From Candidatus Bathyarchaeota archaeon A05DMB-2 (GTDB taxonomy: Archaea > Thermoproteota > Bathyarchaeia > Bathyarchaeales > Bathycorpusculaceae): a DNA stretch of 64,000 bases. The notes beneath the pieces were generated by a model. It did not search any database, was not told the DNA's origin, and saw only the letters and a program-made list of their open reading frames with translations. Positions 1 to 64,000 of this stretch are shown piece after piece. Numbering within the stretch: position 1 is the first letter of the stretch; each line of letters starts with the position of its first letter. Both the position numbers and the translations under genes were made by a program. The stretch covers positions 1 through 64,000 of the forward strand of contig JAAKEZ010000004.1 of NCBI GenBank assembly GCA_018475625.1. The letters run 5' to 3'.

Positions 1-59
1 GGGGAGGACTTAAGATCCTCTGGCGCAGGCCTTCGTGGGTTCAAGTCCCACCCCCCGCA
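1..59 (+). tRNA. tRNA-Leu(UAA), 3' part
   Basis: The window opens inside a tRNA gene. Visible are an anticodon stem GAGGA/TCCTC around the loop CTTAAGA (anticodon TAA), a long variable arm, a T stem GTGGG/CCCAC with loop TTCAAGT, and the acceptor 3' strand CCCCCGC followed by discriminator A. The long variable arm fits a class II leucine tRNA. The acceptor 5' strand and most of the D arm lie before base 1. No CCA is encoded, and no intron lies in the visible anticodon loop. Confidence 0.93.
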
Positions 60-136
60 CTCAACATTTTTTAGGCTAAACTACCTCTCAACAAACAGAT
101 ATCCGCGCTTTAAGAAAGGGTTCTACGTCAGCCGCT

Positions 137-421
137 TCAAATAAGACGCAGATATATCATAAGACCTATTTGGATAAGCATGAAGAGTGGGACCAGACGG
201 AACTTGATTTTGCGGGTCTTGTGCCTGAAAAGCAGCATACCAGCGTAAGCTCCGAATGGCCCAACGAGTGCAAGCAACAGAAGTTTAGATTCTGGGATTC
301 TCCATCCTCCGCTCGTACTCTTCAACTTGTCCGCTCCGAAGAGTAACAGTGAGACTGTGTTTACGATCATGAGGAAAATAAGGAGAGGGCAAATTTGGGT
401 CATATTTGTTGCGTCACTCAT
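137..421 (-). CDS. DUF1294 family small membrane protein
   Basis: Small integral membrane protein matching the DUF1294 pattern: a hydrophobic helix, a conserved stretch NTVSLLLFGADK, a central GGWRIPE, then LVGPFGAYAGM and a basic FRHKTRK before a last helix. About three membrane segments. Function unknown. The reading frame is open up to 580, but those 53 upstream residues look neither hydrophobic nor family-like, so I start at the ATG at 421; the ATG at 403 (MTQICP) is also possible. It lies downstream of the ABC importer ATPase gene on the same strand with a gap of about 170 bases, so co-transcription is uncertain. Confidence 0.7.
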   Translation of the reverse strand: MSDATNMTQICPLLIFLMIVNTVSLLLFGADKLKSTSGGWRIPESKLLLLALVGPFGAYAGMLLFRHKTRKIKFRLVPLFMLIQIGLMIYLRLI

Positions 422-593
422 GGAGTTGTTGGAAAGATTTAACGGTACTGCATTACATAAAGAGTTCTCGCACTTGGCAGTATATTCTCTTGGATGGCAC
501 GTTTCAACGAGAACCTGCATGTCTGCAATTCGGAAGTGCTTAAAAGTTTTTACCCCGCGTTTTTCGTCTAATCTCTGCATCGGAGTAAACGTT

Positions 594-1349
594 TCAGATG
601 GGTATTATTATCGGTCGACCCAGATAATTCGCAACGCTAACTGATAAATTATATACGGCTCCTATGTTTTTTGGGGTTATTATTTCGTGGCTTCCAGCGG
701 CAAATATTTTTCCTTCCTTCAACAGTATGAATTTGTCCGAGTATTGCATAGCCAAATTAAGATCATGCATTGTCATAATCGCCGCTAAATCGTTTCTTTT
801 TACAACGTCAACAAGAGTAGCCATTATACGATGCTGATTGCATAAATCCAGGTTGCTCGTGGGCTCATCTAACAACAAGACTTTTGGTTCCTGCACCAAG
901 GCTCTGGCTATCTGCACTTTCTGTAATTCGCCGCCACTTATTTCATCAATATACTTAAGGGAAAGAGCGTCCAGACCCAAACGACTTACCACATCCTTGG
1001 CTATTTGAATATCCTTTGTGGATGCATCCCAAGTGATGTGTGGCTTCCTTCCAAGCAAAACAGAATCGAAAACTGTGATTTTCGGAACCTCAGCTCGCTG
1101 GGGCACGTAGCCTATCCTCTTGGCTACCTCGGTTTTGGTCAATTTGCTCAGGTCCTCTTCATCCACCATTATAATACCTATTTTTTTCTTTAGCAACCCG
1201 TTGATGCATTTAAGCAAAGTAGTTTTCCCAGCGCCGTTAGGACCCAAAATTGCCAAAACCTCGTGCACCTTCACATCCATACTAATACGTTTTAGAACCA
1301 ATGCGCCGTTATTGTAGGAGAATTCGACATCCCTGACTTTTAGTTTCGT
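594..1349 (-). CDS. ABC importer ATP-binding protein (FecE/BtuD type)
   Basis: ATPase subunit of a siderophore/cobalamin-type ABC importer. Walker A GPNGAGKTT, signature SGGELQKVQIA, Walker B VLLLDEP, H-loop MTMHDLN, about 250 residues, all normal for the family. The first conventional start in frame is a TTG at 1301, but that removes the first strand and the A-loop tyrosine. In-frame codons upstream encode KLKVRDVEFSYNNG, the expected N-terminus, and the codon before KLKV is ACG (1349-1347), reached just after an in-frame TAG. A start there overlaps the permease stop by ten bases, typical of tight coupling. I therefore place the start at ACG, either a real non-AUG start or an ATG with one altered base. 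Last ABC component of the operon. Confidence 0.8.
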   Translation of the reverse strand, partial: TKLKVRDVEFSYNNGALVLKRISMDVKVHEVLAILGPNGAGKTTLLKCINGLLKKKIGIIMVDEEDLSKLTKTEVAKRIGYVPQRAEVPKITVFDSVLLGRKPHITWDASTKDIQIAKDVVSRLGLDALSLKYIDEISGGELQKVQIARALVQEPKVLLLDEPTSNLDLCNQHRIMATLVDVVKRNDLAAIMTMHDLNLAMQYSDKFILLKEGKIFAAGSHEIITPKNIGAVYNLSVSVANYLGRPIIIPI

Positions 1350-2413
1350 TTTCTATACCCCCTGATGAGAATATAAAGAAACAAAGGTCCACCCATGAAC
1401 GAAGTGATAACTCCCACGGGAAGAATTAGCGGAGCAATTATTGTTCGAGCTATGGTATCAGACACCACCAGAATTAATGCTCCTACTAACGCAGAGGCTG
1501 GAAGTACGAAGCGGTTATCAGAACCGATTACTCTTCGAACCATGTGAGGTGCCAATAAACCTACAAAACCGATGACACCCATCATAGAAACGATTAGCGC
1601 TGCGATGAGCGAGGAAAGCACCATCCCTACGATTACATGCCTGTTTACGTTCACTCCCAAGCTGCTTGCGGTGTCTATCCCCGCATCGAGGGCATTATAG
1701 TTCCAACGGTTGTAAATGAAGTAGATAAGTACCGGTAGCGATGCAGTTCCTATGAGAGCAAGGTTATCCCAAGTTATGCGGCTTAAGTCGCCAAATGTCC
1801 AATAAACTATAGAAGCGATTTGAACGTCGCTGGCAAAGTACTGCACTGCGGTAAGCGCTGCTCCAAAAACCGAGCCCATGACTACTCCCGAGAGAACGAT
1901 AGCTTCTGGCGAGACTCTGGTCAATCGGGTAAGCACAAGAATGACGGCAGTTGATATCAAAGAAAAGCAAAATGCACATAGGGCTACAGTATATTGGTTG
2001 CTGACTATTACCGCGTCCTTAGCGTTACTGAAGGTAGAGCCCGCGCCGAGAAACACGATGGCGAATGCGGCTCCGAACGCCGCTGCTTGGCTCAGCCCCA
2101 GAGTGTAAGGTTCACTTAGATGGTTCTTAAGGATGCATTGCATAACTGCGCCTGCAACTGCTAGCATAGCTCCAGCGACCACGGCAACCAATACGCGAGG
2201 TAAACGAATGCTCCAAGCGATTCCGCTTTGGCTAAGTATTTGACTTATAACCTCAGCAACAGACAGGTTAGCTGAGCCCAATGATAACGCAAACAGAGCG
2301 ACCAGAAGCAAAGCAACCGCGCAAACCGTTATGAAAAGCACTTTTTTTCCAATGTACTTTAAGTAATCAGGGGCGTCCTCTTTTGTAGAGTTAATCGTCA
2401 GAGATTTCACCAT
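1340..2413 (-). CDS. ABC importer permease, FecCD/BtuC family
   Basis: Permease of a metal-chelate or cobalamin ABC importer, 357 residues with about ten hydrophobic segments as in BtuC/FecCD. Family motifs seen: RLPRVLVAVVAGAMLAVAG near residue 90, and GVIGFVGLLAPHMVRR near residue 290, the cytoplasmic loop that contacts the ATPase. It follows the methyltransferase gene by six bases and overlaps the ATPase gene at its 3' end. Presumably it works as a homodimer with the ATPase at 594 and the binding protein at 3555. The substrate cannot be read from the sequence; haem, cobalamin, Fe- or Ni-chelates are all served by this family. Confidence 0.92.
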   Translation of the reverse strand: MVKSLTINSTKEDAPDYLKYIGKKVLFITVCAVALLLVALFALSLGSANLSVAEVISQILSQSGIAWSIRLPRVLVAVVAGAMLAVAGAVMQCILKNHLSEPYTLGLSQAAAFGAAFAIVFLGAGSTFSNAKDAVIVSNQYTVALCAFCFSLISTAVILVLTRLTRVSPEAIVLSGVVMGSVFGAALTAVQYFASDVQIASIVYWTFGDLSRITWDNLALIGTASLPVLIYFIYNRWNYNALDAGIDTASSLGVNVNRHVIVGMVLSSLIAALIVSMMGVIGFVGLLAPHMVRRVIGSDNRFVLPASALVGALILVVSDTIARTIIAPLILPVGVITSFMGGPLFLYILIRGYRKRN

Positions 2414-2419
2414 TTATGC

Positions 2420-3478
2420 TTAGCTTCCTTTAACACAAGGTTTACTTGCGAATATAATTTCGGACATGTAATCAACAGAAACCACGCTGATATTGGTAAG
2501 CCTAGCTGCTTTCAACTGTTTAATGTACTTGGCTCTGTTCACAACTGGACCAGACGAGTGCGCTTTGCTACCTATTTGCTTTCCTTCGAAGCTCAATAAA
2601 TTCCAGTCTAGTGTTTTTAACGCGTCTTCCCTAGACGCGTCTTTGAACCGTCGCAGAATTAGATCTCCTCCAGGCTTTAAGGCATCCCTAAGCTTTGGGA
2701 TAAGCGCTGGGTCATTGCAGCTTGGGTTAAATGAGGAGAAAATTGCGTCGTAATCTTGCCCTATGGTATCCTTGTAAAAATCTCCTGAAATTAGATGGAC
2801 ATTCTTCGCATCGTATGCGTCTACGTATTTACGGGTTATTGGTATTACGCGGGGGAGGTCAAAAACGAATGCCTTAAGTTTGGGGTTGAGAGCAGTAAAA
2901 GCGATAGCGTACAGTCCATGTCCTCCACCAATATCGAGGAGTTTTCTCCAGCGGTGTGGGTCAAGATGTGCTGTTATTACTTTCACCGCGTTGGCAACGG
3001 AGCATACCGTAGCCCATTCCGCAATGCTGATCAGCCACTCCTCGCCAAATGTCTGCTGTTTGTCTTGGGTAATTGGACCATTTTTTAGGATATCTGCCAG
3101 TTTGGTCCAACGATTAGCGTTTGCCTTCATGTTGTGAATGGTGTTGACCATGCATGTAGAAGATTTGCGGCTTAAATATTGATTGGCTATTGGTGAATTT
3201 GTGTACGCACCGTTTCGTTTAGTTAACAGATTCAGTTTAACCAAAGCATCGCAGAACATCTTAAGCATTATTTCTTGGTAACCAAGTGCTTTAGCTAGCT
3301 CCTGCGGAGTTTTAGGCGTGACCGTGTGGTCAAACAGCCCACTATCCCACGCTGTCATAATCAAGTAATAGCGTCTCACTCCATTTAACGCGCCTTCTAA
3401 CAGGGCAGAAAACTCCTTGGAACTGGGGCTGGGCGGATTTATCAGGTTGTTAACGTCTTTCATTATTGATGATCCCAT
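2420..3478 (-). CDS. O-methyltransferase (Methyltransf_2 type)
   Basis: SAM-dependent methyltransferase of the two-domain O-methyltransferase class. The N-terminal 110 residues form a winged-helix dimerisation domain (TPQELAKALGY near 57-67), followed by a Rossmann domain with the SAM loop LDIGGGHGLYA and an acidic residue in FVFDLPRVI. The usual C-terminal catalytic histidine segment is not obvious, so the acceptor is unknown. It sits inside the importer operon, 6 bases upstream of the permease and about 75 bases after the binding protein. This suggests it modifies the imported compound, a metallophore or a tetrapyrrole, but that is inference. An internal ATG at 3463 is an alternative start. 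Confidence 0.85.
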   Translation of the reverse strand: MGSSIMKDVNNLINPPSPSSKEFSALLEGALNGVRRYYLIMTAWDSGLFDHTVTPKTPQELAKALGYQEIMLKMFCDALVKLNLLTKRNGAYTNSPIANQYLSRKSSTCMVNTIHNMKANANRWTKLADILKNGPITQDKQQTFGEEWLISIAEWATVCSVANAVKVITAHLDPHRWRKLLDIGGGHGLYAIAFTALNPKLKAFVFDLPRVIPITRKYVDAYDAKNVHLISGDFYKDTIGQDYDAIFSSFNPSCNDPALIPKLRDALKPGGDLILRRFKDASREDALKTLDWNLLSFEGKQIGSKAHSSGPVVNRAKYIKQLKAARLTNISVVSVDYMSEIIFASKPCVKGS

Positions 3479-3554
3479 TTTAGTTAAAAAAAGAGGCTAT
3501 TGGATAGATAGTGCACCTCTACTTGGAAAGCGCTAATTCTCATTTTCGTGTACC

Positions 3555-4670
3555 TCAGCGGAGGCTTACTACATCGAAAGGCCCGTAAAGCTGAACCATT
3601 TGCTCGTAAAGTGGCGTCCCAACTAGGAATTCATAGATTTCATTGGCTTTCTGCGCTATGTCGATGTCCGCAAACTGATTTGGATACAGAACCTTGCCCA
3701 CGTAGTATGCGTCAGTCAATACCACGTCAAAGTTCAAATGGTACCAGTTATAGCCCATCACGCCGTATGTGCAGTTGTTGGTTATGGCGTCTAAGCTTCC
3801 ATATACAGCTGCGTGTTTTTGTACGTCTTCTCGGCAAAGGCTTAGTCCGTTGTAATCAACGAAAATTACTTGGGGATTAAGTCCGGGGAGCACCTCAACA
3901 TCGATGTTAACTACTGAAGTGGAGTTCTGCGCCATAGCGGGGATGATCACGTTTTTAGAGTTTGTCAGAGTGAACGGGGCATAATAGGCAGCAGTTGAGG
4001 TGAATCCGTGATTACCGCGCGACGAGAGACCACCCACGTAGACAGATAACTTGTCAGCGTCAGGTATGTCGAAAGTCCGCTCCTCGAGGTCGTCAATTAA
4101 CCCTTTTACATAGTTGATAACTTCTGTCGCTCGGCTCTCTTTATGCAGTACCTTGCCTATCAAAGTGAGACCATCATAGAAAGTCTGCCTCAATTCAGGG
4201 GTATCCAAGCCACCGTAGACTATGCCCACCACGGGAATTCCCAGTTGGTTCTGCAAGGCATCAAGATTTGAAACCACCGTATCAGTAGTGAACACTACAT
4301 CGGGTGCTTGGGCTGCGATAAGCTCAGGGTCTCCACCAAACTGTGGACCGATAACTGGCAATGTAGCGTACTCTGGGTGAGCCATAGCATATGGTCTTCC
4401 GTTGGGATCAGACTCAACCTCTTCGACCCCGCATACCAAGTCACTTGCATCCATGTACGTGATGAGTCTCAAGGCGCCAGGATTTACCGCAATAACTTTC
4501 TGAACGTTGTTAGGAACAGTTACATTACGACCAGTCATGTCAATGATCTGCTGAGTTCCAGACTGCTGACCTGGTGTTCCTGACGGCGCCCACAGAAGTA
4601 CTACAAATGCTGAAACCAAAATAATAGCCACAACTACAATCGCAATTATGCTGAGCGTGTTTTTGTTCAT
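3555..4670 (-). CDS. ABC importer substrate-binding protein (FecB/BtuF-like)
   Basis: Extracytoplasmic binding protein, 371 residues. One N-terminal hydrophobic segment (residues 8-27) acts as signal or membrane anchor, then a linker, then a helical-backbone bilobal domain beginning IDMTGRNVTVPNNVQKVIAVNPG, as in siderophore/cobalamin/haem binding proteins. APDVVFTTD near residue 115 is the usual second signature. No lipobox cysteine is seen, so an uncleaved N-terminal anchor is likely. Its ATG shares one base with the stop of the CooC-like gene upstream (TGATG), so the two are translationally coupled. Confidence 0.9.
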   Translation of the reverse strand: MNKNTLSIIAIVVVAIILVSAFVVLLWAPSGTPGQQSGTQQIIDMTGRNVTVPNNVQKVIAVNPGALRLITYMDASDLVCGVEEVESDPNGRPYAMAHPEYATLPVIGPQFGGDPELIAAQAPDVVFTTDTVVSNLDALQNQLGIPVVGIVYGGLDTPELRQTFYDGLTLIGKVLHKESRATEVINYVKGLIDDLEERTFDIPDADKLSVYVGGLSSRGNHGFTSTAAYYAPFTLTNSKNVIIPAMAQNSTSVVNIDVEVLPGLNPQVIFVDYNGLSLCREDVQKHAAVYGSLDAITNNCTYGVMGYNWYHLNFDVVLTDAYYVGKVLYPNQFADIDIAQKANEIYEFLVGTPLYEQMVQLYGPFDVVSLR

Positions 4671-5443
4671 CAGTTAGTGCCTCCTTGCAAAGCGTTTAGT
4701 ACGAAAGTTGTGATGTTTGCGATGCCCGCCACGGGTGTGTCAAGCTCTTCTCCGCTGAGACCCTTATCCTGAACAAGTTGACTGAAAGGTACGACCGCGG
4801 CGACGCTCTCTTTGCCTATTTTGCCAGATATTTTATCAGCGGTTGCTTGGTCCATCTTATTGAGGATGAAATGTACTGACTTGCCGGCTTCTTTTGCCAT
4901 GGCAGATACTTTTTCGGATAATCTGATGGATTCGTAGGTTGGGTCGATAACCAGCAAAATCACGTCGGCGCCACTTGCGATTCCTCTGCCTAGATGCTCC
5001 ACTCCAGCTTCCGTGTCGATTATAGCAATATCTTTTGGTTCTAGTTTTAGACTGGTTAAGAAGTCTCGAGAAAGCCCGCCCATGGGGCAAGCGCACCCTT
5101 CCCCGAAATGTTTCACTTTTCCAATTTGTAGCAGATACATGTTGTCTTTTTTTGAAACGCACTCGCTAGGTATTTCGTCTATGCTCCACGACTCGCTGAA
5201 TATGGCTGCTTTTTCTCCAGCGGAACGCGTCGACCACATTTTGTCTACTACAGTCTTCTTCCCACCAAGCTGGTCCATCAGTTCTTTTGGGTCTTTTAGC
5301 CCCAACTGGGCGCTGAGGCCATAGTTTGATTCGTCGGTGTCTACGACTAGGACTCGGTAGCCTTTGGTTTTCAAATCCTTTGCTAATAGAGAGGCAATGG
5401 TGCTTTTTCCGCTACCTCCTTTCCCACATATCAAAATCTTCAT
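4670..5443 (-). CDS. cooC: CooC-like P-loop ATPase (metal-centre maturation)
   Basis: MinD/NifH-type P-loop ATPase of 257 residues with the deviant Walker A GKGGSGKST at residues 7-15, the CooC-like cysteine pair in GEGCACPMGG near 113-122, and AIIDTEAGVEHLGRG as Walker B. CooC proteins insert nickel into carbon monoxide dehydrogenase; related ATPases serve other nickel enzymes. First gene of the operon and coupled to an ABC importer binding protein, which suggests that the importer brings in nickel or a nickel chelate. The family call is firm, the metal is inferred. Upstream lies a perfect 8-base inverted repeat. Confidence 0.9.
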   Translation of the reverse strand: MKILICGKGGSGKSTIASLLAKDLKTKGYRVLVVDTDESNYGLSAQLGLKDPKELMDQLGGKKTVVDKMWSTRSAGEKAAIFSESWSIDEIPSECVSKKDNMYLLQIGKVKHFGEGCACPMGGLSRDFLTSLKLEPKDIAIIDTEAGVEHLGRGIASGADVILLVIDPTYESIRLSEKVSAMAKEAGKSVHFILNKMDQATADKISGKIGKESVAAVVPFSQLVQDKGLSGEELDTPVAGIANITTFVLNALQGGTN

Positions 5444-5514
5444 TTCTTTTCCCTCAACCCTTGTTTTCTTTGAGTGAAATAGAATACGAAGTTGTAAACC
5501 CTGCTAATAAGTGT

Positions 5515-5534
5515 TACTATTTAGCAAAATAGTA
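5515..5534. promoter_or_regulatory. Inverted repeat upstream of the cooC/ABC operon
   Basis: Perfect inverted repeat with 8-base arms TACTATTT and AAATAGTA around AGCA. It lies about 70 bases upstream of the cooC-like start and in the 174-base gap before the Rieske gene. Its place and AT-rich symmetry fit an operator for a metal-responsive repressor controlling the importer operon; the regulator is not identifiable. Confidence 0.5.
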
Positions 5535-5617
5535 TTACCATAGCAATGCTTACCGCATCAAGACAGCACAGGCAACTTGCGGCGGATCTCAGCGACTTAT
5601 TCCCACTTCTGCAGACC

Positions 5618-5944
5618 TTAAACTTCAATAAATACTGAGGAGTTTTGGATTTTGACAGGGAAAGTTTTCAGTCGTTCACTTGTAACTGGTCCTAGTGACT
5701 TGCCAGTTTTAACGTTGAATTTGGCGCTGTGAAAACCGCATGTCAAGGTGTCGCCTTTGAGGCTTCCGAAGAAAAGAGGGTATCCCATGTGTGGGCAACG
5801 GTTGTCGAAAGCATGTAACTCTCCTTCAAGATTTATCAGAAGTATCTCCCGTTCTTTCACGTTGAATACTTGCATTTGGTTCTTTGAAATATCCTTTGTT
5901 TCCGCGATTTTGACGTATTCACCCACATCATTCACCTTTGTCAT
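5618..5944 (-). CDS. Rieske-type [2Fe-2S] ferredoxin
   Basis: Soluble single-domain Rieske protein of 108 residues. Cluster ligands are visible as NRCPHMG and CGFHSAKFN (C-x-H and C-x2-H), as in NirD-like and dioxygenase-type Rieske ferredoxins; no signal peptide. Probably a small electron carrier. Starts 21 bases after the stop of the ZIP transporter gene on the same strand, so the two are likely one operon, though a functional link is not evident. Confidence 0.92.
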   Translation of the reverse strand: MTKVNDVGEYVKIAETKDISKNQMQVFNVKEREILLINLEGELHAFDNRCPHMGYPLFFGSLKGDTLTCGFHSAKFNVKTGKSLGPVTSERLKTFPVKIQNSSVFIEV

Positions 5945-5965
5945 TTAATTCTTGAGGAATGTTTC

Positions 5966-6715
5966 TTAAACAAAGAGCGTATCTAACAGCATCATAACAA
6001 CAAATCCAGCAATCAAGCCGAACGTGGCTTCCCTTTCAAACCCTTTCCTGTGACTCTCAGGTATCATCTCATCGCTCACGACAAAAAGCATTGCGCCAGC
6101 AGCGAATGCAAGCCCCCACGGCAGAATCGGCAGAAAAACAGAGACTAAAGCAACACCGAGCAAACCGCCTACAGGCTCAACCAACCCCGTCAGCATCCCG
6201 TACATCAGAGACTTGTGCCTGCTGTAGCCTTCTCTCACTAAAGGTAAAGCCACTGCCAGCCCTTCAGGCATGTTTTGCAGTCCAATCGCCATGGCTATCA
6301 CAAGACCCGCAGCCGTGTCCCCGCTCCCGAAGCTGACGCCTACAGCTAATCCCTCGGGAAAATTGTGGATGGTTATCGCGAGAACAAAAAGCCACACTTT
6401 TGGCAAACGTGAAGCTGGGCCCTCGGCTCCTAACGCAGGATGGAAATGAGGAACGAACCGATCGACTAGATGCAGCACTAGCGCGCCTATGATTATTCCG
6501 AAAACGACGACAAATGGTCCGCCTATGTCTAAGGCTGGAACGATAAGGCTGAACGCGGTAGCTGCCAGCATGACGCCTGCGGAAAATCCGAGCATGACGT
6601 CCAGTAGCCTGTCTGAGATTCGTTTTGTAAACAACACGGGAAGGGCGCCTGCTCCTGTTGCTAATCCAGCTAAGAGGCTGGCGCCTAAGCCGAACCAGAT
6701 AATCTCTGTGTCCAT
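5966..6715 (-). CDS. ZIP family divalent metal transporter
   Basis: Eight-helix ZIP transporter of about 250 residues. Metal-site motifs HNFPEGLAVG (fourth helix) and QNMPEGLAVAL (fifth helix) are both present, and a short His-containing loop (HFHP) follows the third helix. Most like the ZupT/GufA branch, which imports zinc, iron or manganese. I start at the ATG at 6715; a GTG at 6724 in frame is an alternative. It neighbours the ferritin/Fur pair, suggesting a local iron/metal homeostasis group. Confidence 0.93.
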   Translation of the reverse strand: MDTEIIWFGLGASLLAGLATGAGALPVLFTKRISDRLLDVMLGFSAGVMLAATAFSLIVPALDIGGPFVVVFGIIIGALVLHLVDRFVPHFHPALGAEGPASRLPKVWLFVLAITIHNFPEGLAVGVSFGSGDTAAGLVIAMAIGLQNMPEGLAVALPLVREGYSRHKSLMYGMLTGLVEPVGGLLGVALVSVFLPILPWGLAFAAGAMLFVVSDEMIPESHRKGFEREATFGLIAGFVVMMLLDTLFV

Positions 6716-6796
6716 TAATCCCACTGTGTGCTTGTTATATTTAATTTGTGGATTTTAAGTTAAAAAATGGGGAAAGCTGTTTTTGGTTTGTCTGCT

Positions 6797-7372
6797 CTAT
6801 TCGATGTGGCGGAATTTCTGTGTGTATGGTCCCTCTCCGGGTGTTCTTCGCCTGAAGTGTCCTGAGGGGCGTCCTTCGAGCAGTTCTTGGAACCAAGCCT
6901 CGTGCTCTACTTCTTCGTGGAGTATAGCTAATGATACATCATAGGTTCTAGGGTCCTTCCCGAAAGTCATGTTGCATATTTCCGTGTAGACTCGCACAGC
7001 GCACCTTTCCGCTTCCAATAGGACTTTTAGGACAGCCTTGGTGTCGCTTGGATCCTGTGGAAGGTACGCGGCTGAGCAAGCGGCGTCGTCGTGTAGTTCT
7101 CTGAGGTCTCGGTAGAGTTCTCCGCCTAGTTCGTAGATCCGGGGTACTAGGGTTTCGAAGTGAAGCCTGTCTTCAAGCCTTGCGTCTTCCGCGATTTCTT
7201 TGACTGTTTCTCCTTCGAGACCTGTGCAGTGCATTCTTAGAAGGGTGTAATAGTAATAGGTTGTGAACTCAGCCGCTGCGGCTTTTTTCAGTTTGCCTAT
7301 CAGAACGTCAACGTTGACGCCGGCTTTTTCCACCATTTCTCTGCCTACGTTGGTTGAATATTTCTTCTCCAT
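6797..7372 (-). CDS. Dps-like ferritin (DPSL/thioferritin type)
   Basis: Ferritin-fold protein of 191 residues. The first helix pair carries [10 protein letters not shown] and [12 protein letters not shown]. The second holds [12 protein letters not shown] followed by HEEVEHE. The cysteine pair beside the di-iron ligands and the tail RPSGHFRRR are hallmarks of archaeal DPSL proteins, which form 12-subunit cages and use peroxide to oxidise iron. A strong Shine-Dalgarno (AAGGAGGTGA) precedes the ATG. Divergent from a Fur/PerR regulator across a 150-base gap with two palindromes: very likely a peroxide- or iron-controlled defence gene. Confidence 0.94.
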
Positions 7373-7419
7373 ATAACTGTCACCTCCTTCTCAAGGCTTT
7401 TATCTTATTTCGCAAAAAC

Positions 7420-7451
7420 AATAACAGTTATTAGATAATAATCATTATTAT
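7420..7451. promoter_or_regulatory. Paired Fur/PerR-like operator palindromes
   Basis: Two perfect odd-length palindromes sit side by side between the ferritin and Fur genes: AATAACAGTTATT at 7420-7432 and ATAATAATCATTATTAT at 7435-7451, centres 17 bases apart. The second closely resembles the AT-rich dyad of PerR/Fur boxes. The position between divergent genes fits control of both by the Fur-family protein. Confidence 0.75.
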
Positions 7452-7525
7452 TTAAGAGTTATGGTACGCCTAGAAAATCATTTAAGCGATGCAGGAAAGC
7501 CATATACAACCAAACCGTGAACCGC

Positions 7526-7957
7526 ATGAACGAGCAGCAATTAATAACAAGACTACGCAGCAAAGGCTACAAAGTCACACCACAACGAATAGCGATCTGC
7601 CAGTTGATACTTTCAAGCAAAGATCACCCTTCAGCCGAGCAAATATACCAAGAAGTGAAGAAAACCTACCCCGCAATCAGTTTAGCCACGGTTTACATAA
7701 CATTAGACCTGCTCAAAAAGCTAGGTTTAGTGCAGGAACTGGGATTCAGCGACCAAAGCTCAAGATACGATCCAAACAACTCGCCACACATCAACGTCAT
7801 CTGCCCAAGATGCGGCAAAATCTATGACTATGAAGCCCCGAACGTCAAGAAACTGTGGTACCGAATAATTGCGGAAACTGGCTTAAAACCGCTTCGTCAA
7901 CGTTTGGACTTGTACACACTTTGCAACAAGTGCAGTCAAGAAAACCCAACCCCATGA
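7526..7957 (+). CDS. Fur/PerR family metalloregulator
   Basis: Ferric-uptake-regulator family protein, 143 residues. N-terminal winged helix (GYKVTPQRIAICQ, then ISLATVYITLDLLKKLGLV) and a C-terminal dimerisation domain with the structural zinc pairs CPRC and CNKC. The regulatory site keeps an Asp in RYDP and the first His in SPHIN; the position equivalent to the second PerR His is Asn. PerR-like sensing of peroxide through iron is suggested by the ferritin neighbour, but Fur-like iron sensing cannot be excluded. ATG at 7526 chosen; GTG at 7517 also in frame. Confidence 0.92.
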   Translation: MNEQQLITRLRSKGYKVTPQRIAICQLILSSKDHPSAEQIYQEVKKTYPAISLATVYITLDLLKKLGLVQELGFSDQSSRYDPNNSPHINVICPRCGKIYDYEAPNVKKLWYRIIAETGLKPLRQRLDLYTLCNKCSQENPTP

Positions 7958-7985
7958 AAGCTTCGGAAAAACGCCAGCACACATA

Positions 7986-8840
7986 CTACTGAGACCGCGT
8001 CTTCCTCTGCAAGAGCGTCTTCACGACGTTAACAAGGGCGTCGCATGCGACCCGCCTGTCCTCAACGGAACCATCAATGTCTAATTTCTCAATTTTCTTC
8101 TCCAGACTCCGAACCTGCTCGATGACCGATTGCTTGTTTTTCTGATACTCGTCGTGGAGTTTTTCCTGTTCAACTTCAAACTTCTTCATGACGGATTCAA
8201 GTTCGGCTTTTGCGACGGCCAGTTTCCGCGTTACGTCAGCTATTTTTTGTGATTTTGCTCGTCTTGCTAAGGGGCTGAGGATGCTTACTTTCATTGTGTT
8301 AGCCTGTTCAAGTTCTTCTTCGTAGTCGTGGACTTGGCGGGTTAAGCGTTTGATTTCACCGTCTCTTCTTGAAGACAGATTATGGGTTGCATGGGCATAT
8401 TCCGTGTCAATCTGAACGAGAAGGTGATTCTGTTCTGAAAGCTTTCGAGTAACTTTTTCGAGTTCAGCCTCTTCCTCTTTGTGCTTGGCAAGTTTACTTT
8501 CAACGTCAGCGATTATTTGTGAACATAGCCACACGAACTCTTTGTCAGCATTCACGGCGGGACTCGTCTCAAACTCGGAGAGGAGGCTCTTGAGGCTTAA
8601 CAGCCAATCGTCATAGTACTGGCTGAACGGTGAAAACGCGAAAGTCTGACTCCCGAGGCTTTGCAGCCTGCTGATGGTTTTCGCCACTTCCCCCTCGAAG
8701 GTGGGCGCTTCTCTCTCCTCCAGCAGGTACTTGCCGCCAGAACGACGCCGCTGTTCTTTCCGCTTCGCCCTCTCACGGTGCACCTCTCCGCGTGCTCGCC
8801 CAGTGCTGCGACGTGAACTCGTTTGAGGTCGGTAACTCAT
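7986..8840 (-). CDS. Coiled-coil protein of unknown function
   Basis: 284 residues. The first 45 are highly basic (Arg/Lys/Ser rich). Residues 50-115 look globular, with aromatic FAFSPFSQYYDDW. About 115-265 form long heptad-rich coiled coils broken near SPLARRAK. No signal peptide or membrane segment. The basic N-terminus could bind nucleic acid or ribosomes. I do not recognise a named family. Stands alone, convergent with the Fur gene. Confidence 0.7.
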   Translation of the reverse strand: MSYRPQTSSRRSTGRARGEVHRERAKRKEQRRRSGGKYLLEEREAPTFEGEVAKTISRLQSLGSQTFAFSPFSQYYDDWLLSLKSLLSEFETSPAVNADKEFVWLCSQIIADVESKLAKHKEEEAELEKVTRKLSEQNHLLVQIDTEYAHATHNLSSRRDGEIKRLTRQVHDYEEELEQANTMKVSILSPLARRAKSQKIADVTRKLAVAKAELESVMKKFEVEQEKLHDEYQKNKQSVIEQVRSLEKKIEKLDIDGSVEDRRVACDALVNVVKTLLQRKTRSQ

Positions 8841-8901
8841 ATGCGAATCCTTCTTGTTTCAAGGATAATTAGGTAGCGGTTTTTCCTGTTAAGAGTTTCT
8901 G

Positions 8902-9543
8902 CTACGGTGGTTGTCTGCATTGAACAAGTGTGCACAGCGAGTCGTGAGCGCTCTTCTTTCCTAGGTCAAAGGCTTTAAGGTTTTGCTCCAAGGTTTTCTT
9001 GGGCACTGCCTCTTCGATGCTTTCTCTAATGGCGTTCTCGTCTACTGGAAACGCTTCAAGCGCTGATAGGCACCCGAGGAAAACCGTGTTTTCGGTTCTT
9101 ACGTTGCCGCTTTCTTTTGCCAGCCTTAAAGCGTCGACTACCGCGATGTTCGGCGTCCAACTCTTCAGCTTCGACACCACATCTTCAACCGTGAGGTATT
9201 TTGCGCCTTTTGATGTAATTATCTTCGAGGTTTCCACAGGCGGGTGCATAATTCTCTTGTTCATAAGCACTACGCCATCTTTCTTCAAGTATTCCACGTA
9301 GCGCAGTGTCTCAATCGATTCAAGGGATAGGAGAATGTCAGCTTCGCCATAAGGAATGAGTGGCGAAAACACGTCTTCGCCGATGCGCAAGTGCACGGAG
9401 ACGGCGCCGCTTCTTTGGCTCAGCCCATACATTTCTCCGGTTACGACTTTCATGCCGATTTTGGCGCAAGCGTTTCCAACCACGGTTGTTAAGAGTACAA
9501 GTCCTTGTCCGCCGACTCCGCAAATGAATATGTTTAGACTCAA
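8902..9543 (-). CDS. iorB: Indolepyruvate:ferredoxin oxidoreductase beta subunit
   Basis: Gamma-type domain of 2-oxoacid:ferredoxin oxidoreductases, 213 residues, with GVGGQG near the N-terminus and GEMYGLSQRSGAVSVHLR. With IorA it oxidises aryl pyruvates (from aromatic amino acids) to aryl-acetyl-CoA, reducing ferredoxin, or runs in reverse. Start is TTG at 9543, overlapping the iorA stop TGA, so subunits are translated together. Confidence 0.92.
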   Translation of the reverse strand: MSLNIFICGVGGQGLVLLTTVVGNACAKIGMKVVTGEMYGLSQRSGAVSVHLRIGEDVFSPLIPYGEADILLSLESIETLRYVEYLKKDGVVLMNKRIMHPPVETSKIITSKGAKYLTVEDVVSKLKSWTPNIAVVDALRLAKESGNVRTENTVFLGCLSALEAFPVDENAIRESIEEAVPKKTLEQNLKAFDLGKKSAHDSLCTLVQCRQPP

Positions 9544-11441
9544 GTTTCCCCCTCAACCCGCTTTATCGACTTTATTGGGCATAATTGGGAGCAGACAGAG
9601 CAGCCGTCGCAAAGTTCAGGCGATATTCGCGGTTGCCGGTCTTCGTCTATTTCGTAGGCTGGGCAGTAAAACGTTCTCAAACAAACGTAAGGTCGCTTGC
9701 AAATCTGCTTGTCAACGTAGAAGGGCACAATCTTTTCGCCTCTGCTTCGCTTGTTCCTGTCGCCGTAGAGCGCACACTCTCTTCGGGAAACAACCACGGC
9801 AAGCCCGTCGAAATCTAGCGCTTTCCTGAATACTTCCACGTTGTTCTTGACATCGTACGAGTCTACCACCTCCAAAAACTCCACGCCCACCGCCTTACAG
9901 ATGTCCTCTATTGGCACCTTTTTGCCTTGGCGTCCACCTGCCGTGAATTCGGTTGATGGGTTAAACTGCTGCCCCGTCATGGCGGTCACAGAGTTGTCCA
10001 AAATCAGTAGGGTAAACTTGTTACCGTTGTGAACCGCATCAATGAGCGCGGGAATAGCCGCGTGATAGAACGTTGAGTCGCCCACGACCGCCACAACCCT
10101 CTCCTCGATAACATGCGACAAGCCGTTTGCTACGCCTACTGAGGCGCCCATGCAGAGAGAGCTGTCGCCACGCGATATGGGTGGAAATATCCACATGGAG
10201 TAGCAGCCTATGTCGTTCGCGAAATAGTGCTCTTGACCCTTAGCTGCCTGAATCTTCAAGGCTTGGTTAAGCGCCACGAATGTGGCTCGGTGCGGGCAAC
10301 CAGCGCAGAACGTCGGGTATCGGTCTGGAATAATCTCCTTAAACTGTTCGGCTTCTTTGACGATAGCCTCGTGTCCTGCGTACGCTATGCCCATGGCTGA
10401 GGCAATTCCTTTGGCGACGACGTTTGGGTTGTACTCCCATGCTTCTGAGAAGGCGCCTGAGTTCTTGCCGAAAATCGCCAAGTCTGGGTTAGTGTCCTTA
10501 GCTATGGCGTAGACTTCCTTCTCCAAGTAAGGCGACAACTCCTCAACAACAACGACTTTTTTCAAGTTTTTAATGAACGCTTTAACAGTATTCTTGGGTA
10601 ACGGGTATGTGGTGCCAAGCTTCAGGATGCTGACCCTGTCTTGGAGTTTCAACATTTTCAGCGCTTCCAGCACGTAGAGGTATGACACGGAAGACGTGAC
10701 AACTCCGATGGCAGAACCCGTGTTTCTGGTGAAATTGAATTCGGAAGTCTCAAATTCTTCTGCCAGTCTTGCCGAGCGCTCAAGCATCTTCAGCTTCTTC
10801 TGCCGCGCCACCGCACCAAGCGTAGCGTATTCTTCCCCGAGTTCTTTCCACTTGACTTTCTTGAACTCGTTGCGGTGAAGTTCGCCTAATTGGACGATTC
10901 CGCTCTGATGATTTACCCGCGTGACAGTGCGGATGAGAACTGGCACCCTGTGCCGTTCGGAGATTTCAAACGCCTTCTTCACCATGTCCTTAGCTTCCTG
11001 CGGCGTAGAGGGCTCAAGCATCGGTATGTATGCGTTGGGTGCGAAGAATCTGCCATCCTGCTCCGACTGAGAAGAGTGTGCGTGGGGGTCGTCCGCCATC
11101 ACAATAACCAATCCGCCCTTGACGCCAGTGTAGCCGAGGACGAACAGCGTGTCAGAAGCAACGTTCGTTCCCACGCTCTTCATGGCAGTGAGGCTTCTGA
11201 CTCCTGCAAACGCTGCGCCAGCACAAACCTCAAGCGCAACTTTCTCGTTTGTGGCTATTTCCATCTGATAATCAAAGCTGTCTAAAGCCTCCGCGAAGGT
11301 GTCTAAGATTTCAGAGGTTGGCGCGCCAGGGTAGAATGCTACGACTTTTACATCTGCCTCCAAGGCGCCACGGAAGATGGCTTCATTGCCAAGCATAAAG
11401 GCGCTTCTCTTTTCTTCCGACAAAACGTCCTTTAGAACCAT
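9540..11441 (-). CDS. iorA: Indolepyruvate:ferredoxin oxidoreductase alpha subunit
   Basis: Large subunit of 633 residues. Order: pyrimidine-binding domain (FYPGAPTSEILD), transketolase C-like domain (about 240-340), TPP-binding domain with CAGCPHR and VVGDSTFYHA...DNS, and C-terminal ferredoxin-like clusters (CDGCSVCSQLCP plus an upstream cysteine group). Cytoplasmic, oxygen-sensitive enzyme of peptide-fermenting or acetogenic archaea. Length and domain order are standard. Confidence 0.95.
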   Translation of the reverse strand: MVLKDVLSEEKRSAFMLGNEAIFRGALEADVKVVAFYPGAPTSEILDTFAEALDSFDYQMEIATNEKVALEVCAGAAFAGVRSLTAMKSVGTNVASDTLFVLGYTGVKGGLVIVMADDPHAHSSQSEQDGRFFAPNAYIPMLEPSTPQEAKDMVKKAFEISERHRVPVLIRTVTRVNHQSGIVQLGELHRNEFKKVKWKELGEEYATLGAVARQKKLKMLERSARLAEEFETSEFNFTRNTGSAIGVVTSSVSYLYVLEALKMLKLQDRVSILKLGTTYPLPKNTVKAFIKNLKKVVVVEELSPYLEKEVYAIAKDTNPDLAIFGKNSGAFSEAWEYNPNVVAKGIASAMGIAYAGHEAIVKEAEQFKEIIPDRYPTFCAGCPHRATFVALNQALKIQAAKGQEHYFANDIGCYSMWIFPPISRGDSSLCMGASVGVANGLSHVIEERVVAVVGDSTFYHAAIPALIDAVHNGNKFTLLILDNSVTAMTGQQFNPSTEFTAGGRQGKKVPIEDICKAVGVEFLEVVDSYDVKNNVEVFRKALDFDGLAVVVSRRECALYGDRNKRSRGEKIVPFYVDKQICKRPYVCLRTFYCPAYEIDEDRQPRISPELCDGCSVCSQLCPIKSIKRVEGET

Positions 11442-11472
11442 GAGTACATGTAGGCTTCATAGGTAATAAATT

Positions 11473-13407
11473 TTAACGTGACGTCCTCTTTTTTGCTTGT
11501 TTGGCTTTTATGGCGGCTAGTTTTCCACCTGCCTTTAACACCTGTTTTTCCGCTTCGCTGAGGCTGAGGTCAACCCGAATTTCCGTGCCTTTCGTGCGAT
11601 TCTTCAGATGGAGAGTCGCTTTGAGGCTTGCAACTTCTAACTCTAATTGGTCGCCCTGCTCAACCTCTGCGTAGTCATGTTTATTCGCGAAAGTCAACGG
11701 AATAACCCCAAAATTCACAAGGTTCGCCATATGTATCCGCGCAAAAGATTTGGCGACAACAGCTTTGACGCCCAAGTATTTAGGTGCCAGCGCGGCGTGT
11801 TCCCGCGACGAGCCTTGACCGTAGTTTTCTCCGCCCACAATGAATCCGCCCTTATTTTTGAGGGCGCGCTCCGCAAAATCTGGGTCAATGTGGCGGAAGG
11901 TGTACTTGCTGATTTCGGGGATGTTGCTTCTCAGCGCCATGATTTCGGAACCGCCAGGCAGGATGTCGTCGGTTGAAACGTTGTCGCCCAGTTTTAACAA
12001 GACCTCGCCCACAAGCCTGTCTGGGAGGGGCGGAAAATCGGGCAGTGGTTTGATGTTGGGTCCTCTCACGATTTTGCCCGTGAACGGCTTGGCAGAAGGG
12101 AAGATGAACATGCTGTCGTCGATTATTGGCTTCTCTGGCAGAGTTATCTGCGGGTACGCGCCCAGCTTGCGTGGGTCAGTTATCTCGCCACGCAGTGCGG
12201 AGGCAACAGCTGTCTCTGGGCTGACCAAGTAGACCTGTGCGCTCTGTGTTCCTGACCTGCCCTTGAAGTTGCGGTTAAAAGTTCTAAGAGACACAGCATC
12301 GGTCTGCGGCGCCTGCCCAATTCCGATGCATGGACCGCACGCATTCTCCAGTATCCTCGCGCCCGCGCTGATGAGGTTTACGAGGTCGCCGCTTGCCGCC
12401 AAGTTCTCCAGCACCTGACGTGAACCCGGCGAGATGGTGAGGCTTACGTTGTTGCTGATTTTTTTGCCTTTCAAGAGCGCGGCAACCATCTTCAAGTCTC
12501 GCAGGGAAGAGTTGGTGCAGCTGCCGATGCAGACCTGGTCCACGGGCGTGCCTTCGACCTCGCTTACTGGTTTTACGTTATCTGGGCTATGCGGCAACGC
12601 GATTAGCGGCTCCAGTTCAACCATGTCTACCTTGAGCGTTTCAGAGTACGCGACGTTTTCGTCAGCCTTAAGCGGAACCCACTGGTCTTCCCTGCGCTGT
12701 GCTCTGAGAAAGTCTCGTGTGGCGTCATCCGAAGGGAAGATGGATGTGGTTGCACCTGTCTCAGTTCCCATGTTCGTTATGGTGGCTCTCTCGGGCACGC
12801 TCAGTGTTTTGACGCCCTCACCGTGATATTCGAGAATCTTGTTGACTCCGCCTTTCACAGTCAGTCTCCGCAGCACTTCCAGTATCACGTCTTTGGCGGA
12901 AACGAAAGGCGAAAGTGCACCAGTCAACTCTATGCCCATCACCGTGGGCATCTCCATGTAGAAGGGTTCTCCAGCCATGGCGGCTGCCACGTCGAGTCCT
13001 CCTGCACCTATGGCAATCATGCCCATGCCGCCTGCGGTTGGCGTGTGGCTGTCGCTTCCCAGCAACGTGTAGCCCGGTCGAGCGAACCGTTCCAAATGTA
13101 TCTGGTGGCATATACCGTTGCCGGGACGCGAGAAAACCACGCCGTATTTGGCTGCGACTTGCTGCAGGTATAGATGGTCGTCGGCGTTCCTGAAGTCGTT
13201 CTGCAGCATGTTGTGGTCTACGAAGCTTATGCTCAACTTCGTCTTGACTCGTGGGATACTCATGGCTTCGAACTCGAGGTAAGTCAGGGTTCCCGTGGAG
13301 TCCTGCGTGAGAGTATGGTCTATCCTTAAGCCTACCTGTTCTCCGGGCTGCATTTTTCCTTCGACGAGGTGCTTTGCGATTATCTTTTCTGCAAGGCTTT
13401 GGTTCAT
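11473..13407 (-). CDS. Aconitate hydratase
   Basis: Aconitase of 644 residues with both parts in one chain: [4Fe-4S] catalytic domains (CIGSCTNSS and NACGPCIGIGQAP supply the three cluster cysteines; GSDSHTPTAGG) and the swivelling domain (YGQGSSREHAAL near the C-terminus). Interconverts citrate and isocitrate. Length is that of the shorter mitochondrial-like/archaeal group, not the 900-residue bacterial AcnA. Start: ATG at 13407 has GGAG at good spacing; an upstream GTG at 13428 is less likely. A 3-isopropylmalate/homoaconitase role is less likely because of the fused swivelling domain. Confidence 0.92.
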   Translation of the reverse strand: MNQSLAEKIIAKHLVEGKMQPGEQVGLRIDHTLTQDSTGTLTYLEFEAMSIPRVKTKLSISFVDHNMLQNDFRNADDHLYLQQVAAKYGVVFSRPGNGICHQIHLERFARPGYTLLGSDSHTPTAGGMGMIAIGAGGLDVAAAMAGEPFYMEMPTVMGIELTGALSPFVSAKDVILEVLRRLTVKGGVNKILEYHGEGVKTLSVPERATITNMGTETGATTSIFPSDDATRDFLRAQRREDQWVPLKADENVAYSETLKVDMVELEPLIALPHSPDNVKPVSEVEGTPVDQVCIGSCTNSSLRDLKMVAALLKGKKISNNVSLTISPGSRQVLENLAASGDLVNLISAGARILENACGPCIGIGQAPQTDAVSLRTFNRNFKGRSGTQSAQVYLVSPETAVASALRGEITDPRKLGAYPQITLPEKPIIDDSMFIFPSAKPFTGKIVRGPNIKPLPDFPPLPDRLVGEVLLKLGDNVSTDDILPGGSEIMALRSNIPEISKYTFRHIDPDFAERALKNKGGFIVGGENYGQGSSREHAALAPKYLGVKAVVAKSFARIHMANLVNFGVIPLTFANKHDYAEVEQGDQLELEVASLKATLHLKNRTKGTEIRVDLSLSEAEKQVLKAGGKLAAIKAKQAKKRTSR

Positions 13408-13535
13408 GCCTTTTTCTCCATGCTGCACTTAACTTGCGGATTTAGCTGCAACTCTTGCAGTTCTTTATCAAAAGATGAAGATGCGGAAATTTAAGTTTCG
13501 CGTAAAGCCGCTGACTTTTTCATCCATCTGAGTGG

Positions 13536-15050
13536 TCATGTTTTGGCTGCGTTCGTCAGGATGTGCATTAGGTCCGTTTTGGTGATTATACCCAGCATTT
13601 TCTTCGGGTTCACCGGGTCTAAGACGAGGACGCGCCCAACCTCATGTTTTTCCATTTTTCTGAACACGTCTAACGCCGTTTCTCCCGGGTAAGCAGCAAC
13701 AGGCTGCGTTCGCGTTATTTTGCTGACAGGTGTGTCTTTTCTGCTGGCTTGTGCAATTTTTGAGGCTTCTTCCAGGGTTGCTATGCCGATGGGTTCGCCG
13801 TTTTTGTTCAACACCGGATACGCTATGTGGCGGCGTCTTGCCACAATGTCCAAGAATTGGTTGACTGAAATGTCCTCTGGCACTGTTGTGACGTTTTTAG
13901 TCATTATGTCTTCAACCTTGATTTGAGCAAGCTCGTCTGACTCTCTTAGCATTAGCACTGGCAGATAACCGTAGACTTCTTCTATTTTCTTAGCCTCTTT
14001 CAGTGCTGCACTGCGTTTCTGCATGGCTGCAATGATCAAGCGTTCCATGACGTTTGGTTCCTTCTCTATAACCCAAGTGCTGACGATGCCGTTTTCAACT
14101 GCTTCGTAGAAGAAGTCTTCTCCCGCCTTAGTGCGGAGAATCACGGTAGACCAGTCTGTGAGTGGATAAGCGCTTCCCACGGATATGTCCGCCAACTCAG
14201 ATGTGAAGTCGGTGCATGTGCGGCAACTGGGCAGAATGTGGTCTTCGATTTCAGACATTGGAATACGTATGACGTCGTGTTCAGTTTGAACCACGAATTT
14301 TGAGGATAGGCGCATGTGCTTGATTTCTGATGGCTTGACCTTGTACGTTTTTGTTATGTGGTCCAGCAAGTTGCTGAGAGAAAATGTGCCGAAACAGAAG
14401 AGACCGATTGTTATCTTCATGCTACCGCTGATCTTGTGCTGCCACGCCTCCATCTTGCGCAGGGCAAGCACGTGACAGGGGACCCCAACGAAAGCGATTT
14501 TTGTTTTACCATAGCCGTAAACTGCGCTGCCGTAAGCCTTGGCGACTGACGATGGAAAGAATTTGCTGCCGATAGCTGAGAGGATGTCGTCTGGAACCAG
14601 CGCCACTGACGCCTTCGGTTTAGCGGGGTTATCGTGTTCAGCCTGAGAAACTATGGCGCTGTCGAAAATGTTCTTCTCTATGCCGTACGTTAAAAGTGAA
14701 GTGACCACGGCGCCGCCGCGGCTTTGCTCTCTAAGCTTCCGGTCAGTTGCTTGAGCGAGAACGATTTTCCTGTAGTAGCCAACAACCTCGTTCCTGACTG
14801 GTGCGTCTGCAACGAAACTCAGGCTTCGAAGCAAAAGCGCTTCAGAGTGTGGGCATACGCCGTAGCAGATGGGGCATAAGTCCAAGTCTTTCGAGCAGTC
14901 ATGCAGGCGATTAACTTTCTCGTCCTTTATCTGAAGCGCGCTGACTGGGCACGCAGCTTCGCATGCACCGCATTGAGTGCAGAACCCTGCGTTGATTATT
15001 TTTTTCTTTAAAACATTGTACGCAATTAAGGAATCGTTGTTAGAGCCCAC
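13536..15050 (-). CDS. FrhB-like [4Fe-4S] flavoprotein fused to two CBS domains
   Basis: 504 residues in three parts. Residues 20-66 hold a ferredoxin CTQCGACEAACP and a second cysteine group CPICYGVCP. Residues 85-330 match coenzyme F420 hydrogenase/dehydrogenase beta subunits (REQSRGGAVVTSLL, FVGVPCHVLALRKM, FGTFS, CRTCTDFTSELADISVG), which pass electrons between FAD, Fe-S and F420 or another acceptor. Residues 380-504 are a pair of CBS domains (VEDIMTKNVTTVPED; LGIITKTDLMHIL), which usually bind adenine nucleotides. The fusion suggests electron transfer tuned by energy charge. GTG start at 15050. Partner enzyme not encoded nearby. Confidence 0.88.
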   Translation of the reverse strand: MGSNNDSLIAYNVLKKKIINAGFCTQCGACEAACPVSALQIKDEKVNRLHDCSKDLDLCPICYGVCPHSEALLLRSLSFVADAPVRNEVVGYYRKIVLAQATDRKLREQSRGGAVVTSLLTYGIEKNIFDSAIVSQAEHDNPAKPKASVALVPDDILSAIGSKFFPSSVAKAYGSAVYGYGKTKIAFVGVPCHVLALRKMEAWQHKISGSMKITIGLFCFGTFSLSNLLDHITKTYKVKPSEIKHMRLSSKFVVQTEHDVIRIPMSEIEDHILPSCRTCTDFTSELADISVGSAYPLTDWSTVILRTKAGEDFFYEAVENGIVSTWVIEKEPNVMERLIIAAMQKRSAALKEAKKIEEVYGYLPVLMLRESDELAQIKVEDIMTKNVTTVPEDISVNQFLDIVARRRHIAYPVLNKNGEPIGIATLEEASKIAQASRKDTPVSKITRTQPVAAYPGETALDVFRKMEKHEVGRVLVLDPVNPKKMLGIITKTDLMHILTNAAKT

Positions 15051-15276
15051 GGTTACCCCATATAACTATGCATATTACGGCTCTTAAATACATAATCATC
15101 CAACATGGCGTTTTGCAACATGAAAAAGCAGGTGAAAGCATAGGCATTATACTTTAACTCATACTCTACAGACAGGGTAAACATAAGCAGGGCTTAGTCA
15201 AGAAATATCGAGTCAACAACTCTTTACAAAAACTCTTTTAAGCTTCAAATAGGCTAGGCGATTGTTGGCTGAGCCA

Positions 15277-16530
15277 ATGACCAAATCGATGCTTACCCTG
15301 ATTCTGATTGCCATTCTTCTCTATTCACCAGTCTTGGCTGCAACAATAAATTTTGCGGTTGGCGCGACTCCAGTTTCAGTCTCAATAAATCCAGTCACTG
15401 CATCGATAAATGTCCATGGAACTATCGTATTCAACTCAACATTGACGGGGGCCTCCATTCCCTATCTGTACACATGGTTTCTAAACGGCACCGCTCTTTC
15501 AGAAACTGGACCTTCGTGGAGCTTCACGCCAAGCACAAGAGGAACCTACATAGTCTACCTCAAAGTCTACCCTTCCATAAACGACAGCGCCTACAACATC
15601 GCACAATCAGAAACCGCGCAGATATTGGTTGGGAAAGAATTGTTCACCAGAGTATTCGGATACCCGACCGGAAGTTCACAAGGGGGAGGCAGCGGGACCC
15701 CGTATACTGCTGCGGGCTCACGCTTCTCATTAAACGTCGAGTCGAACGTCACCTCAATGTCCTGTTTGATGGAATATCAGGGTAATATTAATGAACTCAC
15801 TCGGAACTACACATACGCGTTCGCGATCTACGGGGATAACAACGGAACAGTTGGCAGTCTAATAGCACAGACAGCTCAAGGAACGATGTACTACTACGAC
15901 AATAACGGACCTCTGTGGTACACGCTCGATTTTCCCTCAGCTGTCCATTTACCGCCCTCAGCATACTGGCTCTTAGAAGTTCACAACGCCTCAGAGGAAA
16001 TCATGGTACGCAACGACGTGATAGAAGGATATGAGAGTGTGTGTAGCTTCATTGGCGGCATGACCTTTCCTGACTCGTTGCCCTCCCCCATCGTCACCAA
16101 CAATTATGTATATTGCATATTCGCTTCTTGGGCAGTTAACATATCAGCGTCATTATCCCCGGAAAACAACGATTTCGCGGTAGTATCAAACTCAACCGTG
16201 TCGCCTCTGGTATACAACTCTAACGCAAATGAGGTGAATTTCAACGTTAGCGGGTCTTCAGGCACCATAGGCTACACAGAAGCCTTCATCTCCAAAACCA
16301 TGCTCCCCGACGTCACAGAAGCAAGCGTTATCCTTGACGGAAAACAACAGAACGTGACGACTAGTTCCATCGGCGATGCTTGGATCTTATATTTTGTCTA
16401 CCCGCATAGCACGCATGAAGTGTCAATTAGAATGCAGGAAAGCGTAATTCCCGAATTTTCCGCACCCTCTCTCGCTGTCCTTTTCGCAATGATAGGTGCA
16501 CTGGTTTACTTCAGGAAACGCAAACACTAA
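15277..16530 (+). CDS. Secreted, C-terminally anchored protein
   Basis: Surface protein of about 417 residues. Signal peptide (SMLTLILIAILLYSPVLAA), then a PKD/Ig-like domain to about residue 120 (VSINPVTASINVHGTIVF), a Gly/Ser linker and a beta-rich region with many N-glycosylation sequons. It ends in PEFSAPSLAVLFAM, a hydrophobic helix and RKRKH, the layout of PEF-type C-terminal sorting/anchoring signals in archaea. Role unknown. ATG at 15277 chosen because the signal peptide follows directly; TTGs at 15262/15265 are alternatives. Confidence 0.8.
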   Translation: MTKSMLTLILIAILLYSPVLAATINFAVGATPVSVSINPVTASINVHGTIVFNSTLTGASIPYLYTWFLNGTALSETGPSWSFTPSTRGTYIVYLKVYPSINDSAYNIAQSETAQILVGKELFTRVFGYPTGSSQGGGSGTPYTAAGSRFSLNVESNVTSMSCLMEYQGNINELTRNYTYAFAIYGDNNGTVGSLIAQTAQGTMYYYDNNGPLWYTLDFPSAVHLPPSAYWLLEVHNASEEIMVRNDVIEGYESVCSFIGGMTFPDSLPSPIVTNNYVYCIFASWAVNISASLSPENNDFAVVSNSTVSPLVYNSNANEVNFNVSGSSGTIGYTEAFISKTMLPDVTEASVILDGKQQNVTTSSIGDAWILYFVYPHSTHEVSIRMQESVIPEFSAPSLAVLFAMIGALVYFRKRKH

Positions 16531-16642
16531 GCAGACTTGTTCACTTTCGCTTTCTAAACAACTTCTCCAAATAGCCAAGACATAATTGTGAACCGAAAGA
16601 GCTAATCGTAATAAGCGAGAAATATTAGGTTATCAAGAAAAG

Positions 16643-17431
16643 ATGACTGGAGGGTTTGAAACGTCTTTCAAGTCAAGAATGGAAGATTCCGCGAAGAAAA
16701 ACGGGTCCAGCATAGTTTTGGCACTGGATTTTCCTTTCCACGCGGCAGAGAACCGCGGAGAACTTCTCTTTAAAGCTCAGAATGTTCTGGAGCTTGCGGG
16801 TTCCTGCATGTGCGCCGTGAAAATCAATCATCACCTCGTTCTGCCTCTCGGCACCTTCGACGGCGTCCAACAACTCGTAAACAAAATCCACGAGAAAGGC
16901 TTGCTTGCCATAATAGACTGCAAGGTAAACGACATCGGCGCCACCAACCAAGTTATCGCCGAGTACTATTACGCCGCGGGTTTTGACGCGCTAATAGCTA
17001 ACCCGTTCGTAGGATGGGAAGAAGGCTTAAAACCCGTATTCGATGTCGCCCTCAAGCAGCAGCGAGGCGTGATTCTTCTGGGATACATGAGCCACAAGGG
17101 AGCAGGCGAAGGCTACGGTCAACTAGTGTGTGACGCGGAAACGGGCAAAAAAACCCCGCAGTATATTGCGTTCGCGAAAAAAGCCTTAAAATGGGACGCT
17201 GACGGCGTGGTCGTGGGCGCCACTTACCCCGAGAAAATACGGGAAATACACGAGGTGCTACGCGAAAACGTGCCGATATACTCTCCCGGGATAGGGGCAC
17301 AGGGCGGAGCAGCGGAAACAGCGCTCAAAGCAGGCGCACGCTACCTAATTGTTGGACGTGAGATAACGCTTTCAGAGAATCCGTCGAAAGTCGCTGAGAA
17401 ACTTAAGGCATCAATAAAACGTGTGGAATAA
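16643..17431 (+). CDS. pyrF: Orotidine 5'-phosphate decarboxylase
   Basis: TIM-barrel decarboxylase making UMP from OMP. Catalytic motif DCKVNDIG (Asp-x-Lys-x2-Asp) is intact; phosphate-binding end YSPGIGAQGG and GARYLIVGREI are present. 262 residues, slightly longer than the compact archaeal form because of an N-terminal extension of about 20 residues. No other pyrimidine genes adjacent. Confidence 0.93.
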   Translation: MTGGFETSFKSRMEDSAKKNGSSIVLALDFPFHAAENRGELLFKAQNVLELAGSCMCAVKINHHLVLPLGTFDGVQQLVNKIHEKGLLAIIDCKVNDIGATNQVIAEYYYAAGFDALIANPFVGWEEGLKPVFDVALKQQRGVILLGYMSHKGAGEGYGQLVCDAETGKKTPQYIAFAKKALKWDADGVVVGATYPEKIREIHEVLRENVPIYSPGIGAQGGAAETALKAGARYLIVGREITLSENPSKVAEKLKASIKRVE

Positions 17432-17450
17432 GCAGAGAGAAGGCTGTGGC

Positions 17451-17606
17451 TTACCTGCCGCCGCGTTTCTCCCAGAGCTCTTTCTTCAGCAAATCCCTGA
17501 CCGCTGACCTTATGACTGAACTTCGACTCGGGTACATGTTCGCCCTCACGAGTTCATCTAAACCTTCAAGATAAGCTTCTGGTAAAAGGACTGTCACTAG
17601 TTTCAA
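17451..17606 (-). CDS. Small ribbon-helix-helix (CopG-like) regulator
   Basis: 51-residue protein. Reads LKLVTVLLPEAYLEGLDELV then RANMYPSRSSVIRSAVRDLL, the beta-strand/helix/helix pattern of RHH repressors, with SRSSVIRSAVRDLL as the second helix motif. TTG start at 17606 follows a strong GAGGAGG Shine-Dalgarno at 8 bases. A perfect inverted repeat ATGTTA-N6-TAACAT lies 19 bases upstream of the start, suggesting self-repression. Convergent with pyrF. Similar small RHH proteins can also be antitoxins, but no toxin-like gene is adjacent. Confidence 0.85.
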   Translation of the reverse strand: MKLVTVLLPEAYLEGLDELVRANMYPSRSSVIRSAVRDLLKKELWEKRGGR

Positions 17607-17624
17607 ACGTTTCCCTCCTCAAAT

Positions 17625-17642
17625 ATGTTAGGGATATAACAT
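17625..17642. promoter_or_regulatory. Putative RHH operator
   Basis: Perfect inverted repeat ATGTTA-GGGATA-TAACAT just upstream of the Shine-Dalgarno of the RHH gene, followed by a further TAACA at 17644-17648. On the minus strand an AT-rich TTTTATATT, likely TATA box, lies immediately upstream, so a bound repressor would cover the transcription start. Confidence 0.6.
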
Positions 17643-17648
17643 GTAACA

Positions 17649-17969
17649 AATATAAAACTTCATACAAATCTGGATAGATCTCCATATTCACTATCCACCT
17701 GAACTGAAGACGCCTTGCCTTTGCAGCCTTTGCCTTTAACCGTTAAACTGCGTATGAAAAAGAAGGAAATGCAACGCGAAAAACGGTATAATCAGCTTAA
17801 ACCAGAACGACGCAAAACGCAGTCAGCCACGAATTAAGCCTAAAAGATAAAGGAAGAGCAGACGCCACGGGCTTCACGATAGAACAGACGCATATTTGGA
17901 GCCGCTATAGCACGCGTGAAGCGCATGCCCTTTTCCCTTGTTCAAGGGCTGAATGGCAGAAGTTTTTGG
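17649..17969. other. Intergenic stretch, no confident gene
   Basis: Holds the probable TATA element of the RHH gene near its left end, an unconvincing plus-strand 27-codon Lys/Arg-rich frame starting at 17753, and a short perfect hairpin CCCTTG-TT-CAAGGG at 17934-17947. That hairpin is downstream of tRNA-Leu on the minus strand and could help end its transcript. Nothing else recognised. Confidence 0.4.
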
Positions 17970-18088
17970 TGCAGCGGGCAGGATTCGAACCTGCGAACCC
18001 CTGCGGGAAAGGATATCCCATCCGGGCGCCTTGGGTCAAAGCGTCGATCTTGAGTCCTTCACCTTTGACCTGGCTTGGTTACCGCTGC
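17970..18088 (-). tRNA. tRNA-Leu(CAA) with intron
   Basis: Acceptor GCAGCGG/CCGCTGC with discriminator A, T arm GCAGG-TTCGAAT-CCTGC, long variable arm, anticodon stem AAGGA/TCCTT and loop CTCAAGA (anticodon CAA). The 3' half of the anticodon stem is separated by a 34-base intron at 18015-18048, inserted after position 37, the canonical archaeal site. Mature length 85. The intron contains CTTTGACC, perfectly complementary to GGTCAAAG in the D arm. CCA not encoded. Confidence 0.93.
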
Positions 18089-18155
18089 GCATACAAGCTA
18101 ACAAAATCCACCGCTCTTTCTTATTAATCATTTCCCGCGCCCCGAGCGCTTGCGA

Positions 18156-19784
18156 CTACTGCCTGTACTTTTTGATGTAGACTATGGCGCCGACTGCGGC
18201 TAATCCGCCGCCGACTCCGCCGCCTATGAAAATCCCGTTCTGCGCCAGAAACGATGGCTCCTCCACCGTCACCTGCGCAACGGTGCTGTCGCATTCGTAA
18301 ACGGTGTCTGTTCCCGTGAAGGTGGCTTGCGCCATCCAGACGCCAGTTGCCTCGGGCTTGAAAGAGGCGGTGAAGGTGCCGTTCTCAAGCGCAGTGCACG
18401 TGACTGTTTTGGTGTCGTTTGCGGACGTGAACTGCACCATGACTGAAGCGTTGTTGGCTGCTGCCTCCTTGCTAAGCGTGCCCGTGACGGTTATGTTTTC
18501 GCCCAGCGTCACCTTGGAGCGGGTGGTGTTGAAATCCATGATTGACGACGCATACTTCACGGTAAAGTTTCCCGCTGCTGTCAGGTTGTTCTTCACCACA
18601 TCAACTACGTTGACCGTGTATTCGACTATTGTGCCTGCCTGCTGCCGTGGGATAGTGGCGTTGCAGGTCATGTTGCTCACCGCCATGGGCAGCGTTGTCC
18701 CGTTCATCCAGCCGTCAATGGTGTACCGCAGTGTGGCGCTCTCCAACTGTGTGGAATTCGCCTCGTAAGCGATTAACGTTTCATTGGTTGGGTACACTCT
18801 GCCCAGGTAAGTCAACGGCGTCAACGTGCCGCCGAAGGTGGTTTTCACCAGAAAATTAATGGTGCCTGAGCCGACTTCTCCCATCAAAACCAAATGGTAC
18901 ACTCGGGGTCCTTCTGTGGGCGCGGTGTAGTTGAGGTACATGTCTTGACCGTTGAACTCGCAGCTCGCGTAAGCCACGCCTCGGTAGCCCTCGTCCTCAA
19001 GGTTGTAGCCGCCCACTTTGCCAGTTAGGTTGCCGTAGAGCCCCATTTCCCAGGGTAGCGACACGTTGTTGACGCTAGGCGATTTGGCATCGCTCATCAG
19101 GTAAAGCCTTGCTTCGTACATGTCCAGCGTGTCTGGCACTTGCACCCACAGCTCTATCCGTTGGCTGTCTGTCAGGAACTCGTAAGCCCAGCTTGTGGCA
19201 AAGGTTGCTTGGCTGCCGTTCTTGCCCTCCACGTCATGCGTGTACCATCTGTCGCAGTCCACATGCTCGATTATCATGAATGTTGCCTGCTCGGCACCGT
19301 GGCTTTCCCTCGCGTCGTTCACAATAACGAATGTGTAGTTGCCGTCGTGCGCGGGCACAAAATATGGATCTTCAACTGTCGTGCCCAAGTGTTCAGGGAG
19401 TCCAGCCGCCTCGGTGTGCGTGCTCTCCAACTCGCCCATGGGGTTGTAAACGTAGATGTCGTAGTCGGTTTTCGGCTCGGGGCCGATGTGAACCCAACTG
19501 CCGTAGCAGTAAACGTGGTAGCTGTGTCCAGCCTGCAGGGGGCAGACCACGGTCCAGTTCGCGCCGATGGCGATTTGTGAGGTGTTGAAGTAGATGGGGA
19601 AAAGCGGCTTCTCCACATAAGTCCAGTTGCCCAACGTAGCGTCAGTGTATGTATGGACGTAGCGCTCGTACTCCGTCTGGGCTGGTGCGGCAATGGTAAC
19701 GCGAAAGGTCATGAGCAGCATGACTGCGATGGCTACGGCAGCTAACCGGCGTTGCAGGTGCTTGATGGATAAGGTGGGTTTCAT
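18156..19784 (-). CDS. Secreted, membrane-anchored beta-sandwich protein
   Basis: About 542 residues. Signal peptide (RRLAAVAIAVMLLMTFRVTIAA), an N-terminal beta-rich region with features of pre-peptidase-like domains (around 60-170: HSYHVYCYGSWVHIG, YDIYVYNPMG), more beta domains, and an Ig-like repeat near residues 430-515 (VTLGENITVTGTLS...VMVQFTSAND). It ends with one membrane helix and KKYRQ. Many sequons suggest glycosylation. No enzyme motif seen. ATG at 19784 preferred over GTG at 19793. Confidence 0.78.
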   Translation of the reverse strand: MKPTLSIKHLQRRLAAVAIAVMLLMTFRVTIAAPAQTEYERYVHTYTDATLGNWTYVEKPLFPIYFNTSQIAIGANWTVVCPLQAGHSYHVYCYGSWVHIGPEPKTDYDIYVYNPMGELESTHTEAAGLPEHLGTTVEDPYFVPAHDGNYTFVIVNDARESHGAEQATFMIIEHVDCDRWYTHDVEGKNGSQATFATSWAYEFLTDSQRIELWVQVPDTLDMYEARLYLMSDAKSPSVNNVSLPWEMGLYGNLTGKVGGYNLEDEGYRGVAYASCEFNGQDMYLNYTAPTEGPRVYHLVLMGEVGSGTINFLVKTTFGGTLTPLTYLGRVYPTNETLIAYEANSTQLESATLRYTIDGWMNGTTLPMAVSNMTCNATIPRQQAGTIVEYTVNVVDVVKNNLTAAGNFTVKYASSIMDFNTTRSKVTLGENITVTGTLSKEAAANNASVMVQFTSANDTKTVTCTALENGTFTASFKPEATGVWMAQATFTGTDTVYECDSTVAQVTVEEPSFLAQNGIFIGGGVGGGLAAVGAIVYIKKYRQ

Positions 19785-19924
19785 GGTTGGCACTTGTCAC
19801 GCCTTTGTCTGCGCATGTGCATATCTGTTATGAAATCAAGCTCTGAATTCAGAATTCGAATCTGAGGAACCCCTTCTGCACCAAAAAAGTAAAAGCCCCA
19901 ACCCACACAATAAAACCGACTCAC

Positions 19925-20815
19925 ATGCAAACTGAACACCGCATTATATTCGCAGACAGTAGACGCATGCTCGAACTCCCTCACAACACCGTCCACCTCA
20001 TGATAACCTCACCGCCCTACCCCATGATAAAAATGTGGGACACCCAATTCGAAGAGGCAAACGTCGAAATCGCTCGGCTTTGGCAAGTGCTACGAGCCGA
20101 CCCGCGGGAAGAAACCGTGACAAGACTCTATGAAGCAATGCACATATATCTCGCCGAGGTGTGGCGTGAAACCTACCGCGTCCTCGTCGAAGGAGGCATA
20201 GCCTGCATTAACATCGGCGACGCCACACGCACCATAAACGGCGCATTCCGCCTCTTCCCCAACCACTCACGCGTAATCGAGCACTGCCAGAGAATAGGCT
20301 TCACCTCGCTGCCCTACATCCTGTGGAAGAAACCCACGACGAAGCCGAAGTACAAGGGCAAAGGCGCTTTCCTCGGCTCGGGCTTCCTGCCGCCAAACGC
20401 TTACGTCACCTTAGACTGCGAGTACATTCTAATTTTCCGAAAAGGAAAACTTAGACGCTTCCCAAAACACGACTACCACCGCTACCATAGCAAACTCTCC
20501 AAGACGCAACGCGACGCTTGGTTTACCCAAATCTGGAACTTGACTGGCACACGCCAAACAGCCAGCCATGTTGAAAGGAGAACCGCCGCGTTTCCCCTTG
20601 AAATCGCAGACCGCCTCATCAGGATGTTCAGCGTGGAAGGCGATTTGGTGCTTGACCCTTTTCTTGGTTCGGGCACAACCACTGAAGCCGCGATGCTGGC
20701 AGAGCGGAACAGTGTGGGCTACGAGAAAGATGATGCATTGCTGCCGCTTATAGAAAGGAGGCTTAGCGCAAGACCAGACGCATGCAAGCTGAGCGTGGCA
20801 AGGCGCGAAAATTAG
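19925..20815 (+). CDS. Orphan DNA methyltransferase (beta class, probably N4-cytosine)
   Basis: 296-residue site-specific DNA methyltransferase. The catalytic motif IV TSPPYPM occurs near residue 28 and the SAM-binding motif DPFLGSGTT near 242, the order of the beta class. SPPY is typical of N4-cytosine enzymes, with N6-adenine also possible. No endonuclease gene is next to it, so it probably acts as a solitary methyltransferase. It ends 380 bases before rpoB. Confidence 0.9.
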   Translation: MQTEHRIIFADSRRMLELPHNTVHLMITSPPYPMIKMWDTQFEEANVEIARLWQVLRADPREETVTRLYEAMHIYLAEVWRETYRVLVEGGIACINIGDATRTINGAFRLFPNHSRVIEHCQRIGFTSLPYILWKKPTTKPKYKGKGAFLGSGFLPPNAYVTLDCEYILIFRKGKLRRFPKHDYHRYHSKLSKTQRDAWFTQIWNLTGTRQTASHVERRTAAFPLEIADRLIRMFSVEGDLVLDPFLGSGTTTEAAMLAERNSVGYEKDDALLPLIERRLSARPDACKLSVARREN

Positions 20816-21195
20816 CGAAAAAATGGCATTAAATCAGCCAAAAACCTCATCTACAACGTTTTAAGCCGCGAAAAGCTTGATAATCGGCGATTTTAATTTT
20901 TAGTATGAATAATTATTCTCCGTTAAGGTTTTGCGGGGCGCAACCCAACTCAAACAAGAGATTATCGTGTAGCCACTCTAAGAAACTTTAACAAACCCTG
21001 ATTTACCAGTAGCGACATAAAAAAGTTTATTAGAGAGCTATGTAGCATGTGTTTGTGCTCTATAAAGATAGGAGACCCTTTTTCGAGTTGGATACCTATC
21101 CAACATCGGGGGAAATTGAAGTTTGAGAAAAACCCGCACCAAAAAACCAAGTTCACACCTTTATAAATTTAAGAAATGCGGGGGAATGGTAAAAA
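20816..21195. other. rpoB upstream region
   Basis: 380 bases with no credible gene. AT-rich segments around 20890-20925 and the rpoB promoter at the right end. Nothing tRNA-like or repeated was seen. Confidence 0.5.
21159..21170 (+). promoter_or_regulatory. TATA box for the rpoB operon
   Basis: CTTTATAAATTT centred about 31 bases before the rpoB TTG start. With the usual archaeal spacing of about 25, transcription would begin at or just before the start codon, giving a leaderless or very short leader mRNA. Confidence 0.6.
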
Positions 21196-24100
21196 TTGAC
21201 TGAAATCAAAAAAGACATCCACTCATTATTGAAAACTTTCTTCAATGAGAAAGGATTGGTTCGCCAGCACCTCGACAGCTACAACGAGTTCATCGACCAC
21301 GGCTTGCAAGAAGTCGTGGACGAAGTTGGCGAAATCCCCATCGAAGTTCCTGAAAGCCCCTACAAAGTAAAACTCGGACAAATCTGGGTAATCGACCCTC
21401 AGTCACGCATAACTGGACCCTACGTCACCGAAGTTGACGGCACCAAACACGAAATCTACCCCATGGAAGCGCGGTTGCGGAACTTGGCGTACGCGGCGCC
21501 CATAGCGCTGGAGATGACGCCTGTAATCGACGGAAGGGAACAGGACACCGAACTCGTTTACATCGGAAACATACCAGTGATGCTTAAATCAAAACTCTGC
21601 TTCCTATCACAGCTCTCCCGAGACGAATTAATCGCGGCAGGCGAAGACCCAGACGACCCAGGCGGCTACTTTGTCGTCAACGGGTCTGAACGCGTCATCG
21701 TAGCCATGGAAGACCTTGCGCCTAACCGCGTTATCGTTGACATAGACGAGAAAGGCACATCGCCGGTTTATCAAGCCAAAATATTCTCAACCACAGTCGG
21801 CTTCAGAGCCAGGATAGAGCTTAAGCTAAAGTCTGATGATGCTATTTACGTCACAATGCCTGGAGTGCCTACGGAAATCCCCTTCGTGGTTATAATGCGC
21901 GCGTTGCAGTTGGAGAAGGATAAAGACATAGCCGAAGCCGTGTCGCTTGACAAGGATATTCAAAGCGAGCTTGGGCCTTCATTTGAAAAAGCTATAGGTG
22001 TTGACACGCCAGCTGACGCGATGTTGTTCATCGGCAACCGCGTGGCTCATGGACAGGTGGAAGAGTACCGCCTGCAGAAGGCTGAAACCGCTTTGGACAA
22101 GAATTTCCTGCCGCATCTTGGTAGGAGCGATAAGAACCGGAAGGACAAAGCCATATTCCTGGGAGAGATGGCTTACCGCGTTATCCAGCTTAAGCTTGGC
22201 AGAAGACAGCCGGACGACAAAGACCACTTTAAGAACAAACGGCTGAGACTGGCTGGTCCGTTGCTTGCGGATTTGTTCCGTGTTTCTTTCAGAAACTTGA
22301 CTCGTGACATAAAGTATCAGCTTGAACGCATTGGCGTCAAAGGTCCGATAATCACTGTATCTGCGGCTGTCCGCCCGGGCATAATCACTGAAAGATTCCA
22401 GCACGCGTTGGCAACTGGCAACTGGGGAAGAGGCAGGGTCGGAATAACTCAGTTGCTTGACCGAACCAATTACATTTCCACGCTCAGCCATCTGCGAAGG
22501 CTCCAGTCGCCGCTAAGCAGGAGTCAACCGAACTTCGAAGCCCGAGACTTGCATCCGACTCACTGGGGACGCTTATGCCCCAACGAAACGCCTGAGGGCT
22601 CTAACTGTGGCTTGGTGAAAAACCTTGCCTTGTCCGCGTCGATAAGTGTAGGCGTGAACCCTGACAAGATTAAGCAACTGCTTTTTGAGATGGGTGCGGT
22701 TCCAGCCTACGAGGCTAACGAGGCTTTGCGGCTTTCGGGAGCCAAAGTTTTCGTTGACGGAAACATCATCGGGTACTGCGATGCACCTCAAGAATTAGTC
22801 AACAATTTCAGGATGAAAAGGAGAGCAGGCGAAATCTCCACCGAAGTCAACATCACCTATTTCTCGAAGGCGCAAACCGAAACCGAAGAAGTGCACGCTA
22901 ACTGTGACGAGGGAAGAGTCAGACGCCCCCTCATAATCGTTGAAAAAGGTGTTCCGAAACTTCAGCCCGAGCACTTCGAAAAGATAAGTTTGGGCGAGTG
23001 GACATGGGAAGACCTCGTCAAAAACGGTTTGGTTGAGTACCTGGACGCGGAAGAAGAAGAAAACGCGTACATCGCCATATCCTTAGACCAAGTTACGCCA
23101 CAGCACACACACTTGGAAATTGCAACATACACTATTCTGGGAATCTGTGCCTCCACAATACCTTATCCAGAACACAACCAGTCGCCGCGCAACTCGTACC
23201 AAGCAGCTATGGCCAAGCAGGCTTTGGGCGTTTACGGGACAAACTTCCACCACCGCGTTGACTCGCGCTCGCACATTCTGCATTATCCGCAGGTGCCGTT
23301 GGTTGAGACTGAACTGATGGAAGTCATCGGATACAAACAGCGTCCCACAGGGCAGAACTGCGTGGTTGCGGTGCTCAGTTTCGAAGGCTACAACATGGAA
23401 GACGCCTTAATCTTTAACAAAGCCTCAATAGAGCGGGGTTTAGCCCGTTCCACCTTCTACAGGATTTACGAGGCTGAGTGCCGCCAGTACTTGGGCGGAT
23501 TGAAGGACAAATTTATGGTTCCTGAACCTGGAACCCGAGGGTACCGCGGAGAACAGTACTACAGGCTTCTTGAGCCTGACGGCATAATAAGCTTGGAATC
23601 CAGCGTAGTCGGCGGAGACGTGCTCATCGGAAGAATAAGCCCGCCCAGATTCCTCGAAGAATACAAAGAATTCGAAGTCAAAGGTCCCTCAATGCGAGAC
23701 ACATCCGCGGACATGCGCCCCTCAGAAACCGGAGTCGTTGACGGCATCTTCATAACCGAGTCCGGCGAAGGAAGCAAACTCGTAAAAGTAAGAGTCCGAG
23801 ACCAAAGAGTCCCAGAACTAGGCGACAAATTTGCCTCTCGCCACGGACAAAAAGGCGTCATAGGTTTAATCGTGCCACAGGAAGACATGCCTTTCACGGA
23901 AGAAGGCATAGTTCCAGATATAATAATCAACCCTCACGCTATACCCTCAAGAATGACCATCGGTCAGTTCATCGAATCCCTCGCGGGAAAAATGGCAGCC
24001 GCCAGAGGGAGACCAGCAGACGGCACACCTTTCTCAAATGAAGGACCTGACGAAATCAGGAAAAACCTCGTGAAGCTAGGATTCAGCCACACTGGCAGCG

Positions 24101-24558
24101 AAGTATTCTATAACGGAATGACCGGCGAGAAATTTGTCGCTGACATCTTCGTCGGCGTAGTCTACTATCAGAAACTGCACCACATGGTTGCCGACAAAAT
24201 CCACGCCAGAGCACGAGGGCAAGTCCAGATGCTTACGCGCCAGCCAACTGAAGGTCGTGCACGTGGTGGCGGTCTCAGGTTTGGCGAGATGGAGCGTGAT
24301 TGCCTCATTGGACACGGCGCAGCCATGCTACTCAGGGATAGGTTGCTGGAAGAATCTGACAAGTACACACTTTACATCTGCGAGAACTGCGGACAAATCG
24401 CCTACTACGACATGAAACAGCGGAAGTACGTGTGCAAGATATGTGATGAGAAAGCGAAAATCTCGCCTGTAATAGTCTCTTACGCGTTTAAGCTTCTCTT
24501 ACAGGAGCTGCAGAGCTTGTGTATTACACCAAAATTAAAACTTAAGGAGAAAGCCTAA
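21196..24558 (+). CDS. rpoB: DNA-directed RNA polymerase subunit B (unsplit)
   Basis: Second-largest RNA polymerase subunit, 1120 residues, one chain (not split into B'' and B'). Conserved blocks include HPTHWGRLCPNETPEG, GYNMEDALIFNK, SRHGQKGVIG and GGLRFGEMERDCLIGHGAA, and a C-terminal zinc ribbon CENC...CKIC. Starts TTG at 21196. One base separates it from rpoA: this is the conserved archaeal RNA polymerase operon, though rpoH is not found upstream here. Confidence 0.98.
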   Translation: MTEIKKDIHSLLKTFFNEKGLVRQHLDSYNEFIDHGLQEVVDEVGEIPIEVPESPYKVKLGQIWVIDPQSRITGPYVTEVDGTKHEIYPMEARLRNLAYAAPIALEMTPVIDGREQDTELVYIGNIPVMLKSKLCFLSQLSRDELIAAGEDPDDPGGYFVVNGSERVIVAMEDLAPNRVIVDIDEKGTSPVYQAKIFSTTVGFRARIELKLKSDDAIYVTMPGVPTEIPFVVIMRALQLEKDKDIAEAVSLDKDIQSELGPSFEKAIGVDTPADAMLFIGNRVAHGQVEEYRLQKAETALDKNFLPHLGRSDKNRKDKAIFLGEMAYRVIQLKLGRRQPDDKDHFKNKRLRLAGPLLADLFRVSFRNLTRDIKYQLERIGVKGPIITVSAAVRPGIITERFQHALATGNWGRGRVGITQLLDRTNYISTLSHLRRLQSPLSRSQPNFEARDLHPTHWGRLCPNETPEGSNCGLVKNLALSASISVGVNPDKIKQLLFEMGAVPAYEANEALRLSGAKVFVDGNIIGYCDAPQELVNNFRMKRRAGEISTEVNITYFSKAQTETEEVHANCDEGRVRRPLIIVEKGVPKLQPEHFEKISLGEWTWEDLVKNGLVEYLDAEEEENAYIAISLDQVTPQHTHLEIATYTILGICASTIPYPEHNQSPRNSYQAAMAKQALGVYGTNFHHRVDSRSHILHYPQVPLVETELMEVIGYKQRPTGQNCVVAVLSFEGYNMEDALIFNKASIERGLARSTFYRIYEAECRQYLGGLKDKFMVPEPGTRGYRGEQYYRLLEPDGIISLESSVVGGDVLIGRISPPRFLEEYKEFEVKGPSMRDTSADMRPSETGVVDGIFITESGEGSKLVKVRVRDQRVPELGDKFASRHGQKGVIGLIVPQEDMPFTEEGIVPDIIINPHAIPSRMTIGQFIESLAGKMAAARGRPADGTPFSNEGPDEIRKNLVKLGFSHTGSEVFYNGMTGEKFVADIFVGVVYYQKLHHMVADKIHARARGQVQMLTRQPTEGRARGGGLRFGEMERDCLIGHGAAMLLRDRLLEESDKYTLYICENCGQIAYYDMKQRKYVCKICDEKAKISPVIVSYAFKLLLQELQSLCITPKLKLKEKA

Positions 24559-24559
24559 C

Positions 24560-27500
24560 ATGTCCTCGGAAGAATTAATCCATAAAGTTGTAGACGACAT
24601 ATCCTTCGGCTTGATTTCACCCAAAGACTTGCGCAAACAGTCAGTCGTGGAGATTCAAACTCCAGACACCTATGACGAGGACGGCGCCCCGATAACCGCG
24701 GGGCTGATGGACGGCAGACTAGGCACGCTGGAACCTCGGCAACGCTGCAAAACCTGCGGCAACACCGCAATCCGTTGCCCAGGACACTTTGGACACATCG
24801 AACTAGCCGTTCCCATAGTGCACATCGAGTTCACGAAGATAATCTTCGACCTTTTGAAGAGCACCTGCCGCACATGCGGGCGCATACTCCTGTCAGACGA
24901 CACCGCCAAGAAGGTTCGAAGCCGAATAGAGAGATACAACGTTCTATTAGGCACCATACCTGACGAGGTGTACAAGAGTATCATCTCGGAAATTAAGGCG
25001 AAGCAGTGCCCTCACTGCGCTGCGCTTCAGTACAAGATTACATTTGAGAAGCCCACCAAGTTCATCGAGCAGACCGAAGCGGGCTCCGAACCGCTGACGC
25101 CTAGCATGATTCGCGAGAGGCTGGAACGCATCTCCGATGAGGACCTGGAGATTTTAGGCTTCAACCCAAGAGTAGCGAGACCCGAGTGGATGGTGCTGCA
25201 GGTTTTGCCCGTGCCGCCAGTTTACGTTCGCCCCTCCATTACGCTGGAGTCGGGCATCCGCTCGGAAGACGACTTAACTCACAAGCTTGTGGACATCATA
25301 CGTATTAACCAGAGGCTTAAGGAAAACATGGAGGCAGGCGCTCCCACGCTCATCATCCAAGACCTGTCTGAACTCCTTCAGTATCACGTTACAACGTACT
25401 TTAACAACGAGGCTTCCGGCATACCGCCCGCGAGGCACCGCTCAGGCAGAGCGTTAAAGACGCTTTCGCAGAGGCTGAAAGGCAAAGAGGGACGTTTCAG
25501 AAGCAATCTTTCAGGCAAACGAGTTGACTTCTCAGCAAGAACTGTCATCTCCCCCGACCCGAACCTTGACATTAACGAGGTTGGTGTTCCACAAGACGTT
25601 GCAATGCGCTTGTCCGTTCCAGAAAAAGTCACCATGTGGAACATTGAGGAAATGAAGAAATTAGTAATTAATGGTCCAGAAAACTATCCAGGCGCCTTAT
25701 ACATCATCAGACCAGACGGCAAACGCATAAGACTCGAGTTCGTGGTGGACCGAGAAAAAATTGCTGAGGCTATCGAACCTGGTTTTATCGTGGAGCGCCA
25801 CCTCAAAAACGGAGACATAGCCATATTCAACAGGCAGCCTTCGCTGCACCGCATGTCCATCATGGCGCATTACGTGCGCGTTTTACCCTACAAGACTTTC
25901 CGCCTGCACCTATGTGTTTGCCCGCCTTACAACGCTGACTTTGACGGCGACGAAATGAACCTACACGTGCCACAGAGTGAAGAAGCGCGGACAGAAGCAC
26001 TTTTGCTGATGCAGGTGCAAGACCAGATTCTCTCACCCAGATTTGGCGGTCCCATCATCGGCGCCATCCGAGACTTCATCACAGGCGCATACTTCTTCAC
26101 AAGACGGTCAAACTACTTGACAAGGGATGAAGTTAACAGGCTTCTCACGGCAACCGGATACGTCGGCGAGTTACCTGAACCCAAGATTAAAGAGCCCCAG
26201 CCGCTATGGTGGGGCAAACAGATTTTCAGCCTCTTCCTGCCGAAAACACTGAACTACGTTTTGAAGGCTAACATCTGCCAAGGCTGCGCAAAATGCGAGG
26301 AAGAAGCCTGCAAATATGACGCTTACGTGGTTGTGAAGAACGGCGAGTTAATATCAGGCATTATCGACAGGCGCTCCATAGGCGCAGAACAGTCGGAGAG
26401 CCTGCTACATCGCATAATCAAAGATTACGGAACCCAAGCTGGACGCGAGTTTCTGAACAAGACAACGCGCCTACTAAAGCTTTTCATAACCATGCGCGGC
26501 TTCTCCTACACGTACGACCAGCTTGTCCTGTCACCGAGGGCTGAGAGCCGAATCAAGAAAACCATGGAGCGGATACAGAAGAAAATCGACGAACACATCG
26601 AAAACTACCGCAACGGCACCCTGCCGCGGCTGCCGGGACAGACGCTTGAAGAATCATTCGAAATCTACGTCATGCACGAGCTTGCCACCGCAAGAGATGA
26701 AGCGGGCAAAATCGCCGACGACGACTTCACACTGGAGAACGCGGGCATAGTCATGACCCGTACGGGCGCCAGAGGCTCAAGCCTCAACATCGGACAAATA
26801 GCAGCCTGCGTAGGGCAGCAGTCGGTGCGTGGCAAACGCATACTCCGAGGATACTCTGGACGCGCGCTACCGCACTTCGCTGAGGGCGACCCGAGTCCAC
26901 GGGCAAGAGGCTTCGTGTACAACTCCTACCAAACCGGGTTAGACGCGATTGAGTTCTTCTTCCACGCCATGGGAGGCAGAGAAGGGCTCGTGGACACTGC
27001 GGTCAGAACGCAGCAAAGCGGTTACATGCAGCGCAGACTCATCAACGCGCTGGAGCACATCCGCTTGGAGTACGATGGCACTGTCAGGAACTCAGCCGGA
27101 GACATCATCCAGTTCAGGTACGGCGAGGACGGCGTTGACCCAGCCAAGAGCGACCACGGCAAAGCAGTGAACGTCAGCCGACTGATTGACCAGATTAAAA
27201 TCGGCGAGGAAAAAGGCCCTGTGGCATCAGCCGAATACATCAAGAAACAGTTGAAAAGCGTTGAGGAGCAGCTTACACCGATACTTTTGAGCCAGCTTAA
27301 GCAGACGTTAGCTAAGGCGAACCTCACCAAGAAAGGCGTGGAGCAAGCCATCCAGCTGACAGCGGACCGATACAAACGAGCCATGATGGAGCCAGGCGAA
27401 GCCGTGGGCATCGTTGCGGCTCAGTCGATAGGTGAACCCGGCACGCAGATGACTCTCAGGACGTTCCACTATGCAGGTGTCAAGGAGCAAAACGTCACTT

Positions 27501-28393
27501 TAGGCTTGCCCAGACTCATCGAGATAGTTGATGCACGCAGGATTCCGTCTACGCCGATTATGACGATTTATTTGACTGGTGAGTACAAGAAGAGCAAGGA
27601 AGGAGCCGTGGAAATCGCGCGTCAAATAATCTACACGACCCTGGAAAATCTGGCGTCAGCAATCTACGAGGACCCCGTGAACGAGGAGATAGTAGTTGAA
27701 CTGAGCAAATCCATGATGGAGGACCGAGCGATAACAATGGACGAGTTGAAAGATAAACTGCAACTGCAGAACGCCACCGTCAAAGTAGAGGGTGATACCG
27801 TGCACATAAAGCCCAAAAAGGTTGAAATGCTGAAGCGCATGCTCACCAAAATCCCAGCGCTCCACGTTAAAGGCGTGCCCGACATAAAGCGCGTGCTGGT
27901 CACTGAGGAAAGCGGAGAATGGGTGATACGCACAGACGGTTCAAACCTGTCCAAGGTCTTGGAGATTCCAGGCGTAGACACTTCGCGCACAACGACGAAC
28001 AACGTCCACGAAATAGCAAAAACCCTCGGCGTGGAAGCTGCAAGAAACGCGTTAGTCAACGAGGCAAAAGGCGTCTTGGAGGACCAAGGCTTAGATGTTG
28101 ACGTGCGCCACGTTATGCTGGTCGCGGACATGATGACCACTACCGGCGAGGTACAGCAGATTGGCAGGCACGGAATCAGCGGCAAGAAAGCCAGCGTCTT
28201 GGCTCGGGCAGCATTCGAGATTACAGTCCCAAACATCGTGGAAGCAGCAGTTAAGGGTGAAAGCGACCCGTTGGAGGGCGTCACCGAAAACGTCATCGTT
28301 GGCCAGTCGATTCCGATTGGCACAGGACTGGTCGAGTTATACATGTCCACGTTTGAAAAGCAGCAGAAAGAGGGAGGTAAGACTGAAGCATGA
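24560..28393 (+). CDS. rpoA: DNA-directed RNA polymerase subunit A (A' and A'' unsplit)
   Basis: Largest RNA polymerase subunit, 1277 residues. Clamp zinc site (CKTC...CPGHFGH), active-site NADFDGDE near 457, bridge and trigger regions, and at about 900 onwards the A'' part with EPGEAVGIVAAQSIGEPG. Most archaea encode A' and A'' separately; here they are one frame, as in Thaumarchaeota, Korarchaeota and Bathyarchaeota. A cysteine group C573-x2-C-x2-C-x4-C584 lies between the core and the funnel and may bind a metal. Overlaps rpl30e by four bases. Confidence 0.98.
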   Translation: MSSEELIHKVVDDISFGLISPKDLRKQSVVEIQTPDTYDEDGAPITAGLMDGRLGTLEPRQRCKTCGNTAIRCPGHFGHIELAVPIVHIEFTKIIFDLLKSTCRTCGRILLSDDTAKKVRSRIERYNVLLGTIPDEVYKSIISEIKAKQCPHCAALQYKITFEKPTKFIEQTEAGSEPLTPSMIRERLERISDEDLEILGFNPRVARPEWMVLQVLPVPPVYVRPSITLESGIRSEDDLTHKLVDIIRINQRLKENMEAGAPTLIIQDLSELLQYHVTTYFNNEASGIPPARHRSGRALKTLSQRLKGKEGRFRSNLSGKRVDFSARTVISPDPNLDINEVGVPQDVAMRLSVPEKVTMWNIEEMKKLVINGPENYPGALYIIRPDGKRIRLEFVVDREKIAEAIEPGFIVERHLKNGDIAIFNRQPSLHRMSIMAHYVRVLPYKTFRLHLCVCPPYNADFDGDEMNLHVPQSEEARTEALLLMQVQDQILSPRFGGPIIGAIRDFITGAYFFTRRSNYLTRDEVNRLLTATGYVGELPEPKIKEPQPLWWGKQIFSLFLPKTLNYVLKANICQGCAKCEEEACKYDAYVVVKNGELISGIIDRRSIGAEQSESLLHRIIKDYGTQAGREFLNKTTRLLKLFITMRGFSYTYDQLVLSPRAESRIKKTMERIQKKIDEHIENYRNGTLPRLPGQTLEESFEIYVMHELATARDEAGKIADDDFTLENAGIVMTRTGARGSSLNIGQIAACVGQQSVRGKRILRGYSGRALPHFAEGDPSPRARGFVYNSYQTGLDAIEFFFHAMGGREGLVDTAVRTQQSGYMQRRLINALEHIRLEYDGTVRNSAGDIIQFRYGEDGVDPAKSDHGKAVNVSRLIDQIKIGEEKGPVASAEYIKKQLKSVEEQLTPILLSQLKQTLAKANLTKKGVEQAIQLTADRYKRAMMEPGEAVGIVAAQSIGEPGTQMTLRTFHYAGVKEQNVTLGLPRLIEIVDARRIPSTPIMTIYLTGEYKKSKEGAVEIARQIIYTTLENLASAIYEDPVNEEIVVELSKSMMEDRAITMDELKDKLQLQNATVKVEGDTVHIKPKKVEMLKRMLTKIPALHVKGVPDIKRVLVTEESGEWVIRTDGSNLSKVLEIPGVDTSRTTTNNVHEIAKTLGVEAARNALVNEAKGVLEDQGLDVDVRHVMLVADMMTTTGEVQQIGRHGISGKKASVLARAAFEITVPNIVEAAVKGESDPLEGVTENVIVGQSIPIGTGLVELYMSTFEKQQKEGGKTEA

Positions 28394-28725
28394 TAGACAT
28401 CGATAAGGCGATTGCGGCAGCCGTGAAGACTGGGAAAGTTTCTTTCGGATCCAACGCGGCTTTGCAGCACGCCAAGTCTGGTAAGGCTAAGATGATTATT
28501 TTAGCCAACAACTGTCCAAAAGACATAAAAGAGCAGATTGAATACTATGCTAAAATCTCTAATGTCCCCGTTATGACCTATAAGGGTGCTTCAATGGATT
28601 TGGCTGCTGTCTGCAATAAGCTCTTTATTGTTTCGGCGTTAAGTATAAGAGAAACTGGCGATTCAGAGATTCTTAAAGCCGTTGAAACTGACGAGATGCA
28701 AGAGCACAGCGGAGGAATCGAGTGA
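28390..28725 (+). CDS. rpl30e: Ribosomal protein L30e
   Basis: 111-residue L7Ae/L30e-fold protein. GKVSFGSNAALQHAK and ILANNCP are characteristic. ATG overlaps the rpoA stop (ATGA). Its place between rpoA and nusA is conserved in archaea. A short acidic tail follows the fold. Confidence 0.96.
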   Translation: MIDIDKAIAAAVKTGKVSFGSNAALQHAKSGKAKMIILANNCPKDIKEQIEYYAKISNVPVMTYKGASMDLAAVCNKLFIVSALSIRETGDSEILKAVETDEMQEHSGGIE

Positions 28726-29159
28726 CTTCAGGCATAAAAATTACGTGCGATGAAATGCGTTATATCGCTTTGTTTGAGAGCATAAGCGGCGCCAGCGTCA
28801 AAGACTGCATAATCGACGAAGAACAAGAACGCGCGATTTTCATCGTGAACCAGGGACAGGTAGGCGTTGCCATCGGAAAAGGCGGCAGAAACATCCACAC
28901 GCTTGAGCGCATGACTGGAAAGAAACATGAAATAATTGAGTACTCGGAAGACCCTGTGCAGTTCATCAAGAATGCCCTGAAACCAGCAGGGGTCAGAGAA
29001 GTTCGCATAACCGAGCGGATGGACGGAAAAAAGATGGCGGTCGTCACGGTGAACCCGAAGGACAAGGGCGTCGCCATAGGCAAAAACGGCAAGAACGCAG
29101 AACGCCTGCGGTTTTTAGCAAAACGGTACTTCGACATCCAAAACGTCAGCATCACCTAA
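28722..29159 (+). CDS. nusA: NusA-like transcription factor (two KH domains)
   Basis: 145 residues with two KH domains and no S1 domain, as in archaeal NusA. GxxG loops: IGKGGRNIHTLE and IGKNGKNAERLR. GTG start overlaps the rpl30e stop. In many archaea rps12 and rps7 follow; here they do not, and the next plus-strand gene, 291 bases on, belongs to an unrelated membrane/tubulin-like locus. Confidence 0.96.
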   Translation: MTSGIKITCDEMRYIALFESISGASVKDCIIDEEQERAIFIVNQGQVGVAIGKGGRNIHTLERMTGKKHEIIEYSEDPVQFIKNALKPAGVREVRITERMDGKKMAVVTVNPKDKGVAIGKNGKNAERLRFLAKRYFDIQNVSIT

Positions 29160-29280
29160 ACGTCCCTGTAACGGTTGGGCGAAGGCATGGGAAATCGCGT
29201 CATCCCGCATAGCACCCGTGCATTAAGCTTGAACGAGAAAATTCTGTTTTACGGCTTTCCCTTCGCAGTTTGACGGTTTA

Positions 29281-29296
29281 GTCAAGAAATCTTGAC
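29281..29296. promoter_or_regulatory. Inverted repeat between nusA and the tubulin-like locus
   Basis: Perfect 6-base arms GTCAAG-AAAT-CTTGAC about 120 bases after nusA. It could be a hairpin in the nusA 3' end or an operator for the following locus. The rest of the 291-base gap (29160-29450) shows no gene; a Shine-Dalgarno-like GGGGGAGA lies just before 29451. Confidence 0.4.
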
Positions 29297-29450
29297 GAGA
29301 ATGCTTTTACAGCAGAAGAAACATACGTATGTTTATGATGCATATAAGTGAGCCCCTCCATAATTGTTGTTCGCATCCTCATAGCAGCACTATGCGCAAA
29401 TGTTATATGTATGGTGCAATAGAAATCTGCGCCAATAGGGGGAGATAAAT

Positions 29451-30395
29451 ATGAAAGTAAAACTGTTTGCAGCATGCCTCTTCCTGCTGTTAACAGCAGC
29501 ATCTTTGTCAATTATGCCAACTCACGCCGCAACCGAGGGTCATTGGATAACAAGTTATACTGTGGAAGATGCTCAGACAGGACAGAAGCTAATCGAAGCG
29601 GATTTTGCATTAAGCGATGAGCCTACTGTGTTATCCCCAGTGGTGTCTGGAGCAGAACTTGTGATAACCTTCACCGTTAACGTTGTCGTTGGAGGGTCTG
29701 GCAACTTGAAACTTTCAAGCTACATGCAAAAGCCTAGTAGCGGCACTTATTGGGAACTAATCCCAGGCGACTACGATTTAGGTGCTGGATTCACACCCAA
29801 TGCCGCATCATTCGAGTTCAACTGGCAGAAAGGGACATTCGAGATGATTGCCTATGGTCAAGCAAAAAAAGTTACGGCAGCGGCCATCAACTCCACATTA
29901 ATTCAGTTATCAGGCGCAACTGGCGATGTCTTGGACGCCATAAAAGTGGATATCCTAACTGCGGGAGCGAGCGATTTCCAAAACCTCTACAACCAAAAAG
30001 AGGCTAAACTACAAAGCCTCATCGACTCAGGGGTCGATGCTGGGTACATTACATTGTACGGGAACATGCTAAACCAATCCAAAGCACTGGTAAACAAAGG
30101 CTACGTGAACGAAGCCATAGCATTACTGAACGCGATTCCATCTTCAGGAGAACCGATGGGTTCAGCCTTGCAAATGATTATGATACCCGCAATCGGAGTC
30201 GCAGCGGCTGGTGCAGTAGTATTCGCCTTCCTGTTCCTGAGAGCCAGAGGAAAAAACAGCTACACTCAAATGGTCATTGAAGACCAAATCAAGGACTTAG
30301 AAGGGTTAACGCTGAGAGCATCAAAGATTGACCGAACAATCGCGTCAAATCTGGAAACCGTAAAGGATAGGCTTAAGCGGTTAGTTGGGATGTGA
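29451..30395 (+). CDS. Secreted single-pass membrane protein of tubulin-like locus
   Basis: 314 residues. Cleavable signal peptide (residues 1-26, ending PTHAA), an extracellular beta-rich region (30-170), a helical stalk (175-230), one membrane helix (242-263), and a 50-residue charged cytoplasmic tail predicted helical (IEDQIKDLEGLTLRASKI...). The tail could link the membrane to the tubulin-like protein next door, whose GTG start overlaps this gene's stop. No catalytic motif. I know no named family; the coupling and topology suggest a receptor or anchor. Confidence 0.8.
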   Translation: MKVKLFAACLFLLLTAASLSIMPTHAATEGHWITSYTVEDAQTGQKLIEADFALSDEPTVLSPVVSGAELVITFTVNVVVGGSGNLKLSSYMQKPSSGTYWELIPGDYDLGAGFTPNAASFEFNWQKGTFEMIAYGQAKKVTAAAINSTLIQLSGATGDVLDAIKVDILTAGASDFQNLYNQKEAKLQSLIDSGVDAGYITLYGNMLNQSKALVNKGYVNEAIALLNAIPSSGEPMGSALQMIMIPAIGVAAAGAVVFAFLFLRARGKNSYTQMVIEDQIKDLEGLTLRASKIDRTIASNLETVKDRLKRLVGM

Positions 30396-33088
30396 CCTCT
30401 ACGAGAATATATCAAAACAGTGTACAACTGATAGGTCTGGGTTCAGCTGGAACAAACATCGTAGAAAGCTTTTTGTCCAATAAGAAAACCATGGAACTGC
30501 TGCAAAACGACATAACACGGCTCTCGCTTTTGGCGATTGACATAGCAGATCCTGAAATCAGGAGCCTGCAGGAATCTCACGAGAGAATAGCAAAAGCTAT
30601 GGTGAAAGCGGGCATACCGAGCGAAAGAATGCGGCTCATCGCCCAATCAGTCAAGTTTCCAACAGCTGAAGCGATGTTTGACTTCATCAACCAAAAATAC
30701 AACGAATACTTGGTGAATGAAGGCGCCAAAATTGAACGCTTCGACCCCTGGCTTGAAACAACAATGGCTATACCGCCCATGGCAGGCGGCGCAGGCAGAA
30801 GAAGGGCCCTAGCAAAAGCAATTTACGCATTGAATTACTACCAACTCGGAATAATTCGAAGCTTCATAAACTCATTCAAAGAACAAGCGCTCTCCTCCAT
30901 AATCACGCCAACCGTTGTCCTGATTTACGGACTAGGCGGCGGCACTGGAAGTGGTGTGTTCTTTGAATTCGCTAGGCACCTGCGTAAAGTGCTAGGCTCC
31001 GGCGTACCAATCATTGCTTTCGTTATTGCTCCATGTGGCGGAGACGACCCTCCAGCAAAGGGCTGCTCTGCGTACGTGGCGATGAGCGAGCAGTCTTTGC
31101 TCTTGAACAAGGACTACAATGAGTACGTGGTTAAATCTTTTGGCGAATGTTACCGAAACCCCCTGAATGCGCTAATCTACTTGCCACTGCTGCCCGCATA
31201 CACTAAAGTTGGCAACATCGTTACTGCGCGAAAAGAAATGGATGAAATGGTCGTGGACATGCTCTACGTGCTGATGGACTTCGACCTCGCGGACCTGTTA
31301 GGCGGCATCGGGACAGAAGTCGGACTCACCGACAACTACGTTCACACGCTTGGTATGGTCAAGGTAGTGTACCCGGTAGAAGACTACATTTCAGCGTTTA
31401 AACTGAACTTCGAAAAGCTGGAATTAATCCATGAAATGAGGAAAGAGAAGCTGGAAATTCTAGACGGCATTAACGAAGCAATAAAGCTTGACAATGAGAT
31501 GGCAAGGGAGCTCTACAAGAAATACCTCATAAAAACAGGAACCTACGAGTATGAACAGTTCGAGGAAAAAGTGAAATCCGTAATCTTCGGCAACCCCAAG
31601 CTTGAAGAAGACCTGCTGTTGCACGTTAAGGGCATTGAGCTTCAAGCGAATAATTGGATGAGCGAACTGATGCGGTACCTATCAACTATCAAAAAGATGG
31701 GCAAGGTAGGACCAATCGAGGAAGCCATAATAAATTTGACACTTCACAAGCCCGGCTCCAGAAAAGTAGACAATTTGGAAGCACTCCTCACCAACATCAC
31801 GAAGACGCACCTCGAGTTCTCCGACAGAAAAGCCACAATCTTCGAGCGTCTAAAGCAGCTTGTGCCCAGTTCACAAGTGTTCACTGTACGGCAGAAACGA
31901 GTCTTAGATGACTTCATGAACCTGACAGAAATTGCTGATAGGGCGCTTAACGTCCTCAAGTTTTACGACCACACCCGATACTTAACCGACGCCCTCGTCA
32001 AATACTACGAAGTCCTCCCTGAATCTCAGGCCGAACTGAAAGAGTTAAAGGACATCCAAACTGAACTTGCGACGCTTTACCTCATAGTGCAGCTGATGCT
32101 TAGAACACCGCTCGATGAGTCAAAGATTATCGACGAGCACCTCACCTACGTGAATGGAATCATAGCAAAATACTTAGAAAAGAAAAACGTCCTCGACAAT
32201 GAGCTGTTGCGGGTGCAGGAGACAAAGAAGCGGAAAGAATTCGACAGGACAAAATTGGAAAGAGAACTGCGAAAAGTGCTCAGCATGAAAAAGTATGCGA
32301 GAGAGCAGCTTATACAACTTGAAAGGGACATGAAACGTATTGCGGAAGAAGAATCATACGTCATCGAGAAACTTGACAAGCTGGATGGTATAATTAAATC
32401 TTATGACAGGTTGGCGAAGAAGATTGCGCCGGTTTCTGACTACCGCAAGAGACTGAACAAAATAGTTGATTTGTACCATGAAATCGATGACACGCTGGCG
32501 TACATAACCCGTCCCAAGAAATACTTTGAAAAAGCAACTGAACTCACCGAAGCTGAGCAGATGAAAATAATCTTCAAGATACTGACTGAACAGGAAGAGA
32601 CTCTGACAAAAGATTCAATAGTCAAGGACATACTGGACATGGAGCACTTCAGGGACTACATGAAGAGCGTCATCCGAGTCTTCAAAACGCCGAGCGTCAT
32701 GGGATTCAAGCCCACCTACAAGACTGACTACATCTGGGTCACAATCTCGACTCCTCCAAACCTCTGGAGCGAGGACCTTACACAAGAAGTGTACACTGCA
32801 CTTGCAGGCTACGTCACCAGCGAAGTCTCAAGGACAATAACGGTGCGAGTGATAGAATCCCGCGATGACTGGACAACCAGAGTCCTAGTCGTGGCTGGAA
32901 GAGGCAGACCTGAACATCTCGAGGCGTACGATGAAATGCAGCTGCTGTACAGCAAGTCTAACGACTTCGAAAGACACCTGTCACGCTCATACCTCATCGA
33001 GCACGGAGTAACCGCGGGACAAGTCATCAAAGAAATAAACGCTGTAAACCACAACGATACCCAAGTGTTTCAAGAAAAGAAAAAATAG
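30392..33088 (+). CDS. Large tubulin/FtsZ-superfamily GTPase with coiled coil
   Basis: 898 residues. Residues 1-400 are a tubulin/FtsZ-type GTPase: phosphate loop GLGSAGTN at 15-22, the tubulin signature GGGTGSG at 182-188, and a T7-like catalytic loop DFDLAD at 296-301 where FtsZ has NxDxxD. The acidic residues that trigger GTP hydrolysis in the neighbouring subunit are kept, so assembly into filaments is plausible. Residues about 490-680 are strongly coiled-coil, and 760-898 form another alpha/beta domain. Far longer than FtsZ (about 380). It resembles the long FtsZ-like families proposed to act in membrane remodelling (Pfam Tubulin_2-like). GTG start coupled to the upstream membrane protein. 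Confidence 0.88.
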   Translation: MTSTRIYQNSVQLIGLGSAGTNIVESFLSNKKTMELLQNDITRLSLLAIDIADPEIRSLQESHERIAKAMVKAGIPSERMRLIAQSVKFPTAEAMFDFINQKYNEYLVNEGAKIERFDPWLETTMAIPPMAGGAGRRRALAKAIYALNYYQLGIIRSFINSFKEQALSSIITPTVVLIYGLGGGTGSGVFFEFARHLRKVLGSGVPIIAFVIAPCGGDDPPAKGCSAYVAMSEQSLLLNKDYNEYVVKSFGECYRNPLNALIYLPLLPAYTKVGNIVTARKEMDEMVVDMLYVLMDFDLADLLGGIGTEVGLTDNYVHTLGMVKVVYPVEDYISAFKLNFEKLELIHEMRKEKLEILDGINEAIKLDNEMARELYKKYLIKTGTYEYEQFEEKVKSVIFGNPKLEEDLLLHVKGIELQANNWMSELMRYLSTIKKMGKVGPIEEAIINLTLHKPGSRKVDNLEALLTNITKTHLEFSDRKATIFERLKQLVPSSQVFTVRQKRVLDDFMNLTEIADRALNVLKFYDHTRYLTDALVKYYEVLPESQAELKELKDIQTELATLYLIVQLMLRTPLDESKIIDEHLTYVNGIIAKYLEKKNVLDNELLRVQETKKRKEFDRTKLERELRKVLSMKKYAREQLIQLERDMKRIAEEESYVIEKLDKLDGIIKSYDRLAKKIAPVSDYRKRLNKIVDLYHEIDDTLAYITRPKKYFEKATELTEAEQMKIIFKILTEQEETLTKDSIVKDILDMEHFRDYMKSVIRVFKTPSVMGFKPTYKTDYIWVTISTPPNLWSEDLTQEVYTALAGYVTSEVSRTITVRVIESRDDWTTRVLVVAGRGRPEHLEAYDEMQLLYSKSNDFERHLSRSYLIEHGVTAGQVIKEINAVNHNDTQVFQEKKK

Positions 33089-33102
33089 CCATCAAAGCAG
33101 CG

Positions 33103-34236
33103 TTAATCTTTGGCTAAGCTCTTGACGATGCCTTGCCAATCTTCTTCTTTTATTAACCCTTTATTGACTGCTTCACTCTCGATATCCTTGGCTTTCTTCT
33201 CCATCGAAGCGAATAGTTTAGACTTGTCGAAGCCGCCTACAAACATGACGACGTCTACACGGTCGCTGACCTCGTCCACGTATATCGGCTCGGTAACGTA
33301 GATGGATTTTAGACTTGCTTTTTCCTTAAACCAGCTTGCTATGGACAACTCAATTTTTCCTCTCGGAAGCTTATCCTTAAGGTGGAGAGGCATACGTACT
33401 AGCACGTAAAGTAGCGAAACGGTTGATACGTCAAAAGCCAAGAGAGGTCTTGACAACGCGGTGTTGAGTATGTTCTCCAGAGAACCATAAATCCTGGGGC
33501 TGGCCCCAGTGGCTGACAGCACTGTGAAAACTTTGACGCCAAAAGACCGAGACAGCTCAGAGAGCTCTTGGACAAGCGTGTCTTTGGAAAGCATTAGCTC
33601 CAGCAAGTACTCCAAGAGGACGTTGCCCTTCATCACCGAGCCGTCCCTGTTGACTCCCACAAAGCTTTCCAGATGGTCCCTGTCTATGAGCAAGACAGTT
33701 GAGGAATCCTGAGAGGCGCACATCCCCAGAGACGACAGCGCATTGAAGTGAACATCTGAAGGCTGCAGTTTCGAAGGCAGTATGGCTAACGCCACCGAGT
33801 TTATGTTCCATTCCCTGAATCGAGCAGCCAAAGCGGGCAAAAGAGCGCTGGCAACACCGTCCCACAAGGAAGAAACCATCAGGGCGTCAGTTACCTTCTC
33901 AACAGACTTATCCTTCAAACGTGCAATGAATGAGTCGTCTTTGGCGATGAAGGATGAAACGTGGAACCAGAAGTGAGTGTCAACCTTCGCGTCTAAACCC
34001 AAAACCCAATCTGGATTAAGCGAGGACTGGCTCCATTTAATGATGTCTTTGCTGGACTTGCCGATGAATAGAGGCATGGTGTCCACTATTTTCTCGACAA
34101 AGTTTTCCTTGAGTAGGATTTTGGTTGGATATTCCCCTATGCACACCACGGCTTGTTGGGGAACGTACTGCCGCAACATGTCAATGTGGTTTCTAATGCT
34201 TTCGAGAACGTCAAACTGGGTTTTTTCGCCGTTCAT
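33103..34236 (-). CDS. Probable inactive tubulin/FtsZ-like paralogue
   Basis: 377 residues, no signal or membrane segment. The middle follows FtsZ order: a helix after SSLWDGVASALLPA (122-135) where FtsZ has its glycine-rich signature; NINSVALAILP (144-154) like the FtsZ strand before its KPF loop; NALSSLG; VLLIDRDHLESF (181-192) like the PNDRLL strand; LSRPLLAFDVS (261-271) like the NPLL segment. The GGGTGSG signature and the NxDxxD loop are both missing (SATGASP replaces the latter). I infer a pseudo-GTPase partner of the neighbouring filament protein. Runs convergent to it and divergent from the membrane gene. The superfamily call rests on my reading of pattern order. Confidence 0.65.
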   Translation of the reverse strand: MNGEKTQFDVLESIRNHIDMLRQYVPQQAVVCIGEYPTKILLKENFVEKIVDTMPLFIGKSSKDIIKWSQSSLNPDWVLGLDAKVDTHFWFHVSSFIAKDDSFIARLKDKSVEKVTDALMVSSLWDGVASALLPALAARFREWNINSVALAILPSKLQPSDVHFNALSSLGMCASQDSSTVLLIDRDHLESFVGVNRDGSVMKGNVLLEYLLELMLSKDTLVQELSELSRSFGVKVFTVLSATGASPRIYGSLENILNTALSRPLLAFDVSTVSLLYVLVRMPLHLKDKLPRGKIELSIASWFKEKASLKSIYVTEPIYVDEVSDRVDVVMFVGGFDKSKLFASMEKKAKDIESEAVNKGLIKEEDWQGIVKSLAKD

Positions 34237-34296
34237 AGGGGTGAATCACAATAAGCTTTAAGTTTGGTTTGATAAAATAAGGCTTTAGGTACTCAG
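34237..34296. promoter_or_regulatory. Short divergent promoter region
   Basis: Only 60 bases separate the starts of the inactive tubulin-like gene (minus) and the polytopic membrane gene (plus). GATAAAATAA at 34271-34280 lies about 20-25 bases before the TTG start at 34297, implying a leaderless plus-strand transcript. Shared control of both genes is likely. Confidence 0.5.
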
Positions 34297-36693
34297 TTGA
34301 AACCCGTAAGCAAACTGGAGGCTCTCCACAGGCCTCAATGGTTCAAAAAACATAAGGAGAAAGGAAAAGAAAAAGAAGCGAGACAACGCGGGCAGGAGCC
34401 TCAACTTCTTAGAATGGCAGCTTTCGCCATAACCCTCGCCAGCATGTCTTTGGGGATGTCGCTTCTGCCCGTTTTCCCCCAGCCGCTGCCTATTCTCATA
34501 GCCTTCTTGATTGCCTTCGTCACCTACAAGAGCCCAAAGTTCGGCATGCCCATCGGCGCTCCGCTCATAGCGTTAGGATTACTGTATCACCTGTCTGCGC
34601 TGAACTTCATAGTGGCGTTGGGCGACACTTTCGTTCGCGGACTCGTGGTTTTCATGTTTCTGTTCCTGTTTACCGCCTTGCCGCTGGTTTTCCACGGCTA
34701 CAGGGACGCAATCGCTATTAATCTGGGTATAATCGCGGCGATTTTGCTTTTCTCCGGGGGAACCTATTACCTTGCCGTGCCTTTGATTTTGACCTCGGCG
34801 GTTTTCTTCAAGAAGAAAGCTGTTCTGTCCGCGGTTTTTTACGGCTTGATTTCGGTGCCTCTCATGGTGATGCAGTACTTGAACTACTTCTCGCAGATAG
34901 AAAGACCTGATTGGTGGGTTGAACCTGGCTCCAGCCCACCCATTTACGTTCCGTTGACGCATGTCTTCGAGGGCATGCAGGAGTCGATGGCTCAGTTCCG
35001 ACTGTACGACACTTCGAAGATAGTGTGGAGCATAACTGGGCAGATAACGGATTCTCCGCCACTTGCTGAGCACACGGTGGGCGAGGCGTTGTCCCATTAT
35101 CTCGATTCTCTCCCGGGCATAGCACTCTTCATAGTCATGGTGTTCGGTCTTGTCCTGTTCATCGGGCTTTTAGCCCGCATGCTGTTTGAGAAGACTCCGG
35201 AACTGCCCGGGGAAAGATTGCTTCCCATGGTCACGGCGGTCACTGCCACAGCGCTATTCTTCGTATTCTTAATAGGCCTCCAAGGCGCGTTAGCCTTCAG
35301 AGCTGACGTGAACGGTACACAGATGGTCATTGGCACCTTCGCTACCGTCCTGTTCACGGCGCCTGCGTTGCTGGTTAACACTGCGCCAAAGAAAAGGGCA
35401 ACAACCGAGATGATTATTGCGAAGGCGCAGGAGCTTTTGGGAAAGCTGCAGGTTTTTGAGGGTTCGCTGAACACTGTTAAGAGCAACATTCCGGTTCCGG
35501 TCAGCGCGATTGAGGGAAAGATGCTAGTGGTTAAAGACAGGTTGAACGACATCATAAGCAAAACTTCAACAAGCTACTACGACCTGTCTGAGTCGGATGA
35601 AGTGTTCGACGAACTGGACAAAGACTTAACCAACCAGTTAAACGAGTTAACTACCGACCTCGACGTGGCAGTTTCCGAGTACCAGATATACGTTAACGGC
35701 GAGTACGCGGCGTGGACTGGGAAGCTCCGAGGCATGGGCTTAGAAGTTAAAACCGCCGCGAAAACGGATTTCCAAATAGGCATGCCTATAGAAGACAAAG
35801 TAAATCAAATCAAGGAGGTGCTTGAAGACGGTCAACGTGTCTCCGCCGAATCGGTGCAGGTGGTTGTGCAAGTTTACAGCGTCATACGCTCACTGTACGA
35901 CCCAAGCCTTCCGGAAAAAAGCCAAGCAATAGAGTTTGCCCAACAGAAGCTCAGAGAAGAACCTGCGCCTTGGCTTGCTATGGAGGCTCTTTTCACCGCG
36001 CTTAACAATTGGCGGAAGCAGTACGGCGCCGAGATTTCCAAGTCCGTGCAGTATCTTCAGGACTCCTTAACAGCCATCGCCAGTCTCAACGCTCAAAGCG
36101 AACGCTTGCTCCCGGTTTTAGGCGGGAATTATGTGAAAGTAATGGATGACGCAAAGAAAGCTGCAGAGATCAGAATTATCATAGAAAAGAACTCGCTCAA
36201 CGTCACGAACGTCATCACCATAAAAGATGTTTTTCAGTCCTCGCTGACAATTGCCAAGGACGTGGTTTCAATTCTCTACTCAGAGCTCAAGAGCACCGAG
36301 GAGGCAATCCAGAACCTGCTGCCAGACAAAGATTACCTGTGGGAGAAGAACATTTCCTTGATGGAGCGGCTGTCTTCTGCTGTGAGCCTGTTCTCTGATG
36401 AATCCCAGTATGGCGTGAACAAGGTGCTGGAGAACATGCCCAAATCCTTATCCAACCTGGGCGAGTGCGTGGACACGCTGGACTTATATAATGAGAGGCT
36501 TGAGTTGTTGCTGAACTATCCTATAGCCGCGATGACGATAGAAAGCTTGTCCAAGCAGAAGAAACAGGTTTCCGCCAGAGACCTCCCGTTCGAGTCCCGG
36601 TTCGCGCAGGAGTACCTTAAACTCTTTTATAGCGAAAGCTACAGCCGATTCGTTTTTGACGAATCCAACTTGGCGCTTATGCGAAGAGAATAA
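34297..36693 (+). CDS. Polytopic membrane protein with long helical tail
   Basis: 798 residues. A basic N-terminus (KHKEKGKEKEARQR), about eight to nine membrane segments between residues 38 and 365, with one longer loop around 205-265 (IERPDWWVEPGSSPP). Then some 430 soluble residues, mostly helical and heptad-rich (AKAQELLGKLQVFEGSLNTV onward), likely cytoplasmic. No transporter or enzyme motif recognised. Proposed membrane platform of the tubulin-like system, because it is divergently paired with the inactive paralogue and follows the GTPase. TTG start at 34297. Confidence 0.8.
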   Translation: MKPVSKLEALHRPQWFKKHKEKGKEKEARQRGQEPQLLRMAAFAITLASMSLGMSLLPVFPQPLPILIAFLIAFVTYKSPKFGMPIGAPLIALGLLYHLSALNFIVALGDTFVRGLVVFMFLFLFTALPLVFHGYRDAIAINLGIIAAILLFSGGTYYLAVPLILTSAVFFKKKAVLSAVFYGLISVPLMVMQYLNYFSQIERPDWWVEPGSSPPIYVPLTHVFEGMQESMAQFRLYDTSKIVWSITGQITDSPPLAEHTVGEALSHYLDSLPGIALFIVMVFGLVLFIGLLARMLFEKTPELPGERLLPMVTAVTATALFFVFLIGLQGALAFRADVNGTQMVIGTFATVLFTAPALLVNTAPKKRATTEMIIAKAQELLGKLQVFEGSLNTVKSNIPVPVSAIEGKMLVVKDRLNDIISKTSTSYYDLSESDEVFDELDKDLTNQLNELTTDLDVAVSEYQIYVNGEYAAWTGKLRGMGLEVKTAAKTDFQIGMPIEDKVNQIKEVLEDGQRVSAESVQVVVQVYSVIRSLYDPSLPEKSQAIEFAQQKLREEPAPWLAMEALFTALNNWRKQYGAEISKSVQYLQDSLTAIASLNAQSERLLPVLGGNYVKVMDDAKKAAEIRIIIEKNSLNVTNVITIKDVFQSSLTIAKDVVSILYSELKSTEEAIQNLLPDKDYLWEKNISLMERLSSAVSLFSDESQYGVNKVLENMPKSLSNLGECVDTLDLYNERLELLLNYPIAAMTIESLSKQKKQVSARDLPFESRFAQEYLKLFYSESYSRFVFDESNLALMRRE

Positions 36694-36781
36694 CCCGCCA
36701 GTCTTGGCACAAAGCCGCGTGTCCACGCTATGGAAAAGTCTATCAACTTGCGGCGTTACTTCTGTTTTGAGGCAGAAAGCT

Positions 36782-37228
36782 TTGATTAAAAAGATGTTGG
36801 TTGCAGTTGATGGTTCCGCTAATTCGGAAAGAGCATTGGATTTTGCGCTGAACTTGGCTGAGAAATACGGCTCGTCGATTTTGATTCTGAACGTTTTCCA
36901 GTTGCCCACCTTTTATGAGAGCCCCGAGGAACCTCCTGTTTATTCGGCAAGCAGAGCTGACTACATCAAAGACCTCCAACAGATGCATGAAAATACCCTA
37001 GCCAGAGCCGCCGCCAAGGCTAGAACGCTTAAGCCAGGCTTGGAAATTGCGGCAGAGATGAGGAAAGGCGAACCAGCAGCACAGATTGTTAGGGCTGCTA
37101 AAGAGGGCGGCTTCGACCTCATCGTGGTTGGGCATAAGGGCTGGAGCAGAATGAGAGAGATTTTTCTTGGTGGCACCAGCGAGCGAGTGGCGCATATGGC
37201 GGAGTGCGCCGTGCTAATAGTGAAGTAG
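36782..37228 (+). CDS. Universal stress protein (UspA family)
   Basis: About 148 residues. Starts IKKMLVAVDGSANSERAL and ends with the ATP-binding pattern VVGHKGWSRMREIFLGGTSERV, so it is of the nucleotide-binding type. The frame is open upstream into the previous gene; TTG at 36782 preceded by GAGG gives the usual N-terminus, with ATG at 36794 as alternative. It lies 88 bases after the membrane gene, so co-transcription is possible but not needed. Confidence 0.9.
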   Translation: MIKKMLVAVDGSANSERALDFALNLAEKYGSSILILNVFQLPTFYESPEEPPVYSASRADYIKDLQQMHENTLARAAAKARTLKPGLEIAAEMRKGEPAAQIVRAAKEGGFDLIVVGHKGWSRMREIFLGGTSERVAHMAECAVLIVK

Positions 37229-37262
37229 TAGAGCTTGGATAATGGTAGATTGAAGTGTTTTT

Positions 37263-37754
37263 TTATTCAGGGGATAGGTGCCATTCGCAGTAAGGGTCGT
37301 TTTTCCCAATGCATTTGGTCTTTTCGATTTTCGGATTTTCGCTCGTGAGCTGACGGTAGATGCCGCTTACGAAGTTTGCCACCGCGTCACAGTAAGTTCC
37401 CCCATCCTTGTGTATTTCCGCGAATAGGTTGTTCCAGATTCTGAATTTCAGTTCAGCCTTTTGCGGATTGAAGTCAACGATTTCTATTTTTCCGAAACCA
37501 GCTTCTGTGAATCGTTGAACCGTAGTTCTGAAGAAGAGCGTGAGGTCAGTTTTTATGTCTTCCGGCATTTCAGTGGCGAAGCGTTCGCCAGATGCATTCA
37601 TGCTTTCTGCGATGATAACAGCGGCGCCTGACTGGAATACATCTGTGAGTCTCTCGAAGATTTGTTCCAGTCTGGCTTTAGTGATAATGATGCATCTGTC
37701 TCCGGTGATTGTGTCTTTTATTATTCCGTTTTCTTTGTCGAAAGTGAGGCCCAT
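37263..37754 (-). CDS. V4R-domain protein
   Basis: 163-residue protein ending in TKCIGKNDPYCEWHL, the signature of the V4R (4-vinyl reductase) domain, a small-molecule-binding fold used in sensors and chlorophyll/aromatic pathways. No DNA-binding or output domain attached. Divergent from the AbrB-arsM pair across 141 bases. Ligand unknown. Confidence 0.8.
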   Translation of the reverse strand: MGLTFDKENGIIKDTITGDRCIIITKARLEQIFERLTDVFQSGAAVIIAESMNASGERFATEMPEDIKTDLTLFFRTTVQRFTEAGFGKIEIVDFNPQKAELKFRIWNNLFAEIHKDGGTYCDAVANFVSGIYRQLTSENPKIEKTKCIGKNDPYCEWHLSPE

Positions 37755-37832
37755 ATAGAATCAACTTTTGCTATGATTCTGATAGATAGAGTATATATGT
37801 GTTTAAACGGGCAGCATAGAGGTTTGTAGGAT

Positions 37833-37862
37833 TTTTCTGATTTTTCAGAAAAGTATAAATAT
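37833..37862 (+). promoter_or_regulatory. Inverted repeat next to TATA box of AbrB-arsM
   Basis: Perfect 8-base arms TTTTCTGA-TTTT-TCAGAAAA (37833-37852) run straight into AAGTATAAAT (37851-37860), a good archaeal TATA box. A protein bound to the dyad would block TBP/TFB; the AbrB-like product just downstream is the obvious candidate. Confidence 0.6.
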
Positions 37863-37895
37863 TCCTAAAACCAATTGTTGCGCCGTGAAAAGTCT

Positions 37896-38132
37896 ATGTC
37901 AAACCAAGAATGCTGCAAAATTGACGCCGTCGTAACCGTGGATGCGAAAGGACAAATAGTCCTTCCAAAAGACCTGCGGGAGCGAGCGCAGCTCAAGCCG
38001 AACGATAAACTCGCGGTCATCGGGGTCGAACGCGGCGATAAAGTATGTTGCATTGTCATGATGAAAGCGGAAGCGTTGGGCAGCACGGTGAAGAATATGC
38101 TGGGACCGATTTTTGATGAGGCTTTCAAATAG
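37896..38132 (+). CDS. AbrB/SpoVT-type regulator with two vicinal cysteine pairs
   Basis: 78 residues. Swapped-hairpin AbrB domain (VVTVDAKGQIVLPKDLRERAQLKPNDKLAVI). Cys-Cys pairs occur near the N-terminus (ECCK) and after the domain (KVCCIVMM), possible ligands for As(III) or Hg(II). It stands 12 bases before arsM, an arrangement also seen near mercury methylation genes in other organisms, and probably controls that gene. ATG at 37896 chosen; TTG at 37875 is in frame but lacks a ribosome site. Confidence 0.85.
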   Translation: MSNQECCKIDAVVTVDAKGQIVLPKDLRERAQLKPNDKLAVIGVERGDKVCCIVMMKAEALGSTVKNMLGPIFDEAFK

Positions 38133-38144
38133 AAGGTGAAAAAC

Positions 38145-38948
38145 GTGAAAGAAGAAAAAGTGCGGAAAATGGTCAGAGAACGCTACGGCAAAATTGCCAC
38201 TTCAGAGAAGTGCTGTTGCGGCTGCGGCTCGGAGGTCAGCGAGAGCGTCGGCTACAGCCGCGTAGAATTAGATTCGGTGCCTGAAGGCGCAAACCTCAAT
38301 CTCGGCTGCGGCAACCCTGTAGCGCTGGCGTCGCTGAAAGAAGGCGAAACCGTAATCGACTTGGGCTCAGGCGGAGGCTTAGACTGCTTTTTAGCAGCCA
38401 AGAAAGTGGGCGCAAAAGGACACGTTATAGGCGTGGACATGACCCCTGAAATGCTGGATAAGGCACGGAAAAACGCCAAGAAAGGCGGATACAAGAACGT
38501 GGAGTTTCGTTTAGGAGAAATCGAGAACTTACCAGTAGCCGACGGCATCGCGGACGTGGTCATAAGCAACTGCGTGATTAACCTGTCAACTGACAAGCAG
38601 CGCGTCTTCAATGAAGCTTTCCGAGTGCTCAAACCAGGTGGACGCATGATAATTTCCGATCTTGTGCTGCTAAAGAATTTGCCAACCGCCGTGAAAGAGA
38701 GCGTCGAAGCTTATGTAGGCTGTATCGCGGGCGCCGAAAAGAAAACCGAGTACATCGAGCAGATCAAGCGTGCAGGCTTCCAGCAAGTGCAGATAGTAAA
38801 AGAGACACCTCTCCCAGAAGAAATGATACTGGACGATCCAAATGCTGAGGCATTAATGAAGGAACACAACCTAAACAAGAAAAACGCAAAGGAAATCCTT
38901 GATTCAGTCGTAAGCGTAAAAATCTCAGCAACAAAGGCACAAAACTAA
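38145..38948 (+). CDS. arsM: Arsenite methyltransferase
   Basis: About 267 residues. SAM loop VIDLGSGGGLDCFLAA; ArsM cysteines in NLGCGNP, SNCVINLS and YVGCIAGA match the three that bind As(III) in characterised enzymes; an extra N-terminal CCCGCG may help bind metalloid. Converts arsenite to methylated arsenicals. GTG at 38145 follows AAGGTGA well; GTG at 38136 is the alternative. Forms a unit with the AbrB-like gene. Confidence 0.92.
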   Translation: MKEEKVRKMVRERYGKIATSEKCCCGCGSEVSESVGYSRVELDSVPEGANLNLGCGNPVALASLKEGETVIDLGSGGGLDCFLAAKKVGAKGHVIGVDMTPEMLDKARKNAKKGGYKNVEFRLGEIENLPVADGIADVVISNCVINLSTDKQRVFNEAFRVLKPGGRMIISDLVLLKNLPTAVKESVEAYVGCIAGAEKKTEYIEQIKRAGFQQVQIVKETPLPEEMILDDPNAEALMKEHNLNKKNAKEILDSVVSVKISATKAQN

Positions 38949-39072
38949 TTTTTTATCTTATTTTTTTTCAAGACTAAAACATCAACAATTCTGCAGCAAG
39001 GGCAAAAACCTCAACCAACCAGAACATTAAAAATTAGCGAACAAACATCATAAAAGTACAGGCGCAATCTGA

Positions 39073-41073
39073 ATGCGTAGCCCAAACCGAATCATAAAAT
39101 ACGGCGTCCCCTGCCTTCTGATATTGATAATTGTGATTTCTGTCTCAGCCATGTTTGCACTCATCCCAATTCCAGATGGGAATCAGGCTAAGGCGACAGC
39201 CAACGTCAACGTCGGCGTCGCTTTTTGTGGAAACACCACCCAAGAAGCCAAGGTGCTCATCGACCGAGTTAAAGGGTACACGAACCTTTTTGTCCTTGAT
39301 TCAGGTGCCAACCCAATAAGCAGAAACCAGACTGCAATCGAGGAGATATGTGATTGCGCGGTTGCCCAAGACTTAAATATCATAGTCAACCTTGGTCACA
39401 TCCACTCCCAAGTAAGCTGGTTCTGGCAATTATCCTCGCTTGACGGCATCATGCAACGGTGGACTGAACGGTGGGGCGATAGGTTCCTAGGCATATACTA
39501 CAATGATGAGCCAGGCGGAATCCAGCTTGACGGAAACTGGACTGACTGGTTTGCAACCCACCAACCCCAACTCCAACAAAACCCTAGTCTTTACGCCATA
39601 TACAACAAAATGCAGGAATTCAAGGCAAACGGCTCCACGCCTCAGGATTACGATTTAGAAGCCCAATTCTTCATCCACGACGTCCTCCAAGAAGACCCGG
39701 GACTCATCAGGCTGAAAGACGCGGAAATCACCACGTTCACCTCCGACTATTGTCTTTACTGGTTCGACTACCTTGGCGGCTACGACGTCATGTTCGCCGA
39801 AATAGGCTGGAACTGCAGCATAGCACAACAAATCGGCTTAGTCAAGGGCGCGGCACGCCTGCAGAACAAGGACTGGGGCGCTATAATCACTTGGAAGTAC
39901 GGCGCGGCGCCTTACCTTGACACGGGAGAACAGATGTACAATCAAATGTTAACCGCCTACCAAGCAGGCGCCAAATACATCATCATATTCAATTATCCGA
40001 TAATTGCCGGCAACAAATACGGAGCCTTAACCGACGAACACTTCATCGCCATAGAAAGATTCTGGAACGACATAACAAACCAAGAAAAAGCCAAAACCTT
40101 CGCCGACCTGAGCAAGCCGGAAGCAGCATTGGTGCTGCCGAAAAACTACGGTTGGGGCATGCGCCACCCAGACGACACAATCTGGGGGTTCTGGGGACCA
40201 GACAGCAAAACCCTGCAGGTCGGAACAGTCATGGGTAAACTCCTGGCGCAGTACGGCGAGCGCTTGGACATCGTATATGAAGACCCTGCCTATCCAGTTT
40301 CTACAGGAGGCTACCGAAATATCTACTACTGGAATGCCTCCAACGCGAATGGGCAAACTGAACCAGCAAACTCGGAGCCTCTGCAGTACACCTACAACGT
40401 CGTAAACACTTATTCTCATGACTCGAACGCCTTCACACAGGGACTCGTGTTCGACAACGGTTTCCTCTATGAAAGCACGGGACTAAACGGAAACTCTACT
40501 CTGCGACGCGTGGCCTTAGCAACTGGCAACGTCGTGCAGGTTTACGCTCTTCCAGACCAGTACTTCGGAGAAGGCATCACCATAGTCGGGGACAAAATCA
40601 TCCAGTTGACGTGGCAGTCGCACATAGGCTTCGTATATGATAAGTACTCGTTTGCTCTGCTTCAAAACTTCAGCTACGCCACCGAGGGATGGGGCATCAC
40701 GTACGATGGCGCCCAACTCATAATGAGCGACGGGTCATCAACCCTGTATTTTCTGACCCCCAACACCTTTCAGATAACTAGGCAAATCCAGGTGCACGAT
40801 GTCGACGGACCTGTTGTTAACCTCAACGAGCTGGAGTACATAAACGGAAAAGTCTACGCCAACGTCTGGATGGAAGATAAAATCGCCGTAATTAACCCAC
40901 AAACCGGACAGGTCGAAGCTTGGATAAACCTGAGCGGCATCCTGAACCCGCAGAATCCTGACCCGAACAGCGTGCTCAACGGCATCGCGTACGACGCAAA
41001 CACCGACAGACTATTCGTCACGGGGAAGATGTGGCCGCAACTTTTTGAAATCAAGCTGGTTCCTGTGGATTAG
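39073..41073 (+). CDS. Secreted fusion: glycoside-hydrolase-like barrel plus glutamine cyclotransferase
   Basis: 666 residues. N-terminal membrane anchor or signal (VPCLLILIIVISVSAMFAL). Residues about 45-400 look like a TIM barrel (NVGVAFCGNTTQ; WGDRFLGIYYNDEPGG; GAIITWKYGAAPYLDTGEQ; AKYIIIFNYPI) with acidic residues at strand ends, like uncharacterised glycoside hydrolase folds. Residues about 435-666 match the beta-propeller glutamine cyclotransferases (FTQGLVFDNGFLYESTGLNGNS; YFGEGITIVGDKIIQLTW; LNELEYINGKVYANVW), which form N-terminal pyroglutamate. The combination is unusual. TATA-like sequence close upstream; stand-alone gene. Confidence 0.82.
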   Translation: MRSPNRIIKYGVPCLLILIIVISVSAMFALIPIPDGNQAKATANVNVGVAFCGNTTQEAKVLIDRVKGYTNLFVLDSGANPISRNQTAIEEICDCAVAQDLNIIVNLGHIHSQVSWFWQLSSLDGIMQRWTERWGDRFLGIYYNDEPGGIQLDGNWTDWFATHQPQLQQNPSLYAIYNKMQEFKANGSTPQDYDLEAQFFIHDVLQEDPGLIRLKDAEITTFTSDYCLYWFDYLGGYDVMFAEIGWNCSIAQQIGLVKGAARLQNKDWGAIITWKYGAAPYLDTGEQMYNQMLTAYQAGAKYIIIFNYPIIAGNKYGALTDEHFIAIERFWNDITNQEKAKTFADLSKPEAALVLPKNYGWGMRHPDDTIWGFWGPDSKTLQVGTVMGKLLAQYGERLDIVYEDPAYPVSTGGYRNIYYWNASNANGQTEPANSEPLQYTYNVVNTYSHDSNAFTQGLVFDNGFLYESTGLNGNSTLRRVALATGNVVQVYALPDQYFGEGITIVGDKIIQLTWQSHIGFVYDKYSFALLQNFSYATEGWGITYDGAQLIMSDGSSTLYFLTPNTFQITRQIQVHDVDGPVVNLNELEYINGKVYANVWMEDKIAVINPQTGQVEAWINLSGILNPQNPDPNSVLNGIAYDANTDRLFVTGKMWPQLFEIKLVPVD

Positions 41074-41168
41074 CAACGCCGCGAACGTGCCTATGCTTTA
41101 TGCGAGCAAATCTATAAAATTCAGTTCAATTTGCAAGAAAAATAAACCCGCGATAGGTATGGCAATGA

Positions 41169-41231
41169 CCCATAACTCCGTTAGCTTAGTCCATTGTACC
41201 ACACCTGCATGGTGAATAGATGGCTTATGGG
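41169..41231. other. Possible structured RNA element next to tRNA-Asp
   Basis: Nested inverted repeats: CCCATAA (41169-41175) with TTATGGG (41225-41231), inside it CCAT with ATGG, and an inner hairpin CACC-TGCAT-GGTG. In the gap between the secreted fusion gene and tRNA-Asp, with no coding frame. Could be a small RNA or a terminator; no known family recognised. Confidence 0.35.
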
Positions 41232-41271
41232 ATACAAATTTCTCGTTAGAAACATGCTTGGAAAAGGAAGG

Positions 41272-41346
41272 CGCCCAGGCCGGGATTTGAACCCGGGTCT
41301 AGCGGGCGACAGCCGCTTATACTAGACCGGACTATACTACCTGGGC
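41272..41346 (-). tRNA. tRNA-Asp(GUC)
   Basis: Acceptor GCCCAGG/CCTGGGC with discriminator G (usual for Asp), anticodon stem AGCGG/CCGCT, loop CTGTCGC (anticodon GTC), T arm CCGGG-TTCAAAT-CCCGG. 75 bases, no intron, no encoded CCA. Confidence 0.95.
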
Positions 41347-41415
41347 AAGATTTCGCGCTGTGAATAAAATCGGCTTTGACTAATTAAGTTTTCTTGGCAT
41401 GCTGCGGGTTCGCGG

Positions 41416-41904
41416 TTATGGTTTTGGTTGCCGGTGCTGTTTGCCCGTCATGTAAGTTATGTCGATTCTGCCCATTGTGGTTTTTGCGAGTTTCTCAGGT
41501 TTTATCTTGGACAGTTTTTCCTCGGGCTTTGTGGAGAGTTGGCGTACCATGACTTCTATGGCGTGTTGCTTCTCGTTCAAGTCCTCGATGAGGGAGACTG
41601 TGCCGCTGAAGTGGACACTGATGTATGCGTAGTCGCATTCGTCCGTGACGCCGTAGTCCAGTACCGCCTGCCCCCACGCCTTGTTGTTGGCGTTTATGTA
41701 GGCGAGTTTTTTGCCTTCGCCGGCGCAGTGGAAGTAGAGGCAGTTGCGATTTTCGTCGTAGCCGTGGCTCAGCGACACTATATAAGGCTCATTGTCCATG
41801 CACAGCGCTATGCTCACGTACTTCGTGGTTTTCAAAACCGCTTTAAGAGCTTGCGGATCGGTTATTTCGCGGTCTTTTCTTCGAACATGAAATTGCATAG
41901 GCAT
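41416..41904 (-). CDS. Pyridoxamine 5'-phosphate oxidase-like flavin-binding protein
   Basis: 162-residue split-barrel protein of the PNPOx-like/NimA-related group: YVSIALCMDNEPYIVSLSHGYDEN, LYFHCAGEGKKLAYINAN, then VHFSGTVSLIEDLNEK. Probably binds FMN, F420 or haem and reduces a small molecule. Substrate unknown. Shares no tight operon with neighbours. Confidence 0.85.
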   Translation of the reverse strand: MPMQFHVRRKDREITDPQALKAVLKTTKYVSIALCMDNEPYIVSLSHGYDENRNCLYFHCAGEGKKLAYINANNKAWGQAVLDYGVTDECDYAYISVHFSGTVSLIEDLNEKQHAIEVMVRQLSTKPEEKLSKIKPEKLAKTTMGRIDITYMTGKQHRQPKP

Positions 41905-41933
41905 TTTTAGGAAAGGAACAGAAATATTAACTT

Positions 41934-42452
41934 TTAGCGGTCAGTTTTCTGGCAGGCGTTTTGTAGTTTTGATTTTGCGAAGTACACGATGGTGGGCGTG
42001 AAGATGGCAAGCGAGGCTATCAGGAAGTTAAGCGGGTAGACACTGGGGTACTCGAAAATGTTGCCGCCATAAGGACCAATAATATTCTGCTGGTTCCCCA
42101 CAAACTGAAAAGCCGTCCAAGCAGCAACCCACACCAACGCACCGCCAAGACGCGCAAAATACTTCCTTCTTCCCTTAACAGCCACGCCGTCGCTGTTCGA
42201 AACGAAAATTTCCCCAGCTACGGCACCAGCGCCTCCCGGAAAGAAAGCACCCACGAGAGTCTTCTCCACTAAGTTGCCCGGAACGTAATGGTCAATCCAC
42301 GGCGTCTCCAAGAGACCTAGGATGGGCAGAACGTTGCTGCCAGAGGCAAAACGCACCGCGGCAGGGATACCATAAATGATTACGCCTGCTATTTGCCACA
42401 TCCAGAACCTTCTGCTTTTAAGTGTGCTGGCGAGTGCTTCGCGTATTTTCAT
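41934..42452 (-). CDS. Hypothetical membrane protein
   Basis: 172 residues with three to four hydrophobic segments (WQIAGVIIYGIPAAVRF; LVGAFFPGGAGAVAGEI; GGALVWVAAWTAFQF; PLNFLIASLAIFTPTIVYF). Starts ATG at 42452. No family recognised. Ends 29 bases before the PNPOx-like gene start on the same strand, so they may be one unit. Confidence 0.7.
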   Translation of the reverse strand: MKIREALASTLKSRRFWMWQIAGVIIYGIPAAVRFASGSNVLPILGLLETPWIDHYVPGNLVEKTLVGAFFPGGAGAVAGEIFVSNSDGVAVKGRRKYFARLGGALVWVAAWTAFQFVGNQQNIIGPYGGNIFEYPSVYPLNFLIASLAIFTPTIVYFAKSKLQNACQKTDR

Positions 42453-42601
42453 GAAAATTCAACAAACCCTAAAGCTTAAAAGTCTTCCTTATGAACGGCA
42501 ACATCCATAGCCACAGCTTTCTCCGCCACCATACGACATAGCCTCCCAGCCAATTCTTCCTTTAAATAAGGAGTCTGCGCCCCAGGCAGGATGCGTGGAA
42601 T

Positions 42602-42693
42602 CAGCCTATTTGGCGTCTATTGGTGGTTTGTTGCAGAAACCTATAGAGGGCCTATCACTATTGGCGCCGAAACACGCCAAACCATGATGAAAA
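42602..42693 (-). repeat. Dispersed 92-base repeat, copy B
   Basis: Reverse-strand copy of the element at 62676-62767, differing at about nine of 92 positions. It starts TTTTCATCATGG, contains the 40-base core shared by all three copies, and carries an inner inverted repeat CGGCGCCAATAG with CCAATAGACGCC. Lies in the 344-base gap between a membrane-protein gene and PAC2; the rest of this gap shows no gene. Confidence 0.85.
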
Positions 42694-42796
42694 CTGAGCA
42701 CTTTGAGGCGCAAGCAAGTGCGACTCTATAGCTCTTTATACAAGCGAACATTATGTTGGTTGGTCTGCGTCGAGCGTAGTATGAGAGCTGTTCTGC

Positions 42797-43570
42797 CTAA
42801 GAGATGTACGTGGTTTTCTTGTCTTCTTCTTTGCGAGTTTGCTCGGCTTGTAAAGCTCTTCTCTCTTCAATCTTCTGCAGTCGCGTCATCATCGTTTCCG
42901 CCTTTGCTATTTCCTCGTTTAGCCCAGTCAAGTCAACGTCAAAACTGAAAGTTGCCTTCAGCACTTCGAGCACGCTTCTTGCAGCCATAGGATCAGGAAG
43001 GTATCCCCGAGTTTCTCCCAAGAGGCAAAGCGCCTCAATCTGCTTGAAACGCGCCAAGCCCAGAATCAGCCCAGCAGTTCCGACAATAGGGCTTCCGGAG
43101 CTACTGACAGTGGCACCTGCCTGCAATGTTCTATTCAAAAGTGGCCGATTTGTGGCGGCGACGTAAACTTTGGGTTTTTCCTTTGCCTCCATACGATAGC
43201 CGCCGATGGTGACGATTGTTTTCACGTGGTGTTTTTGGGCGAAATCCAGCATGCGGTCGGCGATTTCGTACTGTCCCTCAACTGTTTGGGATTGGCTGTC
43301 ACCTGTGAACAGGATGAGGTCGTTTGCTCCATCTTTGTTTTTCCAGAAATAGAATGTTCCGCGGAGCAAGCGAACATCGCCTTTCTTGTTAACCAGCACG
43401 AAGTACGGAAAATGCGGTGAATACAAGTAAGCGAACCTCTTCGCGCCCAACCGTTTAATCAGGTAGCGAATGGCAATTTTCCCGACGAGCCCCAAGCCTG
43501 GAAAGCCCTCAACAAGAATGGGGTTGTTTAACTCAACCTGCGTGAACTCTTTGATGTAAGTGCTCTTCAC
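42797..43570 (-). CDS. PAC2-family proteasome assembly chaperone-like protein
   Basis: 257 residues. Family signature ILVEGFPGLGLVGKIAIRYLI at the N-terminus, IVTIGGYR and PIVGTAGLILGLA in the middle, and a helical charged tail. Archaeal PAC2 homologues are ATP-grasp- or proteasome-linked; exact role unsettled. GTG start at 43570 overlaps the nop10 stop (GTGA); an apparent longer frame upstream only reads across nop10. Last gene of the translation operon. Confidence 0.9.
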   Translation of the reverse strand: MKSTYIKEFTQVELNNPILVEGFPGLGLVGKIAIRYLIKRLGAKRFAYLYSPHFPYFVLVNKKGDVRLLRGTFYFWKNKDGANDLILFTGDSQSQTVEGQYEIADRMLDFAQKHHVKTIVTIGGYRMEAKEKPKVYVAATNRPLLNRTLQAGATVSSSGSPIVGTAGLILGLARFKQIEALCLLGETRGYLPDPMAARSVLEVLKATFSFDVDLTGLNEEIAKAETMMTRLQKIEERRALQAEQTRKEEDKKTTYIS

Positions 43571-43737
43571 TTTTCCAGCTGCTCCTTCTTCAAAGCCATT
43601 CTGTACTTGAGGTACTTGTCGTCGGGCGAAAACTTGGGTGGATGGGGCGTGCGAACCGTTCCGTCGCAACGAGGACATCGGTCTGTTCTCAGAGTGTAGC
43701 TGCCGCATTTCTGGCATTTCCGCAGTAGCTGCACCAT
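43567..43737 (-). CDS. nop10: Nop10, H/ACA RNP protein
   Basis: 56-residue protein: RKCQKCGSYTLR then CPRCDGTVRTPHPPKFSPDD and KYRMALKKEQLEK, the archaeal Nop10 zinc ribbon plus helix. Works with Cbf5, Gar1 and L7Ae in pseudouridylation. Its ATG follows the aif2a stop directly (TAAATG) and its stop overlaps the PAC2 GTG. The order aif2a-nop10-PAC2 is conserved in archaea. Easily missed because of its size. Confidence 0.96.
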   Translation of the reverse strand: MVQLLRKCQKCGSYTLRTDRCPRCDGTVRTPHPPKFSPDDKYLKYRMALKKEQLEK

Positions 43738-44529
43738 TTACTTTTCCCTTCTGAAAGTGCCTTGCCCGCCAGCGTTGGTGATATTCGTGATGACAGCATC
43801 GGCGACTTTCTGAAGAACTTCTTCTGCGCGCTTGTAGTTTTCTGCTAGTGCCTCCACGCTGTACTTCGGTGCAGCTTTAACGTAGAAGCGAATCTCAGCG
43901 TCTTTTGTTTTCTCCGTCTTTTTAGCATTCTGGAAGGCTTCTTTGATGATTTTGACGCCGTTTGGCTTGCTGCAGCGGACTTCTAACGTGCCTTTGACCT
44001 TAACCATTTTTAGACGGATTCGCTCCTGCGCCACTGCAGCGATAGCTTCAGCCAGATTTTTAGGTACACCGATTTTCGTGAGAGCTTCAGGGCCTTCCCG
44101 CAACGCCTTTTCGAAGCCCTCGTACAAACCGTACTTCTCGTCCATGAGCACGCCGGCGGTGTTGTAAACTTCGTCAAGCGTCAAGCCGACTTTTTCTGCG
44201 ACCCCACGAAGCAAGGCCTCAGCTTTCCGCTCCTTCTTCCAAGAAAGGATTTTCTCTTTCCGCTCTCTTTTCGTGACACGCCTAAGCGAAAGGTCAATGT
44301 GCCCTTTCTCAACGTCTACACGAAGGACTTTGAGCACGACTTTCTGGTTTTCGCGCACGTAGTCGCGGATGTTTCTTATCCAGCTGCTGCTGATTTCGGA
44401 GATGTGTAGCAAACCGCTTTTATCGTATTCGTCGAGTTTGGCGTATGCTCCGTAATCGGTGACTGTTTCTATAGTGGCGATTACAAGGTCGCCTGATTCA
44501 GGGTATTCGGGTTTGCGTTCAGCAGCCAT
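43738..44529 (-). CDS. eif2a: Translation initiation factor aIF2 subunit alpha
   Basis: 263 residues. N-terminal S1 domain (GDLVIATIETVTDYGAYAKLDEY...GLLHISEIS), central helical domain, C-terminal alpha/beta domain (RFYVKAAPKYSVEALAENYKRAEEVL). Part of the aIF2 trimer that brings initiator tRNA to the ribosome. Full length, normal operon position. Confidence 0.97.
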   Translation of the reverse strand: MAAERKPEYPESGDLVIATIETVTDYGAYAKLDEYDKSGLLHISEISSSWIRNIRDYVRENQKVVLKVLRVDVEKGHIDLSLRRVTKRERKEKILSWKKERKAEALLRGVAEKVGLTLDEVYNTAGVLMDEKYGLYEGFEKALREGPEALTKIGVPKNLAEAIAAVAQERIRLKMVKVKGTLEVRCSKPNGVKIIKEAFQNAKKTEKTKDAEIRFYVKAAPKYSVEALAENYKRAEEVLQKVADAVITNITNAGGQGTFRREK

Positions 44530-44545
44530 GGCCTAAATTTTTCTC

Positions 44546-44743
44546 CTATTCGAGAGTAGCGAGTTTCTCGGCTTTCAGTTTAGCTTTTCCGCCTGTGGGC
44601 TCGGCGAGCGTGGCGCCACAGACGTTGCAGGTTACTTTGTTGGTGGCATGGCTGTATAGGAGTTGTTCGTTTCCGCATTTTAGGCATCTTACGCGGATGA
44701 AGGTACTTGTGGGTTTGGGTATGAGTTTGTTCCATTCGCTCAT
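44546..44743 (-). CDS. rps27e: Ribosomal protein S27e
   Basis: 65 residues with one zinc ribbon ([24 protein letters not shown]). Starts ATG at 44743 after a strong AGGAGG; a longer open frame upstream overlaps rpl44e and is not used. Between rpl44e and aif2a as usual in archaea. Confidence 0.96.
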
Positions 44744-44757
44744 TTCTTTTCTTCCTC

Positions 44758-45033
44758 CTATGTGATTGTGAGTTTTCTGAGACGTATGCCATCTTTGTGC
44801 CGCATGTAGCCGCACACTTTGCACTTAAGCCTCAAGGTTTGCTTTTTTGTGGTTTTGGCGAATTCTCGTTGAAGCGGATATTTCTGTCCACCGTAACCTG
44901 CTTTTTCCCTAGAGTGGTGGCGTTCACCTTTCGCTAGCGCGCGTCGTTTTCCCGCCTTGTACAGGCTAATGGTGTGAGCTTGATGTTTTTTACATTTTGG
45001 ACAGTACGTGGTGACTTCTTTTGGAACATTCAT
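44758..45033 (-). CDS. rpl44e: Ribosomal protein L44e
   Basis: 91 residues. [35 protein letters not shown] and [10 protein letters not shown] are diagnostic. ATG at 45033 after GGAAAG. First gene of the operon rpl44e-rps27e-aif2a-nop10-PAC2. Confidence 0.97.
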
Positions 45034-45071
45034 GTCTATCGCTTTCCAGCTTTGCAATACAGAAAACACGC

Positions 45072-45087
45072 ATACTCTTATACTTTT
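45072..45087 (-). promoter_or_regulatory. Promoter of the L44e translation operon
   Basis: On the minus strand AAAAGTATAAGAGTATG lies about 40-50 bases before the rpl44e start, with a purine-rich BRE-like stretch upstream. Fits an archaeal TATA box. Confidence 0.6.
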
Positions 45088-45152
45088 TCCGTTCAGCAAC
45101 GGTCTACGGCATCTTGATACACGAGAAAAAACTACATCTCTCAATTATATAG

Positions 45153-45287
45153 TTTTCATCATGTTTTGGCGTGTTTCGGCGCCAATAGCGACCTCCCCTC
45201 TCTATTGTTTTTTTGGTAGTTCAGTAGACAGCCCCATCCACTCTACTGATTTCTGCATAGAACCCATTATTAGGCGCTAAAAATGCT
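45153..45287 (+). repeat. Dispersed repeat, copy C (expanded)
   Basis: Shares the first 40 bases with the other copies (TTTTCATCATG through GGCGCCAATAGCGA) and the last part (TTTCTGCA ... TTAGGCGC ... AAATGCT). About 43 extra bases are inserted in the middle. Lies upstream of the rpl44e promoter in the 363-base gap before the endonuclease IV-like gene; nothing else seen in this gap. Confidence 0.75.
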
Positions 45288-45396
45288 GTTTTCGCTATCG
45301 TGCAGTATTATCACTTCTTTGCATAAAGGCTGAAAAGTTTTGAATTTAGACAAAGTACTGTTAAAGGCAATCTGTTCGTTGACAACTTGATTATCG

Positions 45397-46272
45397 CTAA
45401 ATTGGCTTTTGTTTTTCCATGACTTTTCTGAGAATGTCGCGCATTTTCACGGCGTCCACGTCCAGAATGGGTGTTTCACATATCATCACTGGGCGCATTT
45501 TGAAGTCGGCGATGACTTCCGCCAGCATCTCGAAGTTTGGACCGTATCTGGCTTCGTCCAAGGTGTGGTGACGTCTTTCACCTTTGTCCGTGTATTCAAT
45601 TTTGCTGAAGTGGCAGTGCATGTTTCTGGCGGCTTCTGCTCCAAGTCTTCTCTCAACCTCTTCAACGACCGCGCGGAAGTCCTCGACTTTTCTAAATTTT
45701 CCCAGGTATCTGGCGTGCATGTGCGACCAGTCGAGGACTAGTTGGGTCTGTTCGACTTCTTCGCAGATAGTCAGAACCTCTTCCAAGGTGCCCACTTGGT
45801 AAATTCTACCCATGGTTTCAGGACCTAGCTTCACGTTTCGGATTCCCAAGCTGTCTAGGGTCTCAACTATCTCTTTCAAAGCGTTAACGCAGTTTTTGAA
45901 TGCATAGTTTTTCTCCACGCGCCCATAAAATCCCATGTGAAAAACTACAACATATGCACCCATCCACTGTGCCGCCGTTGCGCATGCGACCACGCGTCGT
46001 TTGCTGGCTTCCACAATTTCTTTTTTGCCGCTGAGGTTTACGTAATAGGAGCCGTGCATGCTTAACAAAACGTCGTTTTTTACGGCTTCGGCACCGAGGT
46101 TTTCAGCGTCTTTCTGCTTCATCTGCGGTTTCTGACCCCACCGCACGGCTTGGTACTCAAAAGCGTCTAGTCCTTCTTCATGCAGAAGTTTGGGCACGTC
46201 GGGCACCTGTGCGCCGAGGATTCTGAAGAGCGGTGGAACGCCTGCGGGTCCAAAACGTGGGCGGTCTGCCAT
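45397..46272 (-). CDS. Endonuclease IV-like TIM-barrel protein
   Basis: 291 residues. Metal-site positions of the AP endonuclease 2 family are in place: SMHGSYYVNL, VVFHMGFYG, LGPETMGR, DWSHMHAR, MHCHFSK and ICETP. Likely cleaves abasic sites in DNA repair. Some relatives are sugar isomerases, but the histidine pattern matches endonuclease IV. Single gene. Confidence 0.9.
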   Translation of the reverse strand: MADRPRFGPAGVPPLFRILGAQVPDVPKLLHEEGLDAFEYQAVRWGQKPQMKQKDAENLGAEAVKNDVLLSMHGSYYVNLSGKKEIVEASKRRVVACATAAQWMGAYVVVFHMGFYGRVEKNYAFKNCVNALKEIVETLDSLGIRNVKLGPETMGRIYQVGTLEEVLTICEEVEQTQLVLDWSHMHARYLGKFRKVEDFRAVVEEVERRLGAEAARNMHCHFSKIEYTDKGERRHHTLDEARYGPNFEMLAEVIADFKMRPVMICETPILDVDAVKMRDILRKVMEKQKPI

Positions 46273-46579
46273 GAACTTCCCTTTTCTTTAAATTCTTGGG
46301 TTAGGTGTGAGAGTGCAGTTTTCTCATTTAAAACTTTGGCTCTGTAAGTTGAATGCAGATTGCCTGTCTGAATCGTTAAGGCTTAATCGTTTCATTTTCG
46401 TCTGTTGTCTGCTTAAAAGATAGCATGTCGTCGTGAGGGGTCAAAATCAACCGATTTAGCCAAAATGTTCAGATATGACGCGGATTTGAGGTGGCTCTCG
46501 AAATGCTTAAACGCATCTACGCAAAATATTAGTTCAAAGTTTACCAACTATTAATCGTTTGAATCTGTCCAAAAGAAAA
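46273..46579. other. Intergenic stretch
   Basis: About 307 bases between two divergently transcribed genes. Contains AT-rich promoter-like segments at both ends (for example CGCAAAATATTAG near 46520). No coding frame, tRNA or repeat recognised. Confidence 0.45.
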
Positions 46580-47575
46580 ATGGGTTCAGAGAACATGCAG
46601 AAGGAGGAAAAGAAAGAGACGCTTGCGCTATACAGAGACCGTAACGTGCAGAATTTGCTGAACAAGTTTCTGAATGGCGAAATCAAGACGCTTGAACCCG
46701 TATTTAACATTCAAACAGGTTATCACTACCACATTGTTGAAAAAATCGTGGGTGACGTTTCACAGGTTGAGCCATTCCTCAACAAACTTTACAACGCAGG
46801 AATCATGGAGAGGAAACTCTACGACGAGGTCATCTTCTGCCCAAAATGCGGCTCCGCTAGCGTTTCATTCCACTATTGTTGCCCCTTCTGCAAATCCTTT
46901 AACATTCAAAAAAACTCGTTAATCGAACACGGAAAATGCGGCTATATGGACATAGAGCCCAACTTCTCCAAGGAAGACAAACTGGTTTGCCCAAAATGCC
47001 ATGAAGAACTCAAAAAAATCGGCGTGGATTACACAAAGGCCGGAATCTGGTGCACTTGCAGGGATTGTGGCAAAAGCTTCGACATACCCGTTCCCGAACA
47101 CTTCTGCCGAAACTGTAACGCCACCTCAAATTTTGAGGAAGCTATTATAAAACCGGTTTACTCCTACACTCTAAGCGAGAACGTTAAGCCAGAATCCTTC
47201 TTAGACTGGCTATTAATTGGCGCCATAAAGGATTTTCTTATCAAAGAGGGCTTAACTGTGGAAAGTCCTGCATTTCTCAAGGGCAAGTCTGGAGCCAACC
47301 ACTCCTTCGACATAGTAGCCTGCAAAGGCGACAAAACCAAAGCGATAGTGCTTGACCTAGCTATGTCAACGGAAAACATAGTGTCCGAACAGCCTGTTAT
47401 AGCCCTATTCGCAAAAATATTCGACGTTTCACCAGAAAGAGCATTCCTCATCGCCGTTCCAAAACTCAACGAGAACGGCAAGAAAATGGCGGAACTCTAC
47501 CACATTCAAGCTATTGAGGCTGAAAATCAAGACGCCACTATAGCTTTGCTGAAACAAAAACTTGCAGCCGCTTAG
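46580..47575 (+). CDS. Zinc-ribbon-rich protein (TackOD1-like) with nuclease-fold-like tail
   Basis: About 331 residues. Residues 20-85 look like a winged helix. The next 95 hold repeated cysteine pairs (CPKC, CCPFC, CPKC, CTCRDC, CRNC), several zinc ribbons like the thaumarchaeal output domain TackOD1. The last 120 residues resemble a restriction-endonuclease-like fold (SFDIVACKGDKTKAIVLDLAM), though the catalytic lysine pattern is not clear, so it may be inactive. It faces the pilus operon with its stop overlapping that of the last pilin by four bases, suggesting a regulator of pili. ATG at 46580 chosen; TTG at 46559 possible. Confidence 0.72.
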   Translation: MGSENMQKEEKKETLALYRDRNVQNLLNKFLNGEIKTLEPVFNIQTGYHYHIVEKIVGDVSQVEPFLNKLYNAGIMERKLYDEVIFCPKCGSASVSFHYCCPFCKSFNIQKNSLIEHGKCGYMDIEPNFSKEDKLVCPKCHEELKKIGVDYTKAGIWCTCRDCGKSFDIPVPEHFCRNCNATSNFEEAIIKPVYSYTLSENVKPESFLDWLLIGAIKDFLIKEGLTVESPAFLKGKSGANHSFDIVACKGDKTKAIVLDLAMSTENIVSEQPVIALFAKIFDVSPERAFLIAVPKLNENGKKMAELYHIQAIEAENQDATIALLKQKLAAA

Positions 47576-47991
47576 TCCTTCGAGAAAACCGCTACGTTGC
47601 CCCTCTCAGTAACCAGTTTTACCAAAAATGCATCTTGCGGAAACGCTATATCCTCGCGAATGTACGTGGCTGATTCCCCAGAATTCAAGAACAGATCTGC
47701 GCTGTACCGTTGATGCAGTGTTGAGTTTGAAATCCACACGGCAACGATGTGCATACTAATCGAGCCTGTATTTTTTATCTCCATGGAAATACCAGACGGC
47801 TCCGCCCTCGTCACACTCGCGATATTAAAGTTTTCCTGCATTCGATCCATGTCGAACTGGTTCATCTGGTAACTCCACAAAACCACGTTGCCCACTATAA
47901 TCACTAATAGGACGAGGCTTAGCATCACCACTATGACGGTGCTTATGCCGCGCTTCTCGCGTCTAAGGAGCCTTGTAATAGCCTGCAACAT
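47572..47991 (-). CDS. Archaeal type IV pilin-like protein
   Basis: 139 residues. Prepilin-type N-terminus LLRREKRGISTVIVVMLSL: short basic leader, cleavage near RG/IS, then a hydrophobic helix. Followed by a beta-rich domain (ISMEIKNTGSISMHIVAVWI). The start overlaps the other pilin gene by 29 bases. Last gene of the pilus operon. Confidence 0.82.
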   Translation of the reverse strand: MLQAITRLLRREKRGISTVIVVMLSLVLLVIIVGNVVLWSYQMNQFDMDRMQENFNIASVTRAEPSGISMEIKNTGSISMHIVAVWISNSTLHQRYSADLFLNSGESATYIREDIAFPQDAFLVKLVTERGNVAVFSKD

Positions 47992-48385
47992 GGGTCCCCC
48001 TGCTCGTAACAATGTCTATATAGTAGACACTCCCGGAATTCCAACTGCAGTCGATGCGAAGCCAGTCGTGCCCGTTCAGTCCCAAACGGAACGGTAAATC
48101 GAAAGGCTGGCGCACGTGATTCACGTAAACCGCAGAAACTTCAATGGGCATTTTCCCCACGTTATGCACATAAACGTCCACCGTTCCCGTCGCGTTGTTA
48201 AACCAGACATCCTCAGTCATCACGCGCTCGCCCATGCTTTCTCGGAGGTTGGTGGTTATGACAAACGTGGCTGAAGTGGCAATCGACATAACCGCCACCG
48301 CTACAACCGTTAGCAATAGGTGGCTGAGAACAGGCGTGATAGCCCGCTTATCCTGAACGAACCGCCGAACAAACTTCATTTTCAT
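47963..48385 (-). CDS. Archaeal type IV pilin-like protein
   Basis: 140 residues. Leader ending QDKRAITPVLSHLLLTVV, with cleavage near KR/AI, then a hydrophobic helix and a small beta domain (TGTVDVYVHNVGKMPIEVSAVYV), like its neighbour; the two are probably diverged duplicates. Six bases after the TadC-like gene. Confidence 0.85.
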   Translation of the reverse strand: MKMKFVRRFVQDKRAITPVLSHLLLTVVAVAVMSIATSATFVITTNLRESMGERVMTEDVWFNNATGTVDVYVHNVGKMPIEVSAVYVNHVRQPFDLPFRLGLNGHDWLRIDCSWNSGSVYYIDIVTSRGTHVAGYYKAP

Positions 48386-48390
48386 ACACC

Positions 48391-49206
48391 TTACAGAAAG
48401 AATCTCAATGCCACGTAACCCAACAGCATCATGACTATGCTGTGCTTCAGTCCAGCGCTTATCGAGCCTTCGCCCATCTTTCCAGCTACCAACCCGCCGA
48501 AGAAGCCCTGAATCAGCGTCAAATGAAGGAAGATGCGCTTTAAATCCATGAGCGACGTCGTCGGCATCGTAAATAAAGCCACGCCCTCCACGTTCGTGAA
48601 GAACGTCTTGAAAAGTATTACAATCGTGAATAAGAAAACGAACAACGCCACGTAGATTATGGCGATATAAGGTCGCGTCTGTGTTTTGCGCTCTTTTTCA
48701 AGCATTAGCGTGCTCTGAATGAACTTGCCCATTGGATCAAACACCTTCTCCACCTTGCCTCCTGAACGACTAGCTTCGATGATCATGGGCACAGTTCTTA
48801 GCGATAGCACGGTGCCGACGCGCTGCGCAAAAGACAACAGCGCTTCCTCAAAACTGGCGCCCCAAGAAATCTGAGCCGTCATCTTCCGCAACTCAGCGGT
48901 CAAGGGACCATAGTCTCTTTTTGCGGCTTCCTCCAAAGCGGTGGAAAGAATAATTCCCGTCTCCTGCGCCTGCACAATACTCCTGAAAAGATCCGGCAAA
49001 TGCTCATCGACCGATTTCCTCCATCTATAGTCGATGTAATTTAAAAGCGCGATTGGTGAGACCACGGCGAGGAACGCAAAAAACATGAAGTCATCCAAAC
49101 CTGCAGTGAATCCGATGGTGAAATAGCCAAACACGATTATGGTGATAGCTACCAGTACTGAAACGGCGACTGCGGTTCGTTTGATTCTTTTTTCTATCTT
49201 CGGCAT
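48391..49206 (-). CDS. Type II/IV secretion F-family membrane protein (TadC-like)
   Basis: 271 residues with four membrane segments and the T2SSF core (LPDLFRSIVQAQETGIILSTALEEAAKRDYGPL...WGASFEEALLSFAQRVG). Platform protein of a pilus machine. Together with the next gene it does the job of a single FlaJ/PilC. Confidence 0.9.
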   Translation of the reverse strand: MPKIEKRIKRTAVAVSVLVAITIIVFGYFTIGFTAGLDDFMFFAFLAVVSPIALLNYIDYRWRKSVDEHLPDLFRSIVQAQETGIILSTALEEAAKRDYGPLTAELRKMTAQISWGASFEEALLSFAQRVGTVLSLRTVPMIIEASRSGGKVEKVFDPMGKFIQSTLMLEKERKTQTRPYIAIIYVALFVFLFTIVILFKTFFTNVEGVALFTMPTTSLMDLKRIFLHLTLIQGFFGGLVAGKMGEGSISAGLKHSIVMMLLGYVALRFFL

Positions 49207-49209
49207 TTC

Positions 49210-50211
49210 TCACCACTTCGGCGAAGCTGAATCCAAGATTATGAGGAATCCTGCCGCGCATACTGGAATCCCTATGTACGTTAAGAGGCTTAGCAACAGG
49301 TCAGGGCTGAGTACGCCTAAGCTGCCGCCGCCCAGCACCGCCATAACCGACACCATTATCACGAGAAGCAGTGGGCCTGTCAACAGTAGCGCCACGTAAA
49401 CTTCGGACAGCACTGCCAAGCTGTCGGAGTACTTTTTCAGGCTTAGCCTCTTCATTTTCATGGCGGTTTTGAACCTGTTGCGCAGAAAAACTTCCAAGTT
49501 CCCGCCCGTGTGAATTACCGAGATTATTCCCTCTATGGTGTCGCGAAGCCTTTCGGAAGGCGTTCGCCTTGAAGCTTTCTCTAAGGCTGAGATGATGTCT
49601 AAACCGAAGAGGTTGATGTTCTTGACTACTTCTCGGGCTTCTTTCGAAGCCGCCAAAGGCACGTCCAAAGTCGACAGGGACTGGAAAATTTTTTCTGGAT
49701 GAACCCCTGCACTTGCGAGAATCGCCATGTAACCCGTGGTGAAGGACAATTCGTCGTCTAGTTCCCGCCTGTGCTTGTCTGCTTGATAAACCGGATAAAG
49801 GTAAAACCCGACAACTGTAAACACCCAGGTAAACAACGCGGCGCCCAAGCTAAACAGCAACGCTGAGCCAACAGACATCTTGAAAATCAGGCAAAGCAGC
49901 AGGGGCGACGCAGCGGCAACCGCCAAAGCCGCAGAGAACGAGGCAAGAAGCGTTAGGCTCACGTAAGCTTTGAAGTTAAATTTTAAACCCGCCTTCTGCA
50001 GGTTCGCGTCTAAATCCGTGAAAAGAGGCAAAAACCGCGCGCTTCGGTCTCCCAGCAGTTGATAAGCCATCGCTAACGGCTTTTCCAAGACAGCTTTAGA
50101 CTCAACCACAAGCGTTTCCACGGATGCATTTTGCTCGGCGTCCTTTGAGGAAAACCTTTTTTGCAAGCGCTGCATTGCGGCGTTGAGCTTCTCGCGGAGT
50201 TGATTTTTCAT
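49210..50211 (-). CDS. Type II/IV secretion F-family membrane protein (TadB-like)
   Basis: 333 residues. An N-terminal soluble region, two membrane helices, the T2SSF core (ELSFTTGYMAILASAGVHPEKIFQSLS; TPSERLRDTIEGIISVIHTGGNLEVFLRN), and C-terminal helices. Start overlaps the ATPase stop by four bases. Partner of the TadC-like protein. Confidence 0.9.
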   Translation of the reverse strand: MKNQLREKLNAAMQRLQKRFSSKDAEQNASVETLVVESKAVLEKPLAMAYQLLGDRSARFLPLFTDLDANLQKAGLKFNFKAYVSLTLLASFSAALAVAAASPLLLCLIFKMSVGSALLFSLGAALFTWVFTVVGFYLYPVYQADKHRRELDDELSFTTGYMAILASAGVHPEKIFQSLSTLDVPLAASKEAREVVKNINLFGLDIISALEKASRRTPSERLRDTIEGIISVIHTGGNLEVFLRNRFKTAMKMKRLSLKKYSDSLAVLSEVYVALLLTGPLLLVIMVSVMAVLGGGSLGVLSPDLLLSLLTYIGIPVCAAGFLIILDSASPKW

Positions 50212-51530
50212 TTCAACCCTACTCTTGCTTTTTGGAAGACCCGGTTCGGATTAACGTAATATTCCCTTATTACGTTGGCTACGTCACTGTGGCGTCGGAT
50301 GCCCTTTTGCACCATCCACTCTAAAACCGTTTTCCTGCAATTCAGCTCGTGCTGCATTTCCTCTCCACTTAGCCCCATCTTCCGAATGTACTTCTCTAAG
50401 AGGGCGCTGTTTCCTGAAGTGAACTTGTCGTTTTTCGGGTTCCACCTAAACGATTCCTCGGTTAAAATTTCGTTTGTTTTTGCGTCGAATCCTTTGACCT
50501 CGGTTGCGGTTCTAACACGCCTCGCGGGTTTCCCGTTGATTTCGGTTCGCTCCATAACTAGGATGACGTTGATCATGGCGATGAGCGGCTTTGGAATGTT
50601 CATGGGTTCGGATTCAAGCCTGTTTATCACTGCTTCCGCGGATTCAGCGTGAATGGTGCACATGCCCAAGTGTCCTGTTGCCATGGCTTGGAACAGCGTG
50701 TAAGCTTCTTCGCCTCGGACTTCGCCCACGATGATGTAGTCGGGCCGCTGCCTCACCGCGGCTTTCAATAGATCGAAGAGGGTTATGGTTCCGCTTTGTT
50801 TTTCGTCGCCCTTGAAGCCTGACCTCACGACCGAGGGTATCCAGTTTTCATGCGGCAGATTGATTTCCTGCGTGTCTTCGACGCTGACGACCTTCATTTC
50901 AGGCTTTATGAACATGGACAGGCAGTTCAGGGTGGTGGTTTTTCCGCTGGCTACGCCTCCCGCCACCAGTACTGATGACCGATTCTCGATGAGGTACCAG
51001 AGGTACGCGGCTATTTCCGAGGAAATCGTGTTAAACCCTATCAGGTCTGAGATTGTAAGGGGGTCGGATTTGAAGCGTCTGATGGTGAAGGTTGAGCCTC
51101 TGCGGGTGACTTCGCGTCCATAGGTTAGTTGGATGCGGCTTCCGTCTGGAAGTGACGCATCAAGGATAGGTGCAGCGATGGAGATGTTTTTGCCAGCGAC
51201 GTATGCAAGGCGGATTACGAATGAGTCGAGTTCCGAGGCGTCTTTGAACGTGATGTTCGTGGGCAGTGACTCGTAGAGTCGATGCCAAACGTAGACGGGT
51301 ATGTTTACGCCGTCTGTTGATATGTCTTCGATTAACGGGTCTTTCATTAGGGGATCGATTTTGCCGTAGCCTACGAAGTCTCGTGTGATGTAGTAGGTGA
51401 GTTTGTCCACTGCTTCCGCGGGGATTTTTATGCGGTATTTTTTCACGAGTTCATGGATTTTTTGTTTGAGGTAAGTTTCTGCTTTTTCTTTGTTTTCTAT
51501 TTGTTTGAGGTTTACGTCAAGCTCTTCCAT
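50208..51530 (-). CDS. Pilus assembly ATPase (TadA/FlaI family)
   Basis: Type II/IV secretion ATPase. Walker A GGVASGKTT, Asp box SVEDTQEI, Walker B IIVGEVRG, His box ATGHLGMCTIHA, and the N-terminal FVGYGKIDPLMKDPLIEDIS. 440 residues from the ATG at 51530. Homologous N-terminal sequence continues in frame upstream to about 51800 without any start codon, so this is probably a truncated reading of a frameshifted gene (see next entry). First gene of the pilus operon; energises assembly of the two pilins. Confidence 0.9.
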   Translation of the reverse strand: MEELDVNLKQIENKEKAETYLKQKIHELVKKYRIKIPAEAVDKLTYYITRDFVGYGKIDPLMKDPLIEDISTDGVNIPVYVWHRLYESLPTNITFKDASELDSFVIRLAYVAGKNISIAAPILDASLPDGSRIQLTYGREVTRRGSTFTIRRFKSDPLTISDLIGFNTISSEIAAYLWYLIENRSSVLVAGGVASGKTTTLNCLSMFIKPEMKVVSVEDTQEINLPHENWIPSVVRSGFKGDEKQSGTITLFDLLKAAVRQRPDYIIVGEVRGEEAYTLFQAMATGHLGMCTIHAESAEAVINRLESEPMNIPKPLIAMINVILVMERTEINGKPARRVRTATEVKGFDAKTNEILTEESFRWNPKNDKFTSGNSALLEKYIRKMGLSGEEMQHELNCRKTVLEWMVQKGIRRHSDVANVIREYYVNPNRVFQKARVGLK

Positions 51531-51837
51531 CAGGAGGCTTTTGATTTCGTTGAGGCGTTTTTTTTCGTCTGGTTGGAGGGTGGGTTCTATGATTTCGTAG
51601 CGTGTCTGCTGGGTTTCTTTTTCTTTAACTATCGCAGCGTAAACGTATGGTTCTTGGAGAGCGTAGACTTCTTGGAAAATGGTCGGTTTTTTGACTTCGC
51701 TGCTTATTACTGCTACCGTTTGTGGCTGTTCTATGGTGCCTTCTGCTTTTGCGTCTGGTTTTTTCCTCGTCGGCGGTGTTCCTCCGTTGGTTTAGGGTGT
51801 CTGATGGTGTCTTCCAATGAGGTATAGTGCGTCGCAA
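51531..51837 (-). pseudogene. Frameshifted N-terminal part of the pilus ATPase
   Basis: In the ATPase frame the codons upstream of 51530 read GTIEQPQTVAVISS, then FQEVYALQEPYVYAAIV, then RYEIIEPTLQPDEKKRLNEI and KSLLMEEL, the usual N-terminus of archaeal TadA-type ATPases. There is no ATG, GTG or TTG before an in-frame TAA. An ATG at 51837 opens a frame (MRRTIPHWKTPSDTLNQRR...) that joins the ATPase frame by a one-base shift at a run of six A on the minus strand (51759-51764). Removing one A restores one frame of about 540 residues. Either an assembly indel, a true mutation, or programmed slippage. Confidence 0.7.
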
Positions 51838-51899
51838 GTCTTAATAAGTTATATGTACCGCAAATCCTTACTAAAATTCACACGACAACGCAGGCTGCT

Positions 51900-52682
51900 T
51901 TACAAAAGCTGAACCAAAGTCGGCACAGGTATGAATAGGTAAACGTAAATCGAAACTGCCAGAATCCCAACAGTTAACGCCAACAAAGCGAAGTCGCCCC
52001 TATGAAGTTTCAACGCATACAAGTTGGTGCGCTTTTTCGTGGCTCCCCAAGCACGCGACTCCATCGCCTCAGCCAACTCCAAGCTCCGGCGGATAGCGCT
52101 CACTATCAAAGGTATAAGCACGGGAATGTAGTTCCTGATTCTCTTCATGAAATTCCCCTTTTCCATCTCCAACCCCCGAGCCTTCTGAGCATCCATAATG
52201 GTTTGAGCTTCTTCCGCCAGAACGGGGACGAATCGCACGGCGGTGGTGAATGCGAAGGAAAACTCGTAGGGCACGCGCGTCTGCTCCAGCGCCAAGCCCA
52301 AGTGGTCAGGTGACGTGGTCAAGAAGAAAACCGAAAAGGACTCAACAAGCACCATGAAACGCAGGCTCATGGCGGTTGAGTACTCCCAGTCAGCACCAGT
52401 CAACACATACCCCGAATAGAAAAATCGGGTAACTACGTTTATTACAAATATGAATACTGCCAGAAAAGCGGCGCCCCGAAGCGACCGCAGCCACTGTCTT
52501 TGTACCCGAGCCAGCAAAACAAAAGGAAGTTGTAGTACGAAAAGTGCGAGCAAGGGTATAATCTGACCAAAGAGGATAGCCGACACGAACAAAGCAATGA
52601 CATATATGAACTTCATTCGAGGATCCAAGTTATGTATGGGCGAGTGTACTTTGCGAAACTTTAAGCCGTCAAAAATACTCAT
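51900..52682 (-). CDS. ecfT: ECF transporter transmembrane protein EcfT
   Basis: 260 residues, about five membrane segments (HNLDPRMKFIYVIALFVSAILFG) and both coupling-helix motifs (DAQKARGLEME and AMESRAWGA) that contact the ATPases. Links the EcfA pair to vitamin- or metal-binding S proteins. Overlaps the second EcfA gene by four bases. Confidence 0.93.
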   Translation of the reverse strand: MSIFDGLKFRKVHSPIHNLDPRMKFIYVIALFVSAILFGQIIPLLALFVLQLPFVLLARVQRQWLRSLRGAAFLAVFIFVINVVTRFFYSGYVLTGADWEYSTAMSLRFMVLVESFSVFFLTTSPDHLGLALEQTRVPYEFSFAFTTAVRFVPVLAEEAQTIMDAQKARGLEMEKGNFMKRIRNYIPVLIPLIVSAIRRSLELAEAMESRAWGATKKRTNLYALKLHRGDFALLALTVGILAVSIYVYLFIPVPTLVQLL

Positions 52683-53503
52683 TTCCGCCTCTCCTTCAGA
52701 GCCTTGAGAAGTATTTCTTTTGCCTCGTAGATGTCAATCACGTCCTTCGGAAGACCCAGTATCGTTAATTGCGAGAAGATTTGAGCTACCTGCGGCAAAA
52801 CAATCGACGACTGAGCCAAGACTTCAGGATTGGTGAGAATCTCTCTTCCCTCGCCGTCCGCTACTATTTTTCCTTCCCTCATCAGAATCACTCGCGGGTT
52901 GCACTCAGCTACAAATTCCACGTCGTGAGTAACTATAACGACGGTTTTTCCCTGAGACTCCATTTGAATTATGAACTGACGTAGATTCTCTTTCTGCTGG
53001 TGGTCTTGACCTATCGTGGGTTCGTCCAGAACCAGCACTTGAGGGTCCCATGCCAACACGGACGCCAGCGCAACACGTTTCCGTTCGCCACCACTGAGCA
53101 AGAAGGGCGAGGTTTTCCTGTACTGCGTTAATCCCAAAAGATTCAAAGCCCAGTCTAGCCGTTTCTCTATGACTTCTGGTTCAAACCCGAAGTTCTTCAG
53201 AGCAAACGATATCTCCTCTTCAACGGTTTCGCTGAAAAGCTGGTGGTCAGGATTTTGGAAGACAAAGCCCACATTCCTCGCTAATTCGGCTATGCTTGCT
53301 TTTCTGGTATCCACACCGTTTATGCGAACAGTGCCCTGCGTCGGCTTCAGCAAGCCGTTGAAGTGTTTGACCAGGGTTGTTTTTCCTGCGCCGTTCTGCC
53401 CCATTATGGCTATGAACTCGCCGTCTTTAATGGTCAGCGAGACACCTTTCAAGGCTTCCACGTTGCTAGGATAAACGTAATGGACATCTTCAACTTCAAT
53501 CAT
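52679..53503 (-). CDS. ECF transporter ATPase (EcfA')
   Basis: 274 residues. Walker A GQNGAGKTT, Q-loop VFQNPDHQLF, signature LSGGERKRVALAS, Walker B VLVLDEPTIGQD, C-terminal dimer-like extension. FQNPDxQ is typical of ECF ATPases. Coupled to both neighbours by ATGA overlaps. Confidence 0.94.
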   Translation of the reverse strand: MIEVEDVHYVYPSNVEALKGVSLTIKDGEFIAIMGQNGAGKTTLVKHFNGLLKPTQGTVRINGVDTRKASIAELARNVGFVFQNPDHQLFSETVEEEISFALKNFGFEPEVIEKRLDWALNLLGLTQYRKTSPFLLSGGERKRVALASVLAWDPQVLVLDEPTIGQDHQQKENLRQFIIQMESQGKTVVIVTHDVEFVAECNPRVILMREGKIVADGEGREILTNPEVLAQSSIVLPQVAQIFSQLTILGLPKDVIDIYEAKEILLKALKERRK

Positions 53504-54351
53504 TTGGCTTCCAAAACACCTCGCAGCAGTGCTGACAGCTCTTCCGACGACAGTGGCGTGACATCGCTGAGGTTAATCCCTTCTTTTTTAAGTAGCTTAT
53601 AGAGGAACGTTGCCTTTGGAATACCAACTCCTATCAAACGCGTTTCTTCAGCGCTCAAAATCTCACGTGGGGAGCCGTCGAAACAGACCTTTCCTTCATC
53701 CATGATTATTATGTGGTTAGCGTATTTCGCGGTTAAATCCAATCTGTGCTCTACAAGCACGACGGTTATCCCAATTTTCTGGTTAAGCTCATAGATGACA
53801 TCGAATATTTTCTCCGCGCTCAACGGGTCAAGAAAGGACGTTGGCTCATCTAAAACTATAATCTCAGGCTGCATGGCAAGGACAGCCGCTATTGCAACCC
53901 TTTGCTGCTGACCCCCTGAAACTTCGTGCGGTGACCTTTCACGCAGGTCGTAAATGCCCGTGAGGTTCAGCGCCCAATCCACGCGTTTCCGCATCTCTTC
54001 TCTGGGGTAGCCAAGGTTTTCAAGCCCGAAAGCCACATCTTTTTCAACGGACAAGGCGAAAAGCTGGTTTTCAGGGTTTTGAAACACTAAGCCCACGTGC
54101 TTTGCCATTTCATACGTCTGGTGCTGTGTCACGTCCATGCCGGCGACGATGACTTCTCCTTTGAGTTCGCCTTGGTAGAAGTGAGGGATTAGCCCGTTGA
54201 AGCATCGGCACAAAGTTGTTTTTCCGCATCCGCTGGGACCTGTTATCAGGACAAATTCGCCCTTTTCCACTTTTATGGTAACATCGCTGATGGACGGTTT
54301 GGTTGCGCCCGGATAGATGTATGAGGCGTTTTTTGTTTCTATTATAGCCAT
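53500..54351 (-). CDS. ECF transporter ATPase (EcfA)
   Basis: 283 residues. Walker A GPSGCGKTT, Q-loop VFQNPENQLF, signature VSGGQQQRVAIA, Walker B IIVLDEPTSFLDP. First gene of the EcfA-EcfA'-EcfT module. No substrate-binding S component lies next to it, so the module likely serves several S proteins elsewhere (group II). Confidence 0.94.
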   Translation of the reverse strand: MAIIETKNASYIYPGATKPSISDVTIKVEKGEFVLITGPSGCGKTTLCRCFNGLIPHFYQGELKGEVIVAGMDVTQHQTYEMAKHVGLVFQNPENQLFALSVEKDVAFGLENLGYPREEMRKRVDWALNLTGIYDLRERSPHEVSGGQQQRVAIAAVLAMQPEIIVLDEPTSFLDPLSAEKIFDVIYELNQKIGITVVLVEHRLDLTAKYANHIIIMDEGKVCFDGSPREILSAEETRLIGVGIPKATFLYKLLKKEGINLSDVTPLSSEELSALLRGVLEAK

Positions 54352-54409
54352 GTTTTGGGCTTGCTCCTTTGTTAACCGCGCTGATTTTCCATTTAAGAGT
54401 AGCTACTCA

Positions 54410-55402
54410 TTATTGTTTAGCCATCTTTTCCTTAAGCAACCGAAAGCAGCGTTTGAGTCCCAGCTCCACATCGCCAACACCGTTGACTCCCGCGGCTGTG
54501 GCGTGCCCACCTCCCATTCCACGAAGATACTCCCCCAGAGGCTTGGCGATGTCTCTTCCCAGATGAATACCTGTTTCCAAGCTGAAATCGCGGGTACAAC
54601 GCATGCTTATCTCGATGTTATCTTTTTTTTGCCCTGCCACCGCTGCCATGTGTGCACCCAAATCCACCAGCGCTCTCGCCGCCGAAGCCTGGTAGGCGCT
54701 GACGTGTGATAACGCGATTATCCAGTTTCCGATTTTCAGCAGCTTCGCTCTTCGGCAAGCCTTCATCCTCGCCACGCGCTCAGAAAAGTCCATGGGTAAA
54801 GAAAGCGTAGCCAACGTTTCTTGAGCGTTAACGCCTAATCCGCCGAGTTCCGCGATTGTCTGGAACGTTGAAGAGTTTGCTAGGACGAAGTGGCGCGTGT
54901 CGAAAGCTATGCCTAAAAACAACGCCTTAGCCACGTTTAAGTCTGGCTTAGCGTCGAGCTCCTTGTAAAAGCTGTAGATTATCTCGCATGTTGAGGCGGC
55001 TTCCTCATGTGTTATGATAAGCTTGGCTAATTGCTCAGTTTCAGGATGAGCCGCGTGATGGTCAATTACTACTATGGGCGACGCTGTTTTCGTTATTCTT
55101 TCAGCCAAACTACCAAGTTGCTGAATCGTGTTAGTGTCCAACAGAATTATAGCGTCGGCTTTTTCAACGTTGGGGTTTTCATTCACAACTATCGGAATGG
55201 ACTTCAACACATGCTTTGAAAGCCTGCTTATCCCATTGCCTGTTCCAATCTCAACAGACATGTTTGGTTTGAACATTTTTATCAAGCACTGTAAAGCGTA
55301 GGCTGAACAAATGGCGTCCGGGTCTGAGTTGTGGTGGCATAGCAGAAGCACGCGGCTCGCGTTGTTTTCATCTAGAATTTTGATTATTTCGGTGGCTGTC
55401 AT
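54410..55402 (-). CDS. DHH/DHHA1 family phosphoesterase
   Basis: 330 residues. Motifs: LCHHNSDPDAICSAYAL (I), ILLDTN (II), VVIDHHAAHPE (III), FDTRHFV (IV) and the DHHA1 end GGGHATAAGV. A RecJ/NrnA-like exonuclease or nano-RNase. Start overlaps the DUF3194 gene (ATGA); the order prefoldin-DUF3194-DHH is common in archaea. Confidence 0.93.
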   Translation of the reverse strand: MTATEIIKILDENNASRVLLLCHHNSDPDAICSAYALQCLIKMFKPNMSVEIGTGNGISRLSKHVLKSIPIVVNENPNVEKADAIILLDTNTIQQLGSLAERITKTASPIVVIDHHAAHPETEQLAKLIITHEEAASTCEIIYSFYKELDAKPDLNVAKALFLGIAFDTRHFVLANSSTFQTIAELGGLGVNAQETLATLSLPMDFSERVARMKACRRAKLLKIGNWIIALSHVSAYQASAARALVDLGAHMAAVAGQKKDNIEISMRCTRDFSLETGIHLGRDIAKPLGEYLRGMGGGHATAAGVNGVGDVELGLKRCFRLLKEKMAKQ

Positions 55403-55686
55403 TTTATTTTTCTCAGGTATTTTTCACTGGCTTTTACCGCTTCCTTAACTGCTTCGCCCGCTAATGCATCGGCGTCAACGTTTTTCGCCTGCGGTGATAG
55501 CGCCAACTCTACTTCAACCGTTAAGTTTAAGGGTTTTGCTCCTTCTGCTTCCACGCTTATGTCCAGCCTCTCCACCATTTTAGAGGAAACTTTGGCGAGA
55601 ATGTGTTTTCTAGCCGCGTTCTCCGCGGTTGTGCACAACGTTTCAATCTGCTCGGTGGTTAACTCGGGAATTTCAAGCTTATCCAC
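55399..55686 (-). CDS. DUF3194 family protein
   Basis: About 95 residues: LEIPELTTEQIETLCTTAE, AARKHILAKVSSKMVERLDI, VEVELALSP. Small alpha/beta protein of unknown function found next to prefoldin beta. I start at GTG 55686 because AAGGTGA lies five bases before; GTG at 55695 is possible. Longer frames run into the prefoldin gene. Confidence 0.82.
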   Translation of the reverse strand: MDKLEIPELTTEQIETLCTTAENAARKHILAKVSSKMVERLDISVEAEGAKPLNLTVEVELALSPQAKNVDADALAGEAVKEAVKASEKYLRKIK

Positions 55687-55705
55687 GAGTTTCACCTTAA
55701 CTAAG

Positions 55706-56077
55706 CTACGGCGAAGGCGGCGAAACAGGGCTGAGGTCTTGTTGCAGTTTTGTCTGGGCATCTTTCACTTGGCTGCGTATTCGTTCTTCCTGCTTGGCGA
55801 GGACCGTGCTTCGCGTGTTAAGCAGCTCTTTCCGTTCCACCAGTTCCTCGGTTATCTTCGCTTTGTCACCTTTCACCAGAAGCGAACCGACCGCCTTGTA
55901 AATTACCGCGTCGTCAGGAGTCTTCTGCAGCTCGCTTATGGTCTGTTCTACTTCGGTTTGCTCCATCTCCACCTGCTGTTTCTGCGCCAAAATCGACTGC
56001 AGAGTTTGCTGAAGCTGTTGAAGTCTTAACAGTCGTTCTTGAACTTGAGGAGGTAACTTTGAGATTTCGTCACTCAT
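55706..56077 (-). CDS. pfdB: Prefoldin subunit beta
   Basis: 123 residues: two helices joined by a beta hairpin (LPPQVQERLLRLQQLQQTLQSI; DAVIYKAVGSLLVKG; ELVERKELLNTR). Part of the hexameric chaperone handing unfolded proteins to the thermosome. Divergent from psmA with a 225-base gap that contains the psmA promoter-like AGTTTAAATAGG (56223-56234). Confidence 0.95.
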   Translation of the reverse strand: MSDEISKLPPQVQERLLRLQQLQQTLQSILAQKQQVEMEQTEVEQTISELQKTPDDAVIYKAVGSLLVKGDKAKITEELVERKELLNTRSTVLAKQEERIRSQVKDAQTKLQQDLSPVSPPSP

Positions 56078-56302
56078 CTTTTACCCTTCCGTCTGCACAG
56101 CAATAAGCACAGCCCTTAATTAAGCATTTTCCAATCAATGTGAACACGGGAGCGCATCAAACTCGAATAGCAGAATGATAGAATCCTCGGCTAACGTCAA
56201 CTGGGGCGCTGCATCAAACTACAGTTTAAATAGGAAAGGTTTTTAGTTAAGTTGTTATATGAAACTGTGCAAAGTGTATAGCGTAATTAAGAGGTTAACA
56301 TT

Positions 56303-57031
56303 ATGTCCGTGTTTGCAGCACCAGGAGCATACGACCGCGCCATAACGGTTTTCTCTCCAGATGGGCGGCTTTTCCAAGTTGAATACGCCATGGAATTAGT
56401 GAATCGGGGCGCAACAATTCTAGGGATCCAATGCACAGAAGGAGTAGTTCTAGCTTCAGAAGAAAACATCGAAGCCCTTGAAGAAGCAGGATACTCATGG
56501 AAAATCTTCAGGGTTGACGAGCATGTAGGCGCCGCGATAGTTGGTTTAAGCTCCGACGCCAGAATACTTATCGATCAAGCGCGCATCTACGCGCAAAGCA
56601 ACAAGCTCACCTACGACGAACCCATCGACATCGAAGTCGTAACCAAACGCATATGCGACATACAGCAGATGTACACGCAGCACGCAGGCGTCCGACCCTT
56701 CGGAGTAAGCCTAATCTTCGGCGGAGTGGACAAAACAGGCACCCGCGTTTTCGGAACACACCCAAGCGGAACCTACAGAGGCTACAAAGCCACGGCTTTA
56801 GGCGCTGGAAGAGAAACAGTCCTTGCGGTACTTAAGGACGAATACCGTGAAGATTTAAGCTTAGAAGACAGCACAAAACTCGCAGTGAAATGCCTCGTCA
56901 AAGCTTTGGAAGCCCGGCAACTGCCGCCCAGAATCAAAGTAGCCGTAATCCCCACAGCAACGAAGAGACTGGAAATGTTGACCGACGAATCGATAGAAGG
57001 CTATATCAAAGAGCTGGGTTCGAGCAAGTGA
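56303..57031 (+). CDS. psmA: Proteasome subunit alpha
   Basis: 242 residues. Alpha-subunit signature YDRAITVFSPDGRLFQVEYAMELV at the N-terminus, gate residues present; RPFGVSLIFGGVD in the middle. Forms the outer rings of the 20S proteasome. First of a plus-strand run: psmA, SBDS, rrp4, rrp41, rrp42, rpl37ae, a conserved archaeal superoperon. Confidence 0.97.
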   Translation: MSVFAAPGAYDRAITVFSPDGRLFQVEYAMELVNRGATILGIQCTEGVVLASEENIEALEEAGYSWKIFRVDEHVGAAIVGLSSDARILIDQARIYAQSNKLTYDEPIDIEVVTKRICDIQQMYTQHAGVRPFGVSLIFGGVDKTGTRVFGTHPSGTYRGYKATALGAGRETVLAVLKDEYREDLSLEDSTKLAVKCLVKALEARQLPPRIKVAVIPTATKRLEMLTDESIEGYIKELGSSK

Positions 57032-57038
57032 AAACTGG

Positions 57039-57728
57039 ATGAGTGAGAAGTACACCGTTGCACGCTTGACAAAAGACAACGAACATTTTGAAATTCTGGT
57101 TAAACCCCAGAAAGCGTTAGACTACCGCACTGGAAAAATCGCTGGAATAACAGAGGTTCTGGCAGCTGACTTCATATTCTCAGACGCCAACAAAGGCACA
57201 AAGGTTTCAGAAGAACAGATGCGCAAGGCTTTCGGAACCACCGACCCACTGAAAATCGCGGACATAATCCTCAAGAAAGGCACGCTTCAACTCACCACAG
57301 AGCAAAGGCACAAGATGATTGAGGACAAACGAAAACAAATAATCGACTTCATCTCACGGCAAGCAGTTGATCCGAAAACCAACTTGCCGCATCCACCCAT
57401 GCGTATAGAAAACGCCATGGAGCAAATCCGATACCCAATAGACCCCTACAAACCCGTGGAAGAACAAGCCAAAGAGATTGTAAAACTCCTGCGCCCCATC
57501 CTGCCTTTGAAAATCGAACAGATATCCGTGGGCGTCCGCATACCCGCAGAATACTCAGCAAGAGCTTACGGCGCAATGAAGAGCTTCGGCACCATAAAAA
57601 AAGAGGAATGGCGCGCAGACGGCTCATGGTACGGCGTTATAGAAATGCCTGCCGGCTCATACGCTTCGTTTCTTAACAAACTTGGAGACGTAACTAAAGG
57701 AAGTGGAGAAGCGAAAGTAGTCACATAA
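57039..57728 (+). CDS. Ribosome maturation protein SBDS
   Basis: 229 residues with the three SBDS domains. N-terminal FYSH domain (LVKPQKALDYRTGK; TEVLAADFIFSDANKG), helical middle (RQAVDPKTNLPHPPMRIENAM), C-terminal ferredoxin-like domain. Acts in release of aIF6 from the large ribosomal subunit. Seven bases after psmA. Confidence 0.96.
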   Translation: MSEKYTVARLTKDNEHFEILVKPQKALDYRTGKIAGITEVLAADFIFSDANKGTKVSEEQMRKAFGTTDPLKIADIILKKGTLQLTTEQRHKMIEDKRKQIIDFISRQAVDPKTNLPHPPMRIENAMEQIRYPIDPYKPVEEQAKEIVKLLRPILPLKIEQISVGVRIPAEYSARAYGAMKSFGTIKKEEWRADGSWYGVIEMPAGSYASFLNKLGDVTKGSGEAKVVT

Positions 57729-57752
57729 AACTAATGGAGGTTAAATGAGTTA

Positions 57753-58460
57753 ATGCCAACATTTTTCGAGAAAAAACAGGTCGTAACGCCTGGAGAACTG
57801 CTCGCTGAAGGCGATTACTTAGCCGGCGAGAACACATACATGGAAGAAAAAAAGATCTACGCCTCACGAATCGGGCTAGCAGATCTTGACAACAAAAAAG
57901 TCAACGTTGTCGCCTTGAGAGCGTTCTACGTTCCAAAGATAGGCGACATAGTAATAGGCACAGTCAAGGAAGTCGGATTCAACGGCTGGACAGTAGACAT
58001 CAAAGCCCCCTACACGGCGCTTTTAAGAGCATCAGACGTTCTAAGCAGACCGTTCAAACCGCAAAACGACGAATTATCACAGGTCCTCAACGCGGGAGAC
58101 CTGATTGTTGCCAAAATAGCTTCGTACGATAGAGCCCACGACCCACAACTCACAGTCGGTGAGCCTGGTCTGGGAAAAATAACCCGTGGACAAATAATGC
58201 AAGTGACACCGACAAAAATTCCTCGCGTAATTGGCAGGAAAGGCTCCATGATTTCCATGATAAAACAGGAAACAGGCTGCCAAATAATCCTTGGACTCAA
58301 CGGAGTCATCCTGATCACTGGAAAAAACCCAGAGCACGAAGAACTCGCCATGATGGCTATCAAAAAAATCGAAGAAGAATCCCACACAAGCGGTCTTACA
58401 GACCGTATTACGCAACTTTTAAAAGAAGAAAAAGCAAAACTGGAGGAAAATAAGGAATGA
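57753..58460 (+). CDS. rrp4: Exosome RNA-binding subunit Rrp4
   Basis: 235 residues: N-terminal domain ([20 protein letters not shown]), S1 domain ([20 protein letters not shown]), KH domain ([19 protein letters not shown]). Caps the Rrp41/Rrp42 ring and recruits RNA. Overlaps rrp41 by four bases. Confidence 0.96.
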
Positions 58461-59197
58461 ATGAAAAACCTGAAAAACTAATCGATAAAAAAGGCTGCCG
58501 GCTAGACGGTAGAAAAGCAGATGAATTAAGACCCTTAAAACTTGAAGTAGGCGTCTTGGCAAACGCTGACGGCTCAGCCTACATCGAGCATGGGAAAAAC
58601 AAGATTCTAGCCGCAGTGTTCGGTCCAAGAGAGATGCATCCCAAACACTTGTCACTTCCAGACCGCATGGTGATACGATGCCGCTATCACATGGCACCTT
58701 TCTCCGTGCAGGAACGCAAGTCACCAGCACCCTCACGAAGGGAGGTAGAACTCTCAAAAGTGATAAGGGAGTCGTTGGAGCCATCTCTGTTTGTGGAGTT
58801 GTACCCGAGAACCGGCATAGACCTTTTCATCGAGGTCCTGCAGGCTGACGGCGGAACAAGATGTGCCAGCATCACTGCGGCTTCCTTAGCAATAGCCGAT
58901 GCTGGTATTCCGATGCGCGACTTAGTGGCTGCATGTGCTGCGGGGAAAGTTGATGACACAGTGGTTGTGGACTTGTTCGATTTAGAGGACAAGCTCGGAG
59001 TGGCCGATGTTCCCTTGGCTTTGATGCCTAACTTGAACGCGGTGACACTGCTGCAGATGGATGGAATTCTCACACCTGAAGAGTTTGAGCAAGCGGTGAA
59101 CATGGCAATGGAAGGCTGCAAGAAGATTTACGCTATGCAAAAAGACGCTTTAAAAACGAAGTATATGGCTATTAAAGAGGAGGTTGAAGAAGAGTAA
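58457..59197 (+). CDS. rrp41: Exosome phosphorolytic subunit Rrp41
   Basis: 246 residues, RNase PH fold: [53 protein letters not shown]. Catalytic subunit of the archaeal exosome. Its stop shares one base with the rrp42 start. Confidence 0.96.
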
Positions 59198-59988
59198 TGT
59201 CATCGCTAGTCACGCGTGTCAAGCTGAAGCAGATAGAGCAGTTGATTGCGAAGGGAAAACGCCTTGACGGAAGAGGCATAAACGACTACCGAGAAATCAA
59301 GATTGAACAAGGACTCATCGAAAAGGCTGAAGGCTCCGCCAGAGTGCTTCTGGGAAAAACCGAGGTTCTCGTCGGAACCAAGGTTGAAACAGGTGAACCG
59401 TTTCCAGACACACCTAACGAAGGAGTGTTAACCGTAAACGCTGAACTCGTGCCTTTGGCATCACCCAGTTTTGAGCCGGGCCCACCAGACGAAAACTCCA
59501 TAGAGCTTGCCAGAATAGTTGACAGAGGCATCAGAGAGTCGAAAGCCATCGCCACTGAAAAACTGTGCATTGAGCCAGGGAAGAATGTGTTCGTTGTCTT
59601 CGTTGACATTTATGTGCTTAACCACGACGGAAACTTGATTGACGCTTCCGCTTTAGCCGCGGTTGCCGCGTTGCTTAACACGAAGATGCCTAACTACGAA
59701 GTCGAAGATGGAGAAGTCAAGATAAAGACAGGATATACACCGTTGCCCCTGAAAAGCCACCCAATAACGGTAACTCTTGGAAAGATAAACGGCACCCTGA
59801 TTGTGGACCCATGGCTGGAAGAGGAGCAAGTGATGGACTCACGAATTTCTATGGCAATCAACGAGGAAGGCAACATCTGCGCCATACAAAAGGGCGGTTC
59901 GGGATTCTTCACACCGCAACAGATTTTAGAAGCAAAAAACATTGCCATAGAAAAAGCTGCAGAACTACGGAAAAAACTAGGCTGGTAA
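59197..59988 (+). CDS. rrp42: Exosome subunit Rrp42
   Basis: 263 residues, RNase PH fold without the catalytic set: RLDGRGINDYREIKIEQG, VGTKVETGEPFPDTPNEG, CIEPGKNVFVVFVDIYVLNHDGNLIDAS. Structural partner of Rrp41 in the hexameric ring. Confidence 0.96.
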   Translation: MSSLVTRVKLKQIEQLIAKGKRLDGRGINDYREIKIEQGLIEKAEGSARVLLGKTEVLVGTKVETGEPFPDTPNEGVLTVNAELVPLASPSFEPGPPDENSIELARIVDRGIRESKAIATEKLCIEPGKNVFVVFVDIYVLNHDGNLIDASALAAVAALLNTKMPNYEVEDGEVKIKTGYTPLPLKSHPITVTLGKINGTLIVDPWLEEEQVMDSRISMAINEEGNICAIQKGGSGFFTPQQILEAKNIAIEKAAELRKKLGW

Positions 59989-59993
59989 AAAAG

Positions 59994-60296
59994 TTGCCGA
60001 AAACAAAGAAAGTAGGTCCAACACGTGGTTTAGGAACCCGTTATGGCTCAACTGTTAGAAAACGCTACATAAAAGTCATCACGGAACTGAAGAAACCTCA
60101 CAAATGCCCACAATGCGGCTTCGTAAGGGTTAAACGCGAAAGCGTGGGCGTCTGGAAATGTCGAAAATGCAACTACACATTTGCAGGCGGAGCTTACACA
60201 CCAGTCACAAAGCTCGGCGTTGTGGCGAAGCGCGCCGCCAAAGGCGCACCCATAGAAGAGACACCTCCCGCTGAGGCAGAAGAAGAAAGCGAATAA
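59994..60296 (+). CDS. rpl37ae: Ribosomal protein L37Ae
   Basis: 100 residues: KKVGPTRGLGTRYGSTVRKR and zinc ribbon CPQCGFVRVKRESVGVWKCRKC, then an unusually long acidic tail (EETPPAEAEEESE). TTG start at 59994, five bases after rrp42; longer frames upstream lie inside rrp42. The small polymerase subunit gene rpoP, often next in archaea, is absent here. Confidence 0.95.
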   Translation: MPKTKKVGPTRGLGTRYGSTVRKRYIKVITELKKPHKCPQCGFVRVKRESVGVWKCRKCNYTFAGGAYTPVTKLGVVAKRAAKGAPIEETPPAEAEEESE

Positions 60297-60350
60297 ACCC
60301 TTTTTCTCCAGTCTTCCTTTCACTTTTCTGGGTTCAGTTGGTACCTTAAA

Positions 60351-60363
60351 CGAATTTATAAAG
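60351..60363 (+). promoter_or_regulatory. Promoter of pcc1
   Basis: CGAATTTATAAAG: BRE-like CGAA followed by a consensus TATA box about 45 bases before the pcc1 start, implying its own transcript separate from rpl37ae. Confidence 0.6.
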
Positions 60364-60400
60364 CGCTTGTTTTCTAAGTACAGTCAGAAGATGAACCTCG

Positions 60401-60655
60401 ATGAAGGCGAAGGCAACTGTTCGCTTGCGTTTTTCATCAGGGAAACAACTCGACACTGTATTAGATGCTTTATTGCCAGAAGCCACTGCCCCAGTTAATA
60501 GACGTTCCAAGATAACTTTTGAAAAACAGGAAAATTATCTCGTTTTCACGATTGAGGCAGAGGACACAGTTGCTCTGCGGGCGTCATTAAACGCTTACCT
60601 CAGGTGGATAGGCTCCGCGGCGAAAGTTCTAAGAGTGATAGAAGATTCCAAATAA
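60401..60655 (+). CDS. pcc1: KEOPS complex subunit Pcc1
   Basis: 84 residues: KATVRLRFSSGKQLDTVLDALLPE, FEKQENYLVFTIEAEDTVALRASLNAYLRWI. Dimerisation subunit of KEOPS, which makes the t6A37 tRNA modification. Standard length. Confidence 0.92.
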   Translation: MKAKATVRLRFSSGKQLDTVLDALLPEATAPVNRRSKITFEKQENYLVFTIEAEDTVALRASLNAYLRWIGSAAKVLRVIEDSK

Positions 60656-60766
60656 TGTTTTAAAAAGCTCAATTCACCTTTCCAGTAGAGCGGGTTCGGC
60701 ATCCCAAAAAACTGATAAACCCAAACCAACACTAGTTCATTAACAGTTTTTACGAGGTTTTGATGA

Positions 60767-62524
60767 ATGGCAAAATACAGGTGCACCGTGTGCAACTACG
60801 TTTATGACGAAGACAAAGAAAAAATCAAGTTCAGCGACCTGCCCAAAGAGTGGGTGTGCCCTGTCTGCGGCGCTCCGAAAACCGCCTTTGTCCTGTTAAC
60901 AGAGGCGGCGGAAGAGAAAAAGGTAGAGCGAACGGTCTCAGAAGTTTTGATAGAACAAGCCGCGGAGTGGGGCGTCCAATACGTCTTCGGAATCCCAGGC
61001 ACCTCAACCTTGGGCGTCGTGGACGCCATACGAAAAAGCAACGGCAAGGTCAAGTACCTCCAAGTCAGGCATGAGCAGACAGCGGCGTTCATGGCTTCAG
61101 CTTACGGAAAACTCACGGGACACGTAGCCGCTTGCCTCGGAGTTTCGGGACCAGGCGCCACGAACTTGGCAACGGGCTTGTACGATGCAAGCTTGGACCA
61201 CGCGCCCGTCTTAGCTCTAACAGGACTAGTTGCTAGGCAACTCATCGGTCCAGGGTCAACTCAGGAAATCGACCAGTACTCCTTTTTCGAACCTATATGC
61301 GTCTTCAACAAAATCCTCATGTCTGAAGACCAAACCACAACTCTTACCACGCTCGCTATAAAACATGCGCTGCTTGAGAGAGGCGTCTCGCACATCGGAA
61401 TTCCAAACGACGTGCAAAAACTGCCTTGCAACCAAAGGATCCTTCCACTTGAAGGAAGAATCCCGAATCTTGCATTCAGCCAAGAAGACGCTCTAGTTGA
61501 AAAGGCAGCCTCAGTCATCGACCGAGCGATGCGGCCTGTTATAATCGCGGGATTTGGTGCCATGGGTCAGGGCGGTAAGCTGCTGAAGTTAGCCGCGAAA
61601 ATATCAGCGCCGATTGTAACTACGTTCAGAGCCAAAGGCGTGGTCGACGAAGATGATGCTTTGTGCGTGGGCTGTCACGGCACCATCGCGTCAACCGCAG
61701 CTGCAGAGCTTGTGCGTAAAGCCGACTTGCTCATAGTTGTGGGTTCTTCATTTTCGGAGTTGACGCAGATTCCTGAAAAGCCAACGGTGCAGATTGACAT
61801 TAACCCGATGATAATTGCGAAAACGTATCCTGTTGAGGTGGGCTTGCTCGGCAACAGCGCCGTGCTCCTCCCGAAGCTCATCAAGAAAGTGAAGGAAAAC
61901 CTGAAACCCACGTACATGGCGGAAATCTCCAAGCTCAAACAAGGCTGGCAGGAGCAGCTGCAGCGAGAGGCAGACGGCTCATTAAAGCCTATTAGACCAC
62001 AGTACATCATTAAGGTATTGAACGACAAAATAGCAGCGGACGCGGTGATTTCGCTGGATGTTGGCGAGAACTGCTGGTGGTTCGGAAGGAACTTTCAAAT
62101 GAAGCAGACGCAGAAGATGGTGATGAGCGGCTACTTGGCTTCAATGGGATTCGGTTTGCCTGGGGCGATGGCGGCAGCGCTCGCTTACCCAGACAGGCAA
62201 GTCGTGTGCATAGTTGGCGATGGCGGATTTTCCATGCTTATGGCGGACTTCCTCACGGCACTGAAGTACGGGATGCACGTGAAAGTTTTCATCATGAATA
62301 ATGGGCGATTGGGTATGATTATGCAGGAGCAGAAGGTGGAAGGTTACGAAAGCTGGCAGACCGAACTGTACAATTTTGATTTTGCAGACTATGCCGAGCA
62401 TTCAGGCGGTATTGGCATAAAGGTGACTGAACCAAGTGAGCTGGAAGGTGCTGTAGAAAAGGCGCTTTCCGCTGAGAAAGCTACGATAGTGGACATCGAA
62501 ACTGATCCAAGACGTTTCCTTTAA
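60767..62524 (+). CDS. Rubredoxin fused to a TPP-dependent (acetolactate-synthase-like) enzyme
   Basis: 585 residues. Residues 1-45 are a complete rubredoxin (CTVCNYVY and CPVCGAPK, four iron-binding cysteines). Then a three-domain TPP enzyme: catalytic glutamate in [15 protein letters not shown], central domain ([10 protein letters not shown]), and the TPP/Mg site [14 protein letters not shown]...NNGR. Closest in outline to acetolactate synthase or pyruvate oxidase. A rubredoxin electron carrier on the N-terminus suggests a redox reaction on a 2-oxoacid. No small regulatory subunit adjacent. Substrate unknown. Confidence 0.88.
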
Positions 62525-62675
62525 CGCTACTGATGAACAGAGACTCGCAATGGCAACCGCGACCAAAAAACCTACTCTGTACACTGTTCCATTGATTATA
62601 AACTTCAAGAAGCATCAAGATTTGGAGAAAGGTGAAAACTGATTTGTGTGAGGAAGCCTACAGCCCCCATCTAAA

Positions 62676-62767
62676 TTTTCATCATGGTTTGGCGTGTTTC
62701 GGCGCCAATAGCGATAGGCCCTCTATAGGTTTCTGCAATGCACCACTAATAGGCGCCAAATATGCTT
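62676..62767 (+). repeat. Dispersed 92-base repeat, copy A
   Basis: Forward copy; see the copies at 42602-42693 and 45153-45287. Contains GGCGCCAATAG near the left and CTAATAGGCGCC near the right, which can pair into a hairpin across the element, and an AT-free centre GATAGGCCCTC. Lies between two convergent genes (gap 62525-62829, no other feature). Confidence 0.85.
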
Positions 62768-62829
62768 GTTCGGTTTAACTGCGGGATGGGTTTGCTGCGC
62801 GGTTTTGATTGAAGCAATCTAAGAATTGT

Positions 62830-64000
62830 TTAGTCACTTGCGAGTTGTATAGCCAAATCTCCCAAAATTAGAAACAGTTTTGTCTTCTTCGCTCCGCCCG
62901 CGCTAACCTCTACAACCTCAGCGATGCTGACGCTGTCGTTAATCTGCAGAACTTTGTCGATCACGATGTTGTCTGAGAGCTCTGCGGCGTCCAAAGCCCA
63001 CAGAACACGGGCAGGTGTGGAAACCGCGTCAACAAGTGATAGCTCATCGGACACGTTCAGTGCCTTTAGAAACCTGAGAGCATCAGTAAGTTCGGCGGAA
63101 TCAGCGATTGCCAAGAGTTTCGCCGCTAATACGGCTTCCGCAACGTCAATCGCATCTGAGAGTGAGACTGCGGGCTTATGCCTTAAGACTTGCTCAAGCA
63201 TTGACAGCGCATCATTAATGATTGCCGTTTTGTTCACGTACGCCGCGTCCACCAAGCCGACGGATTCAGCTACATTTTTGATTATCGTTTCTGTTAATAC
63301 GTTCACTAGATCCGCAATGCTAACGGCGTCAGGCACAATTAAGGGCGACTTGTTGCTTTTCGCCGCGTCAGCAAATGCCACGCCGTCAGTTACCGCCAAC
63401 GTCCTGTTCCTGAAAACTGTGGAATCGGCGACTCCAAGCGAATCCGCCACGGTTTTAAGAATAGCTCCTGCTTCCTCGCTGCCCCATGAGCCGTGCGACG
63501 GCTCGGGGCTAACGCATTTTCTCACAAAAACCCAATCATACTCCGTGTAGCTGCTGTCGCTGTTCGGGTCACTCGCATGCTGCAAGCCAACGTATCCATG
63601 ATAGACTCCGCTTGCACGCAAGCCAATGCTGCTTGCCACTGAGCTATCGGCGCCGGCTTCAGCGTAATAGGTTGAGCCATGCTTACGGATTCTGGCGAAA
63701 AATGTTGTGTTGCTTCCGCGAGCCCAGCCAGTGTCTTCACCTGCCCAATCCGAAGCGCCGCCGCTGCTGTCACGCCACTGAAGCGCAAGGTGCGAGGCAT
63801 CATCATCGAGGGTTAGGCTTAGATGAGCCGAGTTGTTGACCGCCTCATTTGCTCGTGTGGCTAAACACCGTTGATAATCGTTGCTTGCGCGGTAGATGCC
63901 CATCCTGATTTTAGCTTGGATAGCATAATTATCGCTCAGTGGTGTGGCTTTGTAGATTCCGCTTCCCGTATCAGCCGTAAGCCAGAAGTCGCCCGTAGTG
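62830..64000 (-). CDS. Surface protein with ten ~19-residue repeats (5' end outside window)
   Basis: The frame is open to the window edge, so the start is missing. The first part (visible from TTGDFWLTAD) is a concanavalin/LamG-like beta sandwich (AIQAKIRMG; LSLTLDDDASHLALQWR; TTFFARIRKHGSTYY; GYVGLQHASD). From about 180 residues before the stop come ten degenerate repeats with period 18-21, each around a D-S/A-V-S-L/I core (VADSLGVADS, VPDAVSIADL, INDSVSIAEV). It ends KKTKLFLILGDLAIQLASD without a membrane anchor. Probably a large secreted adhesin or binding protein; function unknown. Confidence 0.8.
   Translation of the reverse strand, partial: TTGDFWLTADTGSGIYKATPLSDNYAIQAKIRMGIYRASNDYQRCLATRANEAVNNSAHLSLTLDDDASHLALQWRDSSGGASDWAGEDTGWARGSNTTFFARIRKHGSTYYAEAGADSSVASSIGLRASGVYHGYVGLQHASDPNSDSSYTEYDWVFVRKCVSPEPSHGSWGSEEAGAILKTVADSLGVADSTVFRNRTLAVTDGVAFADAAKSNKSPLIVPDAVSIADLVNVLTETIIKNVAESVGLVDAAYVNKTAIINDALSMLEQVLRHKPAVSLSDAIDVAEAVLAAKLLAIADSAELTDALRFLKALNVSDELSLVDAVSTPARVLWALDAAELSDNIVIDKVLQINDSVSIAEVVEVSAGGAKKTKLFLILGDLAIQLASD

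Follow-up and report, generated by a model that had tools for sequence, protein, structure and literature searches.

A conserved archaeal gene cassette combining a long tubulin-like GTPase, a degenerate tubulin and membrane proteins

Described FtsZ-like families and the locus in the window

The FtsZl1 family of tubulin-like proteins was defined in 2010 by Makarova and Koonin, who were unable to identify the T6-H7 elements in its members (PMC2875224). Genes for vWA, P-loop GTPase, kinase and OmpA proteins were reported as neighbours and a role in membrane remodelling was proposed; in the same publication it was suggested that the FtsZl1 proteins possibly do not polymerise, and a reviewer argued for transport or signalling (PMC2875224). 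In a recent family survey the Tubulin_2 proteins were set aside as too divergent (PMC9871819). The regions around cetZ have been reported to lie beside genes for the envelope and for type IV pili (PMC9856176). FtsZl1-type tubulins in archaea have so far been without an assigned function or defined partners, and the locus described in this work provides one subfamily with a co-conserved gene set.

The window, a stretch of 64,000 nucleotides from Candidatus Bathyarchaeota archaeon A05DMB-2, carries a cassette of four neighbouring genes: P1 (314 amino acids, 29451-30395, plus strand), P2 (898 amino acids, 30392-33088, plus strand), P3 (377 amino acids, 33103-34236, minus strand) and P4 (798 amino acids, 34297-36693, plus strand). 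Its upstream neighbours in the window are rpoB, rpoA in fused form, a gene of L30e/L7Ae type and a NusA-like KH gene; encoded downstream are a universal stress protein, a protein of MazE/AbrB type and a methyltransferase. From these genes the contig is judged to be archaeal. The preliminary description had placed four open reading frames at these positions and had the stop codon of P1 overlapping the start codon of P2; both are confirmed, the overlap being of 4 nt. It had also treated the genes as one adjacent four-gene system. They are indeed neighbours, but P3 is on the opposite strand and a fifth family, P5, had been missed. P3 and P4 diverge from start codons that lie 60 bp apart (intergenic region 34237-34296), and therefore at least two transcription units are present here and no single four-gene operon.

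No paper describing the cassette was found in a search of the open-access literature, subscription papers lying outside this search. The cassette is real, conserved and, as far as checked, undescribed.

The two tubulin-fold proteins

P2 is matched by the Pfam Tubulin_2 profile (PF13809) with an E value of 2.5e-11 and 43.9 bits (cut-off 27), the match spanning only positions 2-206 of the 356 of the profile. The same profile matches 34 out of 34 aligned P2 homologues at E<=0.001, which supports the relation to the FtsZl1 family of Makarova and Koonin to which the preliminary description pointed. Alignment of P2 to canonical archaeal FtsZ with hhalign gave a probability of 94.3% (E 1e-7). The AF2 model of P2, built with 34 sequences, has a mean pLDDT of 86.9 and a pTM of 0.74; it supports the tubulin fold, and in Foldseek it matches TubZ, CetZ and FtsZ with a best E value of 1.2e-5. 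The whole-chain match is modest (TMt about 0.43-0.50) because of a large helical insertion. FtsZ_C (PF12327) is absent from P2 in the Pfam search. A tubulin-like protein of 898 residues with the signature GGGTGSG had been claimed from the start, and a lack of any tubulin-fold match would have counted against the claim; such a match is found by Pfam, hhalign and Foldseek alike.

Residues 10-326 form the tubulin domain in the model. It carries the elements expected of a tubulin/FtsZ protein, which are the T4 signature GGGTG[ST]G with a T1 loop of the GxGGxG type and a T7 loop with catalytic acidic residues. The T1 loop is GLGSAGTN (residues 15-22, 30434-30457, plus strand) and the T4 signature GLGGGTGSG (residues 180-188, 30929-30955, plus strand), whose glycines 180, 182, 183, 184, 186 and 188 are invariant in the 34 homologues. 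The T7 synergy loop DFDLADL (residues 296-302, 31277-31297, plus strand) aligns by motif with NLDYADL of the FtsZ of the host; D298 and D301 fall on the two T7 aspartates of FtsZ and are invariant in all 34 homologues, which include Bathyarchaeia, Nitrososphaerota, Desulfurococcales and Chloroflexota. This unusually long GTPase is probably active.

The helical, coiled-coil insertion is of about 440 residues (about 329-770, 31376-32701, plus strand) and sits in the AF2 model between strand S7 and the remaining C-terminal domain. A strand-helix-strand-strand element at residues about 781-840 (32732-32911, plus strand), assigned by inspection of the model as S8-H10-S9-S10, is read as what remains of the tubulin C-terminal domain, and on this reading the insertion splits that domain. 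The two-domain tubulin fold recognised in the model and by Foldseek is thus present, with an interrupted C-terminal domain. The coiled-coil insertion of the preliminary description does exist, but its size and its place inside the C-terminal domain had to be corrected.

The P3 sequence alone has no match in Pfam. The profile of the P3 family finds CetZ (4b45) among PDB profiles at 1.1e-9, as well as BtubB and other tubulins, and FtsZ is matched in hhalign with 96.6% probability (6.8e-10); Pfam Tubulin is matched by 11 of 20 family members. The AF2 model (pLDDT 89.7) matches CetZ 3zid in Foldseek at 5.7e-17 with TM values of 0.69/0.72. The second tubulin-like protein of the preliminary description is therefore confirmed, with the addition that its GTP site is degenerate. 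At the site equivalent to T4 (33841-33873, minus strand) GGGTGSG is replaced by SSLWDGVASAL. This site is degenerate also in other Bathyarchaeia and in most Nitrososphaerota, and GGGTGSG is found in the aligned orthologues of Chloroflexota. The T7 equivalent AFDVST (33421-33438, minus strand) lies in the loop before the strand 275-283 of the model, and the second catalytic aspartate is missing both here and in all 20 aligned family members. P3 thus has the full tubulin fold and is devoid of intact T4 and T7 GTPase motifs.

Many P3 orthologues outside the lineage of the window carry an N-terminal cysteine-rich segment, which is zinc-ribbon-like.

Membrane proteins, the fifth family and conservation of the cassette

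P1 is a type-I single-pass membrane protein, in which an N-terminal signal segment is followed by an ectodomain, a single membrane-spanning segment at residues 245-263 and, at residues about 270-314 (30258-30392, plus strand), a short cytosolic helix. This helix is conserved in archaeal and bacterial members, with L283 and D294 invariant in the alignment. In the polytopic membrane protein P4, about 8 hydrophobic segments (residues 42-360) precede a soluble, mainly helical C-terminal tail of about 430 residues (about 366-798, 35392-36690, plus strand), as judged from sequence and hydropathy. The topology of both proteins was assigned by hydropathy and not by a dedicated predictor, and it agrees with what had been claimed, namely a single-pass protein with signal peptide and a polytopic protein with a helical tail of about 430 residues.

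P5, a protein of about 310 amino acids, adjoins the cassette in one family of Bathyarchaeia, in some close relatives and in other phyla, and belongs to the cassette set as its fifth family. In the host it is encoded unlinked to the cassette (G000:C103:131871-132803, E 1.3e-48). Searches of P1, P4 and P5 against Pfam, NCBIfam and PDB profiles gave nothing convincing. The tail of P4 found only weak matches to coiled-coil or helical-bundle chains in the PDB. For P5 the Pfam support for a PH/GRAM domain is 0.03-0.04, from single members, and the N-terminal part is PH/GRAM-like by eye, which may serve as a lead. The single-member Pfam matches (GRAM, bPH_3, Colicin) and the apolipoprotein or helical-bundle PDB matches in these searches were taken as noise or weak leads.

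Among 257 genomes of the class, P2 was detected in 39, P3 in 37, P4 in 39 (including two genomes with fragments only) and P1 in 33. All four genes are present in 30 of the 39 P2-positive genomes, and P2 is present in each of the 33 genomes positive for P1. Pairwise co-occurrence gave Fisher p values of 3e-30 to 3e-39, uncorrected for phylogeny; several of the gaps coincide with contig ends which cut the genes. Two families of Bathyarchaeia, with different flanking genes, share the identical order P1> P2> P3< P4>. The survey of gene order suggested earlier thus shows the neighbours to be conserved together, within the class and beyond it; neighbours not kept together in related genomes would have counted against the original claim.

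The nearest relatives are Bathyarchaeia. A genome-wide scan found relatives of P2 in other Bathyarchaeia, Nitrososphaerota, Desulfurococcales/Pyrodictiaceae and Chloroflexota, at identities of about 32-82%. In the last three groups the family HMMs place P1, P2 and P4 side by side, usually together with P3 and P5. Gene orders outside Bathyarchaeia are often rearranged, for example to P1> P2> P4> [P5] P3>. At one locus (L082) P1, P2, P4, P3 and a P5-like gene are co-directional with short overlaps or 1-bp gaps; the cassette is sometimes incomplete, as at L051, which has P2 alone. The trees of P1, P2 and P4, which are quick trees with some long branches, show the same main clades, the Chloroflexota lying inside or beside one clade of Nitrososphaerota. 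Such agreement would be expected of a cassette that moves as one unit.

In some Nitrososphaerota the gene that comes after the cassette codes for a secreted or anchored protein of about 1050 amino acids with a weak transglutaminase-like match. This gene would fit an output at the envelope or surface, without proving it.

Possible function and comparison with described systems

In FtsZ and tubulin, T4 and T7 must meet across the subunit interface for hydrolysis to occur. Because in Bathyarchaeia only P2 keeps both, self-assembly of P2 is the simplest explanation. Our best reading, to which we give about an even chance, is one of membrane-anchored P2 filaments with P3 as regulator and P1 and P4 as anchors, with an output at the envelope or surface rather than in division. 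P2 would most likely bind GTP and self-assemble, at the cytosolic side of the membrane, into filaments that hydrolyse GTP; its helical insertion would extend like an arm for lateral contacts or for contacts with the membrane partners. P3, devoid of T7 catalysis and here also of the GTP-binding signature, would most likely be a cap, nucleator or regulator of these filaments. P1 could act as an anchor running from an extracellular domain through one membrane segment to the conserved cytosolic helix, and P4 as another, with its multi-spanning base and long helical cytosolic tail. P5, given its weak PH/GRAM resemblance, may serve at the membrane or as an adaptor. The output is probably the organisation of the cell envelope or surface, i.e. 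shape, adhesion or envelope remodelling, and not core division. The analysis itself covers predicted folds, motifs, hydropathy-based topology and gene linkage; filament formation, the part played by P3, the contacts between partners and the cellular output, like the cytoskeletal or membrane-remodelling machine of the preliminary description, are inferred from these.

The tubulin pair could be interpreted differently, as an alternating heterodimeric filament like that of alpha/beta-tubulin or BtubA/B in which P3 is the non-catalytic subunit. Two unequal tubulin-fold genes are usually kept together, P3 is nearest to CetZ, BtubB and tubulins, and its aligned Chloroflexota members retain GGGTGSG. 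In Bathyarchaeia, however, where P3 has lost the T4 signature as well as the T7 aspartate, the T7 loop of P2 would face an empty pocket and the GTP of P2 a dead T7; such a mismatch would make the strict conservation of P2 hard to explain, and we consider an alternating filament unlikely.

A role of P2 as a GTPase switch that does not polymerise, in a membrane complex for transport, secretion or signalling with P1, P4, P5 and P3, is also rather improbable. Most of the partners are membrane or adaptor-like proteins, a large helical insertion could block the packing of filaments, and the argument of the reviewer for transport or signalling by FtsZl1 (PMC2875224) points the same way. The invariant T7 aspartates of P2, which in FtsZ and tubulin act across the interface, nevertheless imply at least longitudinal dimer contacts.

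An accessory or alternative apparatus for cell division or membrane fission, suggested by membership in the tubulin superfamily, appears quite doubtful. The host carries a canonical FtsZ of 356 amino acids, whose reading frame of 358 is the sole match to PF12327 in the host, and in this respect the separation from FtsZ division put forward in the preliminary description holds. Out of seventeen carriers tested, some with incomplete genomes, FtsZ_C was found in five, including two Chloroflexota; among the same seventeen it was not detected in the Nitrososphaerota, the Desulfurococcales and several Bathyarchaeia, which would favour an alternative apparatus, and in such lineages the cassette might have a role in division. 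Against it stand the canonical FtsZ kept by the host and other carriers and the limited spread of the cassette, found in only 39 of the 257 genomes of the class, with strong P2 matches in about 9 of the 197 genomes of Dehalococcoidia and about 7 of the 200 of Nitrososphaeria, and with one copy visibly decayed (G131). Because of this patchy distribution and the canonical FtsZ of the host, a core division role is unlikely, at least in this host. A mobile accessory unit for conflict or defence, which could account for patchy presence, spread between domains and variable genomic addresses, is very improbable, since PADLOC was negative save for one weak match (0.015), the IMG/VR scan yielded no viral relative and the surroundings here are of housekeeping type (rpoB, rpoA, L30e-type, NusA-like).

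With the membrane-anchored filament as the preferred reading, we tentatively propose, at somewhat less than an even chance, an undescribed five-component trans-membrane cytoskeletal machine, with a giant split-domain tubulin GTPase and a dedicated pseudo-tubulin, in which extracellular receptors are linked to intracellular filaments, and which would be ancestral to TACK archaea or have been exchanged widely among them, and be present in Dehalococcoidia as well. The pairing of P2 with a degenerate P3 would divide the work between two tubulins in a way otherwise known from those of eukaryotic type. Function now becomes approachable through four or five named genes, including the homologues in Dehalococcoidia.

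The canonical archaeal FtsZ of the host (G000:C103) shares with P2 the tubulin GTPase fold and alignable T1, T4 and T7 motifs; P2 differs by its 898 amino acids, the insertion of about 440, the absence of FtsZ_C, other neighbours and a patchy spread. CetZ of Haloferax volcanii and Methanosaeta, archaeal and distinct from FtsZ, is the best structural and profile match of P3, but P3 is without GTP signature and catalytic T7, has 12-17% identity to it and is encoded beside a long tubulin partner and P1/P4. A Sulfolobales protein of 1051 amino acids (L080), likened to FtsZl1 SSO1376 from the published description only, is a long Tubulin_2 protein encoded beside secreted PKD-domain proteins; in distinction to P2 it has N-terminal membrane helices, its match to the P2 profile is weak (8e-7) and the family HMMs detected no P1, P3 or P4 beside it.

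The FtsZl1/Tubulin_2 proteins resemble P2 in the Tubulin_2 match, in the N-terminal tubulin domain followed by a coiled coil, in having membrane-protein neighbours and in coexisting with a canonical FtsZ. Unlike the published FtsZl1 description, P2 has as its neighbours P1, P3, P4 and P5, including a second, degenerate tubulin, and no vWA, P-loop GTPase, kinase or OmpA gene is present in the cassette or among its immediate neighbours in the window. In P2, moreover, the T7 loop is identifiable and the tubulin C-terminal domain is present in split form, so that this subfamily retains the catalytic loop earlier thought to be unidentifiable. In FtsZl1 an FtsZ-like domain at the N-terminus is followed by a coiled coil and then by a mostly helical C-terminal domain. 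This domain order is seen in P2, whose C-terminus is read as the remainder of the tubulin fold and not as a separate helical domain; the C-terminus of the FtsZl1 proteins may, if re-examined, likewise turn out to be such a remainder.

Degraded and partial copies of the cassette

The cassette, composed of a single-pass membrane protein (P1), a tubulin-like GTPase (P2), a degenerate tubulin-fold protein (P3) and a polytopic membrane protein (P4), is in decay in genome G131 (L057 / L098, 1-7572), where several stops interrupt P3 and P2 and P4 are each in pieces; this decay suggests that the system is dispensable. The Dehalococcoidia genome G648 carries two P2 halves on the same contig, separated by approximately 160 kb, a split due to rearrangement or assembly error. 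Genome G010, in which P1 to P3 were not found, holds a remnant of the P4 C-terminus (L085:9366-9785) preceded by a run of N, likely a relic or an assembly gap.

A neighbouring gene in Nitrososphaerota and features of the window

Conserved among the Nitrososphaerota loci L131 (13075-16239), L115 (15475-18627), L114, L137 and L112 is a gene after P3, on the opposite strand, encoding a secreted or anchored protein of about 1050 aa with a weak transglutaminase-like match. In the window itself, a secreted-looking protein of 666 aa (39073-41073, plus strand) carries a glutamine cyclotransferase domain in its C-terminal third (match 5.3e-99). The 119 nt Rfam tRNA match at 17970-18088 (minus strand), absent from the ARAGORN output, is probably an intron-containing tRNA.

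Tubulin-like proteins outside the cassette

In the region L051:8408-12637 (genome G211), a lone P2 homologue of 960 aa with a Cys-rich C-terminal tail adjoins an ORC/Cdc6-like ATPase, assigned by eye; P1, P3 and P4 were not detected with it. In the region L080:378-9707, genome G332 encodes a 1051 aa protein of the Pfam family Tubulin_2 with N-terminal transmembrane helices; its neighbours are PKD-domain and large secreted proteins. This protein resembles the Sulfolobus FtsZl1-type protein SSO1376, as judged from the published description of the latter.

Follow-up and report, generated by a model that had tools for sequence, protein, structure and literature searches.

A degenerate tubulin-like protein paired with an FtsZl1-type GTPase in Bathyarchaeia

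Results

The open reading frame under study lies at positions 33103–34236 of the window (the whole 64,000-nucleotide stretch of DNA analyzed here), where a preliminary description had placed a 377-residue protein; the frame is present and is read from the minus strand. It converges with the gene for an 898-aa putative GTPase (30392–33088, plus strand) at a stop-to-stop distance of 14 bp, and it diverges from a plus-strand gene (34297–36693) whose 798-aa product has, according to its hydropathy, about eight membrane segments followed by a long helical cytosolic part. The start of the GTPase gene is overlapped by 4 bp by the end of another plus-strand gene (29451–30395), and hydropathy analysis of the encoded 314-aa protein indicates a signal-like N terminus, an ectodomain, and a single C-terminal membrane segment. 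RNA polymerase and NusA-like genes are located upstream, and close homologues come from Candidatus Bathyarchaeota records. Pfam returned no vWA, kinase, or OmpA match among the flanking cassette proteins. A 163-aa protein encoded nearby (37263–37754) has a weak V4R match (E = 0.003, under the curated cut-off), and we found no homologue of it in the other cassette loci.

As a single sequence, the 377-aa protein has no match in Pfam, NCBIfam, PHROGs, PADLOC, or the PDB, and it does not match PF13809 (Tubulin_2). We gathered homologues from 37 of the 256 genomes of the class and aligned 33 of them as a family profile; none was found in the viral contigs searched. The best PDB matches of this profile are the Asgard tubulin AtubB2 (2e-6) and the entries 3zid (Tubulin/FtsZ GTPase, 1.3e-5) and 4b45 (2.2e-4), both of which we take to be CetZ. 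Tubulin-like 7evh, FtsZ, and β-, γ-, and other eukaryotic tubulins follow, with no unrelated protein among the best 36 matches listed. HHalign aligns the family to a broad FtsZ/CetZ-like profile with a score of 68.6 over 312 columns (residues 23–350), compared with 20.3 for the reversed family profile and at most 20.3 for 40 column shuffles. The match to FtsZ sequences alone is weak (23.2) and becomes strong only with the broader tubulin-superfamily profile. PF00091 by itself recognizes 17 of the 33 family members (E ≤ 0.01), and it also hit one member unprompted during the genome scan. Because the HHalign score exceeds those of the reversed and shuffled profiles and is accompanied by the PDB and PF00091 matches, both the GTPase and the C-terminal domain can be regarded as homologous, and by sequence comparison the family is homologous to FtsZ, CetZ, and tubulin over nearly its whole length.

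The profile comparison thus bears out the relation to the tubulin superfamily that the preliminary description had proposed, as well as the FtsZ segment order it had read from the sequence: NINSVALAILP corresponds to S5, VLLIDRDHLESF to S6/T6, and LSRPLLAFDVS to the end of H9. An AlphaFold model of the 377-aa protein, calculated from a 13-sequence alignment, is of low quality (pLDDT 46, pTM 0.44), and therefore no claim about the fold is based on it; the succession of helices and strands that it predicts is in keeping with a tubulin, and Foldseek and VIA searches with it returned weak, unrelated matches in which tubulin was absent. The gene is under purifying selection (dN/dS 0.10–0.21, compared with 0.06 for the 898-aa gene), which together with intact reading frames rules out a pseudogene.

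We then located the nucleotide loops with three MAFFT modes and HHalign, which agree on T4, T6, and T7, and compared them in the 33 homologues. In all of them the glycine signature GGGTGTG is matched, with no gap, by residues W125-D-G-V-A-S-A131, and the segment WDGVASA (residues 125–131; 33844–33864, minus strand) forms a degenerate T4 loop in place of GGGTGSG. The earlier reading that SSLWDGVASA replaces the glycine-rich signature therefore holds, and it extends to the family, in which the loop is typically WDGVGSA and GGGTG occurs in 0/33 members. The counterpart of the T1 loop GVGGAGNN is either CIGEYPTK or gapped, a glycine-rich T1 being absent. In the T6 segment IDRDHL (residues 184–189; 33670–33687, minus strand), the guanine-contacting Asn is replaced by Arg-186 in 29/33 sequences. 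Throughout the family, with few if any exceptions, the T1, T4, and T6 loops are degenerate, from which we infer a pseudo-GTPase whose pocket would be unable to bind GTP in the usual way.

Other parts of the pocket are conserved. The T5/H5 segment PSKLQPSDVHFN (residues 154–165; 33742–33777, minus strand) contains P154, S155, D161, and N165, all invariant in 33/33 homologues, and the H7 Asn at position 209 is kept in 28/33. These residues may leave room for another ligand, and they speak for a tubulin-like protein whose pocket accommodates something other than GTP. We nevertheless consider such a protein very improbable: the window protein itself has Glu-209, and the diverged family members described below lack a recognizable pocket motif.

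The T7 counterpart, aligned to FtsZ NLDFAD, is VQELSE (residues 222–227; 33556–33573, minus strand). Compared with NxDxxD, the Asn is lost and Glu takes the place of both Asp residues; position 224 is acidic in 33/33 homologues, and position 227 is acidic in 26/33 and Lys or Arg in 7/33. SATGASP (residues 241–247; 33496–33516, minus strand), previously proposed to replace the catalytic NxDxxD loop, belongs instead to the S7-H9 segment and occupies the M-loop position. With acidic residues in T7, the protein may thus combine a dead nucleotide face with a T7 face that is still live.

The neighboring 898-aa protein passes PF13809 with 43.9 bits (curated cut-off 27). Its T1 loop GLGSAGTN (30434–30457) is invariant or nearly so in the sets A1 and A4, and the T4 loop GGGTGSG (30935–30955) and the T7 loop DFDLAD (residues 296–301; 31277–31294) are conserved, T7 reading NFDLAD and KFDMAD in the distant relatives at loci L083 and L082, respectively. 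By these sequence features it belongs to the FtsZl1/Tubulin_2 GTPases, and its T1, T4, and T7 loops are intact. An AlphaFold model (pLDDT 57), which we used for secondary structure only, predicts long helices for residues 329–706 (31376–32509; pLDDT mostly 65–89), a helical or coiled-coil insert that follows the GTPase domain. It further predicts, at low pLDDT, a β-α-β-β unit at residues 780–835 (32729–32896), which may correspond to S8-H10-S9-S10 in the C-terminal half of FtsZ. All these segments are encoded on the plus strand.

Among the 256 genomes of the class, 36 carry both genes, one has the 377-aa gene alone, and three have the 898-aa gene alone, so that the two co-occur in 36 of the 40 genomes with either (Fisher p = 3e-39, uncorrected for genome kinship). 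Two of the exceptions are cuts at contig edges (G149, with the 377-aa gene only, and G129, with the 898-aa gene only). In G210 (locus L082), the 898-type GTPase is present and a pseudo-tubulin partner was not detected; this FtsZl1 relative has a Cys-rich C-terminal end and adjoins an ATPase-like gene. What had been described as an inactive subunit next to an active GTPase is a real partnership, and by its strict genomic pairing the 377-aa protein is a dedicated partner of the neighboring FtsZl1-type GTPase. The cassette of four genes is common to all loci long enough to tell, with gene order and orientation kept where checked (families f1 and f27). In G130 (L164, contig C10), the 898-, 377-, and 798-aa genes are frameshifted and the 314-aa gene is intact, which may reflect shared decay or sequencing error. 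A 3.9-kb contig binned as Asgard Candidatus Borrarchaeum (L073) encodes a 62% identical pseudo-tubulin and a 798-aa homologue and is probably a mis-binned Bathyarchaeia contig.

A survey of 398 genomes of the phylum revealed several outside the class Bathyarchaeia in which the 898-aa protein has a close relative, and the neighbors of this relative include a 324–376-aa protein matching the pseudo-tubulin family. These diverged pseudo-tubulins were found by HHalign of neighboring open reading frames and combined into a profile of six sequences, one of them from inside the class (G250; its 346-aa frame alone was not significant in a first HHalign run). The profile scores 125.6 against the pseudo-tubulin family (shuffles ≤20.6); in the comparison with the FtsZ/CetZ profile it reaches 56.1 (shuffles ≤27.6). 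A glycine T4 loop is found in none of the six. Homologues of the 314- and 798-aa proteins are encoded at the outside-class cassettes (99.9 and 99.8% probability, respectively); judged by these profile matches, diverged versions of all four cassette genes recur in other Thermoproteota classes. No pseudo-tubulin partner was found in the vicinity of more distant FtsZl1 types (L154, L155, L157, L159, and L163), and the A5 search of 13 outside genomes for pseudo-tubulin returned none. At L162 (G575, a 3.0-Mb genome), the FtsZl1 gene is interrupted, which recalls the transposon-disrupted Sulfolobus solfataricus gene reported in PMC2875224.

Some family members carry additions to the tubulin-like body. 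Pro-rich, charged C-terminal tails of 60–190 residues are present on the pseudo-tubulins of one genus (g12; L018, L019, L021, L031, L033, and others), several of which repeat a basic KPKRxxRTKK-like motif and recall the tails of FtsZ and TubZ. Two diverged pseudo-tubulins (L158:12377–13390 and L083:3953–5002) have N-terminal Cys motifs (C-x-GH...C-x2-C) of zinc-ribbon-like appearance. Both kinds of extension would suit a regulator or adaptor that is soluble, attaches to the membrane proteins or to the coiled coil, and stays out of the filament lattice. We regard this role as improbable, since the conserved part of the family is the tubulin-like body and not the tail, and the window protein has no tail.

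Discussion

Our analysis suggests, on a somewhat better than even estimate, that the 377-aa protein binds no GTP and serves as a subunit or cap in an FtsZl1 filament anchored to the membrane. The membrane segments in two of its partners and the coiled coil of the third point to a membrane-anchored filament, which agrees with the role in membrane remodeling proposed for FtsZl1 in 2010, and for this pair of proteins we infer polymerization, direct contact, anchoring, and a role as cap or minority subunit. The 898-aa GTPase, whose central part carries a coiled-coil arm, would polymerize with GTP, and the 314- and 798-aa membrane proteins would anchor the filament to the membrane. Through its longitudinal faces, the pseudo-subunit would most probably enter the filament, where it would act as a cap, nucleator, or minority subunit and could control the sites at which filaments start and stop and the GTP turnover at the junction.

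The same genes could encode an obligate heterodimer, in which every protofilament is built from pseudo-subunit and GTPase in 1:1 alternation, as in α/β-tubulin, with the T7 face of the pseudo-subunit on the nucleotide of the GTPase and its dead pocket facing the GTPase T7. Strict gene pairing would fit this arrangement, and so would the co-directional position of the pseudo-tubulin gene in an operon at L152, L153, L158, L160, and L083. The T5/H5 and T7/H8 segments form longitudinal faces in tubulins, and the pseudo-tubulin has conserved residues in both, with two acidic T7 positions in 26/33 members. In Bathyarchaeia, however, the pseudo-tubulin and GTPase genes lie on different strands and are therefore transcribed separately, position 227 is basic in the remaining seven members, and the dN/dS of the pseudo-subunit is ∼2–4 times that of the GTPase. 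We thus view a fixed 1:1 heterodimer as rather unlikely and, because of the separate strand in Bathyarchaeia, favor a cap, nucleator, or minority subunit.

A more specific version of the subunit or cap reading is that the pocket is dead and the T7 face (ExxE) still works, which would give FtsZl1 filaments an integral GTPase-activating subunit or an end-cap. This would represent an independently evolved catalytic split between tubulin subunits, ancient in Thermoproteota, and we put it forward as a tentative idea. A role tied to FtsZ division is unsupported: conventional FtsZ is found in 12 of the 37 cassette genomes and is absent from 25, including the 99% complete G145, so the cassette does not simply serve FtsZ division. 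The window's genome also encodes a conventional FtsZ (G000 contig C103:22133–22627).

The pair and the two membrane proteins are conserved across many archaea, and the "dead" tubulin therefore appears to be a functional component of an as yet unstudied cytoskeleton in archaea. The literature searched offers no mechanism for FtsZl1 systems, described in 2010; a fixed pseudo-tubulin and two conserved membrane proteins would turn this archaeal FtsZl1 branch into a defined, reconstitutable four-part machine. FtsZl1 itself and motif-poor archaeal FtsZ paralogues are already known, and a conserved pseudo-tubulin as a fixed FtsZl1 partner is apparently new: we found neither this nor any report of a pseudo-tubulin or pseudoGTPase with FtsZ in the open-access literature searched.

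Makarova and Koonin (2010, PMC2875224) describe FtsZl1 proteins as an N-terminal FtsZ-like GTPase, an extended coiled coil, and a C-terminal domain, with neighbors that carry membrane segments and a proposed role in membrane remodeling; vWA, kinase, and OmpA neighbors are frequent but not universal. The 898-aa protein and its membrane-segment neighbors resemble this layout. The present cassette differs in having no recognized vWA, kinase, or OmpA partners and in that T7 is identifiable (DFDLAD), whereas the T6-H7 region of FtsZl1 could not be identified in 2010. The sections of that paper covered here name no degenerate tubulin partner. The paper notes the long-standing observation that archaeal FtsZ paralogues can be poor in motifs, and non-canonical FtsZ-like sequences are also recorded for Bathyarchaeia in PMC9723716; in the text covered here, no such paralogue is linked to a fixed FtsZl1 partner.

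Among solved structures, CetZ and the Asgard tubulins (AtubA/B/B2) rank closest to the pseudo-tubulin profile by similarity. They share with it the T5/H5 signature P-S...D...N-A..S-L, but their glycine loop is still of the GTG type and they are assumed to bind GTP, whereas the pseudo-tubulin family lacks this loop. α/β-Tubulin and BtubA/B likewise combine two different tubulin-superfamily subunits, between which catalytic work may be divided. Both subunits bind GTP in those systems, whereas in the archaeal pair, known from its genes, one subunit is without the signature. Should the dead subunit prove to be part of the filament, it would be an independent case of tubulins evolving unequal subunits and would bear on the origin of heterodimers such as α/β-tubulin.
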